Below, in pieces: positions 1-64,000 of a stretch of DNA of 64,000 nucleotides. A program made the translations under genes and the position numbers. The stretch comes from Arenicellales bacterium (GTDB taxonomy: Bacteria; Pseudomonadota; Gammaproteobacteria; Arenicellales; JAHEKD01), in contig JANQSD010000011.1 in assembly GCA_028284225.1 (NCBI GenBank), positions 124,001 through 188,000 of the forward strand. Direction: 5' to 3'. The first letter of the stretch is position 1, and every line of letters begins with the position of its first letter. The notes under the pieces are model-generated. The model was not told the DNA's origin, ran no database searches, and saw nothing but the letters and a program-made list of their open reading frames with translations.

Positions 1-1
1 T

Positions 2-151
2 GTGGAGCAGTTCAGTGCGGATAATCAGGCCAATATTCGTTTTCATGATTATTTAGTGCAGGAGTTTGACATCAAATTATCATTGTCCAGCTTTGCAGAA
101 GCATTACAAAGCCTGAAACAAATGCAAAAGTATTACTTGGGGGTTCAATAA
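2..151 (+). CDS. C-terminal fragment of an unidentified protein
   Basis: An open frame enters from the left edge and ends at a TAA at 149-151, giving the last 49 residues of a protein. The fragment is rich in Gln, Leu, Phe and Ser and looks helical, with no cysteine motif or membrane segment. I do not recognise the family. The frame stays open to the window edge and the next gene is convergent, so a real gene end is plausible, but 49 residues are too few to be sure. Confidence 0.5.
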   Translation: MEQFSADNQANIRFHDYLVQEFDIKLSLSSFAEALQSLKQMQKYYLGVQ

Positions 152-177
152 ACCCCTTTCGTAAACCCTAATAGAGT

Positions 178-465
178 TTATTTGATGGAATCGTCGATGG
201 CTTTAAGCTTGTTGAGGAATGTTTCAAGCAGACGCGAATTATCATAGTTAAACTCGTATCTGTTGTGAAAATAAATTGAAACGCTAACCTCATCATCACT
301 GAGTTGCACAGTATACCCATCTGTATCACTCCAGGCGGTGATACCTTGATAGGTATATTTATCCTCATGTTTATCACCGTTGGTGACGATTTTGTCAAAA
401 ACTCGAAGAGCTTGGTTTATGTCAAAATGTTCCTCCATAATCACTATTATATCGCTTGTTTGCAT
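178..465 (-). CDS. DUF3081-like small protein
   Basis: A 95-residue soluble protein, 26 nt from the stop of the convergent upstream fragment. The pattern resembles the gammaproteobacterial DUF3081 family: an N-terminal helix ending in 'VFDKIVTNG', the core 'DGYTVQLSDDEVSVSIYFHN', and an acidic-aromatic end 'YEFNY'. The family has no established function. The ATG at 463-465 is preceded by a purine run (GTGAAGAA); an internal ATG at 436-438 is possible and would start the protein at MEEHFD. The assignment comes from remembered family features, not a search. Its leader contains a perfect hairpin (508-524) and lies opposite a strong terminator. Confidence 0.7.
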   Translation of the reverse strand: MQTSDIIVIMEEHFDINQALRVFDKIVTNGDKHEDKYTYQGITAWSDTDGYTVQLSDDEVSVSIYFHNRYEFNYDNSRLLETFLNKLKAIDDSIK

Positions 466-507
466 TTCTTCACGTTACTTTCACGCCGGCAATCTTATGG
501 TTAATTT

Positions 508-524
508 GGCATACAAGGTATGCC
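508..524. promoter_or_regulatory. Perfect hairpin in the DUF3081 leader
   Basis: GGCATAC-AAG-GTATGCC is a perfect 7-bp inverted repeat with a 3-nt loop, 42 nt upstream of the DUF3081-like start on the minus strand. Read on the minus strand it directly follows GGGGTAGGTAAG. It could be a leader structure or a dimeric regulator site; the sequence does not decide which. Confidence 0.4.
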
Positions 525-552
525 ACTTACCTACCCCTTACTTACTATATTT

Positions 553-582
553 GGGCCAGTTCAAGCACTGGCCCGTTTTTTG
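553..582 (+). terminator. Rho-independent terminator
   Basis: Perfect 7-bp stem GGGCCAG (553-559) with CTGGCCC (568-574), 8-nt loop, followed by G and six T residues on the plus strand. No recognisable plus-strand gene ends just before it (the nearest ends at 151), so it may serve read-through from the left or an unrecognised short transcript. It insulates the sox operon that follows. Confidence 0.75.
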
Positions 583-755
583 TCAATATAGATATCTGAT
601 AATCATAAAATCTTCAGCTGACTACCACAAAGGAATCTTTGCTTTTGCCGAATTTGCGCTTTGGAATTTCTATTTCTATAACAAGAAAATTGCACCCAAA
701 TACGACTAGCAGTATGATTGGCGGCCTGAAAATCATCTAAAGAATTGGGAATAAA

Positions 756-2009
756 GTGCGCTATTCAGGCTTTAATCTGATCAAAAATGCATTGAGCGGC
801 CATAAGAATTGGCAGCCGGCCTGGCGTGATCCTGAGCCGAAATCAGACTATGATGTGCTCATCATCGGCGGTGGTGGGCATGGATTGGCAACAGCCTATT
901 ACTTGGCTCGAAACCACGGCATAACTAACGTTGCAGTGCTGGAAAAGGGTTATTTGGGCGGTGGTAATGTAGGCCGTAACACCACTATTGTACGTTCAAA
1001 TTATATGCTCAAGGCTAATGCTCATTTCTATGAGCACTCACTCAAGCTGTGGGAAGGTTTAAGCCAGGATCTAAATTACAATGTAATGTTTTCACAGCGC
1101 GGTGTGTTGAATCTAGCCCATACTCCCGGACAAATGGATGCCTACGCGCGACGCGCCAATGCCATGCGCTTAAACGGAATTGACGCCGAATTGCTTGATC
1201 GTGAGCAGACCAGGCAATTTATCCCGATGCTGGATTACTCTGAGAATGCACGCTTTCCAATCGCCGGTGGGTTGTTGCAGCCTCGCGGCGGTACAGCGCG
1301 TCATGATGCTGTGGCCTGGGGTTTTGCTCGTGGTGCGGATTTGCGCGGTGTAGACATGATTCAGAACTGTGAAGTCACCGGATTTTTACGTGACGGTAAT
1401 ACTATCCAGGGCGTTGAAACTACACGCGGGACGATTCGGGCCAAGAAAATAGGATTGGCCGTGGCCGGCAATACAACCACATTGACTGAAAAGCTGGGTA
1501 TGAGATTGCCGATAGAAAGCCATGTATTACAGGCTTTTGTGACGGAAGGTTTGAAACCTTTTATTGATACAGTGGTTACGTTCGGTGCCGGGCATTTTTA
1601 CATCAGCCAATCCGATAAGGGCGGCTTAGTGCTGGGTGGTGACCTTGATTACTATAATAGCTATGCCCAGCGCGGTAATTTGCCGACTGTTGAGCATGTG
1701 CTTGAGTGCGGTATGGCGATGTTGCCGTCGTTAAGCCGAATTCGGATTCTGCGTCATTGGGGCGGAGTCATGGATATGTCTATGGATGGCAGCCCGATTA
1801 TTACCAAAACCTCGATTAAAGGTCTATATCTGAATTGCGGGTGGTGTTATGGCGGGTTCAAAGCAACACCGGCTTCAGGTTGGGTGTTTGCGCACACTAT
1901 TGCTAATGATCAGCCACATGAATATAACGCGGCGTTTACCCTGGATCGCTTTGAAAAAGGTTATTTGATTGACGAGCGTGGTGCCGGCCCGGTGCCCAAG
2001 GCGCATTAA
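756..2009 (+). CDS. soxB: Sarcosine oxidase subunit beta (heterotetrameric)
   Basis: Catalytic subunit of the cytoplasmic heterotetrameric sarcosine oxidase, which demethylates sarcosine to glycine with reduction of O2 to H2O2 and transfer of the methyl carbon to tetrahydrofolate. The 417 residues match family length. An FAD Rossmann motif GGGGHG lies at 38-43, preceded by the usual N-terminal 'FNLIKNALSGHKNWQPAW' segment. The motif 'QPRGGTARHDAVAWGFARGA' contains His183, equivalent to the His that carries covalent FMN in studied family members. It starts with GTG at 756 behind GGGA. It is first of a compact operon soxB-D-A-G plus an alkyltransferase-like gene. No glyA or purU follows, unlike many sox operons. 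Confidence 0.96.
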   Translation: MRYSGFNLIKNALSGHKNWQPAWRDPEPKSDYDVLIIGGGGHGLATAYYLARNHGITNVAVLEKGYLGGGNVGRNTTIVRSNYMLKANAHFYEHSLKLWEGLSQDLNYNVMFSQRGVLNLAHTPGQMDAYARRANAMRLNGIDAELLDREQTRQFIPMLDYSENARFPIAGGLLQPRGGTARHDAVAWGFARGADLRGVDMIQNCEVTGFLRDGNTIQGVETTRGTIRAKKIGLAVAGNTTTLTEKLGMRLPIESHVLQAFVTEGLKPFIDTVVTFGAGHFYISQSDKGGLVLGGDLDYYNSYAQRGNLPTVEHVLECGMAMLPSLSRIRILRHWGGVMDMSMDGSPIITKTSIKGLYLNCGWCYGGFKATPASGWVFAHTIANDQPHEYNAAFTLDRFEKGYLIDERGAGPVPKAH

Positions 2010-2023
2010 CCGGAGTTGAGCTT

Positions 2024-2284
2024 ATGAAGATTAAATGTCCGTATTGTGGGGTGCGTGATCAGGGCGAATTCAGCTACGAAGGTGATGCGACCATTAAACG
2101 ACCTCAGACTGATGATGCCGATGCCTGGCGTGAATATGTTTATTCTCGTAATAATCCACGAGGGCCACACAAAGAGTTATGGAGTCATATAGCCGGTTGC
2201 CGTGCCTGGATTGTGGTTGAGCGAAATACATTAACCCACGAAGTTTATAATTCGTATTTGCCTGGTGAGAATAAAGATGACTGA
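2024..2284 (+). CDS. soxD: Sarcosine oxidase subunit delta
   Basis: Small zinc-binding subunit of heterotetrameric sarcosine oxidase, 86 residues. The N-terminal CPYCG and the later 'H-x-x-GC' provide the three Cys and one His expected to bind structural zinc, and 'ELWSHIAGCRAW' is the family's C-terminal signature. It begins 14 nt after soxB with a clear GGAGTTGAG ribosome binding site, and its end overlaps the start of soxA by 8 nt, indicating translational coupling. Confidence 0.95.
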   Translation: MKIKCPYCGVRDQGEFSYEGDATIKRPQTDDADAWREYVYSRNNPRGPHKELWSHIAGCRAWIVVERNTLTHEVYNSYLPGENKDD

Positions 2285-5186
2285 AGCAAAACGTAATCCA
2301 AATGCCACCGGAGTTAACTTTGACAAGTCAATACGCTTTAGTTTTGATGGTAAAACGTATAGCGGCTACGAAGGTGATACACTGGCTTCGGCATTATTGG
2401 CCAATAACGTTAAGCTTATAGGCCGAAGCTTTAAATATCATCGTCCGCGCGGTGTAATCAGTGCCGGTAGCGAAGAGCCTAATGCAATTGTAGAGTTGGG
2501 TTCAGGTGCCAGGCTAGAGCCAAATACTCGCGCTACTATGATCGATTTATTCGATGGTCTTCAGGCCAGCAGCCAAAACCGCTGGCCTTCGCTGAAATTT
2601 GATATTTCAAGTGTCAATAATCTGTTTTCCAAATTTCTGGTGGCCGGGTTTTACTACAAAACCTTTATGTGGCCGGCCAAAGCCTGGATGTTTTATGAGA
2701 GTATTATTCGTAAAGCGGCGGGCCTGGGCAAGGCAACCAGGGAGTTCGACCCGGATCGCTATGATAGAGTGAATGCCTTCTGCGATGTTCTGGTGGTGGG
2801 CGCTGGTCCGGCCGGTATAAGTGCGGCTTTAGCTCTGGCTGAACAGGGTAAAAAAGTCATCATTGCTGATGAACATTCACGCTTGGGTGGTATGGCACGT
2901 TTTGATCCTGAGCAGACACAGTGGCTTGATGAGCAGCTGCAAAAACTGGATCAGCTGGACGATGTTATTGTGATGCCGGCGACGACGGTTTTTGGCGCTT
3001 ACGATGATGGTGCTTATGGCGCAGTTGAACAGCTGAGAAATAGTAATAATTTCTCGCCAAGATTGCGATACTGGCGTATTACTGCTGCTAAAGCTGTTTA
3101 TGCGACAGGAGCACTGGAGCGTCCGTTAGTGTTTGGCAACAATGATTTGCCGGGAGTGATGCTGGCTTATGCGCTTAAAGCCTATGTGAATTATTATGGT
3201 GTAATTCCTGGTCAAAACATCACTATTTTTGCCAATAATGACTCGGTTTATTCACTGGCTAAAGATTTGGATCAACTTGAGTGTAATGTCACCATAGTTG
3301 ATTCTCGTGCAGAACATGAATTGGCTGAGAAAGTTCGCCAACTGGGTGTCCAGGTTTATTGTAATGCCATGGTGATTGACGCTCGCGGGTGGCAACGTGT
3401 TGAAAAAGTAGTTATACAACAGCAAGGATTAGAATTTGATCAATCCTGTGACATCTTGGCAATGTCAGGTGGTTGGACTCCGACGTTACATTTACAAAGT
3501 CATCGTGGTAGCAAGCCGAGTTTTGATGACGAGTTAGTCACGTTAAATTTGTCGACACTTAAAACAGATTACTCGATTACTATCGGTTCAGCAGCCGGTA
3601 TTTGGTTACATCAGGATTGCATACGTTCCGGTGAGATGGCTGCTGATGACGAATCAGCAGAGGCATTAACGTCTAATTCAAATCGAACCGAAGCACTTTG
3701 GTATGTGCCGCAGAGCAACTATAAGCAGGTTGTGGATTATCAAAACGATGTCGCACTGCCGGACATTCAATTAGCCGAGCGAGAAGGATTTCGTTCAGTT
3801 GAACATACCAAGCGTTATACCACTTTGGGTATGGCCACTGATCAAGGTAAAACGGCTAATGTCAATGCGCTGGCAATCCTGGCTGAAGCGCGTGGCTGTA
3901 GTATGCAAGAAGTGGGTACAACGACTTTTCGCCCGCCTTATACACCGGTGGCTATTGGTGCTTTTACCGGTCGCTCGGTGGGTTATCATTTTACACCGGT
4001 GAGGCGTACCGGGATACATCATTGGCATGAGCTAAACGGCGGTATTATGTTGAACGTAGGGCAGTGGCAGCGACCGCATTATTATCCTATGAGCCCAACG
4101 GAGACGCTGGGTCAGGCCTATGTACGCGAAATGAAGCATGTGCGCAGCAAAGTTGGAATCGTTGATGTTTCAACATTAGGCAAGATTTGCATACAGGGCC
4201 CTGACGCCGGGGAATTGGTAAATCGCGTTTATTTAAATCGCTTTGATACGCTTAAAGTCGGCAAAGTGCGTTATGGTGTAATGTTGCGTGAAGATGGATT
4301 CGTTTATGACGACGGAACCACTACACGTATCGCTGAAAATGAGTATTTAATGACAACCACAACGGCTAATGCAGCCAGTGTAATGTTGTTTTTAGAATAT
4401 TTAACCCAGATTGTCTGGCCCGAACTTAAAGTACATGTCTTTTCGGTTACTGATCAGTGGGCGGGAATCGCTCTGGCCGGTCCTGATAGTCGTAAAGTGT
4501 TAGAGCAGGTGGTTGATCAGGCAGATGTCAGTAACGAGGCCCTGCCGTTTATGGGTTATCTGCAAACTACTATTGGTGGTGTTGATGCGCGTATTTATCG
4601 CATCTCCTTCTCCGGTGAATTGGCTTATGAAGTTAATGTGCCGGCCGATTATGGTGAATCTGTATGGCAATATTTTCTGGACAAGGGTAGAGAATTTGAC
4701 CTTAAACCTTATGGTACGGAATCAATGGGTGCACTTCGTATCGAAAAAGGCCATGTGGTTGGCGCGGAATTGGATGGTCGGACTACTGTTCAGGATATTG
4801 GTTTCGGCAAAATGCTGGAAAACTGCAAAAAGCCGATTTTTATCGGCCAGCATTATGCCAGACGTGAGGCATTTGATGATACTGACAGGCCGCAACTTGT
4901 GGGGTTAGTTGCCACTGATAAAACCAAGGCTTTCAAAAATGGTGCGCAATTGTTGGCACAAGCTGAAATTACGCTAACACCCGTAGATTCTCTGGGGCAT
5001 GTGACGTCTATGACATATAGTCCGGAGCTGGATGAAAATCTTGCCCTGGCCTTTATTGTCGGCGGATTAGAGCGCTGGCGGGATAAAACGGTATATGCGC
5101 ACTACCCAGTGCGGGATCAGGTTGTTGAAGCTAGGGTGGTTAGTCCGCATTTTCTTGATCCACAGGGAGAACGTCTGCATGGATAA
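2277..5186 (+). CDS. soxA: Sarcosine oxidase subunit alpha
   Basis: Largest subunit (969 residues from this start), carrying NAD+ and the folate site that accepts the methyl carbon to give 5,10-methylene-THF. Order of domains: an N-terminal ferredoxin-like/2Fe-2S-type fold region (about 1-100), a pyridine-nucleotide disulfide oxidoreductase domain with GAGPAG near residue 178, and a C-terminal aminomethyltransferase (GcvT-like) half from about 600. The ATG at 2277 is preferred over the in-frame GTG at 2265 because GGTGAG lies 7 nt upstream of it; it overlaps soxD by 8 nt. Its own end overlaps soxG by 8 nt. Confidence 0.95.
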   Translation: MTEAKRNPNATGVNFDKSIRFSFDGKTYSGYEGDTLASALLANNVKLIGRSFKYHRPRGVISAGSEEPNAIVELGSGARLEPNTRATMIDLFDGLQASSQNRWPSLKFDISSVNNLFSKFLVAGFYYKTFMWPAKAWMFYESIIRKAAGLGKATREFDPDRYDRVNAFCDVLVVGAGPAGISAALALAEQGKKVIIADEHSRLGGMARFDPEQTQWLDEQLQKLDQLDDVIVMPATTVFGAYDDGAYGAVEQLRNSNNFSPRLRYWRITAAKAVYATGALERPLVFGNNDLPGVMLAYALKAYVNYYGVIPGQNITIFANNDSVYSLAKDLDQLECNVTIVDSRAEHELAEKVRQLGVQVYCNAMVIDARGWQRVEKVVIQQQGLEFDQSCDILAMSGGWTPTLHLQSHRGSKPSFDDELVTLNLSTLKTDYSITIGSAAGIWLHQDCIRSGEMAADDESAEALTSNSNRTEALWYVPQSNYKQVVDYQNDVALPDIQLAEREGFRSVEHTKRYTTLGMATDQGKTANVNALAILAEARGCSMQEVGTTTFRPPYTPVAIGAFTGRSVGYHFTPVRRTGIHHWHELNGGIMLNVGQWQRPHYYPMSPTETLGQAYVREMKHVRSKVGIVDVSTLGKICIQGPDAGELVNRVYLNRFDTLKVGKVRYGVMLREDGFVYDDGTTTRIAENEYLMTTTTANAASVMLFLEYLTQIVWPELKVHVFSVTDQWAGIALAGPDSRKVLEQVVDQADVSNEALPFMGYLQTTIGGVDARIYRISFSGELAYEVNVPADYGESVWQYFLDKGREFDLKPYGTESMGALRIEKGHVVGAELDGRTTVQDIGFGKMLENCKKPIFIGQHYARREAFDDTDRPQLVGLVATDKTKAFKNGAQLLAQAEITLTPVDSLGHVTSMTYSPELDENLALAFIVGGLERWRDKTVYAHYPVRDQVVEARVVSPHFLDPQGERLHG

Positions 5187-5787
5187 TTTACAACCTAAAT
5201 CTGCACTTTACACAGATTATAAACTTGGCGTTCATGGTGCCGAGGACAAGAATCCGATTCTATTACAGGAGCGGCAAGGTCTGAACATGTTGAACCTGGT
5301 GGTCTTTGATGATGGTGCTGTTAATACAGTTTTACAAAACACAGTAAATTTATCGTTGCCGTCTCCCAGCCAATCTTTATCGAATGAGCAATCGACTATT
5401 ATGTGGATTGGTCCAAATCGATATTTAATTGTCTCGATCAATCTGGAAATTTTAAAAACGATTGCAGATCAACTTGAGGATCAATACGGTGCATTGCAGG
5501 ATTTGTCTTGTGCGCGAACTGTTATTCGTATCCAGGGTGAATTTTGTCGCCAAATTATGGCTAAAGGGTTAAATTTACCTTTAGACCAAGATTCGTTTGT
5601 TGCTGGTCAGGTCGTGTTATCCAGTTTTGATCATCACTACCCGGCTATTGTCCACAATCTTTCTGATGAGCGAGAAACGTTTGATATTTATGTCACTCGC
5701 AGTTTTGCTCTGTCTTTTTGGCATTGGTTATGCGACAGTAGTCTAGAATATGGCTATGAAATCATTGAATCAGAATTAAATGGATAA
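5179..5787 (+). CDS. soxG: Sarcosine oxidase subunit gamma
   Basis: 202-residue gamma subunit, structurally related to the GcvT C-terminal region and needed to assemble the tetramer. Family features include an N-terminal 'LGVHG' segment, 'MWIGPNRYLI', and the C-terminal 'IYVTRSFALSFWHWL'. The start at 5179 is chosen because it overlaps the soxA stop by 8 nt behind GGGAGA; the frame is open further upstream inside soxA but has no matching site. Sequence divergence is high, as is usual for this subunit, so recognition rests on both pattern and operon position. Confidence 0.9.
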   Translation: MDNLQPKSALYTDYKLGVHGAEDKNPILLQERQGLNMLNLVVFDDGAVNTVLQNTVNLSLPSPSQSLSNEQSTIMWIGPNRYLIVSINLEILKTIADQLEDQYGALQDLSCARTVIRIQGEFCRQIMAKGLNLPLDQDSFVAGQVVLSSFDHHYPAIVHNLSDERETFDIYVTRSFALSFWHWLCDSSLEYGYEIIESELNG

Positions 5788-6163
5788 TCACTCGTCTGAT
5801 TCTTTATATCAACGTATTTATAAGCTAGTTAAACAAATTCCGGCGGGTCAGGTCGCCACTTATGGCCAGATCGCCAAAATGGTTGGCAACTGTGGACCGC
5901 GCCAGGTGGGTTACGCTATGTCCCACACGCCACAGGCCCAAAATATACCATGGCAGAGAGTAGTGAACAGCCAAGGGCGAATAAGTGTACGCAAAGATGG
6001 AGCCGAAGATCCTCGGCAAATGAAATTGTTGAAACAAGAACATATTATTTTCAGTAAGTCTGGAAAAATAGATTTGGTGGAGTATGGCTGGTTTGGGCCG
6101 GACTGGGAGTGGATGCAACAAAATGGCTACCAGCAAGCATTGCCTCCCGGGGTAGAAAATTAA
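5780..6163 (+). CDS. Alkyltransferase-like protein (ATL), Cys-less MGMT homologue
   Basis: 127-residue protein with the DNA-binding domain of O6-alkylguanine-DNA alkyltransferases (AGQVATYGQIA, then the Arg-finger helix 'GPRQVGYAM'). The catalytic PCHR motif reads PWQR at residues 57-60, with Trp58 in place of the methyl-accepting Cys. Known ATLs bind O6-alkylguanine without repairing it and hand the lesion to nucleotide excision repair. The C-terminal extension ('WFGPDWEWMQQ') is unlike standard MGMT. Its ATG overlaps the soxG stop by 8 nt, the same coupling used between the sox genes, so it is translated as part of the sox operon. Function in repair is known for the family; a link to sarcosine metabolism is inference. 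Confidence 0.88.
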   Translation: MDNHSSDSLYQRIYKLVKQIPAGQVATYGQIAKMVGNCGPRQVGYAMSHTPQAQNIPWQRVVNSQGRISVRKDGAEDPRQMKLLKQEHIIFSKSGKIDLVEYGWFGPDWEWMQQNGYQQALPPGVEN

Positions 6164-6199
6164 AACTTTTTAATAATTAACAAATTTTAACAATTTAAA

Positions 6200-6228
6200 T
6201 TGACAATAAAAAAAAATTAAATTAACCT
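6200..6228 (+). promoter_or_regulatory. Sigma-70 promoter for a candidate non-coding RNA
   Basis: TTGACA (6200-6205), 17-nt spacer, TAACCT (6223-6228). The -35 is consensus and the preceding 35 nt are almost pure A/T, like an UP element. No open reading frame lies downstream before the terminator at 6426-6457. Confidence 0.55.
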
Positions 6229-6234
6229 GCGGCA

Positions 6235-6460
6235 ATAATAAAAGGTAATAACACAGGGAGACTTATATTTCGGGTAGGTGAGTCTTACATTACTCGAAAT
6301 ATTTCTAAGGTTTTTCCTTCTATTGGTAAGTTGTATTTTTATATGCAAGGGTTTGAATAGTTTCTGAAACGTTTTGTAATTTGTAAAAAAGCAAGCTAAG
6401 AATCAATTATTCAAGGGGTAGGTGAAAAGGGCTTTGTCCGCTTGGACAGAGCCCTTTACT
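6235..6460 (+). ncRNA. Candidate structured small RNA of about 225 nt
   Basis: Between the sox operon and the convergent ROK kinase gene the plus strand carries a promoter, no reading frame of note, a long hairpin (ATATTTCG 6265-6272 pairing with CGAAATAT 6295-6302, extended by G-T and further pairs) and a strong terminator at 6426-6457. AGACT (6259-6263) and AGTCT (6281-6285) could form an alternative stem. The motif GGGTAGGTGA occurs twice, at 6273-6281 and again just before the terminator stem. It does not look like SRP RNA, tmRNA or RNase P RNA. Transcription is inferred, not shown. Confidence 0.4.
6426..6457. terminator. Bidirectional terminator
   Basis: A 14-bp stem (6426-6439 with 6444-6457, one G-T pair) and a 4-nt loop. 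On the minus strand it contains the ROK kinase stop codon and ends in TTTT; on the plus strand it ends the candidate RNA with CTTTACTTTT. Confidence 0.85.
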
Positions 6461-7340
6461 TTTGGCCACCCAGGAACGCGGCTCCGCGCACACCGGAACT
6501 ATCACCGTACACATTCTTACTAATCGTTACTGAAACCGGTTTGGAAAAGTAATTATTAATTCTTCTGGCTGTGTGTGTATAGAGTTGTCCAATATTGGAT
6601 AATCCACCGCCCAAGACGATAATCTCCGGATCCAGAATTTTAACTATGTAGGATATCGCTCGAGCAAAGTTGTCATAAAAATCTTCCATAATTTTATCGG
6701 CGATAGAGTCGCCGGACTTGGCCAGCTCTAGCAATGTTTCCACCGAGTCAATTGTCTCACCTGTCTTGAGTCGATATTTATTAACTAAACCGGGCCCGGA
6801 CAAATAGGTTTCAACACAGCCTTTTTGGCCGCAGTAACATTCACTGCCGTCTGTGTGTAAAATATTATGACCCCATTCTCCCGTCATTCCATTAGGCCCG
6901 GATAATATCTTTTGGTTAATAACCACCCCACCTCCAACTCCAGTGCCCATAATAACCCCGAATACATTATTGTAACCTTGTGCTGCCCCATCAATAGCTT
7001 CAGATAATGCGAAACAATTGGCGTCATTTTCAATCTGAATCTTACGATTTAGTATTTGTTCTAAATCAGCTTGTAATGGTTTGTCATTCAAACAAACCGT
7101 ATTCGAATATTTTAATAATCCTGTTTTTTTAACGATTGATCCAGGCGTGCCGATACCAATACTGCAAGTTACATTTACAGCCGACTCAAGCTGATTAATA
7201 AGCTCAACGATATTTTCGATTATGGCTTGATAGCCGTTATGCTGAGGGGTTGGAACCCGAATTCGCTCGATGCTTTGATTTTGCTCAGAAAGAACAATGC
7301 CTTCGGTTTTAGTGCCGCCTAAATCAATCCCGATTCTCAT
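6456..7340 (-). CDS. ROK-family sugar kinase (fructokinase/Mak-like)
   Basis: 294-residue cytoplasmic kinase expected to phosphorylate a hexose with ATP. It opens with the phosphate-binding motif GIDLGGTKTE, has 'GTGVGGGVV' in the middle, and the ROK zinc site 'H-x(n)-CYCGQKGCVE'. The second ATP loop is 'IIVLGGGLSN'. The overall pattern is closest to the fructokinase/Mak branch, but ROK substrate specificity is not reliable from motifs; glucose, fructose or an amino sugar are all possible. It is last in the xseB-ispA-dxs-folE2 run, 26 nt after folE2, and its stop codon sits inside a strong terminator. Confidence 0.88.
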   Translation of the reverse strand: MRIGIDLGGTKTEGIVLSEQNQSIERIRVPTPQHNGYQAIIENIVELINQLESAVNVTCSIGIGTPGSIVKKTGLLKYSNTVCLNDKPLQADLEQILNRKIQIENDANCFALSEAIDGAAQGYNNVFGVIMGTGVGGGVVINQKILSGPNGMTGEWGHNILHTDGSECYCGQKGCVETYLSGPGLVNKYRLKTGETIDSVETLLELAKSGDSIADKIMEDFYDNFARAISYIVKILDPEIIVLGGGLSNIGQLYTHTARRINNYFSKPVSVTISKNVYGDSSGVRGAAFLGGQK

Positions 7341-7366
7341 GACAAGACCGATTCAGCTATCGGATA

Positions 7367-8167
7367 TTAAAGTTGATGTCGAATACTGGCATAGGCCGAA
7401 TGGTTATGTATGGATTCAAAGTTTTCTGTTTCAACTATAAATCCGGCGACTTGTTGATTAGCAATCAGCTCTCGAGCCACATCTCTAACCATATCTTCGA
7501 CAAACTTAGGGTTGTCGTAGGCTTGCTCGGTGACAAATTTTTCATCACTGCGTTTAAGTAATCCATATAGTTCACTACTGGCCTGCTTTTCGGCGATTCT
7601 TATCAATTGTTCGACTGACAAGGTGGTTTGCTGATCAACCGTAATCACAATATGTGAGCGCTGATTATGTGCACTATAGGCAGCTACTTCTTTTGAGCAA
7701 GGGCATAAACTGGTCACGGGCACCGTCACTGAAAGTAATACCTGATCCGAATCAGGGTCAGTTTTAGCCTGAATATGAATAGAATAATCGATTTTGCTGG
7801 GTAAACCGCTGATGGGGGCTTGCTTGGTTAAAAAATAAGGAAACTCGAGTTCAACAATGCCTTGTTCAGCATTGAGCGTCTTAGTCATGGTGCTTAATAA
7901 TGACTGCATTGAATCTAATGAGACTGTATTGAATTCATCATTAAGCAGGCGGACAAATCGAGACATATGAGTGCCTTTGCGATCAGCCGGTAAGCTTACT
8001 GCCATATAAAAATTAGCAATAGTGTGCTGCTCAGTGTCACCATCTTTAAACACAATCGGATATTTAAGATCCTTAATACCGACTTCATCTATGGCAATCT
8101 CACGCGTATCTTGATAAGACTGAACGTCCGGAATGATGTTTAAATCTTGTTTGCTTGCTGTGCTCAT
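7367..8167 (-). CDS. folE2: GTP cyclohydrolase FolE2
   Basis: 266-residue type IB GTP cyclohydrolase, which converts GTP to 7,8-dihydroneopterin triphosphate, the first step of folate and queuosine-type deazapurine synthesis. Family features: 'IANFYMAVSLPADRKGTHMSRFV' (residues 51-73), the catalytic-site 'SLCPCSKEVA' (153-162), and 'SRHNH'-type ending replaced here by 'FESIHNHSAYA'. FolE2 is the version less dependent on zinc than FolE; in some proteobacteria it is under Zur control, but I see no convincing Zur box here. It sits 29 nt after dxs and 26 nt before the ROK kinase. Confidence 0.95.
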   Translation of the reverse strand: MSTASKQDLNIIPDVQSYQDTREIAIDEVGIKDLKYPIVFKDGDTEQHTIANFYMAVSLPADRKGTHMSRFVRLLNDEFNTVSLDSMQSLLSTMTKTLNAEQGIVELEFPYFLTKQAPISGLPSKIDYSIHIQAKTDPDSDQVLLSVTVPVTSLCPCSKEVAAYSAHNQRSHIVITVDQQTTLSVEQLIRIAEKQASSELYGLLKRSDEKFVTEQAYDNPKFVEDMVRDVARELIANQQVAGFIVETENFESIHNHSAYASIRHQL

Positions 8168-8196
8168 ATTCGGCTTAGGCTTAAAAGGCGCGCAGT

Positions 8197-10086
8197 TTAA
8201 GCACTTTGGGCGCCTTGTGCAAGTTCTGCGAATTTAATGTTTTTAATGCTGTCAATAATGCCCTGGCTGTCTAAACCACAGTCAGCCAGCATTGTTTTAG
8301 GGTTACCATGATCTATATGCTGATCGGGAAGGCCCAAATTCAAAATATGAGTATTAAGGCCATTTTTTGCTAAAAACTCATTGACCGCAGAACCGGCGCC
8401 GCCCATGACAACATTTTCTTCAAGTGTCACAAGCAAGTCATGGCTTGCCGCAAGTGATCGAACTAATTTTTCATCCAGGGGTTTGACAAAACGCATATTG
8501 ACCACTGTGGCATCAAGTTGTTGTGCTGCTTGTAGAGCTGGTTCCAGCATAGAGCCAAATGCTAACAAGGCTATGCCATTGCCTTTACGCTGTAATTTGG
8601 CCTTGCCAATTGGTATAGCATTCATTTGCTGCGATGTGGCAACTCCCGGACCGGTGCCGCGAGGATAGCGAACACAGGCAATGCCGGGATGTAAATAGGC
8701 TGTATAAAGCATGTCACGGCATTCCTGCTCATTACTGGGTGCCATAATGATTCCATTAGGGATACACCTTAAATAAGAAAAATCATAAGCACCGGCGTGA
8801 GTAGCGCCATCAGCACCAACCAAACCCGCCCGGTCGATCGCAAAAGTGACATCTAAATCCTGGACACTGATGTCATGAATAAATTGATCATAAGCACGCT
8901 GCAGAAAGGTCGAATAAATAGCCACAACAGGCTTTAAGCCCTCGCAGGCTAATCCTGCTGCGAATGTCAAGGCGTGCTGTTCAGCAATTCCCACATCAAA
9001 ATAGCGATCAGGGTATTTATTGGAGAATTCAACTAATCCAGAACCCTCCCGCATAGCTGGCGTTATGCCAACCAGCTTATCGTCTTGCTGTGCCATATCG
9101 CATAGCCAGTCGCTGAATACACTCGTGTAAGACTTTCCGGGTGAAGGTTTTTTCTCAAGTTTCCCTGTGCTGCGGTCAAAAGGTGTTACCCCATGATAAA
9201 CACAAGGATCGACTTCGGCCGGGTCAAAGCCTTTACCTTTTTGGGTGATAATGTGTAAAAACCTCGGCCCCTGAATTTGTTTCATGTTTTGCAGGGTTTT
9301 GACCAAGGTATTGATATCATGGCCGTCAATCGGACCGATATAGTAGAACCCTAACTCTTCAAACAAGGTGCTGGGTGTGACCATGCCTTTCATATGCTCT
9401 TCCCAACGTTTTGCCAGGGAGCGCACAGGCTGGGCAGTGCTGAGTACGGATTTACTGTTTTCACGTACACTCATATAGGCTTTGCCCGATAAAATACGAG
9501 CAAGATAATTGGATAATGCGCCCACATTCGGCGAGATTGACATTTCATTATCGTTCAGAATCACTAATAGATTGGCATCCATATCACCGGCATTGTTTAA
9601 GGCCTCATAGGCCATGCCGGCGGTTAATGCACCATCACCGATGATTGCAACTACATCTCGTTCTTCCTCTTTTAAAGCAGCACTGGTTGCCATACCTAAG
9701 GCAGCGCTGATAGAAGTGCTGGAATGACCGGCTCCGAAAGTGTCATACTCACTTTCATCCCGTTTTAAAAATCCGGACAATCCGCCTGCTTGGCGAATGG
9801 TGTGCAATTGTTCACGTCGCCCGGTGAGAATCTTATGTGGATAGGCTTGATGACCGATATCCCAAACCAGCCGATCGTATGGGGTATTAAATACATAATG
9901 CAAGGCAACTGTTAACTCAACCGTGCCCAGACCGGCGGCAAGATGCCCGCCAGTACGTGAGACGACTTCAATCAAATAGTCACGTAACTCGCCACAAACT
10001 TGTTCAAGCCGGTTTTCTTCCAGCTTACGCAAATCAGGTGGAAAGTTTAGCGTCTTTAGTAATGAATAATCGTGTGCTTCAGTCAT
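8197..10086 (-). CDS. dxs: 1-deoxy-D-xylulose-5-phosphate synthase
   Basis: 629-residue thiamine-diphosphate enzyme that condenses pyruvate and glyceraldehyde 3-phosphate to DXP, the entry step of the MEP isoprenoid pathway (the product also feeds thiamine and pyridoxal synthesis). The N-terminal half has '[19 protein letters not shown]' and the ThDP motif '[18 protein letters not shown]'. The transketolase pyrimidine domain contains '[19 protein letters not shown]'. Length is normal. It lies 69 nt downstream of ispA and is probably co-transcribed with xseB-ispA, the arrangement seen in many gammaproteobacteria. Confidence 0.98.
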
Positions 10087-10155
10087 GTTGTCGAATCAGC
10101 ATAAACGTTTAGTTTAACGGTTTTTATATGATTTGGCTCTAGAAAAAAGTGCTAT

Positions 10156-11055
10156 TTAAAAGCTGCGATCAAGCACAAAATCATTTAATTGCATCAAAAA
10201 ATCAATGTCCTTGTTAATCTTCTCAAGATAAGTAAGGGCTTTTTGATGGTGGCGCTGGGCTTGTTTGCGTGATGCTTCAAGGCCGAGTACGGTGATATAA
10301 GTAGGCTTGTCATCAGCTTTATCTTTGCCCACAGTTTTGCCCAATGTCTGTGCAGTGCTGGTTTCATCCAGAATATCGTCGGTGATCTGAAACAGCAGAC
10401 CAAGATGATCGGCAAAGCAATTTAAATTAGCTAACTCCTGCTCAGAAACATTTTCACTGCAAATTGCACCCATTAATGCAGAAGCACAAATTAAAGCACC
10501 GGTCTTTTTCTCATGCATAACCTCCAGCTCGGCCAGACTAAGTTGCTTGCCGATTGAGTCCAGGTCGATGCCTTGTCCGCCCGCCATGCCTTGAGAACCG
10601 GATGCTTTGGAAAGGATGCTGATGAGTTGTAGCTGGGTAGGGCTTTTTAATGCACTCAATGCCGGATGATTTGACAATAGCTCAATCGCAAACGCTTGTA
10701 AGGCATCACCGGTGAGTAAAGCTGTTCCCTCGTCGAATTTGATATGTACTGTAGGCCGGCCCCGACGTAGTTCATCGTCGTCCATGGCCGGCATATCGTC
10801 ATGGATTAATGAATATGCATGCATACATTCAACTGCGCATGCCGGGACGTGTAAAACATCATTTTCAGCTTCAAATAATTGTCCACAGGCATAGACCAGG
10901 ATTGCACGTAAGCGTTTGCCACCGTCCAGGCATGCATAGCGCATGGCCTGGTGCAGGCGTGAAGGTGCCGCATCTGCTGCCGGTAATAACTTATCGAGCT
11001 GTTGTTGAGTCTGGGCCTGAAAGTCAGCCCAGCGCTGACTGAAATCTGAATTCAC
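10156..11055 (-). CDS. ispA: Farnesyl diphosphate synthase (short-chain polyprenyl synthase)
   Basis: 299-residue prenyltransferase making farnesyl diphosphate from IPP and DMAPP. The first Asp-rich motif is 'HDDMPAMDDDELRRG' with the two-residue insertion typical of bacterial short-chain enzymes, and the second is 'DDILD'. The N-terminal 'YACLDGGKRLRAILVYA' holds the conserved GGKR. It follows xseB after 6 nt and precedes dxs. Confidence 0.96.
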   Translation of the reverse strand: MNSDFSQRWADFQAQTQQQLDKLLPAADAAPSRLHQAMRYACLDGGKRLRAILVYACGQLFEAENDVLHVPACAVECMHAYSLIHDDMPAMDDDELRRGRPTVHIKFDEGTALLTGDALQAFAIELLSNHPALSALKSPTQLQLISILSKASGSQGMAGGQGIDLDSIGKQLSLAELEVMHEKKTGALICASALMGAICSENVSEQELANLNCFADHLGLLFQITDDILDETSTAQTLGKTVGKDKADDKPTYITVLGLEASRKQAQRHHQKALTYLEKINKDIDFLMQLNDFVLDRSF

Positions 11056-11061
11056 TGATCC

Positions 11062-11310
11062 TTAATCGGTTTCGTTATGTTCAGATTCGTGTTGCTGCGA
11101 AGAGTGGTCATTAAGCATTTTCTCGACTCGAAGCTCAGCTTGTTTAAGGCTTTGCTGACATTGTTTGGATAAGGCCATGCCGCGCTCAAAGTCCTTGAGC
11201 GAGTCTTCTAACGTCTGTTCGCCTTGTTCCATACGGTTTACGATCGATTCAAGCTCTTTTAATGCCACTTCAAAATCAGGTAAATCTGCAGTTGTCTTTT
11301 TCTTTGCCAT
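11062..11310 (-). CDS. xseB: Exodeoxyribonuclease VII small subunit
   Basis: 82-residue, highly charged helical protein with the XseB core 'FEVALKELESIVNRMEQGE' and 'LEDSLKDFERGMALSKQC'. It partners XseA (not in this window) in exonuclease VII. It is the first gene of the minus-strand xseB-ispA-dxs-folE2-ROK run and is divergent from parE across about 100 nt, where the promoters of both must lie. Confidence 0.95.
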   Translation of the reverse strand: MAKKKTTADLPDFEVALKELESIVNRMEQGEQTLEDSLKDFERGMALSKQCQQSLKQAELRVEKMLNDHSSQQHESEHNETD

Positions 11311-11412
11311 GACTTTTCGTTACAATTCGCACTTGGATTTTACCTTGTTTCAATCTGTTGTGCTTGAATACCATAGCAAGATAAACAGTATTTATTACTA
11401 GAAAGAGTTTGA

Positions 11413-13300
<1,888 letters not shown>

Positions 13301-13302
<2 letters not shown>

Positions 13303-13478
13303 CCCGGAATATACAACAGGAATCGTCATGAGAGGGAAAAATGCAATAAGATCAAGTGCGCCCGCAAGGAATTTGGACGATGCCATAGCCATCCTATGGT
13401 GAGATCAAATTCATGAGGACGTGCTTGAGATTGAAGCAGTTTTTCATCGCAATAGATAGCTATTGTATATTCCGGGTT
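13301..13478. mobile_element. 178-bp whole-length palindromic element between parE and parC
   Basis: Perfect 16-bp terminal inverted repeats, AACCCGGAATATACAA at 13301-13316 and its reverse complement at 13463-13478. Further arms are concentric with them: GAAAAA/TTTTTC (13336/13440), TCAAGTGCG/CGTGCTTGA with two wobbles (13352/13420), GAATTTG/CAAATTC (13369/13406), CCATAG/CTATGG (13383/13394), all centred near 13390. No coding capacity. This is the form of a small non-autonomous element (MITE-like), or of a very long RNA hairpin. No clear target duplication is visible. Confidence 0.65.
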
Positions 13479-13506
13479 TCAATAATGAATTCTTAGGTCT
13501 AAAAAT

Positions 13507-15801
13507 ATGGCACGCAAAAAAGCAAGCTCATCATCCAGTAAGCAACTTAGCATTCCACATGCGCAAATGGCTGAGATAGTTAAAATGCCCATGGAGTCCT
13601 TTGCCGAGCAGGCCTACCTGGATTATTCCATGTACGTGATTCTTGATCGCGCCTTGCCCCATGTCGGTGACGGTTTAAAGCCGGTACAGCGGCGTATTGT
13701 TTATGCGATGTCGGAATTAAATCTTCATGCTAATGCCAAGTTTAAAAAGTCAGCGCGTACCGTGGGTGATGTTATAGGTAAATTTCACCCTCATGGTGAA
13801 ACAGCCTGTTATGATGCCATGGCCTTGATGGCACAGCCTTTCAGTTATCGTTATCCTTTGGTTGATGGTCAGGGCAACTGGGGCACCCAGGATGACCCTA
13901 AGTCATTTGCTGCCATGCGTTATACCGAAGCCAGGCTAACTGCTTATGCTAATAGCCTGCTGGAGGAGCTTGAACAAGGCACAGTGGATTGGCTGGCTAA
14001 TTTTGACGGCACCATCAAGGAGCCCAAATTATTGCCCGCACGTTTACCCAATGCGATTTTAAACGGTGCTTCGGGAATTGCAGTAGGGATGGCAACCGAT
14101 ATTCCGCCACATAATATCCGTGAAGTTGTCAGTGCTTGTATTCGCTTGCTGGAAGCACCAAGATCAACAGTAGAAGATTTATGTGAACACATTCTGGCAC
14201 CGGATTTTCCCAGCGAAGCTGAAATTATTACACCTCAAGCAGAACTTATTGAACTATACAAAACCGGTAACGGCAGTCTCAGGCAGCGTGCGGTGTGGAA
14301 AAAAGAGAATGGTAATATTGTTGTCAATGCCTTGCCATACCAGGTTTCAGGCAGCAAAGTGCTGGAGCAAATTGCGGCCCAGATTAATGCTAAAAAGCTT
14401 CCTATGGTGGCTGATCTGCGCGATGAGTCTGATCATGAAGATCCGATCCGGTTAGTTATTGAACCAAAATCTAATCGTGTTGATATTGAATCGTTAATGA
14501 GCCATTTGTTTGCAACTACAGACCTGGAGCGAAGTTATCGAGTTAACTTTAATTTGATCGGTCTGGATGGTCGCCCCAGAGTTTTCGATCTAAAGTCACT
14601 TCTCAAAGAGTGGTTGGAATATAGAAAAGACACTGTCAAACGGCGATTACAGTTCAGGCTGGATCGTATTAACGAACGTTTGCATATTTTAGATGGTTTG
14701 TTGATCGCTTATTTGAATATCGATGAAGTGATCAAGATTATCCGTACTGAGGATAAACCCAAAGAAGTTTTAATTAAAAGGTTTAAGTTAACCGATACCC
14801 AGGCCGAAGCGATTTTGAATTTGCGCTTGCGTCATTTGGCCAAACTCGAAGAAATCAAAATTAAATCCGAACAGGCACAGTTGAAAGATGAAGCAAATCG
14901 GTTGGCAAAAATTTTGAATTCCGCAGCAAGGTTAAAAACGCTTATCCGTAATGAATTGTTACAGGACGCCGAGGACTATGGTGATGTCAGGCGTTCGCCA
15001 CTGGCAGAAAGGCAAGTAGCAAAAGCCATGGATGAAACAGCGCTGATACCGTCAGAATCGATTACAGTTATACTTTCCAGCAATGGCTGGATCAAAGCTG
15101 CTAAGGGCCATGATGTTGATGCTAGTGGTTTGAATTATCGTAGCGGTGATGAGTTTTTAAGCGCCGCCAAAGGCCGTACCAATGATTTATTACTTACAAT
15201 GGATAGTAGTGGTCGAGCCTATACTGTTGCGGCTCATAGTTTGCCGTCTGCGCGCGGTTTTGGCGAACCTTTGACCAGTAGCCTTAACCCACCAGAAGGC
15301 GCAACTTTTACTGGCTTGATGATGGGAACGGCTTCAAGTAAATATTTGATCACTTCTGATTCCGGTTATGGTTTTATAGGTACGCTGGAGAATTTTCAAA
15401 CTAAAAACAAAAAGGGTAAAGCAGTGATTCGTATAGCTAAAGGCTTTACCACCTTATCCCCATCGGTTGTAGATACTGACAATGAAAATTGGATTGCTGC
15501 GATAACCAGCGAAGGGCACATGTTGGTTTTCGCTGCAACTGAGTTACCCGAATTAGCAAAAGGCAAGGGTATCAAACTTATCAACATACCGGCAGCGAAA
15601 TTAAAAGCAGGAGAAGAAAAAGTTGTTGCCGCAGCTGCCTTTGTAGAAGGCGATCATCTTATCGTGCATTCAGGTAAGCGATATCTAAACCTAAAGCCGT
15701 CAGAAATTGATCACTATCTGGGGGAACGTGCCAAGCGAGGTTTAAAACTGCCAAAAGGTTTTAGGCAGGTCTGGAAACTTGAAGTGCAGAAAAAATTATA
15801 G
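13507..15801 (+). CDS. parC: DNA topoisomerase IV subunit A
   Basis: 764-residue DNA breakage-rejoining subunit of topoisomerase IV. '[24 protein letters not shown]' opens the winged-helix domain and the catalytic Tyr139 lies in '[12 protein letters not shown]'. The C-terminal part is a beta-pinwheel of ParC type, with degenerate repeats and no GyrA box. In the quinolone-determining region the E. coli Ser80 and Glu84 positions read Thr99 and Asp103 ('GETACYDAM'), natural variants whose effect on drug response I cannot judge. It is separated from parE by the palindromic element; TAGG about 8 nt before the ATG acts as ribosome binding site. Confidence 0.97.
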
Positions 15802-15893
15802 GTCAAATATTCATCGATATACTAAACAAGAAATTTCCAATCAGTAAGTTGCAATTGTAACAGTCGAGTTGATTTTTGTAATCTGTTAACATG

Positions 15894-15921
15894 TATATCC
15901 ATGATTGGAAATTGGGATATA
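15894..15921. repeat. Inverted repeat downstream of parC
   Basis: TATATCC (15894-15900) and GGATATA (15915-15921) form a 7-bp inverted repeat with a 14-nt loop in the otherwise plain 188-nt gap between parC and the small membrane gene. There is no T-run, so it is at best a weak terminator or a regulator site. Confidence 0.25.
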
Positions 15922-15989
15922 TCATTCGGTCTAATGCAGATTGAATTGATAAGGGATAAAACAAAGGAAGTTGATTAGAGGTTGATGTT

Positions 15990-16178
15990 ATGAAAGTAAA
16001 AGGTAATCGACGCACAAAATATGGAAGAATCTATTTGATTAGTGAAATCTTTAGTGATCATTTCCAAGTTAAACATCCCATGTTATGTGTAATAATAGAT
16101 GTGTTATTTGCAATTTTTCTGGTAGTTTCTCTTATCTTATTAGCTTATATCGGATGGGAAATAATCATCAAAACTTAG
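15990..16178 (+). CDS. Hypothetical small membrane protein
   Basis: 62 codons with one strongly hydrophobic segment at about residues 33-57, a basic N-terminus ('KVKGNRRTKYGR') and a short tail, predicting a single-span inner-membrane peptide with the N-terminus inside. AGAGG lies about 12 nt before the ATG. I recognise no family. A small real gene is plausible from the hydrophobic core and ribosome binding site, but it stands alone between parC and a convergent gene. Confidence 0.4.
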   Translation: MKVKGNRRTKYGRIYLISEIFSDHFQVKHPMLCVIIDVLFAIFLVVSLILLAYIGWEIIIKT

Positions 16179-16272
16179 ACTTGACTGACACACTCTTGTT
16201 CTAAATCACAAACAAATATCCTAAGGGTCAGTTAACAGGCTAGAGTGACGTAAATGTGACTAATTACGACTA

Positions 16273-19200
16273 CTAACTGTTGTTGGTTTGTAGGTTAGAT
16301 TGTAATGATATGAGTGATGAGAATGTTACAATCAATGGTGTTGTACGGCGTAGCTCTTTCGAGAAACTGGCGATTATTTTGGCTGCTTCTAGCCAGGAAC
16401 CATAACTTCCCATTACTGCCGTATATTGAATACCTTGTTCTGAGGGGAAAGGCACAACCCTGGCTTGTTCTGCTAAATCAAAAGATTCGATAAATTCTAC
16501 TGTTTTGGCTTCATCAGTATGGTTAAAAAGTTGAATGGTGAATTTTTCTGCGGCTTGCTCATTTAACCATTCCGTATTGACATTATTCAGAATAGCAACT
16601 TTTTGTGCTTCTGCATCAGTTTGCGTTTGGTCGTCATTCGAATTTGTTTCTTCGATCGCTTCAGTTTCTACTGTCGCAACCTCTGTTTCAGGCTTCGGCT
16701 GGGCTTCTTCAATGACTCTGGTATTAAGGTGCTCGGTTGTTTCAGTTTGTTGAACAACAGCTTCAGGTTTCGGTTTAGATTCTGCCTCTGGTTCGGGTTC
16801 AGTAACTGCTGGTTTACTTACAGATTGTGACGGTTGTTCCTGGTCCTGTTCGGTCTTAAGCTCAGCAGTTTGCACTGGTTCGTCGCTTGTATTGCGAGTT
16901 AATGGATCAGTTCCACGCGCGACTTCATCTCCATCAAGTAATCCATCGCCATCGGTATCAGCCTTAGTAGGTGATGTCGATTTGGCGATTTCATTGCCGT
17001 CTGTCAAGCCGTCAGCATCTGTGTCGATATTTAATGGGTCGGTATTGTTGACGATTTCGTCGCCATCACTTAACCCATCTTCGTCAGTGTCCGCTTTGGT
17101 TGGATTGGTCTTTCTCTCTAACTCGCTTTTATCGGTTAGTCCATCGCCATCGGTATCAATTTTGGTGGGATCAGTGTTATTGGCAATTTCTTCTCCATCT
17201 GTAAGCCCGTCTTCGTCGGTGTCCGGTTTAAGTGGGTTGGTGCCATGCTCAATTTCATTTTTGTCACTTAAACTGTCAGTATCGGTATCGATTTTAAGCG
17301 GGTCAGTATTAGAAGCAACTTCTTGTCCATCATCTAGGCCGTCTTCATCTGAGTCAGCCTTGAGCGGGTTGGTTTTGCGATTTATTTCATTACCATCGTC
17401 TAGGCCATCTCCGTCAGAGTCCATTTTGACAGGATTGGTATTTTTTGCTACCTCAAGGTTATCGGCTAAACCGTCTTCATCAGAGTCGGTTTTAAGCGGA
17501 TTAGTGCCAATATTTAATTCTTCACCATCTGTTAACTCATCCCCATCGCTGTCGGCATTATTAGGGTCTGTATTACCGGCAAGTTCATCACCGTCAAGTA
17601 ACCCATCACTATCTGAATCGGGCTCAAGAGGATTCATCTGTTGGGCGACTTCATCGCCGTCACTGATTCCATCTTCATCACTATCGGCAACGAGCGGGTT
17701 GGTATTAGTGTTATATTCTTCTTGGTCAGAAAGACCGTCTGCATCAGTGTCAGCATTGGTAGGATCGGTTCCACTGACTATTTCGTCGCCATCGGGTAAT
17801 CCGTCATTGTCAGTATCAGCCGATGTCGGATCTGAATTGCCAGCAATCTCTTCACCGTCAATTAAACCATCGAAATCCGTGTCAGGCAGCAAAGGGTCTG
17901 AGTTATTGGCGATTTCGTCACTGTCGCTAAGCCCATCGCTATCAGTGTCTGTTTCTGTCGGATTAGTATTGAGGCTGATTTCTTTTCCATCACTTAACCC
18001 ATCGGCGTCTGTGTCAGGATTTGTCGGATCAGTTCCCCGTGCGATTTCATGACCATCGATCAAGCTGTCACCATCTGAATCATTATTATTAGGCTGCGTG
18101 CCTAGTTCCAGCTCACGCCCATCAATAATTCCGTCATTGTCAGTATCTATCAAGACCGGGTCGGTATTGCTATCGGCTTCTTCCGCATCGTTGATACCAT
18201 CTCCGTCGGTATCAGCGCGTAGTGGATTAGTACTAAGCGTGATTTCATCGCCATCAGGGATGCCATCGTCATCAGAGTCAGCCACAACGGGGTCAGTGCC
18301 TTGAATGATTTCCTCACCGTCATTCAACCCATCGTTGTCAGTGTCAGGATTAGTGGGTTCGGTTTGTCTAAGCAGTTCAATGCCGTCCGCTATACCGTCA
18401 TCATCCGTATCCGCTTTGCTGGGGTTAGTGTTGTTGGCTAATTCAGCGCCGTCAGTAATACCATCACCATCGCTGTCTGATCTTGCAGGATCCAGGTTTT
18501 GTGAAATTTCATCATTATCATTAATGCCGTCACCGTCACTGTCCAGGCTCAATGGGTTCGTATTGCCATCTAATTCTTGCTTGTCACTTAGACCATCACC
18601 ATCACTGTCTGCTTTTAGAGGATCAGTATTGACCGCAATTTCATCACCATCACTAACTGAATCAGAATCACTGTCTGAATTGAGAGGATCAGTTTTGCGG
18701 GCTACCTCTTCACCATCATTTAAGCCATCTCCATCAGAGTCAATGTGATTGGGTTTGGTGCCGAGTTTTAATTCGTCGTTGTCAAATAGACCGTCCTGAT
18801 CGCTATCGGCAAGAATTGGGCTGGTTGAACTATTAACTTCATCAGCATCTGATAAACCATCTCCATCAGTATCGGATTGATTGGCTGAAGTTTGATAATT
18901 AATCTCATCACCGTCATTTAAGCCGTCACCGTCAGTATCTGCTTTTAATGGATCAGTATTATTGGTAATTTCATCACCATCTATAACACCATCACCATCG
19001 CTATCTGGATTGGTGGGATTTGTGCCTCTGACAATTTCGATATTATCAGCCAGTTGGTCGCCATCACTGTCTTTTTGAGTTGGGTTAGTATTTCTATTTA
19101 TCTCATCTGCATCGCTAATACCGTCTTCATCGGTGTCAATCGAAAGCGGGTCAGTACCTTGTGCTATTTCTTCACCGTCGATGAGACCATCACCGTCGCT

Positions 19201-19431
19201 ATCAGGATGTCTTGGATTAGTACCTTGTGTATGTTCAGTGCCATCCTCGATTAAATCCTCATCTGTATCAGGATTATTAGGATCGGTTCCCCATGTTACT
19301 TCGTCATCATCATTTAGACCATCACTGTCTGTGTCAATTTGAGCCATTGTGACATTGCTCAAACTAAAGATTAATAATGTAAAAATAAAACAGCGACTGA
19401 ATGTTCTGGAAATTTTAATATCTATACTCAT
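16273..19431 (-). CDS. Secreted 37-repeat calcium-type (thrombospondin type 3-like) protein with C-terminal SPOR domain
   Basis: 1052 residues. A signal peptide (hydrophobic 14-25, likely cleavage after 'VTMA' near residue 30) leads straight into 37 uninterrupted 22-residue units of the form D-T/S-D-x-D-G-L-x-D-x-x-E-(8)-P, residues 33-846. Each has the DxDxDG calcium loop of thrombospondin type 3/OmpA-linker repeats. Next come a Pro/Glu/Thr/Gln-rich linker (about 847-950) and a DamX-like SPOR domain ('KFTIQLFNHTDEAKTVEFIE' to the end) expected to bind denuded septal peptidoglycan. The ATG at 19431 is preferred over an upstream TTG at 19452. No barrel or sortase anchor is seen. A periplasmic calcium-stiffened rod held to the wall by SPOR is the natural reading; the function is unknown. 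Confidence 0.85.
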   Translation of the reverse strand: MSIDIKISRTFSRCFIFTLLIFSLSNVTMAQIDTDSDGLNDDDEVTWGTDPNNPDTDEDLIEDGTEHTQGTNPRHPDSDGDGLIDGEEIAQGTDPLSIDTDEDGISDADEINRNTNPTQKDSDGDQLADNIEIVRGTNPTNPDSDGDGVIDGDEITNNTDPLKADTDGDGLNDGDEINYQTSANQSDTDGDGLSDADEVNSSTSPILADSDQDGLFDNDELKLGTKPNHIDSDGDGLNDGEEVARKTDPLNSDSDSDSVSDGDEIAVNTDPLKADSDGDGLSDKQELDGNTNPLSLDSDGDGINDNDEISQNLDPARSDSDGDGITDGAELANNTNPSKADTDDDGIADGIELLRQTEPTNPDTDNDGLNDGEEIIQGTDPVVADSDDDGIPDGDEITLSTNPLRADTDGDGINDAEEADSNTDPVLIDTDNDGIIDGRELELGTQPNNNDSDGDSLIDGHEIARGTDPTNPDTDADGLSDGKEISLNTNPTETDTDSDGLSDSDEIANNSDPLLPDTDFDGLIDGEEIAGNSDPTSADTDNDGLPDGDEIVSGTDPTNADTDADGLSDQEEYNTNTNPLVADSDEDGISDGDEVAQQMNPLEPDSDSDGLLDGDELAGNTDPNNADSDGDELTDGEELNIGTNPLKTDSDEDGLADNLEVAKNTNPVKMDSDGDGLDDGNEINRKTNPLKADSDEDGLDDGQEVASNTDPLKIDTDTDSLSDKNEIEHGTNPLKPDTDEDGLTDGEEIANNTDPTKIDTDGDGLTDKSELERKTNPTKADTDEDGLSDGDEIVNNTDPLNIDTDADGLTDGNEIAKSTSPTKADTDGDGLLDGDEVARGTDPLTRNTSDEPVQTAELKTEQDQEQPSQSVSKPAVTEPEPEAESKPKPEAVVQQTETTEHLNTRVIEEAQPKPETEVATVETEAIEETNSNDDQTQTDAEAQKVAILNNVNTEWLNEQAAEKFTIQLFNHTDEAKTVEFIESFDLAEQARVVPFPSEQGIQYTAVMGSYGSWLEAAKIIASFSKELRRTTPLIVTFSSLISLQSNLQTNNS
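16894..19335 (-). repeat. 37 tandem copies of a 66-bp coding repeat
   Basis: The DNA encoding residues 33-846 of the SPOR protein is an exact 66-bp-period array of 37 units (2442 bp). Units are diverged from one another in sequence, but none is shifted in frame or length. The period creates long spurious open frames on the opposite strand. Confidence 0.9.
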
Positions 19432-19587
19432 AAAATAACACCCACTACCCAACTAACCATTAAAATTGAAAATAAATCACACGGCATCGATCAACTGATT
19501 AGTCTTGTCTTTGTAAGCCTAATTATGCAATCTAATACTGATTTTATCTAGTCTTAACCACGGGTTGGGAGTGTAGATTACTAGGAT

Positions 19588-20076
19588 TTAATTATGTATG
19601 CCGATACCGATGCCAATGGTGAAGGGCAGGCGATAACCTTTGGAGGCTTTTGCATGGAGTTGCATTCGATCTGCACTTAAAACAGGGAATTGATAATCTG
19701 CCTGAGCCACTTTGCCGTCTCTAAATTTTTGCAGGGTGCCGATAATTGTGATTGATTGTCCTGTGCGATAATCGGTTGGTTCAAGGAACCCTGGATAAGA
19801 AGCTATAAATCTTCCAGTAGACTGCTTTTTATAGTTTGGTTTTTCATTTCTGTCCAACGGATAGCTAATAATCGTTAACTCGGTGGTTTGCTGGAGATTC
19901 TCTACAGCAAGAATTTCACCTCCCCATAAGTATTCTTTATTAATATCTGTTTGTTCATTAGTGAGTCTAGGCTCGATAGTTGATGCCGAATGGTTAGAAT
20001 TAAGTTTATTCGATTGGCAAGCTGACAGTGCATTGACAGCTATTAGTGCAATGATGATTTTTGAAATGATGTTCAT
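19588..20076 (-). CDS. Slp-family outer-membrane lipoprotein, copy 1
   Basis: 162 residues with an N-terminal lipobox 'LSAC' at about 17-20, so exported and lipidated. The body carries Slp/YeaY-family features: 'YLWGGEILAVENLQQTTELTII', 'GRFIASYPGFLEPTDYRTGQ', 'ITIIGTL'. Slp in E. coli is a starvation- and acid-induced outer-membrane lipoprotein of unclear biochemical role. It follows its paralogue by 6 nt, and the tail 'FTIGIGIGIHN' is Gly/Ile-rich and unlike that of copy 2. Confidence 0.85.
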   Translation of the reverse strand: MNIISKIIIALIAVNALSACQSNKLNSNHSASTIEPRLTNEQTDINKEYLWGGEILAVENLQQTTELTIISYPLDRNEKPNYKKQSTGRFIASYPGFLEPTDYRTGQSITIIGTLQKFRDGKVAQADYQFPVLSADRMQLHAKASKGYRLPFTIGIGIGIHN

Positions 20077-20082
20077 ACAAGC

Positions 20083-20610
20083 CTACCAGTAATGACGATG
20101 GCGATATCTGAAGTAATAGGGGTGATGCCACCAATAAGGATAGTAATGATAGAATGAATCGTAATGATATCTAGATCGGTAGTTATAATTGTTGACCGGC
20201 CAGACTTTATATTCATTAATGTTGACTAAAGGGTATTGGTATTCATAATCACCGATCTTGCCGGCTTGATAATCAGCTAACTGACCGTTAACAGTAATAT
20301 AACGTCCGGTTTTGATGTTTTCAGGCTCCAGAAATTCATTACTTTTGGCTAAAAACCGGCCACCGGTTTTATTGGTGACCTTGGGTACACCATATCGTGT
20401 TAATGGTCGCTCAACAATCTCGATAATACTGTGGTCACTATTATTTGTTATTGCAACAATAACGCCACCCCAACGTACTTGTGTGCCGGTTTGACTGGTC
20501 TGCCTGGCCTTTTCTATAGAAACAGTATCTGCAATAGGAGTGCGTATCGCCTGGCTGCTTGTACAGCCTGTCATAATTAAGGCCAATAGCACAATGTAAA
20601 GTTTTTGCAT
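20083..20610 (-). CDS. Slp-family outer-membrane lipoprotein, copy 2, with aromatic/His tail
   Basis: 175 residues with lipobox 'MTGC' and Slp-family segments 'VRWGGVIVAITNNSDHSIIE', 'GRFLAKSNEFLEPENIKTGR' and 'ITVNGQLADYQAGKIGDYEY'. The last 37 residues are extraordinary: 12 Tyr, 6 His, 3 Trp and 2 Phe with interspersed Arg. It is immediately upstream of copy 1, giving a two-gene tandem. Aromatic ends occur in some Slp relatives, but the His/Arg density here is notable and could bind a metal, a membrane or a polyanion. That is inference. Confidence 0.85.
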   Translation of the reverse strand: MQKLYIVLLALIMTGCTSSQAIRTPIADTVSIEKARQTSQTGTQVRWGGVIVAITNNSDHSIIEIVERPLTRYGVPKVTNKTGGRFLAKSNEFLEPENIKTGRYITVNGQLADYQAGKIGDYEYQYPLVNINEYKVWPVNNYNYRSRYHYDSFYHYYPYWWHHPYYFRYRHRHYW

Positions 20611-20706
20611 TCTGTTAGCCGATATATCGTATTGCTGGTATTTGTCTAGCTTAGTCGGTGTAAATTAATCTTTGCTGAATTTGGCAACGGGCAGCAGGTT
20701 CTAGAG

Positions 20707-21372
20707 TTAAGCCGGAATCTCAATGGAAACAACCAACCCAGGATCGTTAGTCATCAAATTGATGTTAAAGCTATGCAGATCCATTACAGCTTTGACTAGT
20801 GCCAAGCCTAATCCATTACCAGGTTGATTGCGGCTTGGATCGACCTGGTAAAAGCGTCGAAATACAGAGTCATGTTGTTCAACCGGAATTCCAGGACCCG
20901 TATCGGCAATAGTAATAATAAATTTATTATCTTGTTTTATGTGATTAATGTTGATTGACCCTTGCTCTGGAGTGTGTTTAATTGCATTGTCAATTAAGTT
21001 GGCAAAGGCCTGAAATAACAGATTCTTATCCCCTTTGCATTTTGCTCCCGCCAGTAAATTTTGTGTCAGGATAATATTCTTTTCATTGATTGTGGGTTCA
21101 TACAAGTCGATGACATCACCTAAGACTGAACTTAATGATATCGGCTTAAAGTTGAACTGATCGGATTGTGATTCAATATTGGCAATTTTCAGAATTGAGT
21201 TCAGGGTTGAAAGAAGCTGATCAGCTTGTTCCAGTGCAAAATCGATATCGCTTTTATGTTCAGAATTCTCTCCTAATCTAACATTTAATTCTTCCAGGCG
21301 ATTCCTCAACCTTGCCAGTGGGGTTTTAAGGTCATGGGCAATATTATCGGATATGCGGTTTATGTCTTTCAT
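20707..21372 (-). CDS. Sensor-less histidine kinase core (HisKA-HATPase)
   Basis: 221 residues that begin almost at the phosphorylation box ('ISDNIAHDLKTPL', His13). All catalytic boxes are kept: N 'FANLIDNAIKHT', G1 'DTGPGIP', F 'FRRFYQ', G2 'GNGLGLALVK'. Relatives of this subfamily carry about 200 more residues upstream (two membrane spans, a periplasmic sensor and HAMP); none is encoded here in any frame. An in-frame stop lies three codons before the ATG. It lies 144 nt downstream of its likely partner regulator. It may be a soluble kinase or the 3' remnant of a deleted gene; intact motifs argue it is recent or still used. Confidence 0.85.
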   Translation of the reverse strand: MKDINRISDNIAHDLKTPLARLRNRLEELNVRLGENSEHKSDIDFALEQADQLLSTLNSILKIANIESQSDQFNFKPISLSSVLGDVIDLYEPTINEKNIILTQNLLAGAKCKGDKNLLFQAFANLIDNAIKHTPEQGSININHIKQDNKFIITIADTGPGIPVEQHDSVFRRFYQVDPSRNQPGNGLGLALVKAVMDLHSFNINLMTNDPGLVVSIEIPA

Positions 21373-21516
21373 TGGTTGTTAACTGCTTCAAGAGCGTAAA
21401 TCAACGGCACGCAAGCATTGGAAGAGCAAACTCTTTCATGGGTAAGAGTTGTTAATTCTACTGATATAGACTTTGAGGTGAGTCTTTCAATAAATGAATG
21501 TGATGATTGGCTTGCC

Positions 21517-22197
21517 TTAACCTGTTGCACTCAAAATGTATCCTATGCCGCGTTTAGTATGTAATAGAGGCGGATCAAAACCCTTATCAATTTTGCTTCG
21601 TAAACGACTGATATGAACGTCAATTACATTTGTTTGAGGGTCAAAATTATAATCCCAGACATTTTCAAGTAGCATAGTCCTGGTAACAACTTGATCTACG
21701 TGCTGCATTAAGTATTCGAGAATCATAAATTCTTTAGCATTAAGATCGATTCGAACATTATTTCGGTAGACTTCACGATTCAAGCGGTTTAGCTCAAGAT
21801 CTTCCAGCTTCAATTCAGGATTATTTTCTTTGCTAAATGGCTGTCGCCTTGCCAGTGCTTCGGTACGTGCGAGTAATTCTGCAAATGAGAAGGGCTTGGT
21901 TAGATAATCATCACTACCGGCTTGTAAGCCATCAACTTTCTGTTGAGTTTCACCTAGAGCGCTTAAGATTAATACCGGCGTGTAGTTTTCATTTTCTCTA
22001 AGTTTAGTAATCATTTTAATGCCGTCCATGCGCGGTAACATGCGATCAGCAATTATTACCTGATAGTCACCATCCATAGCTGCCTTGAAACCATCGGAGC
22101 CATTGTCTTCATGGTGTAATATATGATTTGTTTCACGCATCGCTTTTTCAATGAAACGTGCTGTCTCAATATCATCCTCTACTAATAAAATTTTCAT
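21517..22197 (-). CDS. OmpR-family response regulator
   Basis: 226 residues: a receiver domain with acidic pocket 'VEDD', phospho-acceptor Asp51 in 'IIADRMLP' and Lys101 in 'LTKPF', then a winged-helix DNA-binding domain ending 'IDVHISRLRSKIDKGFDPPL' and 'TKRGIGYIL'. It resembles the CopR/QseB-type group. AAGGA lies about 10 nt before the ATG. It is the first gene of a likely two-gene unit with the truncated kinase; the adjacent Slp and SPOR-repeat genes are candidate targets only by proximity. Confidence 0.93.
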   Translation of the reverse strand: MKILLVEDDIETARFIEKAMRETNHILHHEDNGSDGFKAAMDGDYQVIIADRMLPRMDGIKMITKLRENENYTPVLILSALGETQQKVDGLQAGSDDYLTKPFSFAELLARTEALARRQPFSKENNPELKLEDLELNRLNREVYRNNVRIDLNAKEFMILEYLMQHVDQVVTRTMLLENVWDYNFDPQTNVIDVHISRLRSKIDKGFDPPLLHTKRGIGYILSATG

Positions 22198-22625
22198 CTA
22201 TATCAAGTCCTTGTTCAAAGTGAAAGGTTACGACATTTAACTTGTATTACTGAATTGCCTAATAGTTAATGATCTACCTATCATCTTCCAAGACTATACT
22301 TTCAATCAGCCTTAATCTCATTGTGTTTGATAAATTTTATTATGTATTCAAATATACTAATCATAATTATCCAGTCAGCTAATATAGCTTAAGTACAACG
22401 TCTCACTGTGTTTGAAAGTATGCAATACAGCAATGAACAAAAACATTACAATTATTTAATAAAACAATCAACTAAATACTTCCCAAAATAAACAGTTTTT
22501 AACAAATAAATTGCACAAACAGGTGTAATGTTGATGATTAATGATAAATATAGGGTGGCAAGGTTCGAGCTTTCAAACTCAAGCTCAAGTAAAATGATTT
22601 AGTAAAAGATTATTAAATACAACAA
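22198..22625. other. AT-rich intergenic region, 428 nt
   Basis: Separates the regulator gene (start at 22197) from the end of the phosphomannomutase gene (22626). It contains no credible reading frame. A short inverted repeat GAGCTT/AAGCTC lies near 22569-22582 without a T-run. The upstream signals of the regulator gene must lie here, but I cannot point to a convincing -35/-10 pair. Confidence 0.5.
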
Positions 22626-24002
22626 CTAAAAGGGAAGGCTCAAGTCGGGGTCAATTTGATGTAAAAGAGTTCTGAATTCTGCTTGAATCCTTGCAATTGC
22701 TTGATCGTTGTTGCCTTCGAACCGAATAACTATTGTAGGTGTAGTATTGGAGGCACGAGCCAGACCGAAGCCGTCATCATAATCAACTCTTAATCCATCT
22801 ATATTACTAACTTGGGCATTGGGAAAATGAGCCGCCTCAACCAGCTCTTTAATAAGTGCATGTTGTTGGCCTTCTTGTTGTTTGTGGATTTGTATTTCAG
22901 GTGTGTTAATTGAATCGGGTAATGAATCGAAAGTATCTTGAATATCTTCTTGTTGTGACAGAAGCTCGCAAAGTCTTGCACCGACATATAAGCCATCGTC
23001 AAAACCATACCAGCGTTGTTTGAAAAAGATATGGCCACTCATTTCACCGCCTAACAATGCCCCGGAGTCCTTCATTTTCTTCTTGATCAATGAATGACCG
23101 GTTTTCCACATCAGCGGATTACCGCCGGCTTTTTCAATTTCTCGTGGCAATAATTGTGAACATTTGACATCAAAAATGATGGTTGCCCCGGGATTACTTG
23201 AAAGAATATCACGTGAAAATAATATCATTTGCCGATCAGGCCAGATGATGTCACCATTCGGTGCAATAGTGCCGACGCGATCACCATCTCCATCAAAGCC
23301 CAGGCCTAGATCAGCATTGGTTTCTTTGACTTTGCTAATTAGATCAACCAAATTCTTAGGTTGACTGGGGTCCGGATGGTGATTAGGAAAATTACCGTCA
23401 ACATCACAAAATAATTCGGTGACATTGCAGCCAAGTTGTCTGAATAATTCTGGAACGACTTTGCCGGCTATGCCATTGCCACAATCAATTACAATATTTA
23501 ATGGGCGTGCAAGCTGAATCTGACTGCTGACCTCGTCAAGATAGGTTGCAATGATATCTTGTTGTTTGAGTTGACCCTGTCCGGATTTTAAATCGTTGTT
23601 TTCAATACGAAGTTTAATGTTCTGGATCTGCTCGCCGTATAACGTTTCACCGGCGATGACTATTTTCAAACCATTATAATCAGGTGGATTATGGCTGCCG
23701 GTTAAAGCTATGCCGGACTGCGTTTGCAGTTTGAAAGTGGCGTAATAAACCAGCCCGGTTGGAACTTCGCCAATTTCAATGACATCACAACCTGAAGCAA
23801 GTATACCCTGTGCCAATGCGCCGGATAACTTCGGGCCTGATAATCTTCCGTCGCGGCCGATGATGATGCTGGACTGGCCTTTTTCTAATGCTATTGAGCC
23901 AAGCGCTTGTCCAATTAAGGTGACGGCTTCAGCAGTTAGCGTTTTATCGACAATGCCTCGAATATCATAGGCTTTGAAAATTTCACTCGCAAGTTGGGTC
24001 AT
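22626..24002 (-). CDS. algC: Phosphomannomutase/phosphoglucomutase
   Basis: 458-residue alpha-D-phosphohexomutase interconverting hexose 6- and 1-phosphates, feeding GDP-mannose or UDP-glucose and hence LPS, capsule or exopolysaccharide. The phosphoserine loop is 'ALTGSHNPPDYNG', the metal loop 'GFDGDGDRVG', the sugar-binding loop 'GGEMSGHIFF', and the C-terminal phosphate site 'RASNTTPTIVIRFEG'. It is closest to the bifunctional AlgC/PMM-PGM type. It lies 39 nt after lpdA on the same strand; no metabolic tie between the two is obvious. Confidence 0.92.
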   Translation of the reverse strand: MTQLASEIFKAYDIRGIVDKTLTAEAVTLIGQALGSIALEKGQSSIIIGRDGRLSGPKLSGALAQGILASGCDVIEIGEVPTGLVYYATFKLQTQSGIALTGSHNPPDYNGLKIVIAGETLYGEQIQNIKLRIENNDLKSGQGQLKQQDIIATYLDEVSSQIQLARPLNIVIDCGNGIAGKVVPELFRQLGCNVTELFCDVDGNFPNHHPDPSQPKNLVDLISKVKETNADLGLGFDGDGDRVGTIAPNGDIIWPDRQMILFSRDILSSNPGATIIFDVKCSQLLPREIEKAGGNPLMWKTGHSLIKKKMKDSGALLGGEMSGHIFFKQRWYGFDDGLYVGARLCELLSQQEDIQDTFDSLPDSINTPEIQIHKQQEGQQHALIKELVEAAHFPNAQVSNIDGLRVDYDDGFGLARASNTTPTIVIRFEGNNDQAIARIQAEFRTLLHQIDPDLSLPF

Positions 24003-24041
24003 AGTTTTCCTAAACTTGATATTGTTTTAATCCGGGTTTAA

Positions 24042-25487
<1,446 letters not shown>

Positions 25488-25652
25488 TTAGGCGATTTTG
25501 GCGGAATTATACTATAGGAATTTCAATTGCTTGATAATCTTAATATTTCTGGTTTTTGGGCGCTATATCGGCAGTATTATTTATTGATATTGGCAAGTGT
25601 AATTCTGGCTCGAATTTCGTATAGTTAATGCTCAATTGATTAGGAATTTCTA

Positions 25653-26963
25653 ATGTCAGATTGTTTTGATAAGCAATTCGAGAAGATTCATGCCGGGAAA
25701 TTCACGGCAGCGGTAATAGGTCTGGGTTATATCGGCTTGCCGTTACTATTACGCTTCGCTGAAAGTGGCAGTGAAGCCTTAGGTCTTGATGTGGATCCTG
25801 CCAAAATTGACTCACTTTCAAACCAGAAAAGCTATATCAAACACATTCCTTCTGAGCGAATCAGTGCGGTTTACGATAAGCTTGCTTTCTCCACGGATTT
25901 TGAGCAGCTACAAAAGGCTGATGTTATCGTCATCTGTGTTCCGACTCCTTTAAACCAATATCGCGAGCCTGATTTAAGCTTCGTAATTGATACGGTTGAG
26001 CGAATATTGCCAAACTTGCGCCAGGGTCATGTAATTTCGCTTGAGAGCACGACCTATCCCGGCACAACCGAGGAGGAATTGTTGCCGAGAATTGAATCAA
26101 GTGGTTTCAAAGTGGGGGAGGACATATTTTTAATTTATTCTCCTGAGCGTGAAGATCCCGGCAACCAGAACTTTAGCACTCAGACCATCCCTAAAATTGT
26201 GAGCGGACATAGTGCAAATTGCCTTGCTCTTGCACAAGCGTTGTACGACAAAGTTTGTGATCAGGTTGTGCCGGTGAGCTCGACTAAGGTTGCTGAGATG
26301 ACTAAACTGTTAGAAAACATCCACCGGGCTGTGAATATAGGGTTGGTCAATGAGCTGAAAGTGCTGGCTGATAAGATGGGCATTAATATTTATGAGGTCA
26401 TTGATGCCGCCAAGACTAAACCGTTTGGTTTTACTGCGTTTTACCCGGGTCCGGGATTAGGTGGTCACTGTATTCCCATCGATCCGTTTTATCTGACCTG
26501 GAAAGCACGCGAGTATGGTGTGCATACACGGTTTATAGAATTAGCAGGGGAAGTTAATAATGCCATGCCTGACTATGTTGTGGAAAAGGTCATGCTTGGT
26601 TTGAACCAACAGCAAAAATCTATACGTTCCAGCAAGATATTAGTATTAGGTATCGCCTATAAAAAGAATGTCGATGATATGCGTGAGTCACCTGCTGTTG
26701 TGATTATGGACAAGCTGGTTAAATTAGGAGCTGTAGTGGACTATAGTGATCCATTTATTCCTGTATTCCCCAAAATCCGTAACTATTACTTCGATTTAGA
26801 TAGTGTGGCGCTAACAGCAGAAAATATTGCAAACTATGATTGTGTTGTCATCGCAACAGATCATGATGATTTTGATTATGATTTGATTTGCGAGCATGCC
26901 CGGTTAATCATTGACAGCCGAGGAAAATTTAAAAACGATAATGAAAATGTTATAAACGCCTAA
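25653..26963 (+). CDS. wbpA: UDP-N-acetylglucosamine 6-dehydrogenase (WbpA-like)
   Basis: 436-residue NAD-dependent sugar-nucleotide dehydrogenase expected to oxidise UDP-GlcNAc to the uronic acid for surface polysaccharide. Rossmann motif '[16 protein letters not shown]' near the N-terminus, 'CVPTPLN', the 'EVNNAMP' helix, catalytic Cys in '[16 protein letters not shown]' and the C-terminal domain '[17 protein letters not shown]'. The lack of an arginine-rich insertion and the 'SPEREDPGN' motif favour the WbpA/UDP-GlcNAc branch over UDP-glucose dehydrogenase. It stands alone here, without other polysaccharide genes. Confidence 0.85.
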
Positions 26964-27122
26964 TGTCGTTAACATTTAATTTCCTTGGGTTTAGCCATTT
27001 AATACGCTCTATGATAATATGACTTTCCCGTAGCCGGTTTCACACAGAATCGGACTAATATGTGCCCGGTAAATCTCATTTCCATGATCGATTATGGGTC
27101 GTTAATAAATTGAGGAGGTCTA

Positions 27123-27593
27123 ATGACGGTTAGTATTTCGTTTCAGTTGAACGGTACTCCAACCCAGCTTGAAGTACCAGATTCCCAGTTGCTTAGTGAA
27201 GCATTACGCCAGGGTGGTTCAACGGGTACGCATATTGGTTGTGACACCAGCCAATGCGGTGCCTGCGTGGTGCATGTTGATGGTCAATCGGTTAAAAGCT
27301 GTACCCTACTGACAGCTCAGGTTGATGGAAAATCAGTGACCACCATCGAAGGCTTAGCTAATGCCGAAGACATGCATCCCATGCAACAGGCGTTTAAGAA
27401 TCATCATGGTTTGCAGTGTGGTTTTTGTACGCCCGGTATGGTGATGAGTGCCATTGATTTGGTCAATCATCATCCGGACCCGGATGAAAAACAGATTCGT
27501 GAGTGGCTGGAAGGTAATATTTGCCGCTGCACGGGTTACCACAACATTGTTAAAGCCGTTCAGCACGGCGCTCAAATGATGAAGGAGGTGTAA
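27123..27593 (+). CDS. coxS: Molybdenum hydroxylase small subunit (CoxS-like, 2x[2Fe-2S])
   Basis: 156-residue iron-sulfur subunit passing electrons from the molybdenum centre to the FAD subunit. The plant-ferredoxin-type cluster is held by Cys40, 45, 48 and 60, and the C-terminal helical cluster by Cys99, 102, 134 and 136 ('CGFCTPGM' and '[11 protein letters not shown]'). GAGGAGG lies just before the ATG. It opens the S-L-M subunit operon, the order typical of form II relatives of carbon monoxide dehydrogenase. Confidence 0.95.
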
Positions 27594-27594
27594 G

Positions 27595-29955
27595 ATGGGC
27601 GATACAGGAATTGGTAGTGCTGTTACCCGGCGGGAAGATTATCGTTTTCTTACCGGTCAGGGAAAATATACGGATGACATAAACTTAGCCCATCAGACGC
27701 ATGCCTGGATTGTGCGTTCGCCGTATGCGCACGCGAATATAACGGGTATTGATAGCAGCGCGGCGGCGGCCATGCCCGGGGTGGTTGCAATTTATACTTC
27801 GGAAGATTTTGCTGAAGTAGGGGGTGTGCCGTGCGGTTGGGAAGTGACTCAGAAAGACGGTACACCCATGAATGAGCCTAAGCATCCGATTCTGGCTGAA
27901 GGGCGAGTCAGGCATGTGGGTGATCCGGTGGTGTTAGTGATTGCTGAAACACGTGATCAAGCCCGCAATGCGGCCGAAGCGATTGTTGTCGATTATGAAG
28001 AGCTGCCCGCGCAAATTGATATGCAAGCCGCCTTGGCTGATGGCGCTACAGCTATTCATGATGATGTCGGCAGCAATCTATGTTTTGACTGGGAGTTGGG
28101 TGATCAAGACGCGACAGATGCTGCGTTTGCCAATGCGCATCATGTTGCCAAACTCGATCTAGTTAATAATCGTCTGGTTGCTAATGCTATGGAGCCACGA
28201 GCGGCGATTGGTGATTACAATCCCAGTAGCGGTGATTACACGCTTTACACCACCAGTCAAAATCCACATGTCATCCGTTTGTTAATGGGCGCGTTTGTGC
28301 TAAGTATTCCTGAGCACAAACTCCGGGTTTATGCGCCGGATGTCGGGGGTGGATTTGGTTCAAAAATTTATCATTATGCTGAAGAAGCGATGGTGACCTG
28401 GGCCGCCGGACAGCTCAAACGCCCGGTTAAATGGACGGCTGAACGTTCCGAATCATTTATGTCGGATGCGCACGGGCGCGATCATGTTACCCATGTTGAA
28501 CTGGCCATGGATGAGAATGGAACGTTTTTAGGCTTAAAGTGTAATACGCTGGCTAACATGGGTGCCTATTTATCTACCTTTGCACCCTGCGTGCCGACTT
28601 ATTTGCATGCCACCTTGCTGGCCGGGCAATACACGACCCCGGCTATCCACTGCGAAGTTAAAGCAGTGTTTACTAATACGGTACCTGTAGATGCCTATCG
28701 GGGTGCTGGTCGGCCGGAAGCCACCTATTTGCTAGAGCGAGTTGTAGATGTTGCGGCCAAGGAAATGAATATTGACCCGGCTGAACTCAGACGCCGTAAT
28801 TTCATTCAACCTGATCAATTCCCGTATGACACACCGGTAGCATTAACCTATGACACCGGTAATTATGAGGTGACCCTGGATCAGGCCCTTGCAGCCGCTG
28901 ATTATGCGGGTTTTCAGGCGCGCAAAGACGAAGCAGCATCCCGAGGTAAATTGCGGGGTATCGGCATAGCCTCTTATATCGAAGCTTGCGGTATCGCGCC
29001 ATCGAATGTGGTAGGCGCATTAGGTGCCAGAGCCGGCCTGTATGAGGCCGCAACCATCAGGGTGAATCCAACCGGATCAGTGACAGTATTAACCGGTTCA
29101 CACTCTCATGGACAAGGTCACGAAACGACCTTTTCCCAGGTGGTTTCAGATATGCTGGGTATTGATTACGATTCAATTGAAATCGTGCATGGTGATACGG
29201 ATAAAGTCCCGTTTGGGATGGGGACCTATGGTTCACGTTCGATTGCGGTAGGGGGTTCGGCGATCTATCGCTCTGTCGAAAAGATCATTGCCAAGGCCAA
29301 GAAAATAGCGGCACATTTGTTGGAAGCGGATGTGGCGGATATTGAGTTTGAGAACGGTGAATTTAAAGTCAAGGGTACGGATAAGAGCACCGGCTTTGGT
29401 GATGTCGCGCTGACGGCTTATGTGCCGCACAACTATCCGCTGGAAGAGTTAGAGCCGGGGTTAGAAGAAACCTCATTTTATGATCCGGCTAATTTTACTT
29501 ACCCGGCCGGGACTTATATCTGTGAAGTTGAGATTGATCCGGAAACCGGTGTAGTCGATTTAGTCAGTTTTCATGCTTCTGATGATTTTGGTAATGTGAT
29601 TAACCCGATGATTGTCGAAGGGCAGGTTCACGGTGGTTTGGCGCAAGGTATAGGCCAGGCATTGCTGGAAAATTGCGTTTATGACGATCAGGGTCAACTG
29701 TTGTCAGGTTCGTATATGGACTATTGCATGCCCAGGGCGGATGATCTGCCCTCGTTTAGTGTTGATACCACGGTGACCGCCTGCACCCATAATCCGCTGG
29801 GCGTTAAAGGCTGCGGGGAAGCCGGGGCGATTGGATCACCGCCGGCGGTGATCAATGCCATCGTCAATGCGCTCAGTGACTATAACGTGCGGCACATCGA
29901 TATGCCTGCTACACCCATGAAAGTGTGGCAAGCCATGTCAGCCGGTCAAGCTTAA
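27595..29955 (+). CDS. coxL: Molybdenum hydroxylase large subunit, form II CODH-like
   Basis: 786-residue catalytic subunit binding the molybdopterin cytosine dinucleotide cofactor. Conserved points include 'DVGGGFGSK' (249-257), '[13 protein letters not shown]' and the catalytic Glu in '[16 protein letters not shown]'. The active-site loop reads AYRGAGR (367-373). True aerobic CO dehydrogenases (form I) have AYxCSFR there, with the Cys that binds copper; Gly370 replaces it. The protein therefore belongs to form II, whose physiological substrate is unsettled. It begins one base after coxS and its stop is 11 nt before coxM. Confidence 0.92.
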
Positions 29956-29966
29956 GGAGAACGACT

Positions 29967-30758
29967 ATGTATGACTTTACTTATCATAAACCCAGTGATT
30001 TAAATGAGGCCGGTCAGTTATTAACCAATGATGAAGCAAAAGTCGTTGCCGGTGGCATGACCTTGATTCCAACCTTAAAGCAACGTCTGGCACAGCATTC
30101 AGATTTAGTTGATTTATCTGCAATAGCGGAGCTTAACGGTATAACACAGACAGATGGCGTTGTTCGCATCGGTGCAATGACAACACATAGCGATGTCCAT
30201 CATTCTGAGTTGGTGAGAAGCTCGATTCCGGCGTTAGCCGATCTTGCCGGGCAGATTGGCGATGTCCAAGTTCGCAATCGCGGTACGATCGGTGGTTCGA
30301 TAGCCAATGCCGACCCGGCGGCCGACTATCCGGCTGCTGTGGTTGGGCTGGGCGCGACAGTACATACTAACCAGCGCGATATTTCAGCCGACGACTTTTT
30401 TACCGCGATGTTTGAAACGGCGCTTGGCGATGGTGAAATCATTACTGCCGTGAGCTTCCCGGTTCCTGATAAAGCCGGTTATGCTAAATTTGCCAATCCT
30501 GCGTCGCGCTATGCAATTGTGGGGGTGATGGTGGCGCACACTCAGGGTGAAACCCGTGTTGCTGTAACCGGTGCGGCAGGTAGTGTATTCAGAGCCAGTG
30601 AAATGGAACAGGCTTTAGCTGATGACTTTTCTGCCGAGGCAGTGCGTTCTATTGCTGTGGCCAGTGATGAGTTTAATAGTGATATTCATGCCTCAGCTGA
30701 ATACCGTGGCCATCTCGTTAGTGTTATGGCGGCTCGGGCTGTTATGGCAGCAGGATAA
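29967..30758 (+). CDS. coxM: Molybdenum hydroxylase FAD subunit (CoxM-like)
   Basis: 263-residue flavin subunit that passes electrons to the next acceptor. FAD-binding motifs 'VAGGMTLIPTLKQRLA' and 'RNRGTIGGSIANADPAADYP' are intact, followed by the CO-dehydrogenase flavoprotein C-terminal domain. The ATG at 29967 has AAGGAGA about 7 nt upstream; an in-frame frame extension into coxL has no such site. The 208-nt gap after it separates structural from maturation genes. Confidence 0.93.
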   Translation: MYDFTYHKPSDLNEAGQLLTNDEAKVVAGGMTLIPTLKQRLAQHSDLVDLSAIAELNGITQTDGVVRIGAMTTHSDVHHSELVRSSIPALADLAGQIGDVQVRNRGTIGGSIANADPAADYPAAVVGLGATVHTNQRDISADDFFTAMFETALGDGEIITAVSFPVPDKAGYAKFANPASRYAIVGVMVAHTQGETRVAVTGAAGSVFRASEMEQALADDFSAEAVRSIAVASDEFNSDIHASAEYRGHLVSVMAARAVMAAG

Positions 30759-30801
30759 TCACGTTAAATGATATATAGATGGTATAGCAATCATTTCTCT
30801 G

Positions 30802-30850
30802 TTATTCAAAATACCTTCAAAGCAAGTTCGACTTGCAACACTTCGAATAA
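30802..30850 (+). promoter_or_regulatory. Nested hairpin between coxM and coxD
   Basis: Inner stem GCAAGT-TCG-ACTTGC (30822-30836) nested inside TTATTC (30802-30807) and GAATAA (30845-30850). The tail lacks a long T-run, so a partial terminator or mRNA-processing/stability structure that lowers expression of coxD onward is more likely than full termination. The remaining gap (30851-30967) shows nothing I can name. Confidence 0.4.
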
Positions 30851-30967
30851 TTTTCCATGGAGTAGCTAGAGGGATGGGCAACGATTCAGGATGCGGAGTT
30901 AAGTAATTCGTATCAGTTCAGTTCACATTTAATGGAATATGTAACAGGCATTAAGTGATGAAGTAAG

Positions 30968-31885
30968 ATGACACGTAAATCGGATAAAATTTATATTTCT
31001 AGTCTGCCCAGCTCTGTCGAGCAAACCGCTTCGCTTTTAGCTGAGCAAAACTACATCGCTGACAGAGGTCTTGCCGTCACGCTTTTATTAGCGCTCAAGC
31101 TTGGACGCCCGGTGTTTTTAGAGGGCGAGCCTGGAGTGGGAAAAACAGAGGTAGCTAAAGTTTTAGCCGCAGCGTTGGATACTCGTTTGATTCGATTGCA
31201 ATGTTATGAAGGTATCGATGTTTCGACGGCTGTCTATGAGTGGAATTATCCAGCGCAAATGCTGGCGATTAGAATGGCGGAGTTGTCGGGTCAGGAATCT
31301 GCAAAAACCGGACAACAGATTTATTCAGAAGAGTTTTTGATCAAGCGGCCGTTGCTGCAAGCATTAGATGCAGGGAGTGACAAGCCAGCTGTTCTATTAA
31401 TTGACGAGCTTGATCGGGCAGATGAACCTTTTGAAGCTTATTTGCTTGAGTTATTGGCTGATTTTCAGGTGTCGATTCCAGAGCTTGGTACGATGAAGGC
31501 AAAACAACCTCCTATAGTGATCATTACCTCTAATCGAACCCGGGAAATTCATGATGCAGTTAAGCGACGCTGTTTTTATTATTGGGTTGACTATCCCGAT
31601 AAGAATCGTGAATTTCAAATCGTAAAGTTAAAAGCACCCCAAACCCCAGATGTACTGACAGCTCAAATTGTTTCATTTATGCAGGCAATAAGGGCAAAAG
31701 ATATTTATAAAAAGCCTGGTGTCGCAGAAAGCATCGATTGGGCGAACGCATTATCATCGTTAGACGTTGAATCACTCACGCCGGAAGCGATTGAAGAAAC
31801 CTTGGGCATAGTATTAAAGTATAAAGAAGATGTTGAGACTCTGGACAGGCAGCAAATAGATTCAATGTTGCTTAAGTTAGATTAA
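30968..31885 (+). CDS. coxD: CoxD-like MoxR-family AAA+ ATPase
   Basis: 305-residue AAA+ protein. Walker A GEPGVGKT at 53-60, Walker B 'VLLIDELDRAD' near 140, then sensor residues 'ITSNRTREIHDAVKRR'. In Afipia (Oligotropha) carboxidovorans CoxD is needed to install sulfur and copper at the molybdenum site of CO dehydrogenase; MoxR ATPases generally act with a VWA partner, which is the next gene (4 nt away). Its presence beside a form II enzyme lacking the copper-binding Cys suggests a sulfuration or general assembly role. Confidence 0.9.
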   Translation: MTRKSDKIYISSLPSSVEQTASLLAEQNYIADRGLAVTLLLALKLGRPVFLEGEPGVGKTEVAKVLAAALDTRLIRLQCYEGIDVSTAVYEWNYPAQMLAIRMAELSGQESAKTGQQIYSEEFLIKRPLLQALDAGSDKPAVLLIDELDRADEPFEAYLLELLADFQVSIPELGTMKAKQPPIVIITSNRTREIHDAVKRRCFYYWVDYPDKNREFQIVKLKAPQTPDVLTAQIVSFMQAIRAKDIYKKPGVAESIDWANALSSLDVESLTPEAIEETLGIVLKYKEDVETLDRQQIDSMLLKLD

Positions 31886-31889
31886 TTAC

Positions 31890-33068
31890 ATGGATGATCA
31901 TTACTCGCAACTTGTTCGGTCGGTTGTTGAATTCACTCATCTGCTACGTAAGGCCGGCATCAAGCTCGGCACTGATGTTGTGATCAAAGCAAGTCAGGCG
32001 GTATCTCAAGTACCGTTAAAGGGGCACGCAGATTTATATTGGGCGCTGAAAGCCAGTTTGATTAACAATCATCAGGATGAAGAAATATTTAATCAGGTTT
32101 TTGCTTTGTATTGGGGCAATGCAAAGTTACCTGATTCAGCATTGGCAGTTTCGCTGCCGAGAAGCAAAGTACAGTCAAAGGCTGAGAAATCATTTTCTCA
32201 GCGCACTTTAGATGCTTTCAATTCAATGCCGAAGCAGCCGCATAAAACACATACTGAGGTAGAGACTATTCATTTAAGCTGGTCTGACCAGGAGCGCTTG
32301 CAAACCATGGATTTTGAGGCCATGAGCAGTGAAGAGTTTTTGCAAGCACAACGTTTATTAAACAAAATGCGGCTCACTTTTAAGCCAACAGCGGCACGGC
32401 GTTTTATCAGTACCCCGCGACATAAGAGAATTGATTTTCGCCAAACATTTAAAAACAGCACTAAATATGATCTGCAACTGATTGATCTAAAGCATAAAAA
32501 GCCTAAGTTGGAATATCCGTCATTGGTTCTTTTTATCGATATTTCCGGCTCAATGAATCGTTACTCCCGTATCATGCTCAAATTTACGCACTTGTTAAAT
32601 CAAGCTCGAGACCATGTGCATGTGTTTTTATTTGCGACTCAATTAACACCGATTACCAGGCAACTGGGTCAGCGGGACATGGAACAATCGCTGCAACAGA
32701 TTGGGCAACAGGTTCATGACTTTGATAGCGGTACAAAAACAGGGACATGTATAAAATATTTTAATAACAATTACTTAAAGAATATAGTTAATAGTAAATC
32801 TCGAATATTATTTGTAACTGACGGCTTAGATAGGGGTGATCAGGTTTTGCTTGAGCGACAGCTACAGCGTCTCAAACGGGCAAGTAAAACCATTATCTGG
32901 TTAAATCCACTGCTACGTTTTGATGAGTATGAACCTAAAGCGAGAGGAGCTGATGTTTTGAGTAATGTTGCTGACAAGATGTTACCTATTCACAATTTGC
33001 AAAGCCTTGAACAACTGATCGAGTTTTTACATTTAAATCTCAATAAATCTAATTTAATAGCAGCCTGA
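31890..33068 (+). CDS. coxE: CoxE-like VWA-domain protein
   Basis: 392-residue soluble protein with a C-terminal von Willebrand A domain: the MIDAS motif 'FIDISGSMNRYSR' near residue 214, then 'GTKTGTCI' and 'LFVTDGLDRGD' for the remaining metal ligands. The N-terminal helical half is typical of CoxE. MoxR-VWA pairs work as chaperone-like activation machines. It overlaps the next gene by one base (TGATG). Confidence 0.9.
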   Translation: MDDHYSQLVRSVVEFTHLLRKAGIKLGTDVVIKASQAVSQVPLKGHADLYWALKASLINNHQDEEIFNQVFALYWGNAKLPDSALAVSLPRSKVQSKAEKSFSQRTLDAFNSMPKQPHKTHTEVETIHLSWSDQERLQTMDFEAMSSEEFLQAQRLLNKMRLTFKPTAARRFISTPRHKRIDFRQTFKNSTKYDLQLIDLKHKKPKLEYPSLVLFIDISGSMNRYSRIMLKFTHLLNQARDHVHVFLFATQLTPITRQLGQRDMEQSLQQIGQQVHDFDSGTKTGTCIKYFNNNYLKNIVNSKSRILFVTDGLDRGDQVLLERQLQRLKRASKTIIWLNPLLRFDEYEPKARGADVLSNVADKMLPIHNLQSLEQLIEFLHLNLNKSNLIAA

Positions 33069-34081
33069 TGGATGACTCCATTTCAATTTTAAAGCAAACA
33101 CTTGAGTGGAAAGCACAAGATCAACAGGTTGCTTTAGCCACCGTTGTTAAAACCTGGGGTTCTGCACCAAGACGTAGCGGCAGTATGATGTGCATAAATT
33201 CAAACTTAGAATTCCAAGGCTCAGTTTCAGGTGGCTGTGTAGAAACTGCTGTAATTGATCAGGCAATGACTGTAATCAAAACCGGACAAGCCCAGCTATT
33301 AGAGTTTGGTGTCAGTAACGAACAAGCCTGGGAGGTGGGGTTGGCATGTGGCGGCAATATTGAAATTCATGTCTGGCCTGTCACAGGTGCAGCCGTATAT
33401 ACATTGACTGAGGTTGTCGAATTAAACCAACAAAATCGAGCATTAGTATTGTCGATAGGTTTAGATCAACAAGCCCAACTGGAGTTGTTAACTGATGATC
33501 TAATTAATTCAGCCGTTGTGGTTGATCAACTCAACATATCAGCTCGACAAGCATTGCGGTCGGATCGTCCTGTTATTGTTGAACAAGGAACACGATCTTT
33601 CCTTCAGCCTTTTAACCCCGAGATTAATGTTTATATTGTCGGTGCTGTGCATATATCCCAGCAATTAATCGCTATGATTCAACAACTGGGTTTTACTGTT
33701 TACGTCATTGATCCCAGAGCAGCTTTTGCTACTGAGCAACGTTTTCCCAATATAAACTTAGTGCAAAAATGGCCAAATGAATTTTTTGCTGAGCAAAATC
33801 TCAATCATCGCTCGGCAGTAATTACCTTGACTCATGATCCAAAATTTGACGATCCGGCACTTCAAAGTGCTTTAAATTCAAATGCGTTTTACATTGGCGC
33901 ATTGGGAAGTCGCAAGACACATGCAAGCAGAGTAGAACGTTTGCGGGCAGAGGGTTTTACAGAAAGTCAATTAGACAGAATCGACGCCCCTATTGGCCTG
34001 GATATAAAAGCCAGTAATCCGGCTGAAATTGCCGTTTCAATTGCAGCGGGATTAGTTCTAACATTGCGTCAAGATGAGTAG
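33068..34081 (+). CDS. XdhC/CoxF-family molybdenum-cofactor insertion protein
   Basis: 337 residues: an N-terminal XdhC/CoxI domain ('ATVVKTWGSAPRRSGSMM', 'GSVSGGCVE') and a C-terminal Rossmann domain ('VYIVGAVHISQQLIAMIQQL', 'IGALGSRKTHASRVERL'). XdhC proteins bind, protect and sulfurate the molybdenum cofactor before insertion. It is coupled to coxE (1-nt overlap) and to the cytidylyltransferase gene (8-nt overlap), consistent with handing MCD to the large subunit. The label coxF or coxI is a naming choice, so I leave the symbol empty. Confidence 0.88.
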   Translation: MDDSISILKQTLEWKAQDQQVALATVVKTWGSAPRRSGSMMCINSNLEFQGSVSGGCVETAVIDQAMTVIKTGQAQLLEFGVSNEQAWEVGLACGGNIEIHVWPVTGAAVYTLTEVVELNQQNRALVLSIGLDQQAQLELLTDDLINSAVVVDQLNISARQALRSDRPVIVEQGTRSFLQPFNPEINVYIVGAVHISQQLIAMIQQLGFTVYVIDPRAAFATEQRFPNINLVQKWPNEFFAEQNLNHRSAVITLTHDPKFDDPALQSALNSNAFYIGALGSRKTHASRVERLRAEGFTESQLDRIDAPIGLDIKASNPAEIAVSIAAGLVLTLRQDE

Positions 34082-34685
34082 AAAAAAAATAAAGGTGGCT
34101 GCGATTGTGCTGGCAGCGGGCCAGTCTAAGCGAATGGGAGAGACTAATAAGCTGTTGGCTGAAATCAATGGAAAAACTCTGTTGCAACACGTCATCACTA
34201 ATCTTAAGCCATCAATTGTTGATACCATGATTATCGTGACTGGGCATAAATCGCAGCAGATTGTTGAGCATATTTGCGGCCAGGAGGTTGTGTTTGCCAG
34301 AAACGATGGTTATCAAAAAGGACTGAGCAGTTCGATAAAAACAGGTATAGAAAAAATTCAATCAAATGTTGATGCGGCGTTGATTGTACAAGCGGATATG
34401 CCGTTCGTTGAAACGGATACTATTAACCAGATTGTATCTGCCTTTGATGGAGACAGGGATATAGTTGTACCCAGATACCAGGGACAGATTGGCAACCCTT
34501 TATTATGGCCGCGCTATTATTTTGAACAACTTAAGCAGTTGTCCGGTGACAGGGGCGCTAAACAGGTTCTTTACGATTATCAAGACAACATAATATTTGT
34601 CGATGTTGATAATATAGGTGTGTTAACGGATATTGATGACCCTGCGGTCCTTGCTTTTTTTCAAAATAGATTCGATAAAGTATAA
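34074..34685 (+). CDS. mocA: MocA-like molybdenum cofactor cytidylyltransferase
   Basis: 203-residue nucleotidyltransferase with signature 'IVLAAGQSKRMGETNKLL' at the N-terminus and 'VQADMPFV' for the metal-binding Asp. MocA converts Mo-molybdopterin to the cytosine dinucleotide form (MCD) used by CO dehydrogenase/xanthine-dehydrogenase-type enzymes, whereas MobA makes the guanine form for DMSO-reductase enzymes. The context next to XdhC and coxSLM favours MocA. Its start overlaps the xdhC-like gene by 8 nt. Confidence 0.85.
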   Translation: MSRKKIKVAAIVLAAGQSKRMGETNKLLAEINGKTLLQHVITNLKPSIVDTMIIVTGHKSQQIVEHICGQEVVFARNDGYQKGLSSSIKTGIEKIQSNVDAALIVQADMPFVETDTINQIVSAFDGDRDIVVPRYQGQIGNPLLWPRYYFEQLKQLSGDRGAKQVLYDYQDNIIFVDVDNIGVLTDIDDPAVLAFFQNRFDKV

Positions 34686-34694
34686 GGAGTAATT

Positions 34695-35150
34695 ATGCAA
34701 ATAGATGGAGAGTATGCTGTTCCTGCAGATGTTAATACTGTTTGGGAGGCTCTAAATGATCCTGCAGTTTTAAAGCAATGTATTAAAGGCTGCGAAAGCA
34801 TTGAGAAGATTTCTGATACTGAATTTGCGGCTAAAGTGACCAGTAAAATCGGCCCTGTAAAAGCAAAGTTTGATGTGGATATATCACTAAGCAATCTTGA
34901 GCCGCCTTATAAATATACGCTTTCCGGCGGAGGTAAGGGGGGTGTAGTTGGATTTGCCAAAGGTGTGGCTGATGTTGAGTTAAAAACACTGGAGGATGGA
35001 CAAACGCAAATTTTGTATCAAGCTGGCCTGCAGGCCAGTGGTAAGCTGGCGCAGATTGGGTCGCGTTTGTTTGTCAGTGCAACACGAAAAATTGCCAGTG
35101 AATTTTTTGAAGCATTTCAGCAGTATTTAAGCGGTGAAGTTGAATCCTAA
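34695..35150 (+). CDS. coxG: CoxG-family SRPBCC protein
   Basis: 151-residue START/SRPBCC-fold protein. 'VPADVNTVWEALNDPAVLKQ' and 'GCESIEKI' match CoxG. CoxG of mycobacterial CO dehydrogenase is reported to carry quinone between enzyme and membrane; longer homologues have a C-terminal membrane anchor that is absent here. It starts 9 nt after mocA behind AAGGAG. It is the last gene of the island and is followed by a heat-shock promoter for clpB. Confidence 0.88.
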   Translation: MQIDGEYAVPADVNTVWEALNDPAVLKQCIKGCESIEKISDTEFAAKVTSKIGPVKAKFDVDISLSNLEPPYKYTLSGGGKGGVVGFAKGVADVELKTLEDGQTQILYQAGLQASGKLAQIGSRLFVSATRKIASEFFEAFQQYLSGEVES

Positions 35151-35154
35151 TGAG

Positions 35155-35182
35155 TTGATAAAACCCCGATAAAGCCCCATAA
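35155..35182 (+). promoter_or_regulatory. Sigma-32-like heat-shock promoter of clpB
   Basis: TTGATA (35155-35160), 14-nt spacer, CCCCATAA (35175-35182). The -10 matches the E. coli RpoH consensus CCCCATnT well and the -35 matches the TTGAA core in four of five positions. It lies 34 nt before the clpB ATG. Confidence 0.7.
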
Positions 35183-35216
35183 CTATAACAGTAGAAAATC
35201 TTGAAGAGATATTGTT

Positions 35217-37808
35217 ATGCGGATGGATAAATTAACATCGAAGTTTCAATTGGCGATTAGCGATGCCCAAAGTCTGGCTGTAGGGCGTGATCATCAGTTT
35301 ATTGAGCCGCTGCATTTGATGGTGGCCTTGCTGGATCAGCAAGGTGGTACGGTCAGGCATATTCTTACTCAATCCGGTGTCAACGTTAATTTGTTGCGCT
35401 CACAACTTGGCGATGCGTTAGATCGATTGCCGCAAGTTCAGGGGCAGGCAGGTGAAGTCCATGTTTCTAATGATCTGGGTCGGTTATTAAATTTAACCGA
35501 CAAGCTGGCACAAAAACGAGACGATAAATTTATCTCCAGCGAATTATTTCTCCTGGCCGTTATGGAGGATAAAGGCCAGCTTAAAGAAATCCTCAATCAG
35601 TGTGGTGCAAACAAACAGGCTATCGAGAAAACGATTGATGACCTTCGTGGCGGGGAAAACATTAATGATCCTAATGCCGAGGAACAACGTCAGGCTCTGG
35701 AGAAATACACTATCGACATGACCGAACGGGCAGAGCAAGGTAAAGTCGACCCGATTATTGGTCGTGATGATGAAATTCGCCGTGCGATTCAAGTGTTACA
35801 ACGTCGTACTAAAAATAACCCGGTTTTAATCGGTGAGCCGGGCGTGGGTAAAACGGCTATTGTCGAAGGGCTGGCGCAGCGTATTGTCAATGGCGAAGTG
35901 CCGGAAGGCGTGAAGAATAAACGTGTTTTATCACTTGATCTGGGTGCCTTGCTGGCCGGTGCGAAATTTCGAGGTGATTTCGAAGAACGGTTAAAAGCGG
36001 TGCTTACTGACCTGCGCAAACAGGAAGGGCAGATTATATTATTTATTGATGAGATGCATACACTGGTTGGCGCCGGCAAGGCTGAAGGGGCTATGGATGC
36101 CGGTAATATGCTTAAACCGGCTTTGGCAAGAGGTGAGTTGCACTGTATTGGCGCAACAACTCTGGATGAGTACCGTCAATATGTGGAAAAGGATGCGGCC
36201 TTGGAGCGTCGCTTCCAGAAGGTTCTGGTGGATGAACCTTCTGTTGAAGATACCATTGCGATTCTGCGCGGCTTGAATGAAAAGTATGAAGTTCATCATG
36301 GCGTGGAAATTACCGACCCCGCATTGGTGGCCGCAGCAACTTTGTCGCATCGTTACATTACTGACCGTAATTTGCCCGATAAAGCCATCGATTTGATGGA
36401 TGAGGCCGCCAGTCGGATTCGCATGGAAATCGATTCCAAACCGGAAGCGATGGATAAACTTGACCGAAAATTGATTCAGCTGAAAATTGAACGGGAAGCG
36501 TTAAAAAAAGAATCCGACGATGCTTCCAAGAAACGCCTGGAAACACTGGAAACAGAAATCGAGGTTATGGAGCGTGAGTACAACGAGCTGGATGAAATCT
36601 GGAAAGCGGAAAAAGCAGCTGTTCAGGGCTCACAGCATATTAAAGAAGCACTTGATCGAGCCCGTATAGAAATGGAAACGGCCAGGCGCGCAGGTGATCT
36701 GGCGCGTATGTCGGAACTGCAATATGGGCGAATTCCTGAGCTGGAAAAACAGTTAGCGGCAGCCGATGATGTGCAAAGCACAGAAACACAATTGCTTCGA
36801 AACAAAGTAACCGAAGATGAGATTGCTGAGGTTGTATCGAAATGGACAGGTATTCCAGTCGCCAAGATGATGGAAGGCGAACGTGAGAAGCTGCTACAAA
36901 TGGAGCAACATATCCACAAACGAGTTATTGGACAGAACGAGGCCATCAATGCCGTTTCAGATGCAATCCGTCGTTCACGCGCAGGACTTTCGGATCCCAA
37001 GCGTCCTTATGGGTCCTTTTTGTTTTTAGGGCCTACCGGTGTCGGTAAAACTGAGCTGACTAAGGCATTAGCTGAGTTCTTGTTCGACAGTGAGGAATCT
37101 TTGGTTCGTATCGACATGTCCGAGTTTATGGAAAAACATTCAGTAGCCAGATTGATTGGTGCACCTCCAGGCTATGTGGGTTATGAAGAAGGTGGTTATT
37201 TGACCGAGGCAGTACGACGTCGGCCATATTCAGTAATCTTGCTGGACGAAGTTGAAAAAGCCCACCCTGAAGTATTTAATATACTCTTGCAAGTTCTGGA
37301 TGACGGCCGCTTAACCGATGGCCAGGGTCGCACTGTTGATTTTCGTAACACAGTTGTGATCATGACCTCCAATCTCGGCTCGGCGGATATTCAGGAAAAG
37401 AGAGCTGAAGGTTATGAAGCGATGAAAACTGCGGTGATGGAAATCGTAAAACATCATTTTAGGCCCGAATTCATTAATCGTATCGATGATTTAGTTGTAT
37501 TTCATCCACTGTCACGTGAGCAGGTGCGGATGATCGCCGATATTCAGATTAATAGCCTGCGCAAGCGGTTGACAAGCCGTGATTTAAGCCTTGAGATTTC
37601 TGATCCGGCACTGGATAAAATCGCCAGTGTTGGTTTTGATCCGGTTTATGGTGCCAGACCGCTAAAACGAGCCATTCAGGACTATCTGGAGAATCCTTTA
37701 TCTAAACAGATATTGTCAGGGAATTTTATAGAGGGCGATACCATTAAGGTCGACATTGATGCTGAACAAATTGTCTTCGATAAAAAGCAACAATCTCAGG
37801 CCGCTTAA
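35217..37808 (+). CDS. clpB: Disaggregase ClpB
   Basis: 863-residue Hsp100 hexamer that resolubilises aggregates with DnaK. Order: N-terminal Clp repeat domain (1-145), AAA-1 with '[18 protein letters not shown]' near 206, the coiled-coil middle domain (about 405-530), AAA-2 with '[18 protein letters not shown]' near 605, and the C-terminal D2 domain. Length is that of E. coli ClpB and the start [11 protein letters not shown] matches its N-terminus, fixing the first ATG. A sigma-32-type promoter precedes and a strong terminator follows, so it is a single-gene unit. Confidence 0.98.
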
Positions 37809-37823
37809 CTGAACATCACTAGA

Positions 37824-37860
37824 AACTGGGTGTAGTGTTATACTACGCCCAGTTTTTTTT
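37824..37860 (+). terminator. clpB terminator
   Basis: Stem AACTGGG-T-GTAGT pairing with ACTAC-G-CCCAGTT (13 bp counting a T-G pair), 5-nt loop GTTAT, followed by eight T residues. Confidence 0.92.
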
Positions 37861-37875
37861 GTGCGAGTATCTTTT

Positions 37876-38115
37876 ATCCTAGATTCCTCAGTTGACCACT
37901 TTAAAGTATAGTTAAGTTAATGAATTCTAATGTAAAACAACCTGTTTATGCGTTCACCTTGTGGGTGAGTGCGCTAGCGGTCTTAATGCGGGTTAAAATC
38001 CACTGCAGCTACGTTATGGATTTTGCAAGTAGACCAACTACTTGCTGCAATCCATGCCTTGCTTCAGCGCATTTTCTCTGCGCCTTAAAACCGCTCCAAC
38101 TGAGGAGTCTAGGAT
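37876..38115 (-). mobile_element. MITE-like element, copy A (240 bp)
   Basis: Ends form imperfect terminal inverted repeats: ATCCTAGATTCCTCAGTTGA at 37876-37895 and, read on the other strand, ATCCTAGACTCCTCAGTTGG at the right end. A second copy of the same length lies inverted at 42799-43038, about three-quarters identical by eye along the whole length. Inside is a strong stem (ATGGATT/AATCCAT and GCAAGTAG/CTACTTGC, 38016-38055). There is no reading frame. TTA flanks both ends and may be a target duplication. Strand is arbitrary. Confidence 0.8.
38102..38107 (+). promoter_or_regulatory. Ribosome binding site formed by the MITE end
   Basis: GAGGAG lies 9 nt before the ATG at 38117 and within the right terminal repeat of the MITE-like element. 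It is the only good Shine-Dalgarno match for this gene and decides the start over the upstream in-frame ATG at 38042. Confidence 0.7.
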
Positions 38116-38116
38116 T

Positions 38117-39247
38117 ATGAAAGCAATGATTCTGGCTGCAGGAGAAGGCACAAGAATGCGGCCGCTGACTTATGAACTTCCCAAGCCTATGATCCCGATT
38201 CTGGGCAAGCCGGTGATGGAATACCTGATTGAGGAACTGGCCAAGCATGGCTTTACGCAAATTATGGTCAATGTGAGCCATCTGCCTATGCGTATTGAGC
38301 ATTACTTTGGTGACGGCAGGCGCTGGGGTGTTGATATCGGTTATTCGTTTGAAGGCCACATAGAAGAAAAAGAAATTATCTCCCAACCCATTGGTTCAGC
38401 TGGCGGGGTTAAAAAAATTCAGCAATTCAGCCGGTTCTTTGATGATACATTTTTAGTGATTTGCGGTGATGCCTTGATCGATCTGGATTTAACCGCTGCA
38501 ATGCGCAAACATTGGCAGTCTGGTGCCAAGGCCAGTATTGTGGTGAAAGAAGTAACGCATGATCAAGTGAGTAATTATGGTGTTGTTGTCTGTGATAATA
38601 ATGGAAAAATCACTTCCTTTCAGGAAAAACCCAGTGAACAAGAAGCCAAATCGAACTTAGTCAATACTGGGATTTATATTTTTGAGCCGGAAATCCTGGA
38701 TTTGATCCCGGACAATAAAGAATATGATTTCGGCAGTGAATTATTCCCTGATATTTTGGCTAATAGGCTGCCGTTTTATGCCATTAACCAGCCCTTTTCA
38801 TGGATTGATATTGGCCGCTTGAATGATTATTGGGAGGCGACTCAGCAGATGATGAGTGGCGAGCTGAAAGATGTGGCGATGCCCGGCAAGCAAGTGCGGC
38901 CAGGCATTTGGACAGGCATGAATGTCAATGTCGACTGGGATGATGTTCGCATCGAAGGACCAATCTATATCGGCGCCAGTTCCAAAATTGAAGCGGGTTG
39001 TGAAATCATAGGTCCAACCTGGATCGGTCACGGTTGTTATCTGCAAAGCGGTGCCCGTGTTACCCGAAGTATTTTGTTCGAACACACCTATGTGGGCTCG
39101 CGTGGCCAACTGTATGAGGCTGTGGTTTACGGACAGCGCTGTGCTGATAAAGACGGCAATCGCATCAAGGATGGCGATAAAGAATTGGATTGGGTAACAG
39201 ACGCGCGCGAGTCACATTATTACAAGAATAATGTGATTAATATTTAG
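38117..39247 (+). CDS. Sugar-nucleotide (mannose-1-phosphate guanylyltransferase-like) nucleotidyltransferase
   Basis: 376 residues: an N-terminal NTP-transferase domain ('MILAAGEGTRMRPLTYELPKPM', 'GGVKKIQQF', 'CGDALIDLDL') and a C-terminal left-handed beta-helix hexapeptide region ('EGPIYIGASSKIEAGCEIIG', 'ILFEHTYVG'). This architecture is that of GDP-mannose or glucose-1-phosphate pyrophosphorylase-like proteins; the nucleotide and sugar cannot be fixed from sequence. A link to the phosphohexomutase at 22626 (hexose 1-phosphate supply) is possible. The start codon sits directly against a mobile element that provides its ribosome binding site and probably part of its upstream control. Confidence 0.85.
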   Translation: MKAMILAAGEGTRMRPLTYELPKPMIPILGKPVMEYLIEELAKHGFTQIMVNVSHLPMRIEHYFGDGRRWGVDIGYSFEGHIEEKEIISQPIGSAGGVKKIQQFSRFFDDTFLVICGDALIDLDLTAAMRKHWQSGAKASIVVKEVTHDQVSNYGVVVCDNNGKITSFQEKPSEQEAKSNLVNTGIYIFEPEILDLIPDNKEYDFGSELFPDILANRLPFYAINQPFSWIDIGRLNDYWEATQQMMSGELKDVAMPGKQVRPGIWTGMNVNVDWDDVRIEGPIYIGASSKIEAGCEIIGPTWIGHGCYLQSGARVTRSILFEHTYVGSRGQLYEAVVYGQRCADKDGNRIKDGDKELDWVTDARESHYYKNNVINI

Positions 39248-39295
39248 ATTCTTACTTAACCGCCACATTTGTTTTACTGTTCTTAGAGGCTAAAA

Positions 39296-39898
39296 GTGAA
39301 AGCATTGCTTTTTGATTTTGGCGGTGTGCTGGTCGATATTGACTTTGATCTCGCATTTACAGAATTTGAATCAATAAGTTCACTGAGCAGTCATGATATC
39401 AAGCAGCGCTTTCAAATGGACGAGATGTATCAAAAGCATGAGGTTGGGCAGATTGATTGGGCCGAATATGCTCAGCATTTACGTAGCACTTTTTCCTTGA
39501 ACGCAGCGGATGACGCAATAGCACAAGCCTGGAATGCTATCTTTAAGAACGAGATTACTGCTACAACACAAGCTATTAAACGAGCAAAAGATAAAGTTGG
39601 TTGTTTTATGTTTTCTAATACCAATCCAACTCACCAGATTTTTTGGATGAATAAGTATGCTGATATTGTTGAATTATTTGATCATGTGTTTGTTTCTTCA
39701 GAAATGGGGCTGAGGAAGCCGGAGTTGGCCGCATTTCAGGCAGTTGCAACTGTAATGGGTTGTGAGTTGAGCGAGATTATGTTTTTTGATGACACCCAAG
39801 AAAATGTTGACGGTGCACAAGATGCGGGTATGCAGGCAGTGTTAGTCAAAAATTCGGACGATGTAATAGCCAAATTAAATGAATTAAATTTGATCTAA
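39296..39898 (+). CDS. HAD-superfamily hydrolase (YihX-like)
   Basis: 200-residue haloacid-dehalogenase-like phosphatase. Motif I is 'LLFDFGGVLVDID' (nucleophile Asp7), motif II 'FSNTNP', motif III Lys in 'GLRKPE', motif IV 'IMFFDDTQENVDGA'. YihX of E. coli is an alpha-D-glucose-1-phosphatase, a fitting neighbour for a sugar-1-phosphate nucleotidyltransferase 48 nt upstream, but substrate range in HAD proteins is broad. It uses a GTG start behind GAGG. Its last 15 bases overlap the convergent DUF423 gene. Confidence 0.85.
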   Translation: MKALLFDFGGVLVDIDFDLAFTEFESISSLSSHDIKQRFQMDEMYQKHEVGQIDWAEYAQHLRSTFSLNAADDAIAQAWNAIFKNEITATTQAIKRAKDKVGCFMFSNTNPTHQIFWMNKYADIVELFDHVFVSSEMGLRKPELAAFQAVATVMGCELSEIMFFDDTQENVDGAQDAGMQAVLVKNSDDVIAKLNELNLI

Positions 39899-40291
39899 AA
39901 CATAGACCGACTTGGTCAAAACTGCAAATATACCGATTAGTAGCCAACCCAAAATCATCAACATGCCGCCAAATGGTGTTAGAGCGGTGATCCAATTTGT
40001 TTCCGCCACTGTGTACAGGTATAAGCTGGTCTGAAAAATGAACCCACCCAAGGCTAAACAGTAGCCAGCCCAATGAAAACGATTAACTGCAAAAACCTGA
40101 CAAAGCAAGGCGAGTCCAATTAATGCGATTGCGTTATAAAGCCCATAATCAACCGCCTTATCAAAAGCATTCAGCAAGTTACCAGCAGCAAGTTGTTCGT
40201 GCAAACCATGAGAGCCTATGCTGGCCATGATGATACTGCTTGTCCCGAACAGACTAGCTATTAGAAGCAGTATTTTGCTATGACGATTCAT
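39884..40291 (-). CDS. DUF423-family membrane protein (YgdD-like)
   Basis: 135 residues with four hydrophobic helices and the family signature 'GSHGLHEQL' near residue 27, followed by 'YGLYNAIALIGLALL' and 'GGFIFQTSLYLY'. The family is of unknown function and widespread as a stand-alone inner-membrane protein. It ends convergently inside the HAD gene. A palindromic repeat element separates its start from htpG downstream of which it lies. Confidence 0.88.
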   Translation of the reverse strand: MNRHSKILLLIASLFGTSSIIMASIGSHGLHEQLAAGNLLNAFDKAVDYGLYNAIALIGLALLCQVFAVNRFHWAGYCLALGGFIFQTSLYLYTVAETNWITALTPFGGMLMILGWLLIGIFAVLTKSVYVLDQI

Positions 40292-40335
40292 TCCTTAACT
40301 AAAAATTTAGTATCGTATCAGTATCCTTACCTTAG

Positions 40336-40424
40336 CCGTCATTCTGGCGAAGGCCAGAATCTCCTAAACAGGTCTCCCATCAAGGAGATTCTGGACAATC
40401 CCTGCGGGATTTCCAGAATGACGG
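40336..40424. repeat. REP/MITE-like double inverted repeat between htpG and the DUF423 gene
   Basis: Outer arms CCGTCATTCTGG (40336-40347) and CCAGAATGACGG (40413-40424); inner arms CCAGAATCTCCT (40354-40365) and AGGAGATTCTGG (40383-40394), each a perfect 12-bp pair. CCGTCATTCTGG-type ends recur in intergenic repeats of many proteobacteria. It lies just after the htpG stop (40439, minus strand) and may also act as its transcript end. Confidence 0.75.
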
Positions 40425-40438
40425 TGAGTTTTTATCAG

Positions 40439-42334
40439 TCATAGATTCTCACTGAGGAGACTATTTACTCGTTTCACATAAGCGCTAGGGTCATTTAGTG
40501 GAGCTCCTTCACTTAGTGCTGCTTGGTCGTATAACACGTTGGCCCAATCTTCGACTTTATCGTTATTGTCTTTTAGGTTAACCAGAATCGGATGTTCGGC
40601 GTTGATCTCGAGTATGGGTTTGCTGTCTGGAGCATCTTGTCCCATCGCCTTAAGCAGCCGTTCCATGTTACCACCCAGATCATGTTCGTCAGCAACCAGA
40701 CAAGCAGGTGAATCAGTTAAACGTTGACTCAGGCGTACATCCTTGGCTTTATTTTCCAGGGCTTTTTTGAATTTCTCAATTAAATCGGAGAAATCCTTTT
40801 CCTGCTCTTTGGCTTTTTCTTTGGCCTCATCATCTTGAACATCATCCAAATCCGCACCTTTGGCGATTGATTTAAGCGATTTGCCATCGTATTCGTGCAA
40901 ATGTGCAACTAACCACTCATCGACTGGATCGCTGAGTAATAAGACTTCAGTATTGTTCTTTCTGAACAATTCCAGGTGTGGAGAATTTTTAGCTGCGGCA
41001 TGTGAATCTGCTGTTAAATAATAAATAGATTTTTGCGATTCCGGCATGCGGGAGGCGTAATCTTTTAATGAAACAGTTTGCTTTTCTTCGCCATCATTGG
41101 TTGTGGCAAACCGGAGTAAGTTTTGCAGCAATTCCTTGTTTTCAAAATCCTCTACCACGCCTTCTTTCATGACTCGGCCAAATTCATCCCAAAATTTCTG
41201 GTAATCGTCCGGTTTTTTCTCGGCCATTTTTTTCAGTTCATTAAGAACTTTCTTGACTGATGCACTTTTGATTTTTTGGATAGCCTGATTTTTCTGCAAA
41301 ATCTCGCGGGACACGTTTAAGGGCAAATCGCTTGCATCGACCAAACCGCGTACAAAGCGTAAGTACGAAGGCATTAAATTTTGAGTATCGTCCATGATAA
41401 AAACACGGCGCACATAGAGTTTTATACCGGTTTTTCGGTCCCGGTCCCACAAATCAAAGGGCGCTTTAGAGGGAATGAAAAATAAGGACGTGTATTGTTG
41501 TTTGCCCTCAACGTGGTTGTGAAGTACCGATAAAGGCTCATCAGAGTCATAAGTCATAGAGGTATAGAATTGATTATATTCCTCAGTCTTGATCTCTCGT
41601 TTGGCTCTTGCCCACAAGGCTGTGCCTTTATTTACGGTTTCCCACTCCAATTCAGCATCCTTGGGTTGGTCCTTATCATCTTCACCTTCATCTTCTGCTT
41701 TAGGCATGTAGATAGGCAGAGATATATGCTCCGAGTATTTTTGAATAATATTCTTAAGTCGATATTCGTTTAAAAACTCGTCTTCGGCTTTTTTCAGTTT
41801 AAGCGTGATAGTGGTACCGCGCTCTTTAATATCTGCTTTTTCTATGGAATATTCTCCCTGGCCGTCGGATGACCAGATTACGCCATTACTGGTGTCGTCA
41901 CCTGCTTTGCGAGTGGTTAATGCTACCTGTTCAGCCACCATAAATACGGAATAAAAGCCAACACCAAACTGGCCAATTAACTGTGCGTCTTTAGACTTTT
42001 CACCGGTAAGTGAGTCAAGAAATTGTTTAGTACCTGAGCGAGCTATAGTGCCGATATTTTCAACTACCTCGGCTTCATTCATGCCAACACCATTGTCTTT
42101 AACCACGATAGTTCTTTTCTTTTTATCAAAACTTACATGAACGGCCAATTCGTCGTCATCGCTTAACAATTCGGCATTAGTCAACGATTCATAACGCAAT
42201 TTATCGCAGGCGTCCGAAGCATTAGAGATCAACTCCCGCAGGAATATCTCTTTTTCGCTATATAGCGAATGAATCATTAACTTAAGTAGCTGATTAACTT
42301 CGGTTTGAAAACCGTGTGTTTTAGCTGCACTCAT
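40439..42334 (-). CDS. htpG: Chaperone protein HtpG (Hsp90)
   Basis: 631-residue bacterial Hsp90. GHKL ATPase motifs 'ELISNASDACDKLRYE', 'DNGVGMN' and 'QFGVGFYSVFMVAE', middle-domain 'FFIPSKAPFDLW' and 'GLVDASDLPLNVSREILQ', and a C-terminal dimerisation domain. An AGGAG site precedes the ATG. A sigma-32-like promoter lies 38 nt upstream. The gene stands alone and is divergent from the tRNA array. Confidence 0.98.
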   Translation of the reverse strand: MSAAKTHGFQTEVNQLLKLMIHSLYSEKEIFLRELISNASDACDKLRYESLTNAELLSDDDELAVHVSFDKKKRTIVVKDNGVGMNEAEVVENIGTIARSGTKQFLDSLTGEKSKDAQLIGQFGVGFYSVFMVAEQVALTTRKAGDDTSNGVIWSSDGQGEYSIEKADIKERGTTITLKLKKAEDEFLNEYRLKNIIQKYSEHISLPIYMPKAEDEGEDDKDQPKDAELEWETVNKGTALWARAKREIKTEEYNQFYTSMTYDSDEPLSVLHNHVEGKQQYTSLFFIPSKAPFDLWDRDRKTGIKLYVRRVFIMDDTQNLMPSYLRFVRGLVDASDLPLNVSREILQKNQAIQKIKSASVKKVLNELKKMAEKKPDDYQKFWDEFGRVMKEGVVEDFENKELLQNLLRFATTNDGEEKQTVSLKDYASRMPESQKSIYYLTADSHAAAKNSPHLELFRKNNTEVLLLSDPVDEWLVAHLHEYDGKSLKSIAKGADLDDVQDDEAKEKAKEQEKDFSDLIEKFKKALENKAKDVRLSQRLTDSPACLVADEHDLGGNMERLLKAMGQDAPDSKPILEINAEHPILVNLKDNNDKVEDWANVLYDQAALSEGAPLNDPSAYVKRVNSLLSENL

Positions 42335-42371
42335 TTAGGACTCCTAACATATTCAAATTTTAATGACAGTC

Positions 42372-42399
42372 ATGTGCGGATTAATATGTAAATTTCAAG
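42372..42399 (-). promoter_or_regulatory. Sigma-32-like heat-shock promoter of htpG
   Basis: On the minus strand CTTGAA (42399-42394), a 14-nt spacer and CCGCACAT (42379-42372). The -35 is consensus for RpoH; the -10 differs from CCCCATnT at two positions. Confidence 0.6.
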
Positions 42400-42413
42400 C
42401 ATTAATTGGTTCT

Positions 42414-42430
42414 GGGCCTCAGACAGGCCC
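42414..42430. repeat. Perfect hairpin between htpG and the tRNA promoter
   Basis: GGGCCT (42414-42419), 5-nt loop, AGGCCC (42425-42430). It has no T-run. It sits between the divergent htpG and tRNA promoters and may insulate them or bind a regulator. Confidence 0.35.
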
Positions 42431-42439
42431 AAATTATCA

Positions 42440-42468
42440 TTGACGATTAGCCCGACAAACCGTAACAT
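42440..42468 (+). promoter_or_regulatory. Sigma-70 promoter of the tRNA array
   Basis: TTGACG (42440-42445), 17-nt spacer, TAACAT (42463-42468), followed by a GC-rich discriminator (GCCGACCCGG) as in stringently controlled stable-RNA promoters. The tRNA-Pro gene starts 28 nt further on. Confidence 0.65.
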
Positions 42469-42496
42469 TGCCGACCCGGTTTAGTTTAACCGTGAA

Positions 42497-42573
<77 letters not shown>

Positions 42574-42600
42574 TTTGGGATTCCCAAATCGCCAGCTTGG

Positions 42601-42677
42601 GCGCCCGTAGCTCAACTGGATAGAGCAACGGCCTTCTAAGCCGTAGGTTACAGGTTCAAGTCCTGTCGGGCGTGCCA
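42601..42677 (+). tRNA. tRNA-Arg (TCT)
   Basis: 77 nt with encoded CCA. GCGCCCG/CGGGCGT acceptor, anticodon TCT in CTTCTAA, T-loop TTCAAGT. It lies 27 nt after tRNA-Pro. Confidence 0.97.
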
Positions 42678-42685
42678 GATTCAAT

Positions 42686-42762
42686 GGTGGGCGTAGCTCA
42701 GTTGGTAGAGCTCCGGATTGTGATTCCGGCGGTCGTGGGTTCGAGCCCCATCGTCCACCCCA
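42686..42762 (+). tRNA. tRNA-His (GTG)
   Basis: 77 nt counted from the extra G(-1), which opposes C73 as required for histidyl-tRNA identity. Acceptor GTGGGCG with CGTCCAC, anticodon GTG in TTGTGAT, CCA encoded. The MITE-like element begins 36 nt downstream. Confidence 0.97.
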
Positions 42763-42798
42763 TTCAACTGTTTTGCAGCCGTTGTGTTCTTTTTTATA

Positions 42799-43038
42799 AT
42801 CCTAGAATCTTCAGTTGAACTGGATTTTAGGCGTGGGTAAAATCTGCTGATGCAAGGCATGGGTTGTAGTAAGTAGTTGTTCTACTTGCAAAACCCATAA
42901 CGCCGCAGCAGCGGATTTTAATCCGCATGAAAGCCGGTAGCGCGTTCACTGACAAGATGAATGCATGAACGGTATAACTTACATTTGAATTCATACGTTT
43001 AAATGTACTTCAAAGCGATCAACTGATGAATCTAGGAT
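42799..43038 (+). mobile_element. MITE-like element, copy B (240 bp)
   Basis: Inverted relative to copy A at 37876-38115 and of identical length. Terminal repeats ATCCTAGAATCTTCAGTTGA (left) and, from the other strand, ATCCTAGATTCATCAGTTGA (right). The central stem ATGGGTT/AACCCAT with GTAGTT...CTAC matches the stem of copy A. There is no reading frame. It separates tRNA-His from tRNA-Leu. Confidence 0.8.
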
Positions 43039-43085
43039 AGTGGTGGCTCTAAGCCGAAAATATAGCTAGAATACGCGGTTTCCGT

Positions 43086-43170
<85 letters not shown>

Positions 43171-43208
43171 TAACGTCCATATACAACATCAAAGAGTATT
43201 TAAATAAT

Positions 43209-44510
43209 ATGCAGGTTTCAGTCGCCACTAATACAGGCCTTGAAAGGGAAATGACCGTCACGCTTCCGGCTCAGCAAATTGAGCAGGAGCTTAGTAAACG
43301 TTTGTCAAAACTTCGCAAAACTGCAAAATTACCCGGATTCAGGCCGGGAAAGATTCCTGCCAGTGTGATTGACAAAAAATTCGGTGCCGATGTATTGAAC
43401 GAAATCGCCGCAGAAATGATTAACCGTAGCTACCTGGAAGCGCTGACTGAACAAAAAATAGAGCCGGCCACGCGTCCTAAGATCGAACCCAAGGACATCG
43501 CCCGTGGTCAGGATATAGAATACACAGCAACCTTCGACGTATTTCCTACTGTCGAGCGTACCGACCTATCCGGTATCACCATCGAAAAACAGATTTGTGA
43601 AATTGCTGAAGAAGATATTGACAATACTATCAATACTATTCGTAAGCAGAGGTTAAACTGGAATGAAATTGACAGCCCAGCCGAACAAGGCAATCGAGTA
43701 ACCATTGATTTCAAAGGCACGGTTGATGGTGAAGTGTTTGAGGGCGGTGAAGCCAGTGATTATCCCGTAGTGATTGGCGAAGGCATGTTACTTAAAGATT
43801 TTGAAACCGGAATGGTAGGTATGAAAACAGGTGAAACCAAGCCTGTTGATGTGCCGTTTCCTGATGATTATCCGGCAGAAAACCTGGCCGGTAAAACCGC
43901 GCAGTTTGAAATAACTGTCAAGAAAACTGAACAATCCGAACTGCCGGAGGTAGATGAGGAATTTGTAAAATCCTTGGGCATCGAAGACGGGGTAGTGCAG
44001 AGTTTTCGTGATCAGGTTAAAGAGAACATGCAACGTGAAGTCAATAATCGAGTTCGTATGGCTGTTCGTGAGGATGTGTTCAAAGCGTTGTCTGAAAGTA
44101 ACGAAGTAGAGTTGCCGGGACAATTGGTCAATGATGAGGCCGATTTAATCCGCCAGGCTAATGCTGAGCAAGTGAAAAAACAGGGTCTTGATGAGTCACA
44201 AGTGAACATTAATGATGACGAAGTCAAGCAGGAAGCAGCTAAACGCGTTAAGCTCAGCATGATCGTGCGTGAGGTCATGAGTGCTAACGAAATTAAGCTT
44301 GACCGGGACATGCTTAGAAACAAATTGAATGATATGGCCCAAACTTATGAAGACAAGGATGCGTTTGTTAAATGGTATATGGAGGATCAGGGGCGGATGC
44401 AGCAACTCGAATCAACCGTGCTTGAGGAGGTTGTGGTAGAAAAATTACTCCAAACGGCAGAAGTGGTCGAAAAACAGGTTAGTTTTAGTGAACTTATGGA
44501 GCTTGATTAA
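43209..44510 (+). CDS. tig: Trigger factor
   Basis: 433-residue ribosome-bound chaperone and peptidyl-prolyl isomerase. The ribosome-docking signature is 'LPGFRPGKIP' near residue 44, the FKBP-type domain runs from about 150 to 245 ('GNRVTIDFKGTVDGEVFEGG'), and a helical C-terminal cradle follows. The start at 43209 is chosen because the frame upstream runs through tRNA-Leu. It heads the conserved tig-clpP-clpX-lon order and may share a transcript with tRNA-Leu. Confidence 0.97.
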   Translation: MQVSVATNTGLEREMTVTLPAQQIEQELSKRLSKLRKTAKLPGFRPGKIPASVIDKKFGADVLNEIAAEMINRSYLEALTEQKIEPATRPKIEPKDIARGQDIEYTATFDVFPTVERTDLSGITIEKQICEIAEEDIDNTINTIRKQRLNWNEIDSPAEQGNRVTIDFKGTVDGEVFEGGEASDYPVVIGEGMLLKDFETGMVGMKTGETKPVDVPFPDDYPAENLAGKTAQFEITVKKTEQSELPEVDEEFVKSLGIEDGVVQSFRDQVKENMQREVNNRVRMAVREDVFKALSESNEVELPGQLVNDEADLIRQANAEQVKKQGLDESQVNINDDEVKQEAAKRVKLSMIVREVMSANEIKLDRDMLRNKLNDMAQTYEDKDAFVKWYMEDQGRMQQLESTVLEEVVVEKLLQTAEVVEKQVSFSELMELD

Positions 44511-44531
44511 GACTCAATATAGAGAGGATAC

Positions 44532-45170
44532 ATGAAGCAAAACAGTAAAAATTCTACGATTGATAATTTGGGCCTGGTGCCCATGGTTATCGAGACCACG
44601 GGGCGTGGTGAACGCGCCTTTGATATTTATTCACGCTTGCTTAAAGAACGTGTGATTTTTCTGGTTGGCCCAGTTGAAGACAATATGGCTAATCTGGTAG
44701 TTGCCCAATTGTTGTTTTTGGAGTCCGAGAACCCGGATAAAGATATTCATTTGTATATCAATAGCCCGGGTGGTGTAGTCAGCTCCGGTTTGGCTATTTA
44801 TGACACCATGCAGTTTATTAAGCCGGATGTGAGTACAGTGTGTATTGGCCAGGCTGCCAGTATGGGCGCTGTGCTGTTAACCGGTGGTGCAGCTAAAAAG
44901 CGTTTTGCGCTACCTAATTCGAAAATCATGATTCATCAACCTTTAGGCGGGTTTCAGGGTCAGGCCACGGATATTGATATTCATGCACGTGAAATTTTGC
45001 GTATGCGTGAGGAGTTAAATAATATTTTAGCCCGTCATACTGGCCAGGATGTTGAGAAAATCAAGCAAGATACAGAGAGAGATAATTTTCTAAACAGTAA
45101 TGAAGCGGTTGAATATGGTTTAGTTGATGAAGTGATAACACATCGTGCACAAGCTCCTAAGGCAGGTTAA
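44532..45170 (+). CDS. clpP: ATP-dependent Clp protease proteolytic subunit
   Basis: 212-residue serine protease forming the 14-mer chamber used by ClpX (and ClpA if present). The catalytic Ser is in '[11 protein letters not shown]', His in 'IMIHQPLGG', and the Asp lies in the following '[20 protein letters not shown]' region. Twenty-one nucleotides after tig with GAGAGGA as binding site, so probably co-transcribed. Confidence 0.98.
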
Positions 45171-45250
45171 GAGCGAAAAAACTTGCAATCTAGGCTAAAA
45201 CATTGCATCTTTACACTAGCGTAGACATATAGACACGACCAGGGACGACC

Positions 45251-46522
45251 ATGGCAGACGACAAGCAGGACGATAAAGGCGAAAAGCTTTTATATTGTTC
45301 ATTTTGCGGCAAAAGTCAGCATGAAGTAAATAAACTGATTGCCGGCCCGTCGGTATTTATCTGTGATGAATGCGTAGATTTATGCCAGGATATTATTCAT
45401 ACCGAAGAAAAAGATGCGACAGCTAATCGCGACGGTAAATCTGACTTCCCAACACCGCAGGAGATCCACGAAAGTCTGAATCAATATGTGATCGGGCAGA
45501 TGAACGCGAAAAAGGTCTTGTCAGTTGCAGTCTATAACCACTACAAACGTATTCAAAGTGATGATCAAGCTTCTGACATTGACATTGCCAAGAGCAATAT
45601 ATTACTCATCGGGCCGACAGGCTCGGGGAAAACTTTGCTGGCAGAAACTTTGGCAAGACAGCTGAATGTACCATTTACTATTGCTGATGCGACAACATTG
45701 ACGGAAGCCGGTTATGTGGGTGAAGACGTTGAGAATATCATTCAAAAGTTACTGCAAAAATGTGACTATGATGTAGATAAAGCTCAAATGGGTATCGTCT
45801 ATATCGATGAAATCGATAAAATTTCTCGAAAAGCCGATAATCCATCTATCACCCGTGACGTATCTGGCGAAGGTGTGCAGCAAGCCTTGCTGAAATTGAT
45901 TGAGGGTACAGTCGCTTCAGTGCCGCCACAAGGCGGACGCAAACATCCACAGCAAGAATTTCTGCAAGTGGATACCCGAAATGTCCTTTTTATCTGTGGC
46001 GGAGCTTTTGCCGGGTTGGACAAAGTTATCCGTGAGCGTTCTGAGAAGAGCGGTATCGGATTTGGGGCTGACATCAAGAGTAAAGATCAGATCAAAAATA
46101 TCGGTGATACTTTACGTACTTTAGAGCCGGAAGATTTGATTAAATATGGTCTGATCCCTGAATTTGTTGGACGTCTGCCGGTTGTTGCAACGCTGGAAGA
46201 GCTGGATGAAGATTCTCTAGTACAAATTCTTGTTGAGCCCAAAAATGCCCTGGTTAAACAATATCAGAAGTTGATGCACTACGAGGGTGTCGAGCTTGAG
46301 ATTCGAGAAGATGCGTTAGCAGCTGTGGCCCAAAAAGCGATGAAACGCAAAACCGGTGCCCGGGGATTGCGTTCTATATTAGAAAATGCTTTGTTATCAA
46401 CCATGTACGAACTGCCTTCGATGGAAGGCGTGAAGAAAGTGATTGTTGATGCCGGTGTGATCAACGAGGGTTCCAGGCCGTTGTTTATTCTTGAAGATAA
46501 ACAAAAGAAGGCGGCTTCTTGA
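45251..46522 (+). CDS. clpX: Clp protease ATP-binding subunit ClpX
   Basis: 423-residue AAA+ unfoldase. The N-terminal zinc domain has Cys16, Cys19, Cys38 and Cys41; Walker A is 'GPTGSGKT', Walker B 'VYIDEIDKI', and the IGF-type loop needed for docking ClpP is in the segment '[13 protein letters not shown]'. It follows clpP after 80 nt. Confidence 0.98.
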
Positions 46523-46599
46523 TCTAAGTTCCATATATTTAAAATACCCGTTATCAGTTTTAAACTTCCAAATTCTTTATTTTTATATCTAATTATAGA

Positions 46600-46627
46600 T
46601 TGAGATATCATTTATTTAGCCCCATAT
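46600..46627 (+). promoter_or_regulatory. Sigma-32-like heat-shock promoter of lon
   Basis: TTGAGA (46600-46605), 14-nt spacer, CCCCATAT (46620-46627), a full match to the RpoH -10 consensus CCCCATnT. It lies 46 nt before the lon start. Confidence 0.75.
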
Positions 46628-46673
46628 TAGAACCTAATGTTACAGGGCGTTTGCCCAGATAGTCAGGAGTTTT

Positions 46674-49097
46674 ATGAGCAGTCAGTCGAAAGACTTATTA
46701 AATGATCTTTATCCAGTATTGCCTTTACGAGATGTAGTGGTTTTCCCACATATGGTCATTCCATTATTCGTTGGTCGTGACAAGTCGGTTAAGGCCTTGG
46801 AAAAAGCTATGGACACCGGTAAACAGATTCTTTTGTTATCACAAGTTGACCCGGCAATTGAGCAGCCCAACACTCAGGATTTATATACAACGGGAACCAT
46901 AGCTAATGTTTTACAATTATTAAAACTACCCGACGGCACAGTAAAAGTTCTAGTTGAAGGTGAAGTACGTGCTGAGGTTGAAAGTTTTGTCGAAGACGCC
47001 GAATGTTTTATAGCCAAAACTATCATTCCGGCACCTGTATCGGTCGACAGTCAGGAAGAAGAGGTATTGATGCGTTCTGTTGTTACAGGATTTGATCAGT
47101 ACGCTAAACTCAATGCCAAGATTCCGCCGGAGATATTATCTTCTGTGTCTGCGATTGATGATCCGCATCGGCTTGCCGATACTATTGCTGCGCATCTGAC
47201 TTTAAAAGAACTGGAGGAAAAGCAAAAAATTCTTCAGATGAATGATGTGCGTGAGCGCCTGGAGTATATCCTCGGCATTATGGAGTCGGAAATTGATTTA
47301 CTGCAAGTAGAAAAACGTATCCGTGGCCGAGTTAAAAAGCAGATGGAAAAAAGCCAACGCGAGTACTATTTGAATGAACAGATGAAAGCGATTCAAAAAG
47401 AATTAGGTGAAATGGAGGATGTACCTAATGAAGTCGATGAGTTGGCACAAAAAATTGAAGAATCCGGCATGTCTAAAGAGGCGAGAGAAAAGGCCGATGC
47501 TGAACTAAAAAAATTAAAAATGATGTCTCCCATGTCGGCTGAGGCTACAGTTGTACGCAATTATATTGACTGGCTTGTGTCGGTCCCCTGGAAGAAAAAG
47601 TCTGCCATCCGCAAAGACATAACGGCGGCAGAAAAAGTATTGGATGAAGACCACTACGGTCTAGAAAAGGTTAAAGAACGAATCATTGAATATTTGGCCG
47701 TTCAACAACGAGCCAAAAAACTCAAAGGCCCAATCCTGTGCCTGGTTGGACCACCTGGGGTAGGTAAAACCTCGCTGGGTCAATCCATTGCCAGGGCCAC
47801 AAATCGAAAATTTATTCGAGTTGCACTAGGTGGCGTGCGCGATGAAGCTGAAATAAGAGGGCACCGGCGTACCTATATCGGTTCCATGCCTGGCAAAGTT
47901 ATTCAGAGTTTAAGCAAGGTTAAAACCCGAAATCCATTATTCATGCTGGATGAAGTCGACAAAATGTCGATGGATTTTCGTGGTGACCCGTCATCAGCAT
48001 TGCTGGAAGTGCTGGACCCTGAACAGAACAACAGCTTTGCTGATCACTATCTGGAAGTGGATTATGATCTGTCTGACGTGATGTTCATTGCGACAGCGAA
48101 TACTTTAAACATTCCGCCGCCGTTATTGGATCGAATGGAAGTCATTCGGTTATCGGGTTACACGGAAGATGAAAAGCTGAATATTGCCAAACAATATCTA
48201 TTAAACAAGCAGATTCAAAATAACGGTCTTAAAGATAATGAAGTTAAAATTTCCGATGCCGCAATTTTAGATATCGTTCGCTATTATACGCGTGAAGCCG
48301 GTGTTAGAAATTTGGAGCGCGAGATTGCAAAAATTTGTCGCAAAGTTGTCAAACAATTATTGAAAAATAAGAAAAAGAAAAGCTATCAGGTTACACCAGA
48401 AAATCTAGCTGATTATTTAGGAGTACGGCGACATCGTTATGGTATTGCGGAAACTGAAAACCAGATTGGACAGGTCACGGGCTTGGCCTGGACTGAGGTC
48501 GGTGGTGAATTATTGACCATTGAAGCAGCTAAAGTCGCCGGTAAGGGCAAGCAGAGTTATACCGGTAAGTTGGGTGAAGTAATGCAGGAGTCCATTCAGG
48601 CGGCCATGACAGTTGTGCGTAGTCGTAGTGATATGTTAGGCATTGCAGAAGATTTTTATCAAAAATTCGATTTGCATGTACATGTGCCTGAGGGTGCCAC
48701 GCCTAAAGATGGTCCCAGCGCAGGAATTGGTATGTGTACAGCGATTGTTTCATCATTGACTGAAATACCGGTTAAATCCTCCATCGCCATGACCGGCGAG
48801 ATAACCTTGCGCGGAGAGGTATTGCCAATCGGGGGGTTAAAGGAGAAGTTACTTGCTGCCCACCGGGGAGGGATTAAAACTGTATTAATACCGGATCAAA
48901 ACCAGGAAGAGCTAAAGGAAATCCCGGAAAACGTCAAAGCAGGGCTTGAAATTATACCGGTAAAGTGGATTGACGAAGTATTGGAACTGGCGCTTGAGTA
49001 TTCGCCATCAACTCAAACCATTGGCAGAAAAGCCAAGAGCACCAAAAAGTCGTCTAAAACGTCTAAAAGTCAGGCACCAACACCGGCAAGGCATTAA
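46674..49097 (+). CDS. lon: Lon protease
   Basis: 807-residue LonA-type AAA+ protease for misfolded and regulatory proteins. N-terminal LAN domain ('[20 protein letters not shown]'), coiled-coil stalk (about 190-280), Walker A '[15 protein letters not shown]' near 360, and the protease domain with catalytic Ser in '[11 protein letters not shown]' and Lys in '[14 protein letters not shown]'. The Lys/Ser/Thr-rich tail is short. Its own sigma-32-type promoter precedes it. Confidence 0.98.
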
Positions 49098-49104
49098 TAC
49101 CAGA

Positions 49105-49145
49105 GATGTTCTCACTTAGGCAGTAACGGCTGGCGTGAGAACATC
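49105..49145. repeat. Inverted repeat downstream of lon
   Basis: GATGTTCTCAC (49105-49115) and GTGAGAACATC (49135-49145), perfect 11 bp with a 19-nt loop and no T-run. Read on the minus strand it contains GTTCTCAC, six bases, CGTTACTG; the same pair with a seven-base gap occurs at 52743, upstream of rsmJ. It may be a repeat element that also ends the lon transcript. Confidence 0.55.
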
Positions 49146-49273
49146 CCTTAAGAATTAGCAAAAATTAATGATTTAAAGTTATTTCTAGAATAATTTTGAT
49201 TTCATGATGAAGCTATTAGTAAAAACAATCGATTAACTTAACTTTTTAAATCGGCACTTTATTTTTCTACTAC

Positions 49274-49360
49274 TTAGTGTTGCGTAACTCTACAGAGTGC
49301 TGCCTTGACACGGTTGCGAGCAAGTTGGTATAACGATGCTGCGTCGCGCAGCGACACTAA
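49274..49360. other. Structured region upstream of hupB
   Basis: TTAGTGT (49274-49280) pairs with ACACTAA (49354-49360), and inside it GCTGCG-TCG-CGCAGC (49338-49352) forms a tight hairpin in the leader. The rest of the 305-nt lon-hupB gap (49146-49273) is AT-rich and shows nothing else. Confidence 0.4.
49305..49334 (+). promoter_or_regulatory. Sigma-70 promoter of hupB
   Basis: TTGACA (49305-49310), 18-nt spacer, TATAAC (49329-49334). The leader then carries the GCTGCG/CGCAGC hairpin. Confidence 0.7.
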
Positions 49361-49402
49361 AAGTATCCTAAATCGTAAATAAACAAACAGAGGAATATCC
49401 TT

Positions 49403-49675
49403 GTGAATAAATCTGAACTCATAGATTGCATAGCTGATAAAGCTGATATCTCAAAGGCCGACGCGGGAAGAGCACTTGATGCTGCCGTAGATTGCATCAC
49501 TGCAGCGCTTAAAAAGGGAGATAGCGTAGGTGTAGTAGGCTTTGGAACGTTTTCGGTAAGTCACCGTGCCGCCCGTATGGGTCGCAATCCGCAAACAGGA
49601 CAGCAAATACAAATTTCAGCCTCAAATGTACCTAAATTTAAGGCTGGAAAAGCACTTAAGGATGCCGTAAACTAG
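49403..49675 (+). CDS. hupB: DNA-binding protein HU-beta
   Basis: 90-residue histone-like nucleoid protein. '[20 protein letters not shown]' at the start, '[21 protein letters not shown]' with the DNA-bending arm, and '[14 protein letters not shown]' at the end are diagnostic. GTG start with AGAGGA upstream. The stop is only 13 nt before tRNA-Val, so hupB and the two tRNAs probably share transcription from the promoter at 49305. Confidence 0.98.
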
Positions 49676-49688
49676 CGCCTCCTCGCGG

Positions 49689-49764
49689 GGGTGCTTAGCT
49701 CAGCTGGGAGAGCGACGGCCTTACAAGCCGTAGGTCGCAGGTTCGATCCCTGCAGCACCCACCA
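49689..49764 (+). tRNA. tRNA-Val (TAC)
   Basis: 76 nt with encoded CCA. GGGTGCT/AGCACCC acceptor, anticodon TAC in CTTACAA, T-loop TTCGATC. Confidence 0.97.
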
Positions 49765-49773
49765 GAGTTTTCC

Positions 49774-49850
49774 GGAGCGGTAGTTCAGTTGGTTAGAATA
49801 CCGGCCTGTCACGCCGGGGGTCGCGGGTTCGAGTCCCGTCCGCTCCGCCA
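49774..49850 (+). tRNA. tRNA-Asp (GTC)
   Basis: 77 nt with encoded CCA. GGAGCGG/CCGCTCC acceptor, anticodon GTC in CTGTCAC. Nine bases after tRNA-Val; a terminator follows. Confidence 0.97.
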
Positions 49851-49880
49851 TTGAGAAAACTCCGTAGGTTGAGATACCCA

Positions 49881-49910
49881 GGCGGGGAGTAATCCTCGCC
49901 ATTTTTATTT
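49881..49910 (+). terminator. Terminator of the hupB-tRNA-Val-tRNA-Asp unit
   Basis: GGCGGGGA (49881-49888), loop GTAA, TCCTCGCC (49893-49900; one G-T pair), then ATTTTTATTT. It ends 11 nt before the ppiD start, so ppiD needs its own signal within or across it. Confidence 0.85.
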
Positions 49911-49921
49911 GTGAAACCGTT

Positions 49922-51835
49922 ATGTTATCAACTATCCGAAGTAAAGCCACCAGCCTGATTTCTTACATTTTAATCGGAGCGATATGCCTATCGTTTGCCC
50001 TTTGGGGTATTAACTCCTATTTTGAGGGCGCATCTCAAGTAGACGTTGCCAGTGTCAATGGTGATGAGATTAGCTATGACGCCTACCAGAATCAGTTGCG
50101 AAACCGGCAGCAACAAATGCGACAGATGTTTCAAAATAACCTCCCAGATGATTATTTTCAAACAGCTGGATTTAAGCGCCAGACAATCGACCAAATGGTC
50201 GATGAACTGTTGCTCAGCCAGATTATTGAGGATCGTCGGTATACCCTGGATGATAAAGCCCTGGCTGAACGTATTAGGGCAAATCAGGCCTTTTACACTG
50301 ATGGTGAATTTGACCAAGAGCGCTATAGACGACTCTTGGCAAGTAATAATTGGACGGTACAGACCTTCGAGAACTCCCAACGGCGGCAGGGTGCTTATAC
50401 TCAAATTGAGCAAGCATTAAATAATAGCTTTGAAGTTGATGAGCAAGAGCTTAATGATATTTTGAAACTGCAAAAGCAAAAGCGTTTTGCACAATATTTT
50501 TTAGTCGAAACCAGTACATTTGAACCTGATATTTCAGAGCAGGAAATTCAAACTCAATATGAGGATTTTTCTGACCTATACAAAACACAAGAACAAATCA
50601 AGATCGACTATATAGAGCTTTCAGCTGAGTCTTTGCGAGATGATCAACCGCTGGAAGAAGATGAACTGAGCGTTTATTTTGAGGAAAATAAGAGCAGCTT
50701 TTCCAAACCGGAGGTTAGAAAAGCGAGCCATATTCTAATTAAACCTGCTGCTGACGACAGTGATGCAGAACAACAAGCCCTCGAAAAAGCACGTGACTTG
50801 TTGGATAAGATTAATGCAGGTGAAGATTTTGCCGAACTGGCCAGGCAACATTCTGATGATAAAGGCTCTGCCAACAACGGAGGTGATTTGGGTGTTATCA
50901 CTCCTGGTGTTATGGTTAAACCTTTCGAGGATGCGGTTTTTGCATTAGGTGAGAATGAGATCAGTGAGCCGGTGAAATCTGATTTTGGTTATCACATTAT
51001 TAAGCTCACTGAGCTAACACCTGAACAAGTACCGCCACTTGAAGAGTTAAAAGCCGAAATCGAAGAGAAAATTAAAAGTGATCGAGCTATTGAATTATTT
51101 GTTGAGCAGGCTGAAACATTTAGAAATTTAGTCTTTGAATCACCCGAGAGTCTACAGCCAGTTGCCGATGAATTGGGTTTAGATATAAAGCAGTCAGACT
51201 GGTTCACTCGAGATCGAGGTGTTGATATCGCTACTGAGGTTCGTGTTAGGGATATGGCATTTAGTAATGTCGTGCTTGAAGATGATCTTAATGGTGATGT
51301 TATTGAGTTGGGTGAAAACAAACTGGTTGCGCTGCGGAAAAATGACTACACTGCTGCTGAGGTTAAACCCCTGGATGAAGTTAAAGGTCAAATTCAAGCA
51401 TTACTTAGAGGCCGCAAAGCTAAGGAAATGGCGGATGAAAAAGGTGAGGAATTAGTAGCACAATTAATAGATGGTTCGTTAAAGTGGGATGATTTAGCGC
51501 AAAGTGAAGATTACAGCACAGTAGATTTGCCTGAGACAAGGGAAACTGCTCAGGCTGGGAACGAAGCGGCAATTAGCAAAGTTGTGTTTGAACAACCTCG
51601 GCCTCAATCTGACAAACCTGTTTTTGGTGGTGTCAGCTTGGGTAGTGGGTATGCGGTATATCAATTCACTAAAGTGGAAGACCTTGATGATTCAGCACTG
51701 GCCAGTATCACTGAACAAGATCGAGCGAGTTTAATTGCCAACATGGAGCGCCGCTTGGGCAATGAGACAGCCAGTAGTATTTTGGCTTCACTGCGCGAAG
51801 ACGCAAGCATCAAGGTTTTTGAAGAGAATCTTTAG
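49922..51835 (+). CDS. ppiD: Periplasmic folding chaperone PpiD
   Basis: 637-residue membrane-anchored periplasmic chaperone near the Sec translocon. One membrane span (about 11-34, 'ISYILIGAICLSFALWGI'), a SurA-like N-terminal domain, a parvulin domain (about 258-360, 'ASHILIKPA' to 'DFGYHIIKLTEL') and a C-terminal helical region. Length is close to E. coli PpiD. Position after hupB is the conserved gammaproteobacterial one. Confidence 0.95.
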   Translation: MLSTIRSKATSLISYILIGAICLSFALWGINSYFEGASQVDVASVNGDEISYDAYQNQLRNRQQQMRQMFQNNLPDDYFQTAGFKRQTIDQMVDELLLSQIIEDRRYTLDDKALAERIRANQAFYTDGEFDQERYRRLLASNNWTVQTFENSQRRQGAYTQIEQALNNSFEVDEQELNDILKLQKQKRFAQYFLVETSTFEPDISEQEIQTQYEDFSDLYKTQEQIKIDYIELSAESLRDDQPLEEDELSVYFEENKSSFSKPEVRKASHILIKPAADDSDAEQQALEKARDLLDKINAGEDFAELARQHSDDKGSANNGGDLGVITPGVMVKPFEDAVFALGENEISEPVKSDFGYHIIKLTELTPEQVPPLEELKAEIEEKIKSDRAIELFVEQAETFRNLVFESPESLQPVADELGLDIKQSDWFTRDRGVDIATEVRVRDMAFSNVVLEDDLNGDVIELGENKLVALRKNDYTAAEVKPLDEVKGQIQALLRGRKAKEMADEKGEELVAQLIDGSLKWDDLAQSEDYSTVDLPETRETAQAGNEAAISKVVFEQPRPQSDKPVFGGVSLGSGYAVYQFTKVEDLDDSALASITEQDRASLIANMERRLGNETASSILASLREDASIKVFEENL

Positions 51836-51861
51836 CCCGGAATATGTTACATATTACGGGC
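51835..51861. repeat. Hairpin between convergent ppiD and fabI
   Basis: GCCCGGAATATG (51835-51846), loop TTA, CATATTACGGGC (51850-51861): 12 positions with a single mismatch. It starts in the ppiD stop codon and ends two bases before the fabI stop, so it can serve both transcripts. It shares CCCGGAATAT with the ends of the parE-parC palindrome. Confidence 0.65.
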
Positions 51862-51863
51862 AG

Positions 51864-52664
51864 TTATTCCATAGCCTGCAAAACTTGCGCACTTAAACCG
51901 ACAGTGTTAAATCCGGCATCTACATAAAGTATCTCACCGGTAATGCCTGACGCCAGATCCGAGCAGAGAAAGGCAGAAGCGTTACCTACTTCCTCAATAG
52001 TAACATTACGCCCTAGAGGCACTACTTTTTCGTTATGGCTGAGCATCTTTCTAAAGCTGCCAATCCCGGATGCCGCCAATGTGCGTATTGGGCCGGCAGA
52101 AACCGCATTAACACGAATCCCTTCCGGGCCGAGAGATTGGGCGAGGTAGCGAACGTTCGCTTCAAGACTGGCCTTGGCTAATCCCATGACGTTATAGCCA
52201 GGCATTGATCTGACTGCACCGATGTAAGTCAGCGTAAGTAAAGCACCATTACGCCCCTGAAGTAGCGGTCGGCCGTATTTAGCCAAAGCAGCAAAACTAT
52301 AGGAACTGATTTCATGGGCGGTATTGAAGCCTTCCCGTGTCACTGCATCGACGAACATGCCTTCCAGCTCTTCCCGTGGTGCGAAAGCAGCGGAATGAAC
52401 AATTATGTCAAGATGACCCCATCGCTGTTCTATCGATGAGAATACATCGCTGATTTGTTGTTCATCAGATAAGTCACAGGGCAAGACAAAATCAGACTCC
52501 AGTTCGTTAGCAAACTTCTCTACACGTCCCTGTAATTTTTCATTTTGATAGGTGAATGCCAGTTCAGCACCCTCCCGGTGCATGGCCTGAGAAATACCCC
52601 AAGCAATTGATTTATTGCTGGCCACACCGACAATCAGTGCTTTTTTGTCTTGTAAAAATCCCAT
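51864..52664 (-). CDS. fabI: Enoyl-ACP reductase FabI
   Basis: 266-residue NADH-dependent reductase for the last step of fatty-acid elongation. '[20 protein letters not shown]' at the N-terminus, and the catalytic Tyr-x6-Lys is in '[20 protein letters not shown]'. ATG at 52664 with AAGGA seven bases upstream is preferred over the TTG one codon before. Residue 93, Gly in E. coli and a site of triclosan/diazaborine resistance changes, is Ala here ('HSAAFAP'). Staphylococcus aureus FabI also has Ala there and is triclosan-sensitive, so drug response cannot be inferred. Convergent with ppiD. Confidence 0.96.
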
Positions 52665-52739
52665 CAATTAATCCTTATGAAGAAATAGTTTGTAACTATA
52701 ATAGCATTTTCTTTTCTAAAGCCATATCAAAACCTAGGG

Positions 52740-52884
52740 GGCGTTCTCACACCCAATCGTTACTGTTAGGCTTGATAAAACGTCAGACAAGGCATGAGGA
52801 GCGTAGTTTGGTCATTCCAAATAAGCGACGAACCTCGGTGCCGCTTGATGGTATAACGTAGTAAGTATGCCGGAGTGTTAAGGC
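52740..52884. repeat. Palindromic repeat region between fabI and rsmJ
   Basis: Begins with GGCGTTCTCACACCC and CGTTACTG, matching the minus strand of the lon hairpin, then AAGGCATG and a long imperfect hairpin: GAGG/CCTC outside TTTGG-TCATT-CCAAA (about 52796-52835). ATAACG follows at 52853. The frame AAGGCATG...GTAGTT-GGTC...ATAACG also occurs at the centre of the two MITE-like elements, suggesting a related or chimeric repeat. There is no credible reading frame. Confidence 0.5.
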
Positions 52885-52900
52885 GGGTTAAAATGCGTTA

Positions 52901-53617
52901 ATGCTAATCGATAAACGACATTCAGCGTATGTTAAAACTCCTTTACCCGAGTTTTTGACGAACTGGGCTCAGCAGGCCAATATTAAATTATTACCAAGCG
53001 ATAAAGGCGCGGACTATGAACTCATCTATGAGCATCGCCAATTGCAATTAAACTGGCTTGGAGAGCAGAATTTTTCGCCGCTTATGGCCCAGATGCCGAA
53101 ATTACGACGTGTGGAGGCTTCTAATTTGTTATTCAAAGCTATTGGTAAAAAAACCAGGCATGTAACGGATTTAACAGCCGGTTTAGGTGTAGACGCTTTC
53201 ACTCTTGCTGCACATGGAAAAGTTGTTGATTGTGTTGAACGATGTGCACCGATTGCATTGCTTCTGTTCGATGCTATAAGTCGCAATTCAGGTTCAATCA
53301 CTGATAATATCCATTTAAATTTTGCAGATAGTCGTCAATGGTTGCAAAAAGTTAAAGTACCGCTTGAGACGATTTACATCGATACTATGTTTATGGCTAA
53401 GAAAAAAACAGCTAAATCTAATAAGTCCATGCAAATCATTAGAGCCATCGCAGGTGATGATATGGATGCTGGACTATTGGTTAATAGAGCGTTAGCGTCC
53501 GGAGCTAAGCGAGTAGTAATCAAGCACCCTGATAATGGTTCGATGCTTGGACCTGAACCGAGTTTTCAATATCAGGGTAAAACTGTGCGATTTGATATAT
53601 ACATTTCTCCAAAATGA
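52901..53617 (+). CDS. rsmJ: 16S rRNA (guanine-1516-N2)-methyltransferase RsmJ-like
   Basis: 238-residue class I SAM methyltransferase. The SAM motif 'DLTAGLGVDAFTLAAHG' (90-106), 'VERCAPIALLLFD', and the end 'KRVVIKHPDNGSM...VRFDIY' match RsmJ. The catalytic motif that in E. coli reads DPMFP reads DTMFM here, followed by 'AKKKTAKSNKSM'; both prolines are lost, which is unusual. The N-terminal region is shorter than in E. coli. It overlaps rsmE by 4 nt (ATGA), so two 16S rRNA methyltransferases are coupled. Confidence 0.8.
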   Translation: MLIDKRHSAYVKTPLPEFLTNWAQQANIKLLPSDKGADYELIYEHRQLQLNWLGEQNFSPLMAQMPKLRRVEASNLLFKAIGKKTRHVTDLTAGLGVDAFTLAAHGKVVDCVERCAPIALLLFDAISRNSGSITDNIHLNFADSRQWLQKVKVPLETIYIDTMFMAKKKTAKSNKSMQIIRAIAGDDMDAGLLVNRALASGAKRVVIKHPDNGSMLGPEPSFQYQGKTVRFDIYISPK

Positions 53618-54339
53618 ATAATTTTTATGCGCCCAGCCTGTCGGGAAACTCGGAAGTGGTCGAGTTAACAGGTGATGAAGCCAGACACATAGGCGGTTCG
53701 AGACGACTAAAGCCGACAAATAAAGTAACCTTATTTAATGGTTGTGGATTAGTTGGCAAAGGTACAATCGAGTCATTGTCAGCAAAGTCTATACGGATCA
53801 AGATAGATAAAATTGATCAGCTACAAGAACCTGAACGCAGGCTAGTGTTAGCAAGTGCTGTACCCAAAGGTGACCGCCTGAATACTTTGTTGGACATGGC
53901 TACTCAACTTGGAATGTCAGATTTTATTCCGTTAAAGTGTCAGTATAGTGTTGTAACTGATATTAGTAACAAAATTGATCGGCTTAAGCGGGTTTGTGTC
54001 AGTGCATGCAAGCAAAGCGGGAGGTATTATGTGCCGACTATTCATCCAGTGTTAACACCTGTGGACTTAATGGGTTATTTTGATATAAATCAAACCCGGT
54101 TTATACTCGCTCAACCCTATCCCAAGTCAGAACAGTTAGTTAATTCTAATGACGCACAAATACAGGTATTAATTGTTGGCCCAGAAGGGGGCTTTTCCAA
54201 ACAGGAGTTACAGTTATTTGATCGCAGCAGTGTATACGAAATGCAATTAAGTGACGCGATTCTTCGAATTGAAACAGCTTGTGTAAGCTTATTAGCCAAA
54301 ATTAATCATCGACAAATTAATCAAAACGGCTTACTATAA
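53614..54339 (+). CDS. rsmE: 16S rRNA (uracil-1498-N3)-methyltransferase RsmE
   Basis: 241-residue SPOUT methyltransferase for U1498. N-terminal PUA-like domain with 'DEARHIGGSRRLKPTNKVTLF', 'ASAVPKGDRLNTLLDMATQLG' in the middle, and the trefoil-knot SAM motif 'VLIVGPEGGFSKQEL' with 'SDAILRIETACVSLL'. Coupled to rsmJ by a 4-nt overlap. Confidence 0.93.
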   Translation: MNNFYAPSLSGNSEVVELTGDEARHIGGSRRLKPTNKVTLFNGCGLVGKGTIESLSAKSIRIKIDKIDQLQEPERRLVLASAVPKGDRLNTLLDMATQLGMSDFIPLKCQYSVVTDISNKIDRLKRVCVSACKQSGRYYVPTIHPVLTPVDLMGYFDINQTRFILAQPYPKSEQLVNSNDAQIQVLIVGPEGGFSKQELQLFDRSSVYEMQLSDAILRIETACVSLLAKINHRQINQNGLL

Positions 54340-54580
54340 ACAAAAGGTACAAATGAAACGATTGATTTAAACGATGAAGTAGTTTGTAATTTAAAGTGGG
54401 TAGTATTCCAATTTAATTTGATTATCGATCAGGTTGTAAGTTATTAATTTATAAGTTAATTTTCTTTGATTATAGTGAAGGTTGGCTTAAATTATTTTAA
54501 TAACAAAATAAGGTAGTTGTTATTGACAACCAAGATTTTAATCATAAGATGTTTAAATTTCAAAAATCATAGAGAGCGAC

Positions 54581-55168
54581 ATGGCGAGAAAGAGTGTAAA
54601 AATACAGCGTAGCAAGGAAATCATTGACGCCTTTGAGCGTTGTATTGCTAAGTGGGGTCTTGATGGAGCTTCACTTGAAAGAATCGCAACTGAATCCGGC
54701 ATCAAAAGGCCGGCTTTGCGACACTTTATTGGCAATAGAAACGAGTTAATCATAGCTTTGGTTAAGTCTATGGTCGGTGAGTATAAATTTGCTCAGTCAT
54801 CCATGACAAAGATTTTACGTAAAGCTGATCGTGGCCCAGATGAATTGATCTCAATGCTATTATTCCAATCGGATTTAACATCATCAAGTCGTATCTTGGT
54901 TTTGATGAACTTGTATGCCGCTGCACCTCGCTATCCTAAAGTACAGAAAGAATTACGTGACTGGTACAAAAACTACGTAAACTGGACAGCTGATAGACTG
55001 CAAGAATTCAAGCCCAAAGCAGATAAAAAATTAGTGAAAGTTGTCGCTTCAGGATTGATCGGCATTGCTTTTAATTATGCATCGCTGTCTTCACTTGAAT
55101 TAGATGATGATCAGCTTGAACAGGCAGCGCAAGCTTGTCGTACCTTAATCGGTCTATTAGGTAAATAA
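54581..55168 (+). CDS. TetR/AcrR-family regulator
   Basis: 195 residues with a TetR-type N-terminal helix-turn-helix (about 10-55: 'IIDAFERCIAKWGLDGASLE', 'IATESGIKRPALRHFIGNRN') and an all-helical ligand/dimer domain. The inducer is unknown. The 240-nt upstream gap is AT-rich with no clear operator. A 7-bp inverted repeat TGGTACG/CGTACCA lies just downstream (55182-55211). It may control itself or the UspA/symporter genes that follow. Confidence 0.88.
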   Translation: MARKSVKIQRSKEIIDAFERCIAKWGLDGASLERIATESGIKRPALRHFIGNRNELIIALVKSMVGEYKFAQSSMTKILRKADRGPDELISMLLFQSDLTSSSRILVLMNLYAAAPRYPKVQKELRDWYKNYVNWTADRLQEFKPKADKKLVKVVASGLIGIAFNYASLSSLELDDDQLEQAAQACRTLIGLLGK

Positions 55169-55181
55169 TTAATTTTTGATC

Positions 55182-55211
55182 TGGTACGTATGTTTTCAGG
55201 GCAGCGTACCA
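55182..55211. repeat. Inverted repeat after the TetR gene
   Basis: TGGTACG (55182-55188) and CGTACCA (55205-55211), loop 16 nt, no T-run. Possible regulator site or weak transcript end; the rest of the 256-nt gap before the UspA gene shows nothing I can support. Confidence 0.3.
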
Positions 55212-55424
55212 TAAGCCAAATAATCTAATCACCCTCAACTGTGTTTTGTTGCCTCTAAAGCAGTTAATCGGTTATATAATTTTTATTTTTTATCATCCTG
55301 GCATAATAAGTGAAGTAATGCTGGGCCTATGAATAAATCCATATAGTCTTTACAGTATCCTACCGCTTAAGCTGGTAATTTTTTATACGTTACCAGTTGT
55401 TCTATTAATACAGAGGGATGTCTT

Positions 55425-55859
55425 ATGAGCGACAATATTTTAGTTGCATTAGACGGTAGTGAATGTGGAAAGAGAGCGCTAAATGCTGCTGTAAAACATG
55501 CAAAATTAACAGGTTCCAGTCTTGTGCTGACATATGTTATTGACTGGTCTCCTTATTCATTTAACACTCCGGAAGAAAATGAACAGCGGCACAAACGCCG
55601 TGAATCTGAAATTCAACGTGCCCATGATAGCGTGCTTAACCCAGAATTGATGGCGTTGTCGGATTCGGGTCTGGAGATAAAAACAGTTGTACGACATGGA
55701 AAAATCGCTGCAACACTGGTGGACTTAACCCGTGAATATAGTATCGCGCAAATTTATATAGGCCGAATAGGTGAGTCACGCCTGCATTCAATGATCTTTG
55801 GAAGTGTCACTGCCGCTTTAGTTCAGGCTTCATCCGTGCCGGTAACAGTCGTTCCATAA
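55425..55859 (+). CDS. Universal stress protein, UspA family (ATP-binding type)
   Basis: 144-residue single Usp domain. 'ILVALDGSECGKRALNAAVKHA' opens the fold, and the C-terminal 'GRIGESRLHSMIFGS' satisfies the G-2x-G-9x-G-S motif of ATP-binding Usp proteins, followed by 'PVTVV'. GAGGGATG precedes the ATG. The symporter gene begins 42 nt later, and a Usp next to a transporter often acts as its modulator; that role is inference. Confidence 0.92.
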   Translation: MSDNILVALDGSECGKRALNAAVKHAKLTGSSLVLTYVIDWSPYSFNTPEENEQRHKRRESEIQRAHDSVLNPELMALSDSGLEIKTVVRHGKIAATLVDLTREYSIAQIYIGRIGESRLHSMIFGSVTAALVQASSVPVTVVP

Positions 55860-55901
55860 CACTTAAACAGCATTTCTAAATCACCACACAGGAGTAATCT
55901 T

Positions 55902-57416
55902 ATGAGCCGTTTATTTTTAGCATTTAATTTGATGGTCATTTCGCTCGCAAATGCCCACGCAGGAATAGATGAAACAATAAACAATGCGACTGCACCAATC
56001 GCAGAGTTAATTGGAAAAATCGTATTTTTCAAAATTCCAATCGGTGAAGCAAACCTGCCGGTTGTAGTGCTTTGGCTAGTGGCGGGTGCAGTTTTTTTTA
56101 CTATTTATATGGGATTTATCAATCTGCGCGGCTTTAAACATGCTATCGAACTGGTCAGAGGTGATTATGCCGATCCAAACAGCCATGGTGAGGTATCTCA
56201 CTTTCAGGCTTTGGCAACAGCGGTTTCGGGTACGGTCGGTATCGGTAATATTGGTGGTGTTGCAGTGGCCGTTACAGTTGGTGGTCCTGGTGCAACATTC
56301 TGGTTGATCATGGCTGGATTTCTAGGTATGTCGACCAAGTTTGTGGAATGTACTCTGGGAGTCAAGTATCGTGAAGAATTTGCTGATGGGCATGTTTCCG
56401 GTGGCCCGATGTATTACCTGAGAAAGGGCTTTTCAGAACGCGGCATGGAAGGTTTCGGTAAATTTATGGGGACTTTCTATGCTATTGGTATTTTTATTGG
56501 TGCGTTAGGTATCGGTAATATGTTTCAATCGAATCAAGCCTATGTGCAAATGAATACCGTAACTAATGGAGCGCTTGATGGTTATGGGTGGCTGTTTGGG
56601 TTACTAATGGCTGGTGTTGTGTTTATGGTAATCGTAGGTGGTATTAAATCTATTGCCAAAGTAACTGAAAAAATTGTTCCCTTTATGGCTATCTTCTATT
56701 GTTTCTTCGCCTTGATAGTTATTTTCATGAATATAAGTGTTATCCCTCAAGCAATTGCTAATATTTTTTCTGGTGCATTTACAGGTGAAGGTGTTGCAGG
56801 TGGAGCTTTAGGAGCAATGATTATCGGTTTTCAACGAGCAGTGTTTTCTAACGAGGCAGGCATCGGATCTGCGTCGATCGCCCACTCAGCAGTAAAGACG
56901 AATGAACCAGTTACCGAGGGTGTAGTTTCATTACTAGAGCCATTTATCGATACCATTGTGATTTGTACAATTACAGCCTTAGTTATTGGAACAACTCAAG
57001 TTGCTTACCCTGGTTTTGCCGGTGATGCGCAGGGAGTGGCCATGACATCAGCTGCTTTTCAAACTAAGTTTGAATGGTTCCCTTACCCATTGGCCTTTGC
57101 AGCCTTATTATTTGCATTTTCAACCATGATTTCTTGGTCGTACTATGGACTTAAAGGTTGGACTTATTTATTTGGCGAAGGTGAGGCTGGCCAGACAATC
57201 TACAAAATCATGTTTTGTGCGTTTGTAGCCTTGGGTTGTGTAGTTCAACTAGGTCCAATTCTGGATATTTCTGATGCGTTGGTATTCTTGATCTGCGTAC
57301 CTAATATTCTTGGTTTATATTTCTTAGCGCCAATAGTAAAGCGTGAGATGGAGTCTTATTTCTCCAGAATTAAAAGTGGTGAGATTAAGAATTTCAGAAA
57401 AGCTAGAGCACAATAG
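55902..57416 (+). CDS. AGCS-family sodium:alanine/glycine symporter
   Basis: 504-residue inner-membrane transporter with about 10-11 hydrophobic helices. The family signature 'ALATAVSGTVGIGNIGGVAVAV' and 'GGPGATFWLIMAGFLGMSTKF' lie in the first half, 'NEAGIGSASIAHSAVKTNEPV' in the second. The N-terminal 17-20 residues look like a cleavable or first-helix signal. Substrate is most likely alanine or glycine with Na+. Uptake of glycine-type amino acids would sit well with sarcosine use elsewhere in the window, but no direct link is shown. Confidence 0.93.
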   Translation: MSRLFLAFNLMVISLANAHAGIDETINNATAPIAELIGKIVFFKIPIGEANLPVVVLWLVAGAVFFTIYMGFINLRGFKHAIELVRGDYADPNSHGEVSHFQALATAVSGTVGIGNIGGVAVAVTVGGPGATFWLIMAGFLGMSTKFVECTLGVKYREEFADGHVSGGPMYYLRKGFSERGMEGFGKFMGTFYAIGIFIGALGIGNMFQSNQAYVQMNTVTNGALDGYGWLFGLLMAGVVFMVIVGGIKSIAKVTEKIVPFMAIFYCFFALIVIFMNISVIPQAIANIFSGAFTGEGVAGGALGAMIIGFQRAVFSNEAGIGSASIAHSAVKTNEPVTEGVVSLLEPFIDTIVICTITALVIGTTQVAYPGFAGDAQGVAMTSAAFQTKFEWFPYPLAFAALLFAFSTMISWSYYGLKGWTYLFGEGEAGQTIYKIMFCAFVALGCVVQLGPILDISDALVFLICVPNILGLYFLAPIVKREMESYFSRIKSGEIKNFRKARAQ

Positions 57417-57435
57417 CTTGATTTAATCTGAAGTT

Positions 57436-57463
57436 AAAAAGCCCGATATCATTCGGGCTTTTT
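57436..57463. terminator. Bidirectional terminator between symporter and valS
   Basis: AAAAAGCCCGA (57436-57446), loop of six, TCGGGCTTTTT (57453-57463). Its A- and T-runs allow termination from both convergent genes. Confidence 0.93.
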
Positions 57464-57478
57464 CTTGTCAGTAATTAT

Positions 57479-60268
57479 TCAAGCAATGCTTTCAACTTTT
57501 GATTTTTGTTGTTCTAGTTGAGCTATCGCTGCTTTAAGTTCCTCAGCACGGCTGTGCTCTTTTTTAACGACAGTTTCAGGTGCGCGCTCGATAAAATTGT
57601 TGTTGTTGAGTTTAGCTTGTACTTTGTCGAGTTCTTTTCGCAGTTTACTAATCTCTCGCGCAAGCCTGGCAAGTTCTTCATTCTTGTCAATCAATGCACC
57701 AAGAGGTAGTAAAATTTTCATATTGCCGACTAGTCCAGTTGCACTTTCAGGTGCTTGCTGATCTTCATTCAATAACTCAATTGACTGAATTCTGCCGACA
57801 GACTCAACTAAGTAGCCATGAGCTTTTAACCTTTGCTCATCAACGTTAGAGTGATTTTGCAAAAGTACGGGTAACAATTTTCTCGGCTCAATATCCATTT
57901 CTGCCCGAATAGTCCGCACAGCAGTAATAACGGCTTGTACCCAGGCAATTTCATCGCTGGCTCGTTGGTCTATTTTGTCAGTATCAGCTGTTGGATAAGA
58001 TTCCAGCATGATAGTTTGTCCGCACTCACGCAAATGCGGTTTGATGCCTTGCCAGATTTCCTCGGTTATAAACGGCATGATGGGATGAAGCAGCTTCAAT
58101 ATAGTATCTAATACATTAATCAGAGTATGGCGTGTGCCGGCTTTTATGCTTTCTGCCGTGTCATCACTGTTTAAAACCGCTTTGGATAACTCCAGGTACC
58201 AACTGCAATAATCGTCCCAAACGAATTGATAAACTGTTTGCGCTAATAAGTCGAAACGATAGCTTTGAACATGATCATGACATTTTTGCGTTACTTCCTG
58301 TGTGCGACCGATAATCCATTGATCACAAACACTGAAATCAAGATTGTCATGTTCTAGGCCCATCCTTTGGCTTTCGACATTCATCAATACGTAGCGGGTG
58401 GCGTTCCAGAGTTTATTACAAAAGTTTCGATTGCCCTCAATACGGCCCAAATCGAAACGAATATCACGACCTTGAGTGGCCAGGGAGGTGAACGTAAACC
58501 TCAGCGCGTCGGTACCGAATGCCGGAATGCCATCCGGGTACTGTCGGCGAGTGGCTTTTTCGATTTTTTCAGCCAAGTGCGGTTGCATCATTCCCTGAGT
58601 GCGTTTTGCGACTAGGTCGTCAAGTGAGATGCCATCAATCAGATCCAACGGGTCAAGCACATTACCTTTGGACTTTGACATCTTTTGCCCGTCTGCATCA
58701 CGGACTAATCCATGTATATAGACTTCATGGAATGGAATATCATCGGCAAATTCGATGCCGAACATAATCATTCGCGCCACCCAGAAGAATATAATGTCAA
58801 ACCCGGTGACTAAAACATTGGTTGGATAAAAGGTTTTTAGCTCATCGGTTTGCTCGGGCCAGCCTAAGGTTGAAAAGGGCCACAATGCTGACGAAAACCA
58901 GGTGTCAAGGACGTCATTATCCTGATGCAGACTGGGTTCATATCCCAGCTTATCTTTTGCCTGGGCTAAAGCTTCCTGCTCGCTTCTGGCAACATAAATA
59001 TTTCCTTCTTCATCGTACCAGGCAGGTATTCGGTGTCCCCACCAGATTTGCCGCGAAATACACCAATCCTGGATATTATTCATCCATTCAAAATAGGTAT
59101 TACGCCAGTTATCAGGCACGAAACGAATTTGTTCCTGTTCAACAGCCTTAATAGCTTGAATGGCTAACGGTTCAATCTTCACAAACCACTGATCAGTTAA
59201 ATAGGGTTCAATAACTGCTCCTGTGCGATCACCACGGGGGACCATAAGTTTATGATCCTGCACCGCATCAAGTAGATCCAGTGATTCGAGATCTTGCACG
59301 ACTTTCTTGCGTGCGTCATAACGGTCAAGGCCGTGATAGGGTGTATCAGGCAAATTAATGGCAGCATTGTCATCAAAAACATTTAGTTTGGGCAAAGCGT
59401 GACGCAGGCCGACTTCATAGTCATTGAAATCATGAGCTGGAGTGATCTTTACACAGCCGGAGCCAAACTCGGGGTCAACGTATTCATCAGCAATAATAGG
59501 GATTTTACGATTGACTAGTGGCAGGTTTATAGATTGACCGATTAAATGATTGTAGCGTTCGTCTTGAGGATGAACAGCCACGGCGGTATCTCCCAACATG
59601 GTTTCAGGGCGGGTGGTGGCGACCACCAGATAGCCGGAATCATCGCTCAGAGGATAGCGCAAATGCCAAAGTTTGCCATTTTCTTCTTGTGACAGGACTT
59701 CCAGATCGGAAACAGCGGTATGCAGTACCGGATCCCAATTGACCAGTCGTTTACCACGATAAATCAATCCCTTATCGTGAAGCTGTACAAAAACCTCTTT
59801 TACTGCATCGGATAATCCTTCATCCATGGTGAATCGTTCCCGGGTCCAGTCGGGTGAAGCGCCCATGCGTCGCAGTTGGTTGGTGATGGTGCCGCCTGAT
59901 TCAGCTTTCCATTGCCATACGCGTTCAATAAATTGATCACGACCTAAATCATGGCGGGTTTTGTTTTCAGCATTAAGCTGCCGCTCAACCACCATTTGCG
60001 TAGCAATGCCGGCGTGGTCGGTGCCGGGTTGCCAGAGCGTGTTCTTGCCGCACATGCGGTTGTAACGGATTAATAGATCCATGATGGTGTCTTGGAAAGC
60101 GTGTCCCATGTGCAAGCTGCCCGTCACATTGGGTGGCGGAATCATGATGCAATAGGATTCACCTATACCACTAGGTGCAAACCAGTTATTCGCTTCCCAG
60201 TGTTGATAATGTTTTTGCTCAATTGACTTGGGAGAATACGTTTTATCAAGAACCGTCACTGTCATCAT
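57479..60268 (-). CDS. valS: Valyl-tRNA synthetase
   Basis: 929-residue class I synthetase. HIGH appears as HMGH (residues 53-56) in '[15 protein letters not shown]', KMSKS as '[14 protein letters not shown]' near 528, with the editing CP1 domain between them ('[18 protein letters not shown]') and the C-terminal coiled coil '[19 protein letters not shown]'. Start ATG-ATG at 60268/60265; the first is used here, either would do. Single gene, convergent with the symporter. Confidence 0.98.
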
Positions 60269-60364
60269 TTTTATAACATTAATACCAAACGCCGATTATA
60301 TGCTATCACCGGGATTTTGATATATCATTACGCACTTTCACAAAACCAAAAATGGAAACCCTTA

Positions 60365-61000
60365 ATGAAAAAATTATTCTGGCCGCTTGTATTCATTATC
60401 GTGCTTGTTGGTTGCTCAAGCGCTTATTATTCGGGCCTTGAGAAGTTTGGCATTCATAAACGAGACATATTGGTTGATCGTGTTGGTGAAGCCAGGGACT
60501 CCCAGGAACAGGCCAAAGAACAGTTCAAAGATGCATTACAACAGTTTGGTTCAGTAGTGAACTATTCTGGTGGTGAGTTACAAGATACCTACAATAAATT
60601 AAGTGCCCAATATGAATCCAGCGTAGCCAGTGCTAAAAACGTAAGCAAACGTATCGACTCGGTTGAGAAAGTCTCAGAGGATTTGTTTGAAGAATGGGAG
60701 CAGGAGTTGGATAGTTATCAGAGCCAAAGTTTGCGTAATCAAAGTGAGACACAATTACGCCGTACCAGGGCACAATATCAGACGTTGATCAGCGCCATGC
60801 GCCAGGCTGAAAGCAAAATGCCGCCGGTCCTGGAGGTATTCGAAGATCAAGTTTTATTCCTGAAACATAATCTTAATGCTACTGCTGTCGCAGCATTACA
60901 GTCTGAATATCAGTCTGTTTCCGATGACGTTAAACGCTTAATTGAGGAAATGGAAGCGTCCATTAATCAGGCTAATGAATTTATTGCTTCGTTAGAATAA
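60365..61000 (+). CDS. DUF2959-family lipoprotein
   Basis: 211 residues with signal and lipobox 'VLVGC' (about 15-19), followed by 'SSAYYSGLEKFGIHKRDILV', the family's hallmark, and long helical heptads forming a coiled coil. The function is unknown; the protein should be a lipidated periplasmic helical rod. Start at 60365 is preferred over an in-frame ATG 48 nt upstream because it gives a normal signal peptide and has GGAAA before it. Divergent from valS. Confidence 0.92.
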   Translation: MKKLFWPLVFIIVLVGCSSAYYSGLEKFGIHKRDILVDRVGEARDSQEQAKEQFKDALQQFGSVVNYSGGELQDTYNKLSAQYESSVASAKNVSKRIDSVEKVSEDLFEEWEQELDSYQSQSLRNQSETQLRRTRAQYQTLISAMRQAESKMPPVLEVFEDQVLFLKHNLNATAVAALQSEYQSVSDDVKRLIEEMEASINQANEFIASLE

Positions 61001-61206
61001 GTGGTTAATGGTTTGTCTGCATTTGTATCAGTCGGAACCTAATAAATAATGCAGCAATTGAGTATAAAAATCTGCTCTTAATCAAAAAAGCATTAAAACC
61101 AAAGCTCGGTGAAATCTGATAATGGTGGCAAGATACTTAATGTAGTTTTCCACCAAATTATCTTTCAAGAAGTTCGGCTATACATTTTAGTTGTGGAACT
61201 ATAGAG

Positions 61207-61794
61207 ATGATAAATAAATATATAAAAACTAGTTTAGAAGAAGCGAAAGTCAGCTTGTCAAAGCTACTCTCGAACTCTAAAGAGCTACAAAATATTGATG
61301 ATGCAGCGACTATTCTGATTCAAACACTCGCAGGTAAGGGAACAATTTTTTCTTGTGGTAACGGTGGCTCAATGTGTGATGCCATGCACTTCGCAGAAGA
61401 GTTAACCGGCCGTTATCGCAAAAATCGAAAAGGATATGCTGCGGTATCAATAAGTGACCCGAGTCATATAAGTTGTGTAGCTAATGATTATGGTTATGAG
61501 TATGTATTTTCCAGATACTTAGAAAGCCATGGATCAAGGGGAGATGCTCTGGTTGCCATGAGTACGAGTGGCACCAGTAAAAATGTAATTGAAGCGGTTA
61601 AAGCTTCAAAAAGAATCGGGATTAAATCAATTATTCTAAGCGGCCGTGGTAACAATGAATTGGAAACATTATCCGATATTTATATTTGTACTCCTGCAGG
61701 GGAATTTGCTGACCGTGTTCAAGAACTTCACATTAAGATATTACATATATTTATTGAATTGATTGAAAGGAAATATCATCCCGAGAATTATTAA
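61207..61794 (+). CDS. gmhA: Sedoheptulose 7-phosphate isomerase
   Basis: 195-residue SIS-domain isomerase giving D-glycero-D-manno-heptose 7-phosphate for LPS inner core. 'FSCGNGGSMCDAMHFAEELTGRYR' is nearly the E. coli motif, with the zinc/catalytic His and Glu of 'HFAEE' and the Gln and His of 'VQELHIK' kept. Phosphate loop 'MSTSGTSKNV'. Unlike E. coli, 'GGSMCD' has Met for His. It stands alone, apart from other heptose genes. The 206-nt gap before it (61001-61206) shows no feature I can support. Confidence 0.92.
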   Translation: MINKYIKTSLEEAKVSLSKLLSNSKELQNIDDAATILIQTLAGKGTIFSCGNGGSMCDAMHFAEELTGRYRKNRKGYAAVSISDPSHISCVANDYGYEYVFSRYLESHGSRGDALVAMSTSGTSKNVIEAVKASKRIGIKSIILSGRGNNELETLSDIYICTPAGEFADRVQELHIKILHIFIELIERKYHPENY

Positions 61795-61890
61795 TATACT
61801 TCTAGATATTGGTCCACTGGTATTATGAGCTATCATCTAGCATGTTTCTCAGATTGCCCAAATTTCTCAAATATTACTGTGATATTCGAG

Positions 61891-62415
61891 TTAGTGTGAT
61901 GGCTTGGTTTTTTTTAGTCTAAATCGTTTACGTTCGCGCCAGCGAGTGACGACATGTAAGCGCCACAATCCCAGCGTGACGAAATAGCCGGTAGCAGCAA
62001 GAATAGGAGCGATAATTAAACAACCTGCCCACAATTCAATATACCATTTAGCTAATGGGAAAGCGTTGAAAAAATCATATTGATAGAAATCGAACCCTGA
62101 ACAAACCTTTGCGCCTAGCACATACGCAGTGCCGAAAATAAATGACCAGGTCAATGGATTAGACACCCACACCAGGGCGGCGGCAATTAACAAATTACCT
62201 CTGAACACTACTGCCATTAAGATGGCAATTAATGTTTCCAGCGGCATGGGTAGTAATGCGCAGAACAAACCAATTGCAACCCCGGTTGCAAATGAATTTC
62301 GGGATAATTGCCACAATGCTGGATCACCCAGCCAGTTTTCAAAAAGCTGAAAAATTTTTTGTTCTCTGAGCGCACTTTGCTCAGGCAAATATCGTTTAAT
62401 CAGTTTCCTTGGCAT
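61891..62415 (-). CDS. DUF2062-family membrane protein
   Basis: 174 residues with the DUF2062 pattern: 'LWQLSRNSFATGVAIGLFCA' leading into three hydrophobic helices, 'SNPLTW' in the second, and a basic tail 'RWRERKRFRLKKTKPSH' predicted inside. Function unknown; in many gammaproteobacteria it lies beside comEC, as here (67-nt divergent gap). Confidence 0.9.
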   Translation of the reverse strand: MPRKLIKRYLPEQSALREQKIFQLFENWLGDPALWQLSRNSFATGVAIGLFCALLPMPLETLIAILMAVVFRGNLLIAAALVWVSNPLTWSFIFGTAYVLGAKVCSGFDFYQYDFFNAFPLAKWYIELWAGCLIIAPILAATGYFVTLGLWRLHVVTRWRERKRFRLKKTKPSH

Positions 62416-62482
62416 GTTAACAAACCTAGCACCCTATATCTGCGTTATACTGTTCCCGTAAACATAAGCATGGAGGCTTACA

Positions 62483-64000
62483 GTGTATCATTCGTTGGCA
62501 CTGCTTGCAGGGATGTTCTGCCTATACCGCAGCCCCTATTTAATCTCACCAACAGTGTTGTTAATCATCGTTATGATAGCGGTTAGTCTGTGGATTATTA
62601 ACCGCTTTTATTCAAGGTTGATCACAATATTTTTGCTTGGCTACTGCTGGGCCACATTGGCAGCGCTTTATTCAGCCAGTCAGAATCTTCCCGATTCATT
62701 AGTTAAGCAGCCTTTAGAAATTGTTGGTTGCTTGATGGAGGTTAGAAATTATTCTGCTGATTATCAGCGCCTGTTAGTCAAGGTTAAGCAAACTTTCCTT
62801 AAGGGAAAATCACAGTCATTCAAGGGCAAGGTGAGTCTTGGTAATTATGACCCCATTAATCGCTCAATCAGCCCGGGGTGGTGCGGTGTGTTTCAGGTTG
62901 CCTTAAAACCTGTACACGGCAAATTGAATCATCGTGGTTTTGATTATGAAGCCTGGGCATATGTTCAAAACATTAAGGCCACAGGTACTGTTAGAAAAGT
63001 GGAGTTGGTTTATCCTGGTTTAACTATAGCCAATAGCTATTTACGATTCAGAGCTACACTTGCAACTAAACTCGAAGCCCTAGTCAAGCAAGACCCGGCC
63101 AAGGCTTTAATTATTTCGTTAGCTTTGGGTGAGCGAAGTCTAATGACAGAGCAACAGTGGTCAATCTTGAGGCGCACAGGAACCAGTCACTTATTGGCTA
63201 TCTCAGGCTTGCACATCGGCCTGGTGTTTTGGTTAGTGTCGATAATCATGTCCCTGACTTGGCGGGTTTTCCCCCGTATGTGCTTAATCTTGCCCGCGCA
63301 AAAGGCAGGTTGGGTTGCTGGATTAGTATTGGCAGCAGTCTATTTACTTCTAGCCGGAATGCCGTTGTCGGGTCGACGTGCATGGATGATGTTAGCTGTT
63401 ACGGTGGTATTACTATTAGCCAATGAAAAAACGAATTTTATTCGATGTTTCAGTTTTGCTTTGATAAGTATTTTGAGTATCTGGCCTAGCTCAGTCTTAT
63501 CGGTGGGATTCTGGTTTTCCTTTGCAGCAGCTGGGATTATTCTGCTGCAATTTATTCATTCGCAGATCGATCTTGCATGTAAGCCCGCATTCGCCAATTT
63601 TTCTAAAATGAAAAAGCTCAGCAAAATTTTGTTGCTGCAATTAGTCTTGTCGTTGGTTATGTTGCCGCTGAGCCTGTTATTCTTTGGTGAGTTATCCTTG
63701 CTGTCACCAATCGCTAATATTATTGCTATACCCTTGATTTCCTTTGTGATTTTGCCATTGATTCTGTTGGGATTGTTATCGGTGATTGTTAACTGGCAAG
63801 ATATTGCAGAGCTGTGTTTTGATTGTGCTCAGTTAGGGTTGTCCAATTTATATCGATGGTTAACCTTTCTGGTCGAAATTGACTGGTCCTGGTCTATGCC
63901 GGCACTTTATCAGCCGATTTGTGTCCTGTTAGCGTTTGTCGGTATTGTTTTGTGGCAATACTATAGGTTTTGGCCCGCCAGATGGTTGCTTGGTTTTCTA
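62483..64000 (+). CDS. comEC: ComEC/Rec2-family DNA uptake channel protein, N-terminal part
   Basis: The frame is open from a GTG at 62483 to the window end (506 codons), with GGAGG six bases upstream. The N-terminus has membrane helices and an OB-like DUF4131 domain ('GKVSLGNYDPINRSISPGWC', 'FDYEAWAYVQNIKATG'), then the Competence domain: 'ALIISLALGERSLMTEQQW', 'RTGTSHLLAISGLHIGLV', 'GMPLSGRRAWMMLAV'. ComEC moves single-stranded DNA across the inner membrane in natural transformation. The C-terminal metallo-beta-lactamase domain, if present, lies beyond the window. A TATACT at 62446-62451 may be the -10. Confidence 0.93.
   Translation, partial: MYHSLALLAGMFCLYRSPYLISPTVLLIIVMIAVSLWIINRFYSRLITIFLLGYCWATLAALYSASQNLPDSLVKQPLEIVGCLMEVRNYSADYQRLLVKVKQTFLKGKSQSFKGKVSLGNYDPINRSISPGWCGVFQVALKPVHGKLNHRGFDYEAWAYVQNIKATGTVRKVELVYPGLTIANSYLRFRATLATKLEALVKQDPAKALIISLALGERSLMTEQQWSILRRTGTSHLLAISGLHIGLVFWLVSIIMSLTWRVFPRMCLILPAQKAGWVAGLVLAAVYLLLAGMPLSGRRAWMMLAVTVVLLLANEKTNFIRCFSFALISILSIWPSSVLSVGFWFSFAAAGIILLQFIHSQIDLACKPAFANFSKMKKLSKILLLQLVLSLVMLPLSLLFFGELSLLSPIANIIAIPLISFVILPLILLGLLSVIVNWQDIAELCFDCAQLGLSNLYRWLTFLVEIDWSWSMPALYQPICVLLAFVGIVLWQYYRFWPARWLLGFL

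Follow-up and report, generated by a model that had tools for sequence, protein, structure and literature searches.

The window analysed here (the whole 64,000-nucleotide stretch from an Arenicellales genome) contains clpB and, downstream of it, a gene for a sugar-1-phosphate nucleotidyltransferase (38117–39247, + strand) with an NTP_transferase domain (PF00483, E 5e-58) and a hexapeptide repeat (PF00132). Homologues of this enzyme begin at 38117 (MKAMILAAG), and an orthologue with 88% identity has the same start methionine. Between the two genes lie the intrinsic terminator of clpB and a 236-bp MITE-like element (37878–38113, + strand); about 18 copies of it can be recognised in this genome. 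The terminator, which an earlier note on this DNA had placed just before the element, is real: a hairpin with a 17-bp stem and a 3-nt loop is followed by eight Ts (37821–37859, + strand; −25.3 kcal/mol, z −7.4). The element is bounded by 17-bp terminal inverted repeats, CCTAGATTCCTCAGTTG on the left (37878–37894, + strand) and CAACTGAGGAGTCTAGG on the right (38097–38113, + strand), and by a 5-bp target-site duplication. The left duplicate (37873–37877, + strand) reads TTTAT, as does the empty site of a congener (locus L017), and the right one (38114–38118, + strand) reads ATTAT, with one substitution. The order is therefore the clpB stop, the terminator hairpin, 13 bases, TTTAT, the element (CCTAG...CTAGG) and ATTATG. 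The right duplicate holds the A and the T of the nucleotidyltransferase start codon, and the insertion point falls exactly at that codon, between TTTAT and G.

Drawn as a pair of 19-nt repeats (37876–37894 and 38097–38115, complementary at 18 of 19 positions), the right repeat does end one base before the ATG, as had been described; the outer AT on either side is however part of the target duplication and lies outside the element proper, whose true end is the CTAGG at 38113. The pair is not a chance match, since the same element is found about 18 times in the genome. A motif resembling a Shine-Dalgarno (SD) sequence, GAGGAG, is present inside the right terminal repeat (38102–38107, + strand), at the reported 9 nt upstream of the ATG at 38117–38119. 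The supposed upstream ATG at 38042 is in fact a TTG, the in-frame upstream ATG being at 38054. A second copy in the window (42801–43036, − strand, locus L063) lies upstream of a tRNA-like stretch and trigger factor.

Copies in the genome and empty sites in a congener

Searching the whole genome with a stretch of the element gave 23 matches, and the terminal repeat was found at 45 places, compared with 5 for a reversed control pattern. Full copies measure 233–238 bp and shorter ones 185, 185, 163, 134 and 57 bp, with target duplications of 5 bp that are mainly TTAAA or ATAAT. The copies are intergenic save one (locus L050, G000:C1:150589-154733, at about 1962–2147), a 185-bp copy that interrupts an M48 peptidase gene within its first codons and splits the likely signal peptide (MLIFW / LKRVDIIYKYLVIAVISLTAF).

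The congener used for comparison is one genome of the same genus (G001, 75% complete), and no member of the family was detected anywhere in this draft. Its clpB is directly followed by the nucleotidyltransferase gene, with CGCGTTTATGAAAGCG at the start, and the empty site reads ...GTTTATGAAAG, with TTTAT at the start codon. All five orthologous junctions that were found (nucleotidyltransferase, cysS, hisS, GDPD and Rieske protein) are empty in the congener, and the pentamer duplicated at cysS and GDPD is single there. At cysS (loci L049 and L134), the target ATAAT is contained in TTGCTATAAT, a near-perfect extended −10 sequence 7 nt from the ATG of the congener. Its closeness to the ATG suggests that cysS of the congener may be leaderless, in which case the insertion would have duplicated part of its promoter.

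Adjacency to start codons

The earlier observation of an element end at a start codon is confirmed, and it belongs to a wider pattern; the check proposed in the earlier note, whether further genomic copies end at start codons too, came out in its favour. In this genome, 13 of the 18 copies have a gene start 0–18 nt beyond their right end, against a background of about 5% of non-coding target-like pentamers situated that near to starts, a rate obtained by running a simple gene caller, which misses some genes, on 464 kb. The 18-nt cut-off was picked after the data had been seen, while the survey of other genomes described below used 24 nt and its own control. The binomial probability of 13 out of 17 is 2e-14 at a 5% background and 3e-8 at 15%, and doubling or tripling the background rate leaves the result unchanged. 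The start-abutting genes, which were checked and are real, code for the nucleotidyltransferase, HisZ (hisZ), a 97-codon frame with no Pfam match, a Rieske protein, CysS (cysS), a fatty-acid hydroxylase, an EamA transporter, a putative TauE-like frame (248 codons), HisS (hisS), PrfC (prfC), PheA (pheA), an acyl-CoA-ligase-like protein and a macro-domain protein. A 60-bp remnant from which the right arm is missing is placed likewise before mutM, and its frame terminates over the start of that gene. Within this genome the right end is clearly preferred (13 right against 2 left ends at starts, P 0.007), the left-end cases being GDPD, which is the one clear example, and one putative case. Most of the copies that do not lie near a start are decayed (Fisher P 0.002, hand counts). 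At hisS, the left duplicate contains the TAA of the upstream gene and the right duplicate the TAA that closes the frame of the element, which leaves the distance from stop to start unchanged by the insertion.

The open frame of the element

The copy at the nucleotidyltransferase gene carries an open frame of 66 codons (37920–38120, + strand), whose TGA stop (38118–38120) overlaps the ATG of the gene (ATGA). An upstream frame that stops at or near the downstream start is the arrangement of a coupling leader, and at the other start-abutting copies of this genome the stop of the frame is found −8 to +14 nt from the start. The frame is open in 13 of the 14 alignable copies and has been retained through three internal deletions (51, 51 and 102 bp). 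Placing the same number of substitutions at random would leave 6.7 of 14 copies open (P < 2e-4), and redrawing only the substituted base 9.6 of 14 (P 0.011), both P values being approximate since the copies share descent. In the variable left part of the element, the ATG(A) of the frame is the only invariant trinucleotide position. Of the full-length copies of this genome, only that at 42801–43036 is interrupted by an in-frame stop, and it has no adjacent gene start; a 1-nt frameshift is present at the right end of another copy (L048). Stop codons close two reading frames at the right end of the family: TGA and TAG, both in one frame, lie within CAACTGAGGATTCTAGG of the terminal repeat, and a TAA or TGA in another is supplied by the WTRAW duplication. 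The right end thus works as a stop cassette which overlaps the SD motif.

A conserved small protein was considered and rejected, as the substitution rates at the three codon positions are equal (0.207, 0.214 and 0.204, with no bias) and pN/pS is that of the other frames; another subfamily is likewise devoid of a protein-like pattern. The peptide has no credible match in Pfam or NCBIfam and no match among plasmids and phages, a profile search of genome contigs with the peptide alignment gave none either, and the element has no match above threshold in Rfam.

Translation signal, RNA structure and promoter

The end of the element holds the sole good SD sequence upstream of the ATG, as was first noted. 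The congener, which has no element, carries AGGGA instead and no GAGGAG at its ATG; since its site is empty and its SD is a different one, GAGGAG was brought by the element. An element-free relative with the GAGGAG-ATG arrangement, which the earlier note had listed as counter-evidence, was thus looked for in the congener and not seen. The claim that the element sets the translation signal thus stands for the primary sequence, but not for a transcript that spans the element, in which GAGGAG forms the 3′ arm of the terminal stem, with all of its bases paired. Its unpaired probability is 0.001 in a transcript coming from upstream and about 0.39 once the left arm is removed. The terminal stem is very stable (−87.2 kcal/mol, z −7.3) and closes beside the ATG, and the left end of the element bears the same SD-like motif as the right one.

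The stability of the stem and the exposure of the motif upon removal of the left arm would both fit a structured leader, in which RNase III cuts the terminal stem and frees the 3′ arm so that its GAGGAG serves as SD, the open frame being unused. RNase III cleavage at the terminal repeats of Correia elements has been reviewed (PMC10969869). We nevertheless regard this explanation as rather unlikely, because it gives no reason for the open frame and its invariant ATG, and because in the mutM remnant, which has no right arm to be released, the frame nonetheless terminates over the start. That the stem closes beside the ATG also brings to mind the hairpins of phage T4 genes, which are known to bring an SD sequence to the start. 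Here the folded element would loop out and leave an old, weak GAG (37865–37867), located about 8 nt from the base of the stem, suitably spaced from the ATG for the native SD to remain in use. This bridging seems very improbable, given that the native GAG is weak, that the conservation of the frame is left unexplained, and that it fails for copies whose left flank has no SD.

The element had also been taken as the probable promoter context of the gene, which is not borne out by the sequence. There is no consensus −35/−10 pair in the region of the nucleotidyltransferase copy, and no rightward sigma70-like site was found that scores above shuffles and is common among the copies. The box shared with the congener, an extended −10-like sequence (TGnTATACT), lies upstream of the element (TGTTATACT at 37836–37844, + strand; TGGTATACT in the congener). 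Transcription that begins inside the element and reads into the gene does have precedent in Correia elements and other MITEs (PMC10969869), and some copies are situated between divergent genes, where an internal or upstream promoter is needed; in view of the absence of a shared rightward site and of the position of the box, it appears improbable. Transcription of the nucleotidyltransferase gene most likely comes from an older promoter upstream of the element. The TGTTATACT box is a candidate for this native promoter and is nested in the clpB terminator hairpin. A transcript that begins at this box would be without the terminator's 5′ arm and could read through, so that a promoter nested in a terminator in this way would let its own transcript escape termination.

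The family in other genomes

The terminal repeat was found in 21 of 369 genomes of the class, with controls near zero. Named carriers among the Beta- and Gammaproteobacteria include Rhodoferax, Sulfuricella, Thiobacillus, Nitrosomonas, Gallionellales, Thiotrichaceae, Thiodiazotropha and Formivibrio. Most of the complete named copies (42 of 57) measure 220–239 bp. In the survey, which counts independent named genomes, an ATG start lies at most 24 nt from the right end in 17 of 46 cases, against 13% in the control (P 4e-5), and at most 24 nt from the left end in 10 of 46 (P 0.07). Since the left end has the same SD-like motif and is also found at starts, the orientation bias is weak outside the present genome (17 versus 10). 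A forward frame that reaches the right end and spans 45 codons or more is present in 23 of 31 representatives sharing under 80% identity, compared with 6.7 of 31 for shuffles (maximum 13 in 200 shuffles) and 3 of 31 for the reverse strand; GAGG occurs in the right ends of 28 of the 31.

Further start-abutting cases include folA, ispH, znuB, trkH, flgL, hypE and methionine aminopeptidase, gene names with no Pfam call resting on the N-terminal sequence and general background. At znuB, where the stop of the element frame recreates the ATGA overlap, two species of one genus have elements with 3 differences in 236 positions (98.7% identity), while the znuB gene itself differs by 3.5, 1.6 and 17.4% at codon positions 1, 2 and 3. 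The element is far less diverged than the third codon positions, which indicates a strong constraint on the element itself. A near-complete genome, G725, has copies exactly at ATGAT starts (L212, L215, L218, L224 and L234), for example those of mreD-like, folA and ispH genes; the left end abuts the start in 4 of its 5 start-abutting copies, the reverse of what is seen in the present genome. Two other genomes (G176 and G238) contain MITEs with quite different terminal repeats (L076, L077, L081, L084 and L087) which have an inner hairpin in common with this element (GCGTTAT.GATTTT ... TGCAAT.CATGCCTTGC), so that the core looks like a module placed under different ends.

The duplications raise the question of whether target choice could account for the adjacency. 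They are exact in 32 of the 57 complete named copies and nearly all WTNAW, a pattern of which several sequences include or border on an ATG or TAA, and ATGAT, ATTAT and ATAAT targets put the end of an element 0–3 nt from an ATG. If the transposase prefers WTNAW and only non-coding insertions survive, adjacency would be a by-product of target choice and gene avoidance, the SD-like sequence of the terminal repeat a coincidence, and the host genes tolerant. That left ends abut starts too is in line with this. Target-like sites near starts amount however to about 5% in this genome and 13% by the loose test of the survey, well under what is observed, and the kept-open frame, its invariant ATG, the right-end bias in this genome and the conservation at znuB are left unexplained. 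We therefore consider target choice unlikely to be the full account.

Discussion

For the element at the nucleotidyltransferase start, we see an even chance that it is a mobile translation leader which, judging from its sequence, would supply both an SD motif and a coupling frame. Ribosomes would translate the frame of the element and thereby open the long terminal hairpin, terminate at the stop beside the host start codon, and the same ribosomes or fresh 30S subunits would restart on the host gene, aided by the GAGGA/CTAGG motif. Such a leader would restore the start where the insertion has cut a gene off from its own SD or from upstream coupling, so that these copies would be retained. Extended to the whole class, the proposal is more tentative and in our judgement falls somewhat short of an even chance: the MITE family would act as a mobile translation leader inserting at start codons or at stop/start junctions, which replaces the lost ribosome-binding site and coupling by its own terminal SD and by a frame that needs openness but no particular peptide, and host genes, some of them essential, would depend on it. 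It speaks against the leader that the terminal repeat by itself accounts for part of the stops near the right end, and that the frame lacks a clear SD in this genome, which is the weak link of this reading. WTNAW targets such as ATGAT contain an ATG, so target choice contributes to start adjacency. Both pure target choice and the release of the right arm by RNase III are live rivals to the leader.

If the leader model is true, small elements survive in compact operons by repairing the translation start which they break. Ribosome coupling could then be tested cleanly on genomes, as the family combines numerous insertions at known genes, the empty sites of relatives, and a frame constrained only to be open. 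The annotation of start codons and catalogues of small proteins would be affected as well, since the frames resemble orphan genes of about 65 codons. Known bacterial MITEs have been reported to alter transcription, RNA stability or protein sequence. A review from 2024 covers their promoters, IHF sites, RNase III, sRNAs and insertion (PMC10969869); a role in ribosome binding or in translation initiation at start codons is not mentioned in it and was not found in the papers searched, and the literature search on MITEs with translational coupling gave no relevant paper.

Comparison with known systems

The element is of a known kind, a MITE, and is new by its behaviour. It is short (236 bp), has 17-bp terminal inverted repeats and a 5-bp target duplication, contains no transposase gene and only a 66-codon frame matching no family, and occurs in about 18 dispersed copies with empty sites in a congener; the family is non-autonomous and widespread, mostly 233–238 bp long, with WTNAW target duplications. 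The ends of ISEcp1, of the IS1380 family, begin with CCTAGATTC... and this insertion sequence makes a 5-bp duplication, both of which are features shared with the present element. An IS1380 origin is nevertheless not supported: the PF13701 transposase is absent from this genome, and in the 10 of 22 carrier genomes that have it, it is not flanked by ends of the element. No autonomous partner was found beside these ends in this genome, PF13701 being the sole family tested.

Correia elements of Neisseria are alike in lying directly upstream of genes and in forming hairpins from their terminal repeats in transcripts, but they act through promoters, IHF and RNase III, whereas no rightward promoter was found in the element described here; a promoter element of the Correia type was rejected for want of an outward promoter. 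Rickettsia palindromic elements are also small and palindromic and stay translatable. They have a conserved peptide and are fused in frame within genes, whereas the present frame is intergenic, ends at the start of the next gene and encodes an unconserved peptide; this type was rejected as well, as there is no conservation by codon position and the copies are intergenic save the one in the M48 peptidase gene. The ERIC and RU sequences of enterobacteria, which are small, mobile and carry open frames too, are described as fusions within genes, with no role at start codons or ribosome sites reported in the same work (PMC2759123). The element also resembles bacterial MITEs in general (PMC10969869), which are short, have terminal inverted repeats and target-site duplications, contain no transposase gene, and occur in many dispersed copies with empty sites. 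Unlike them, this element strongly abuts start codons, carries an SD motif in its terminal repeat and keeps a coupling frame open.
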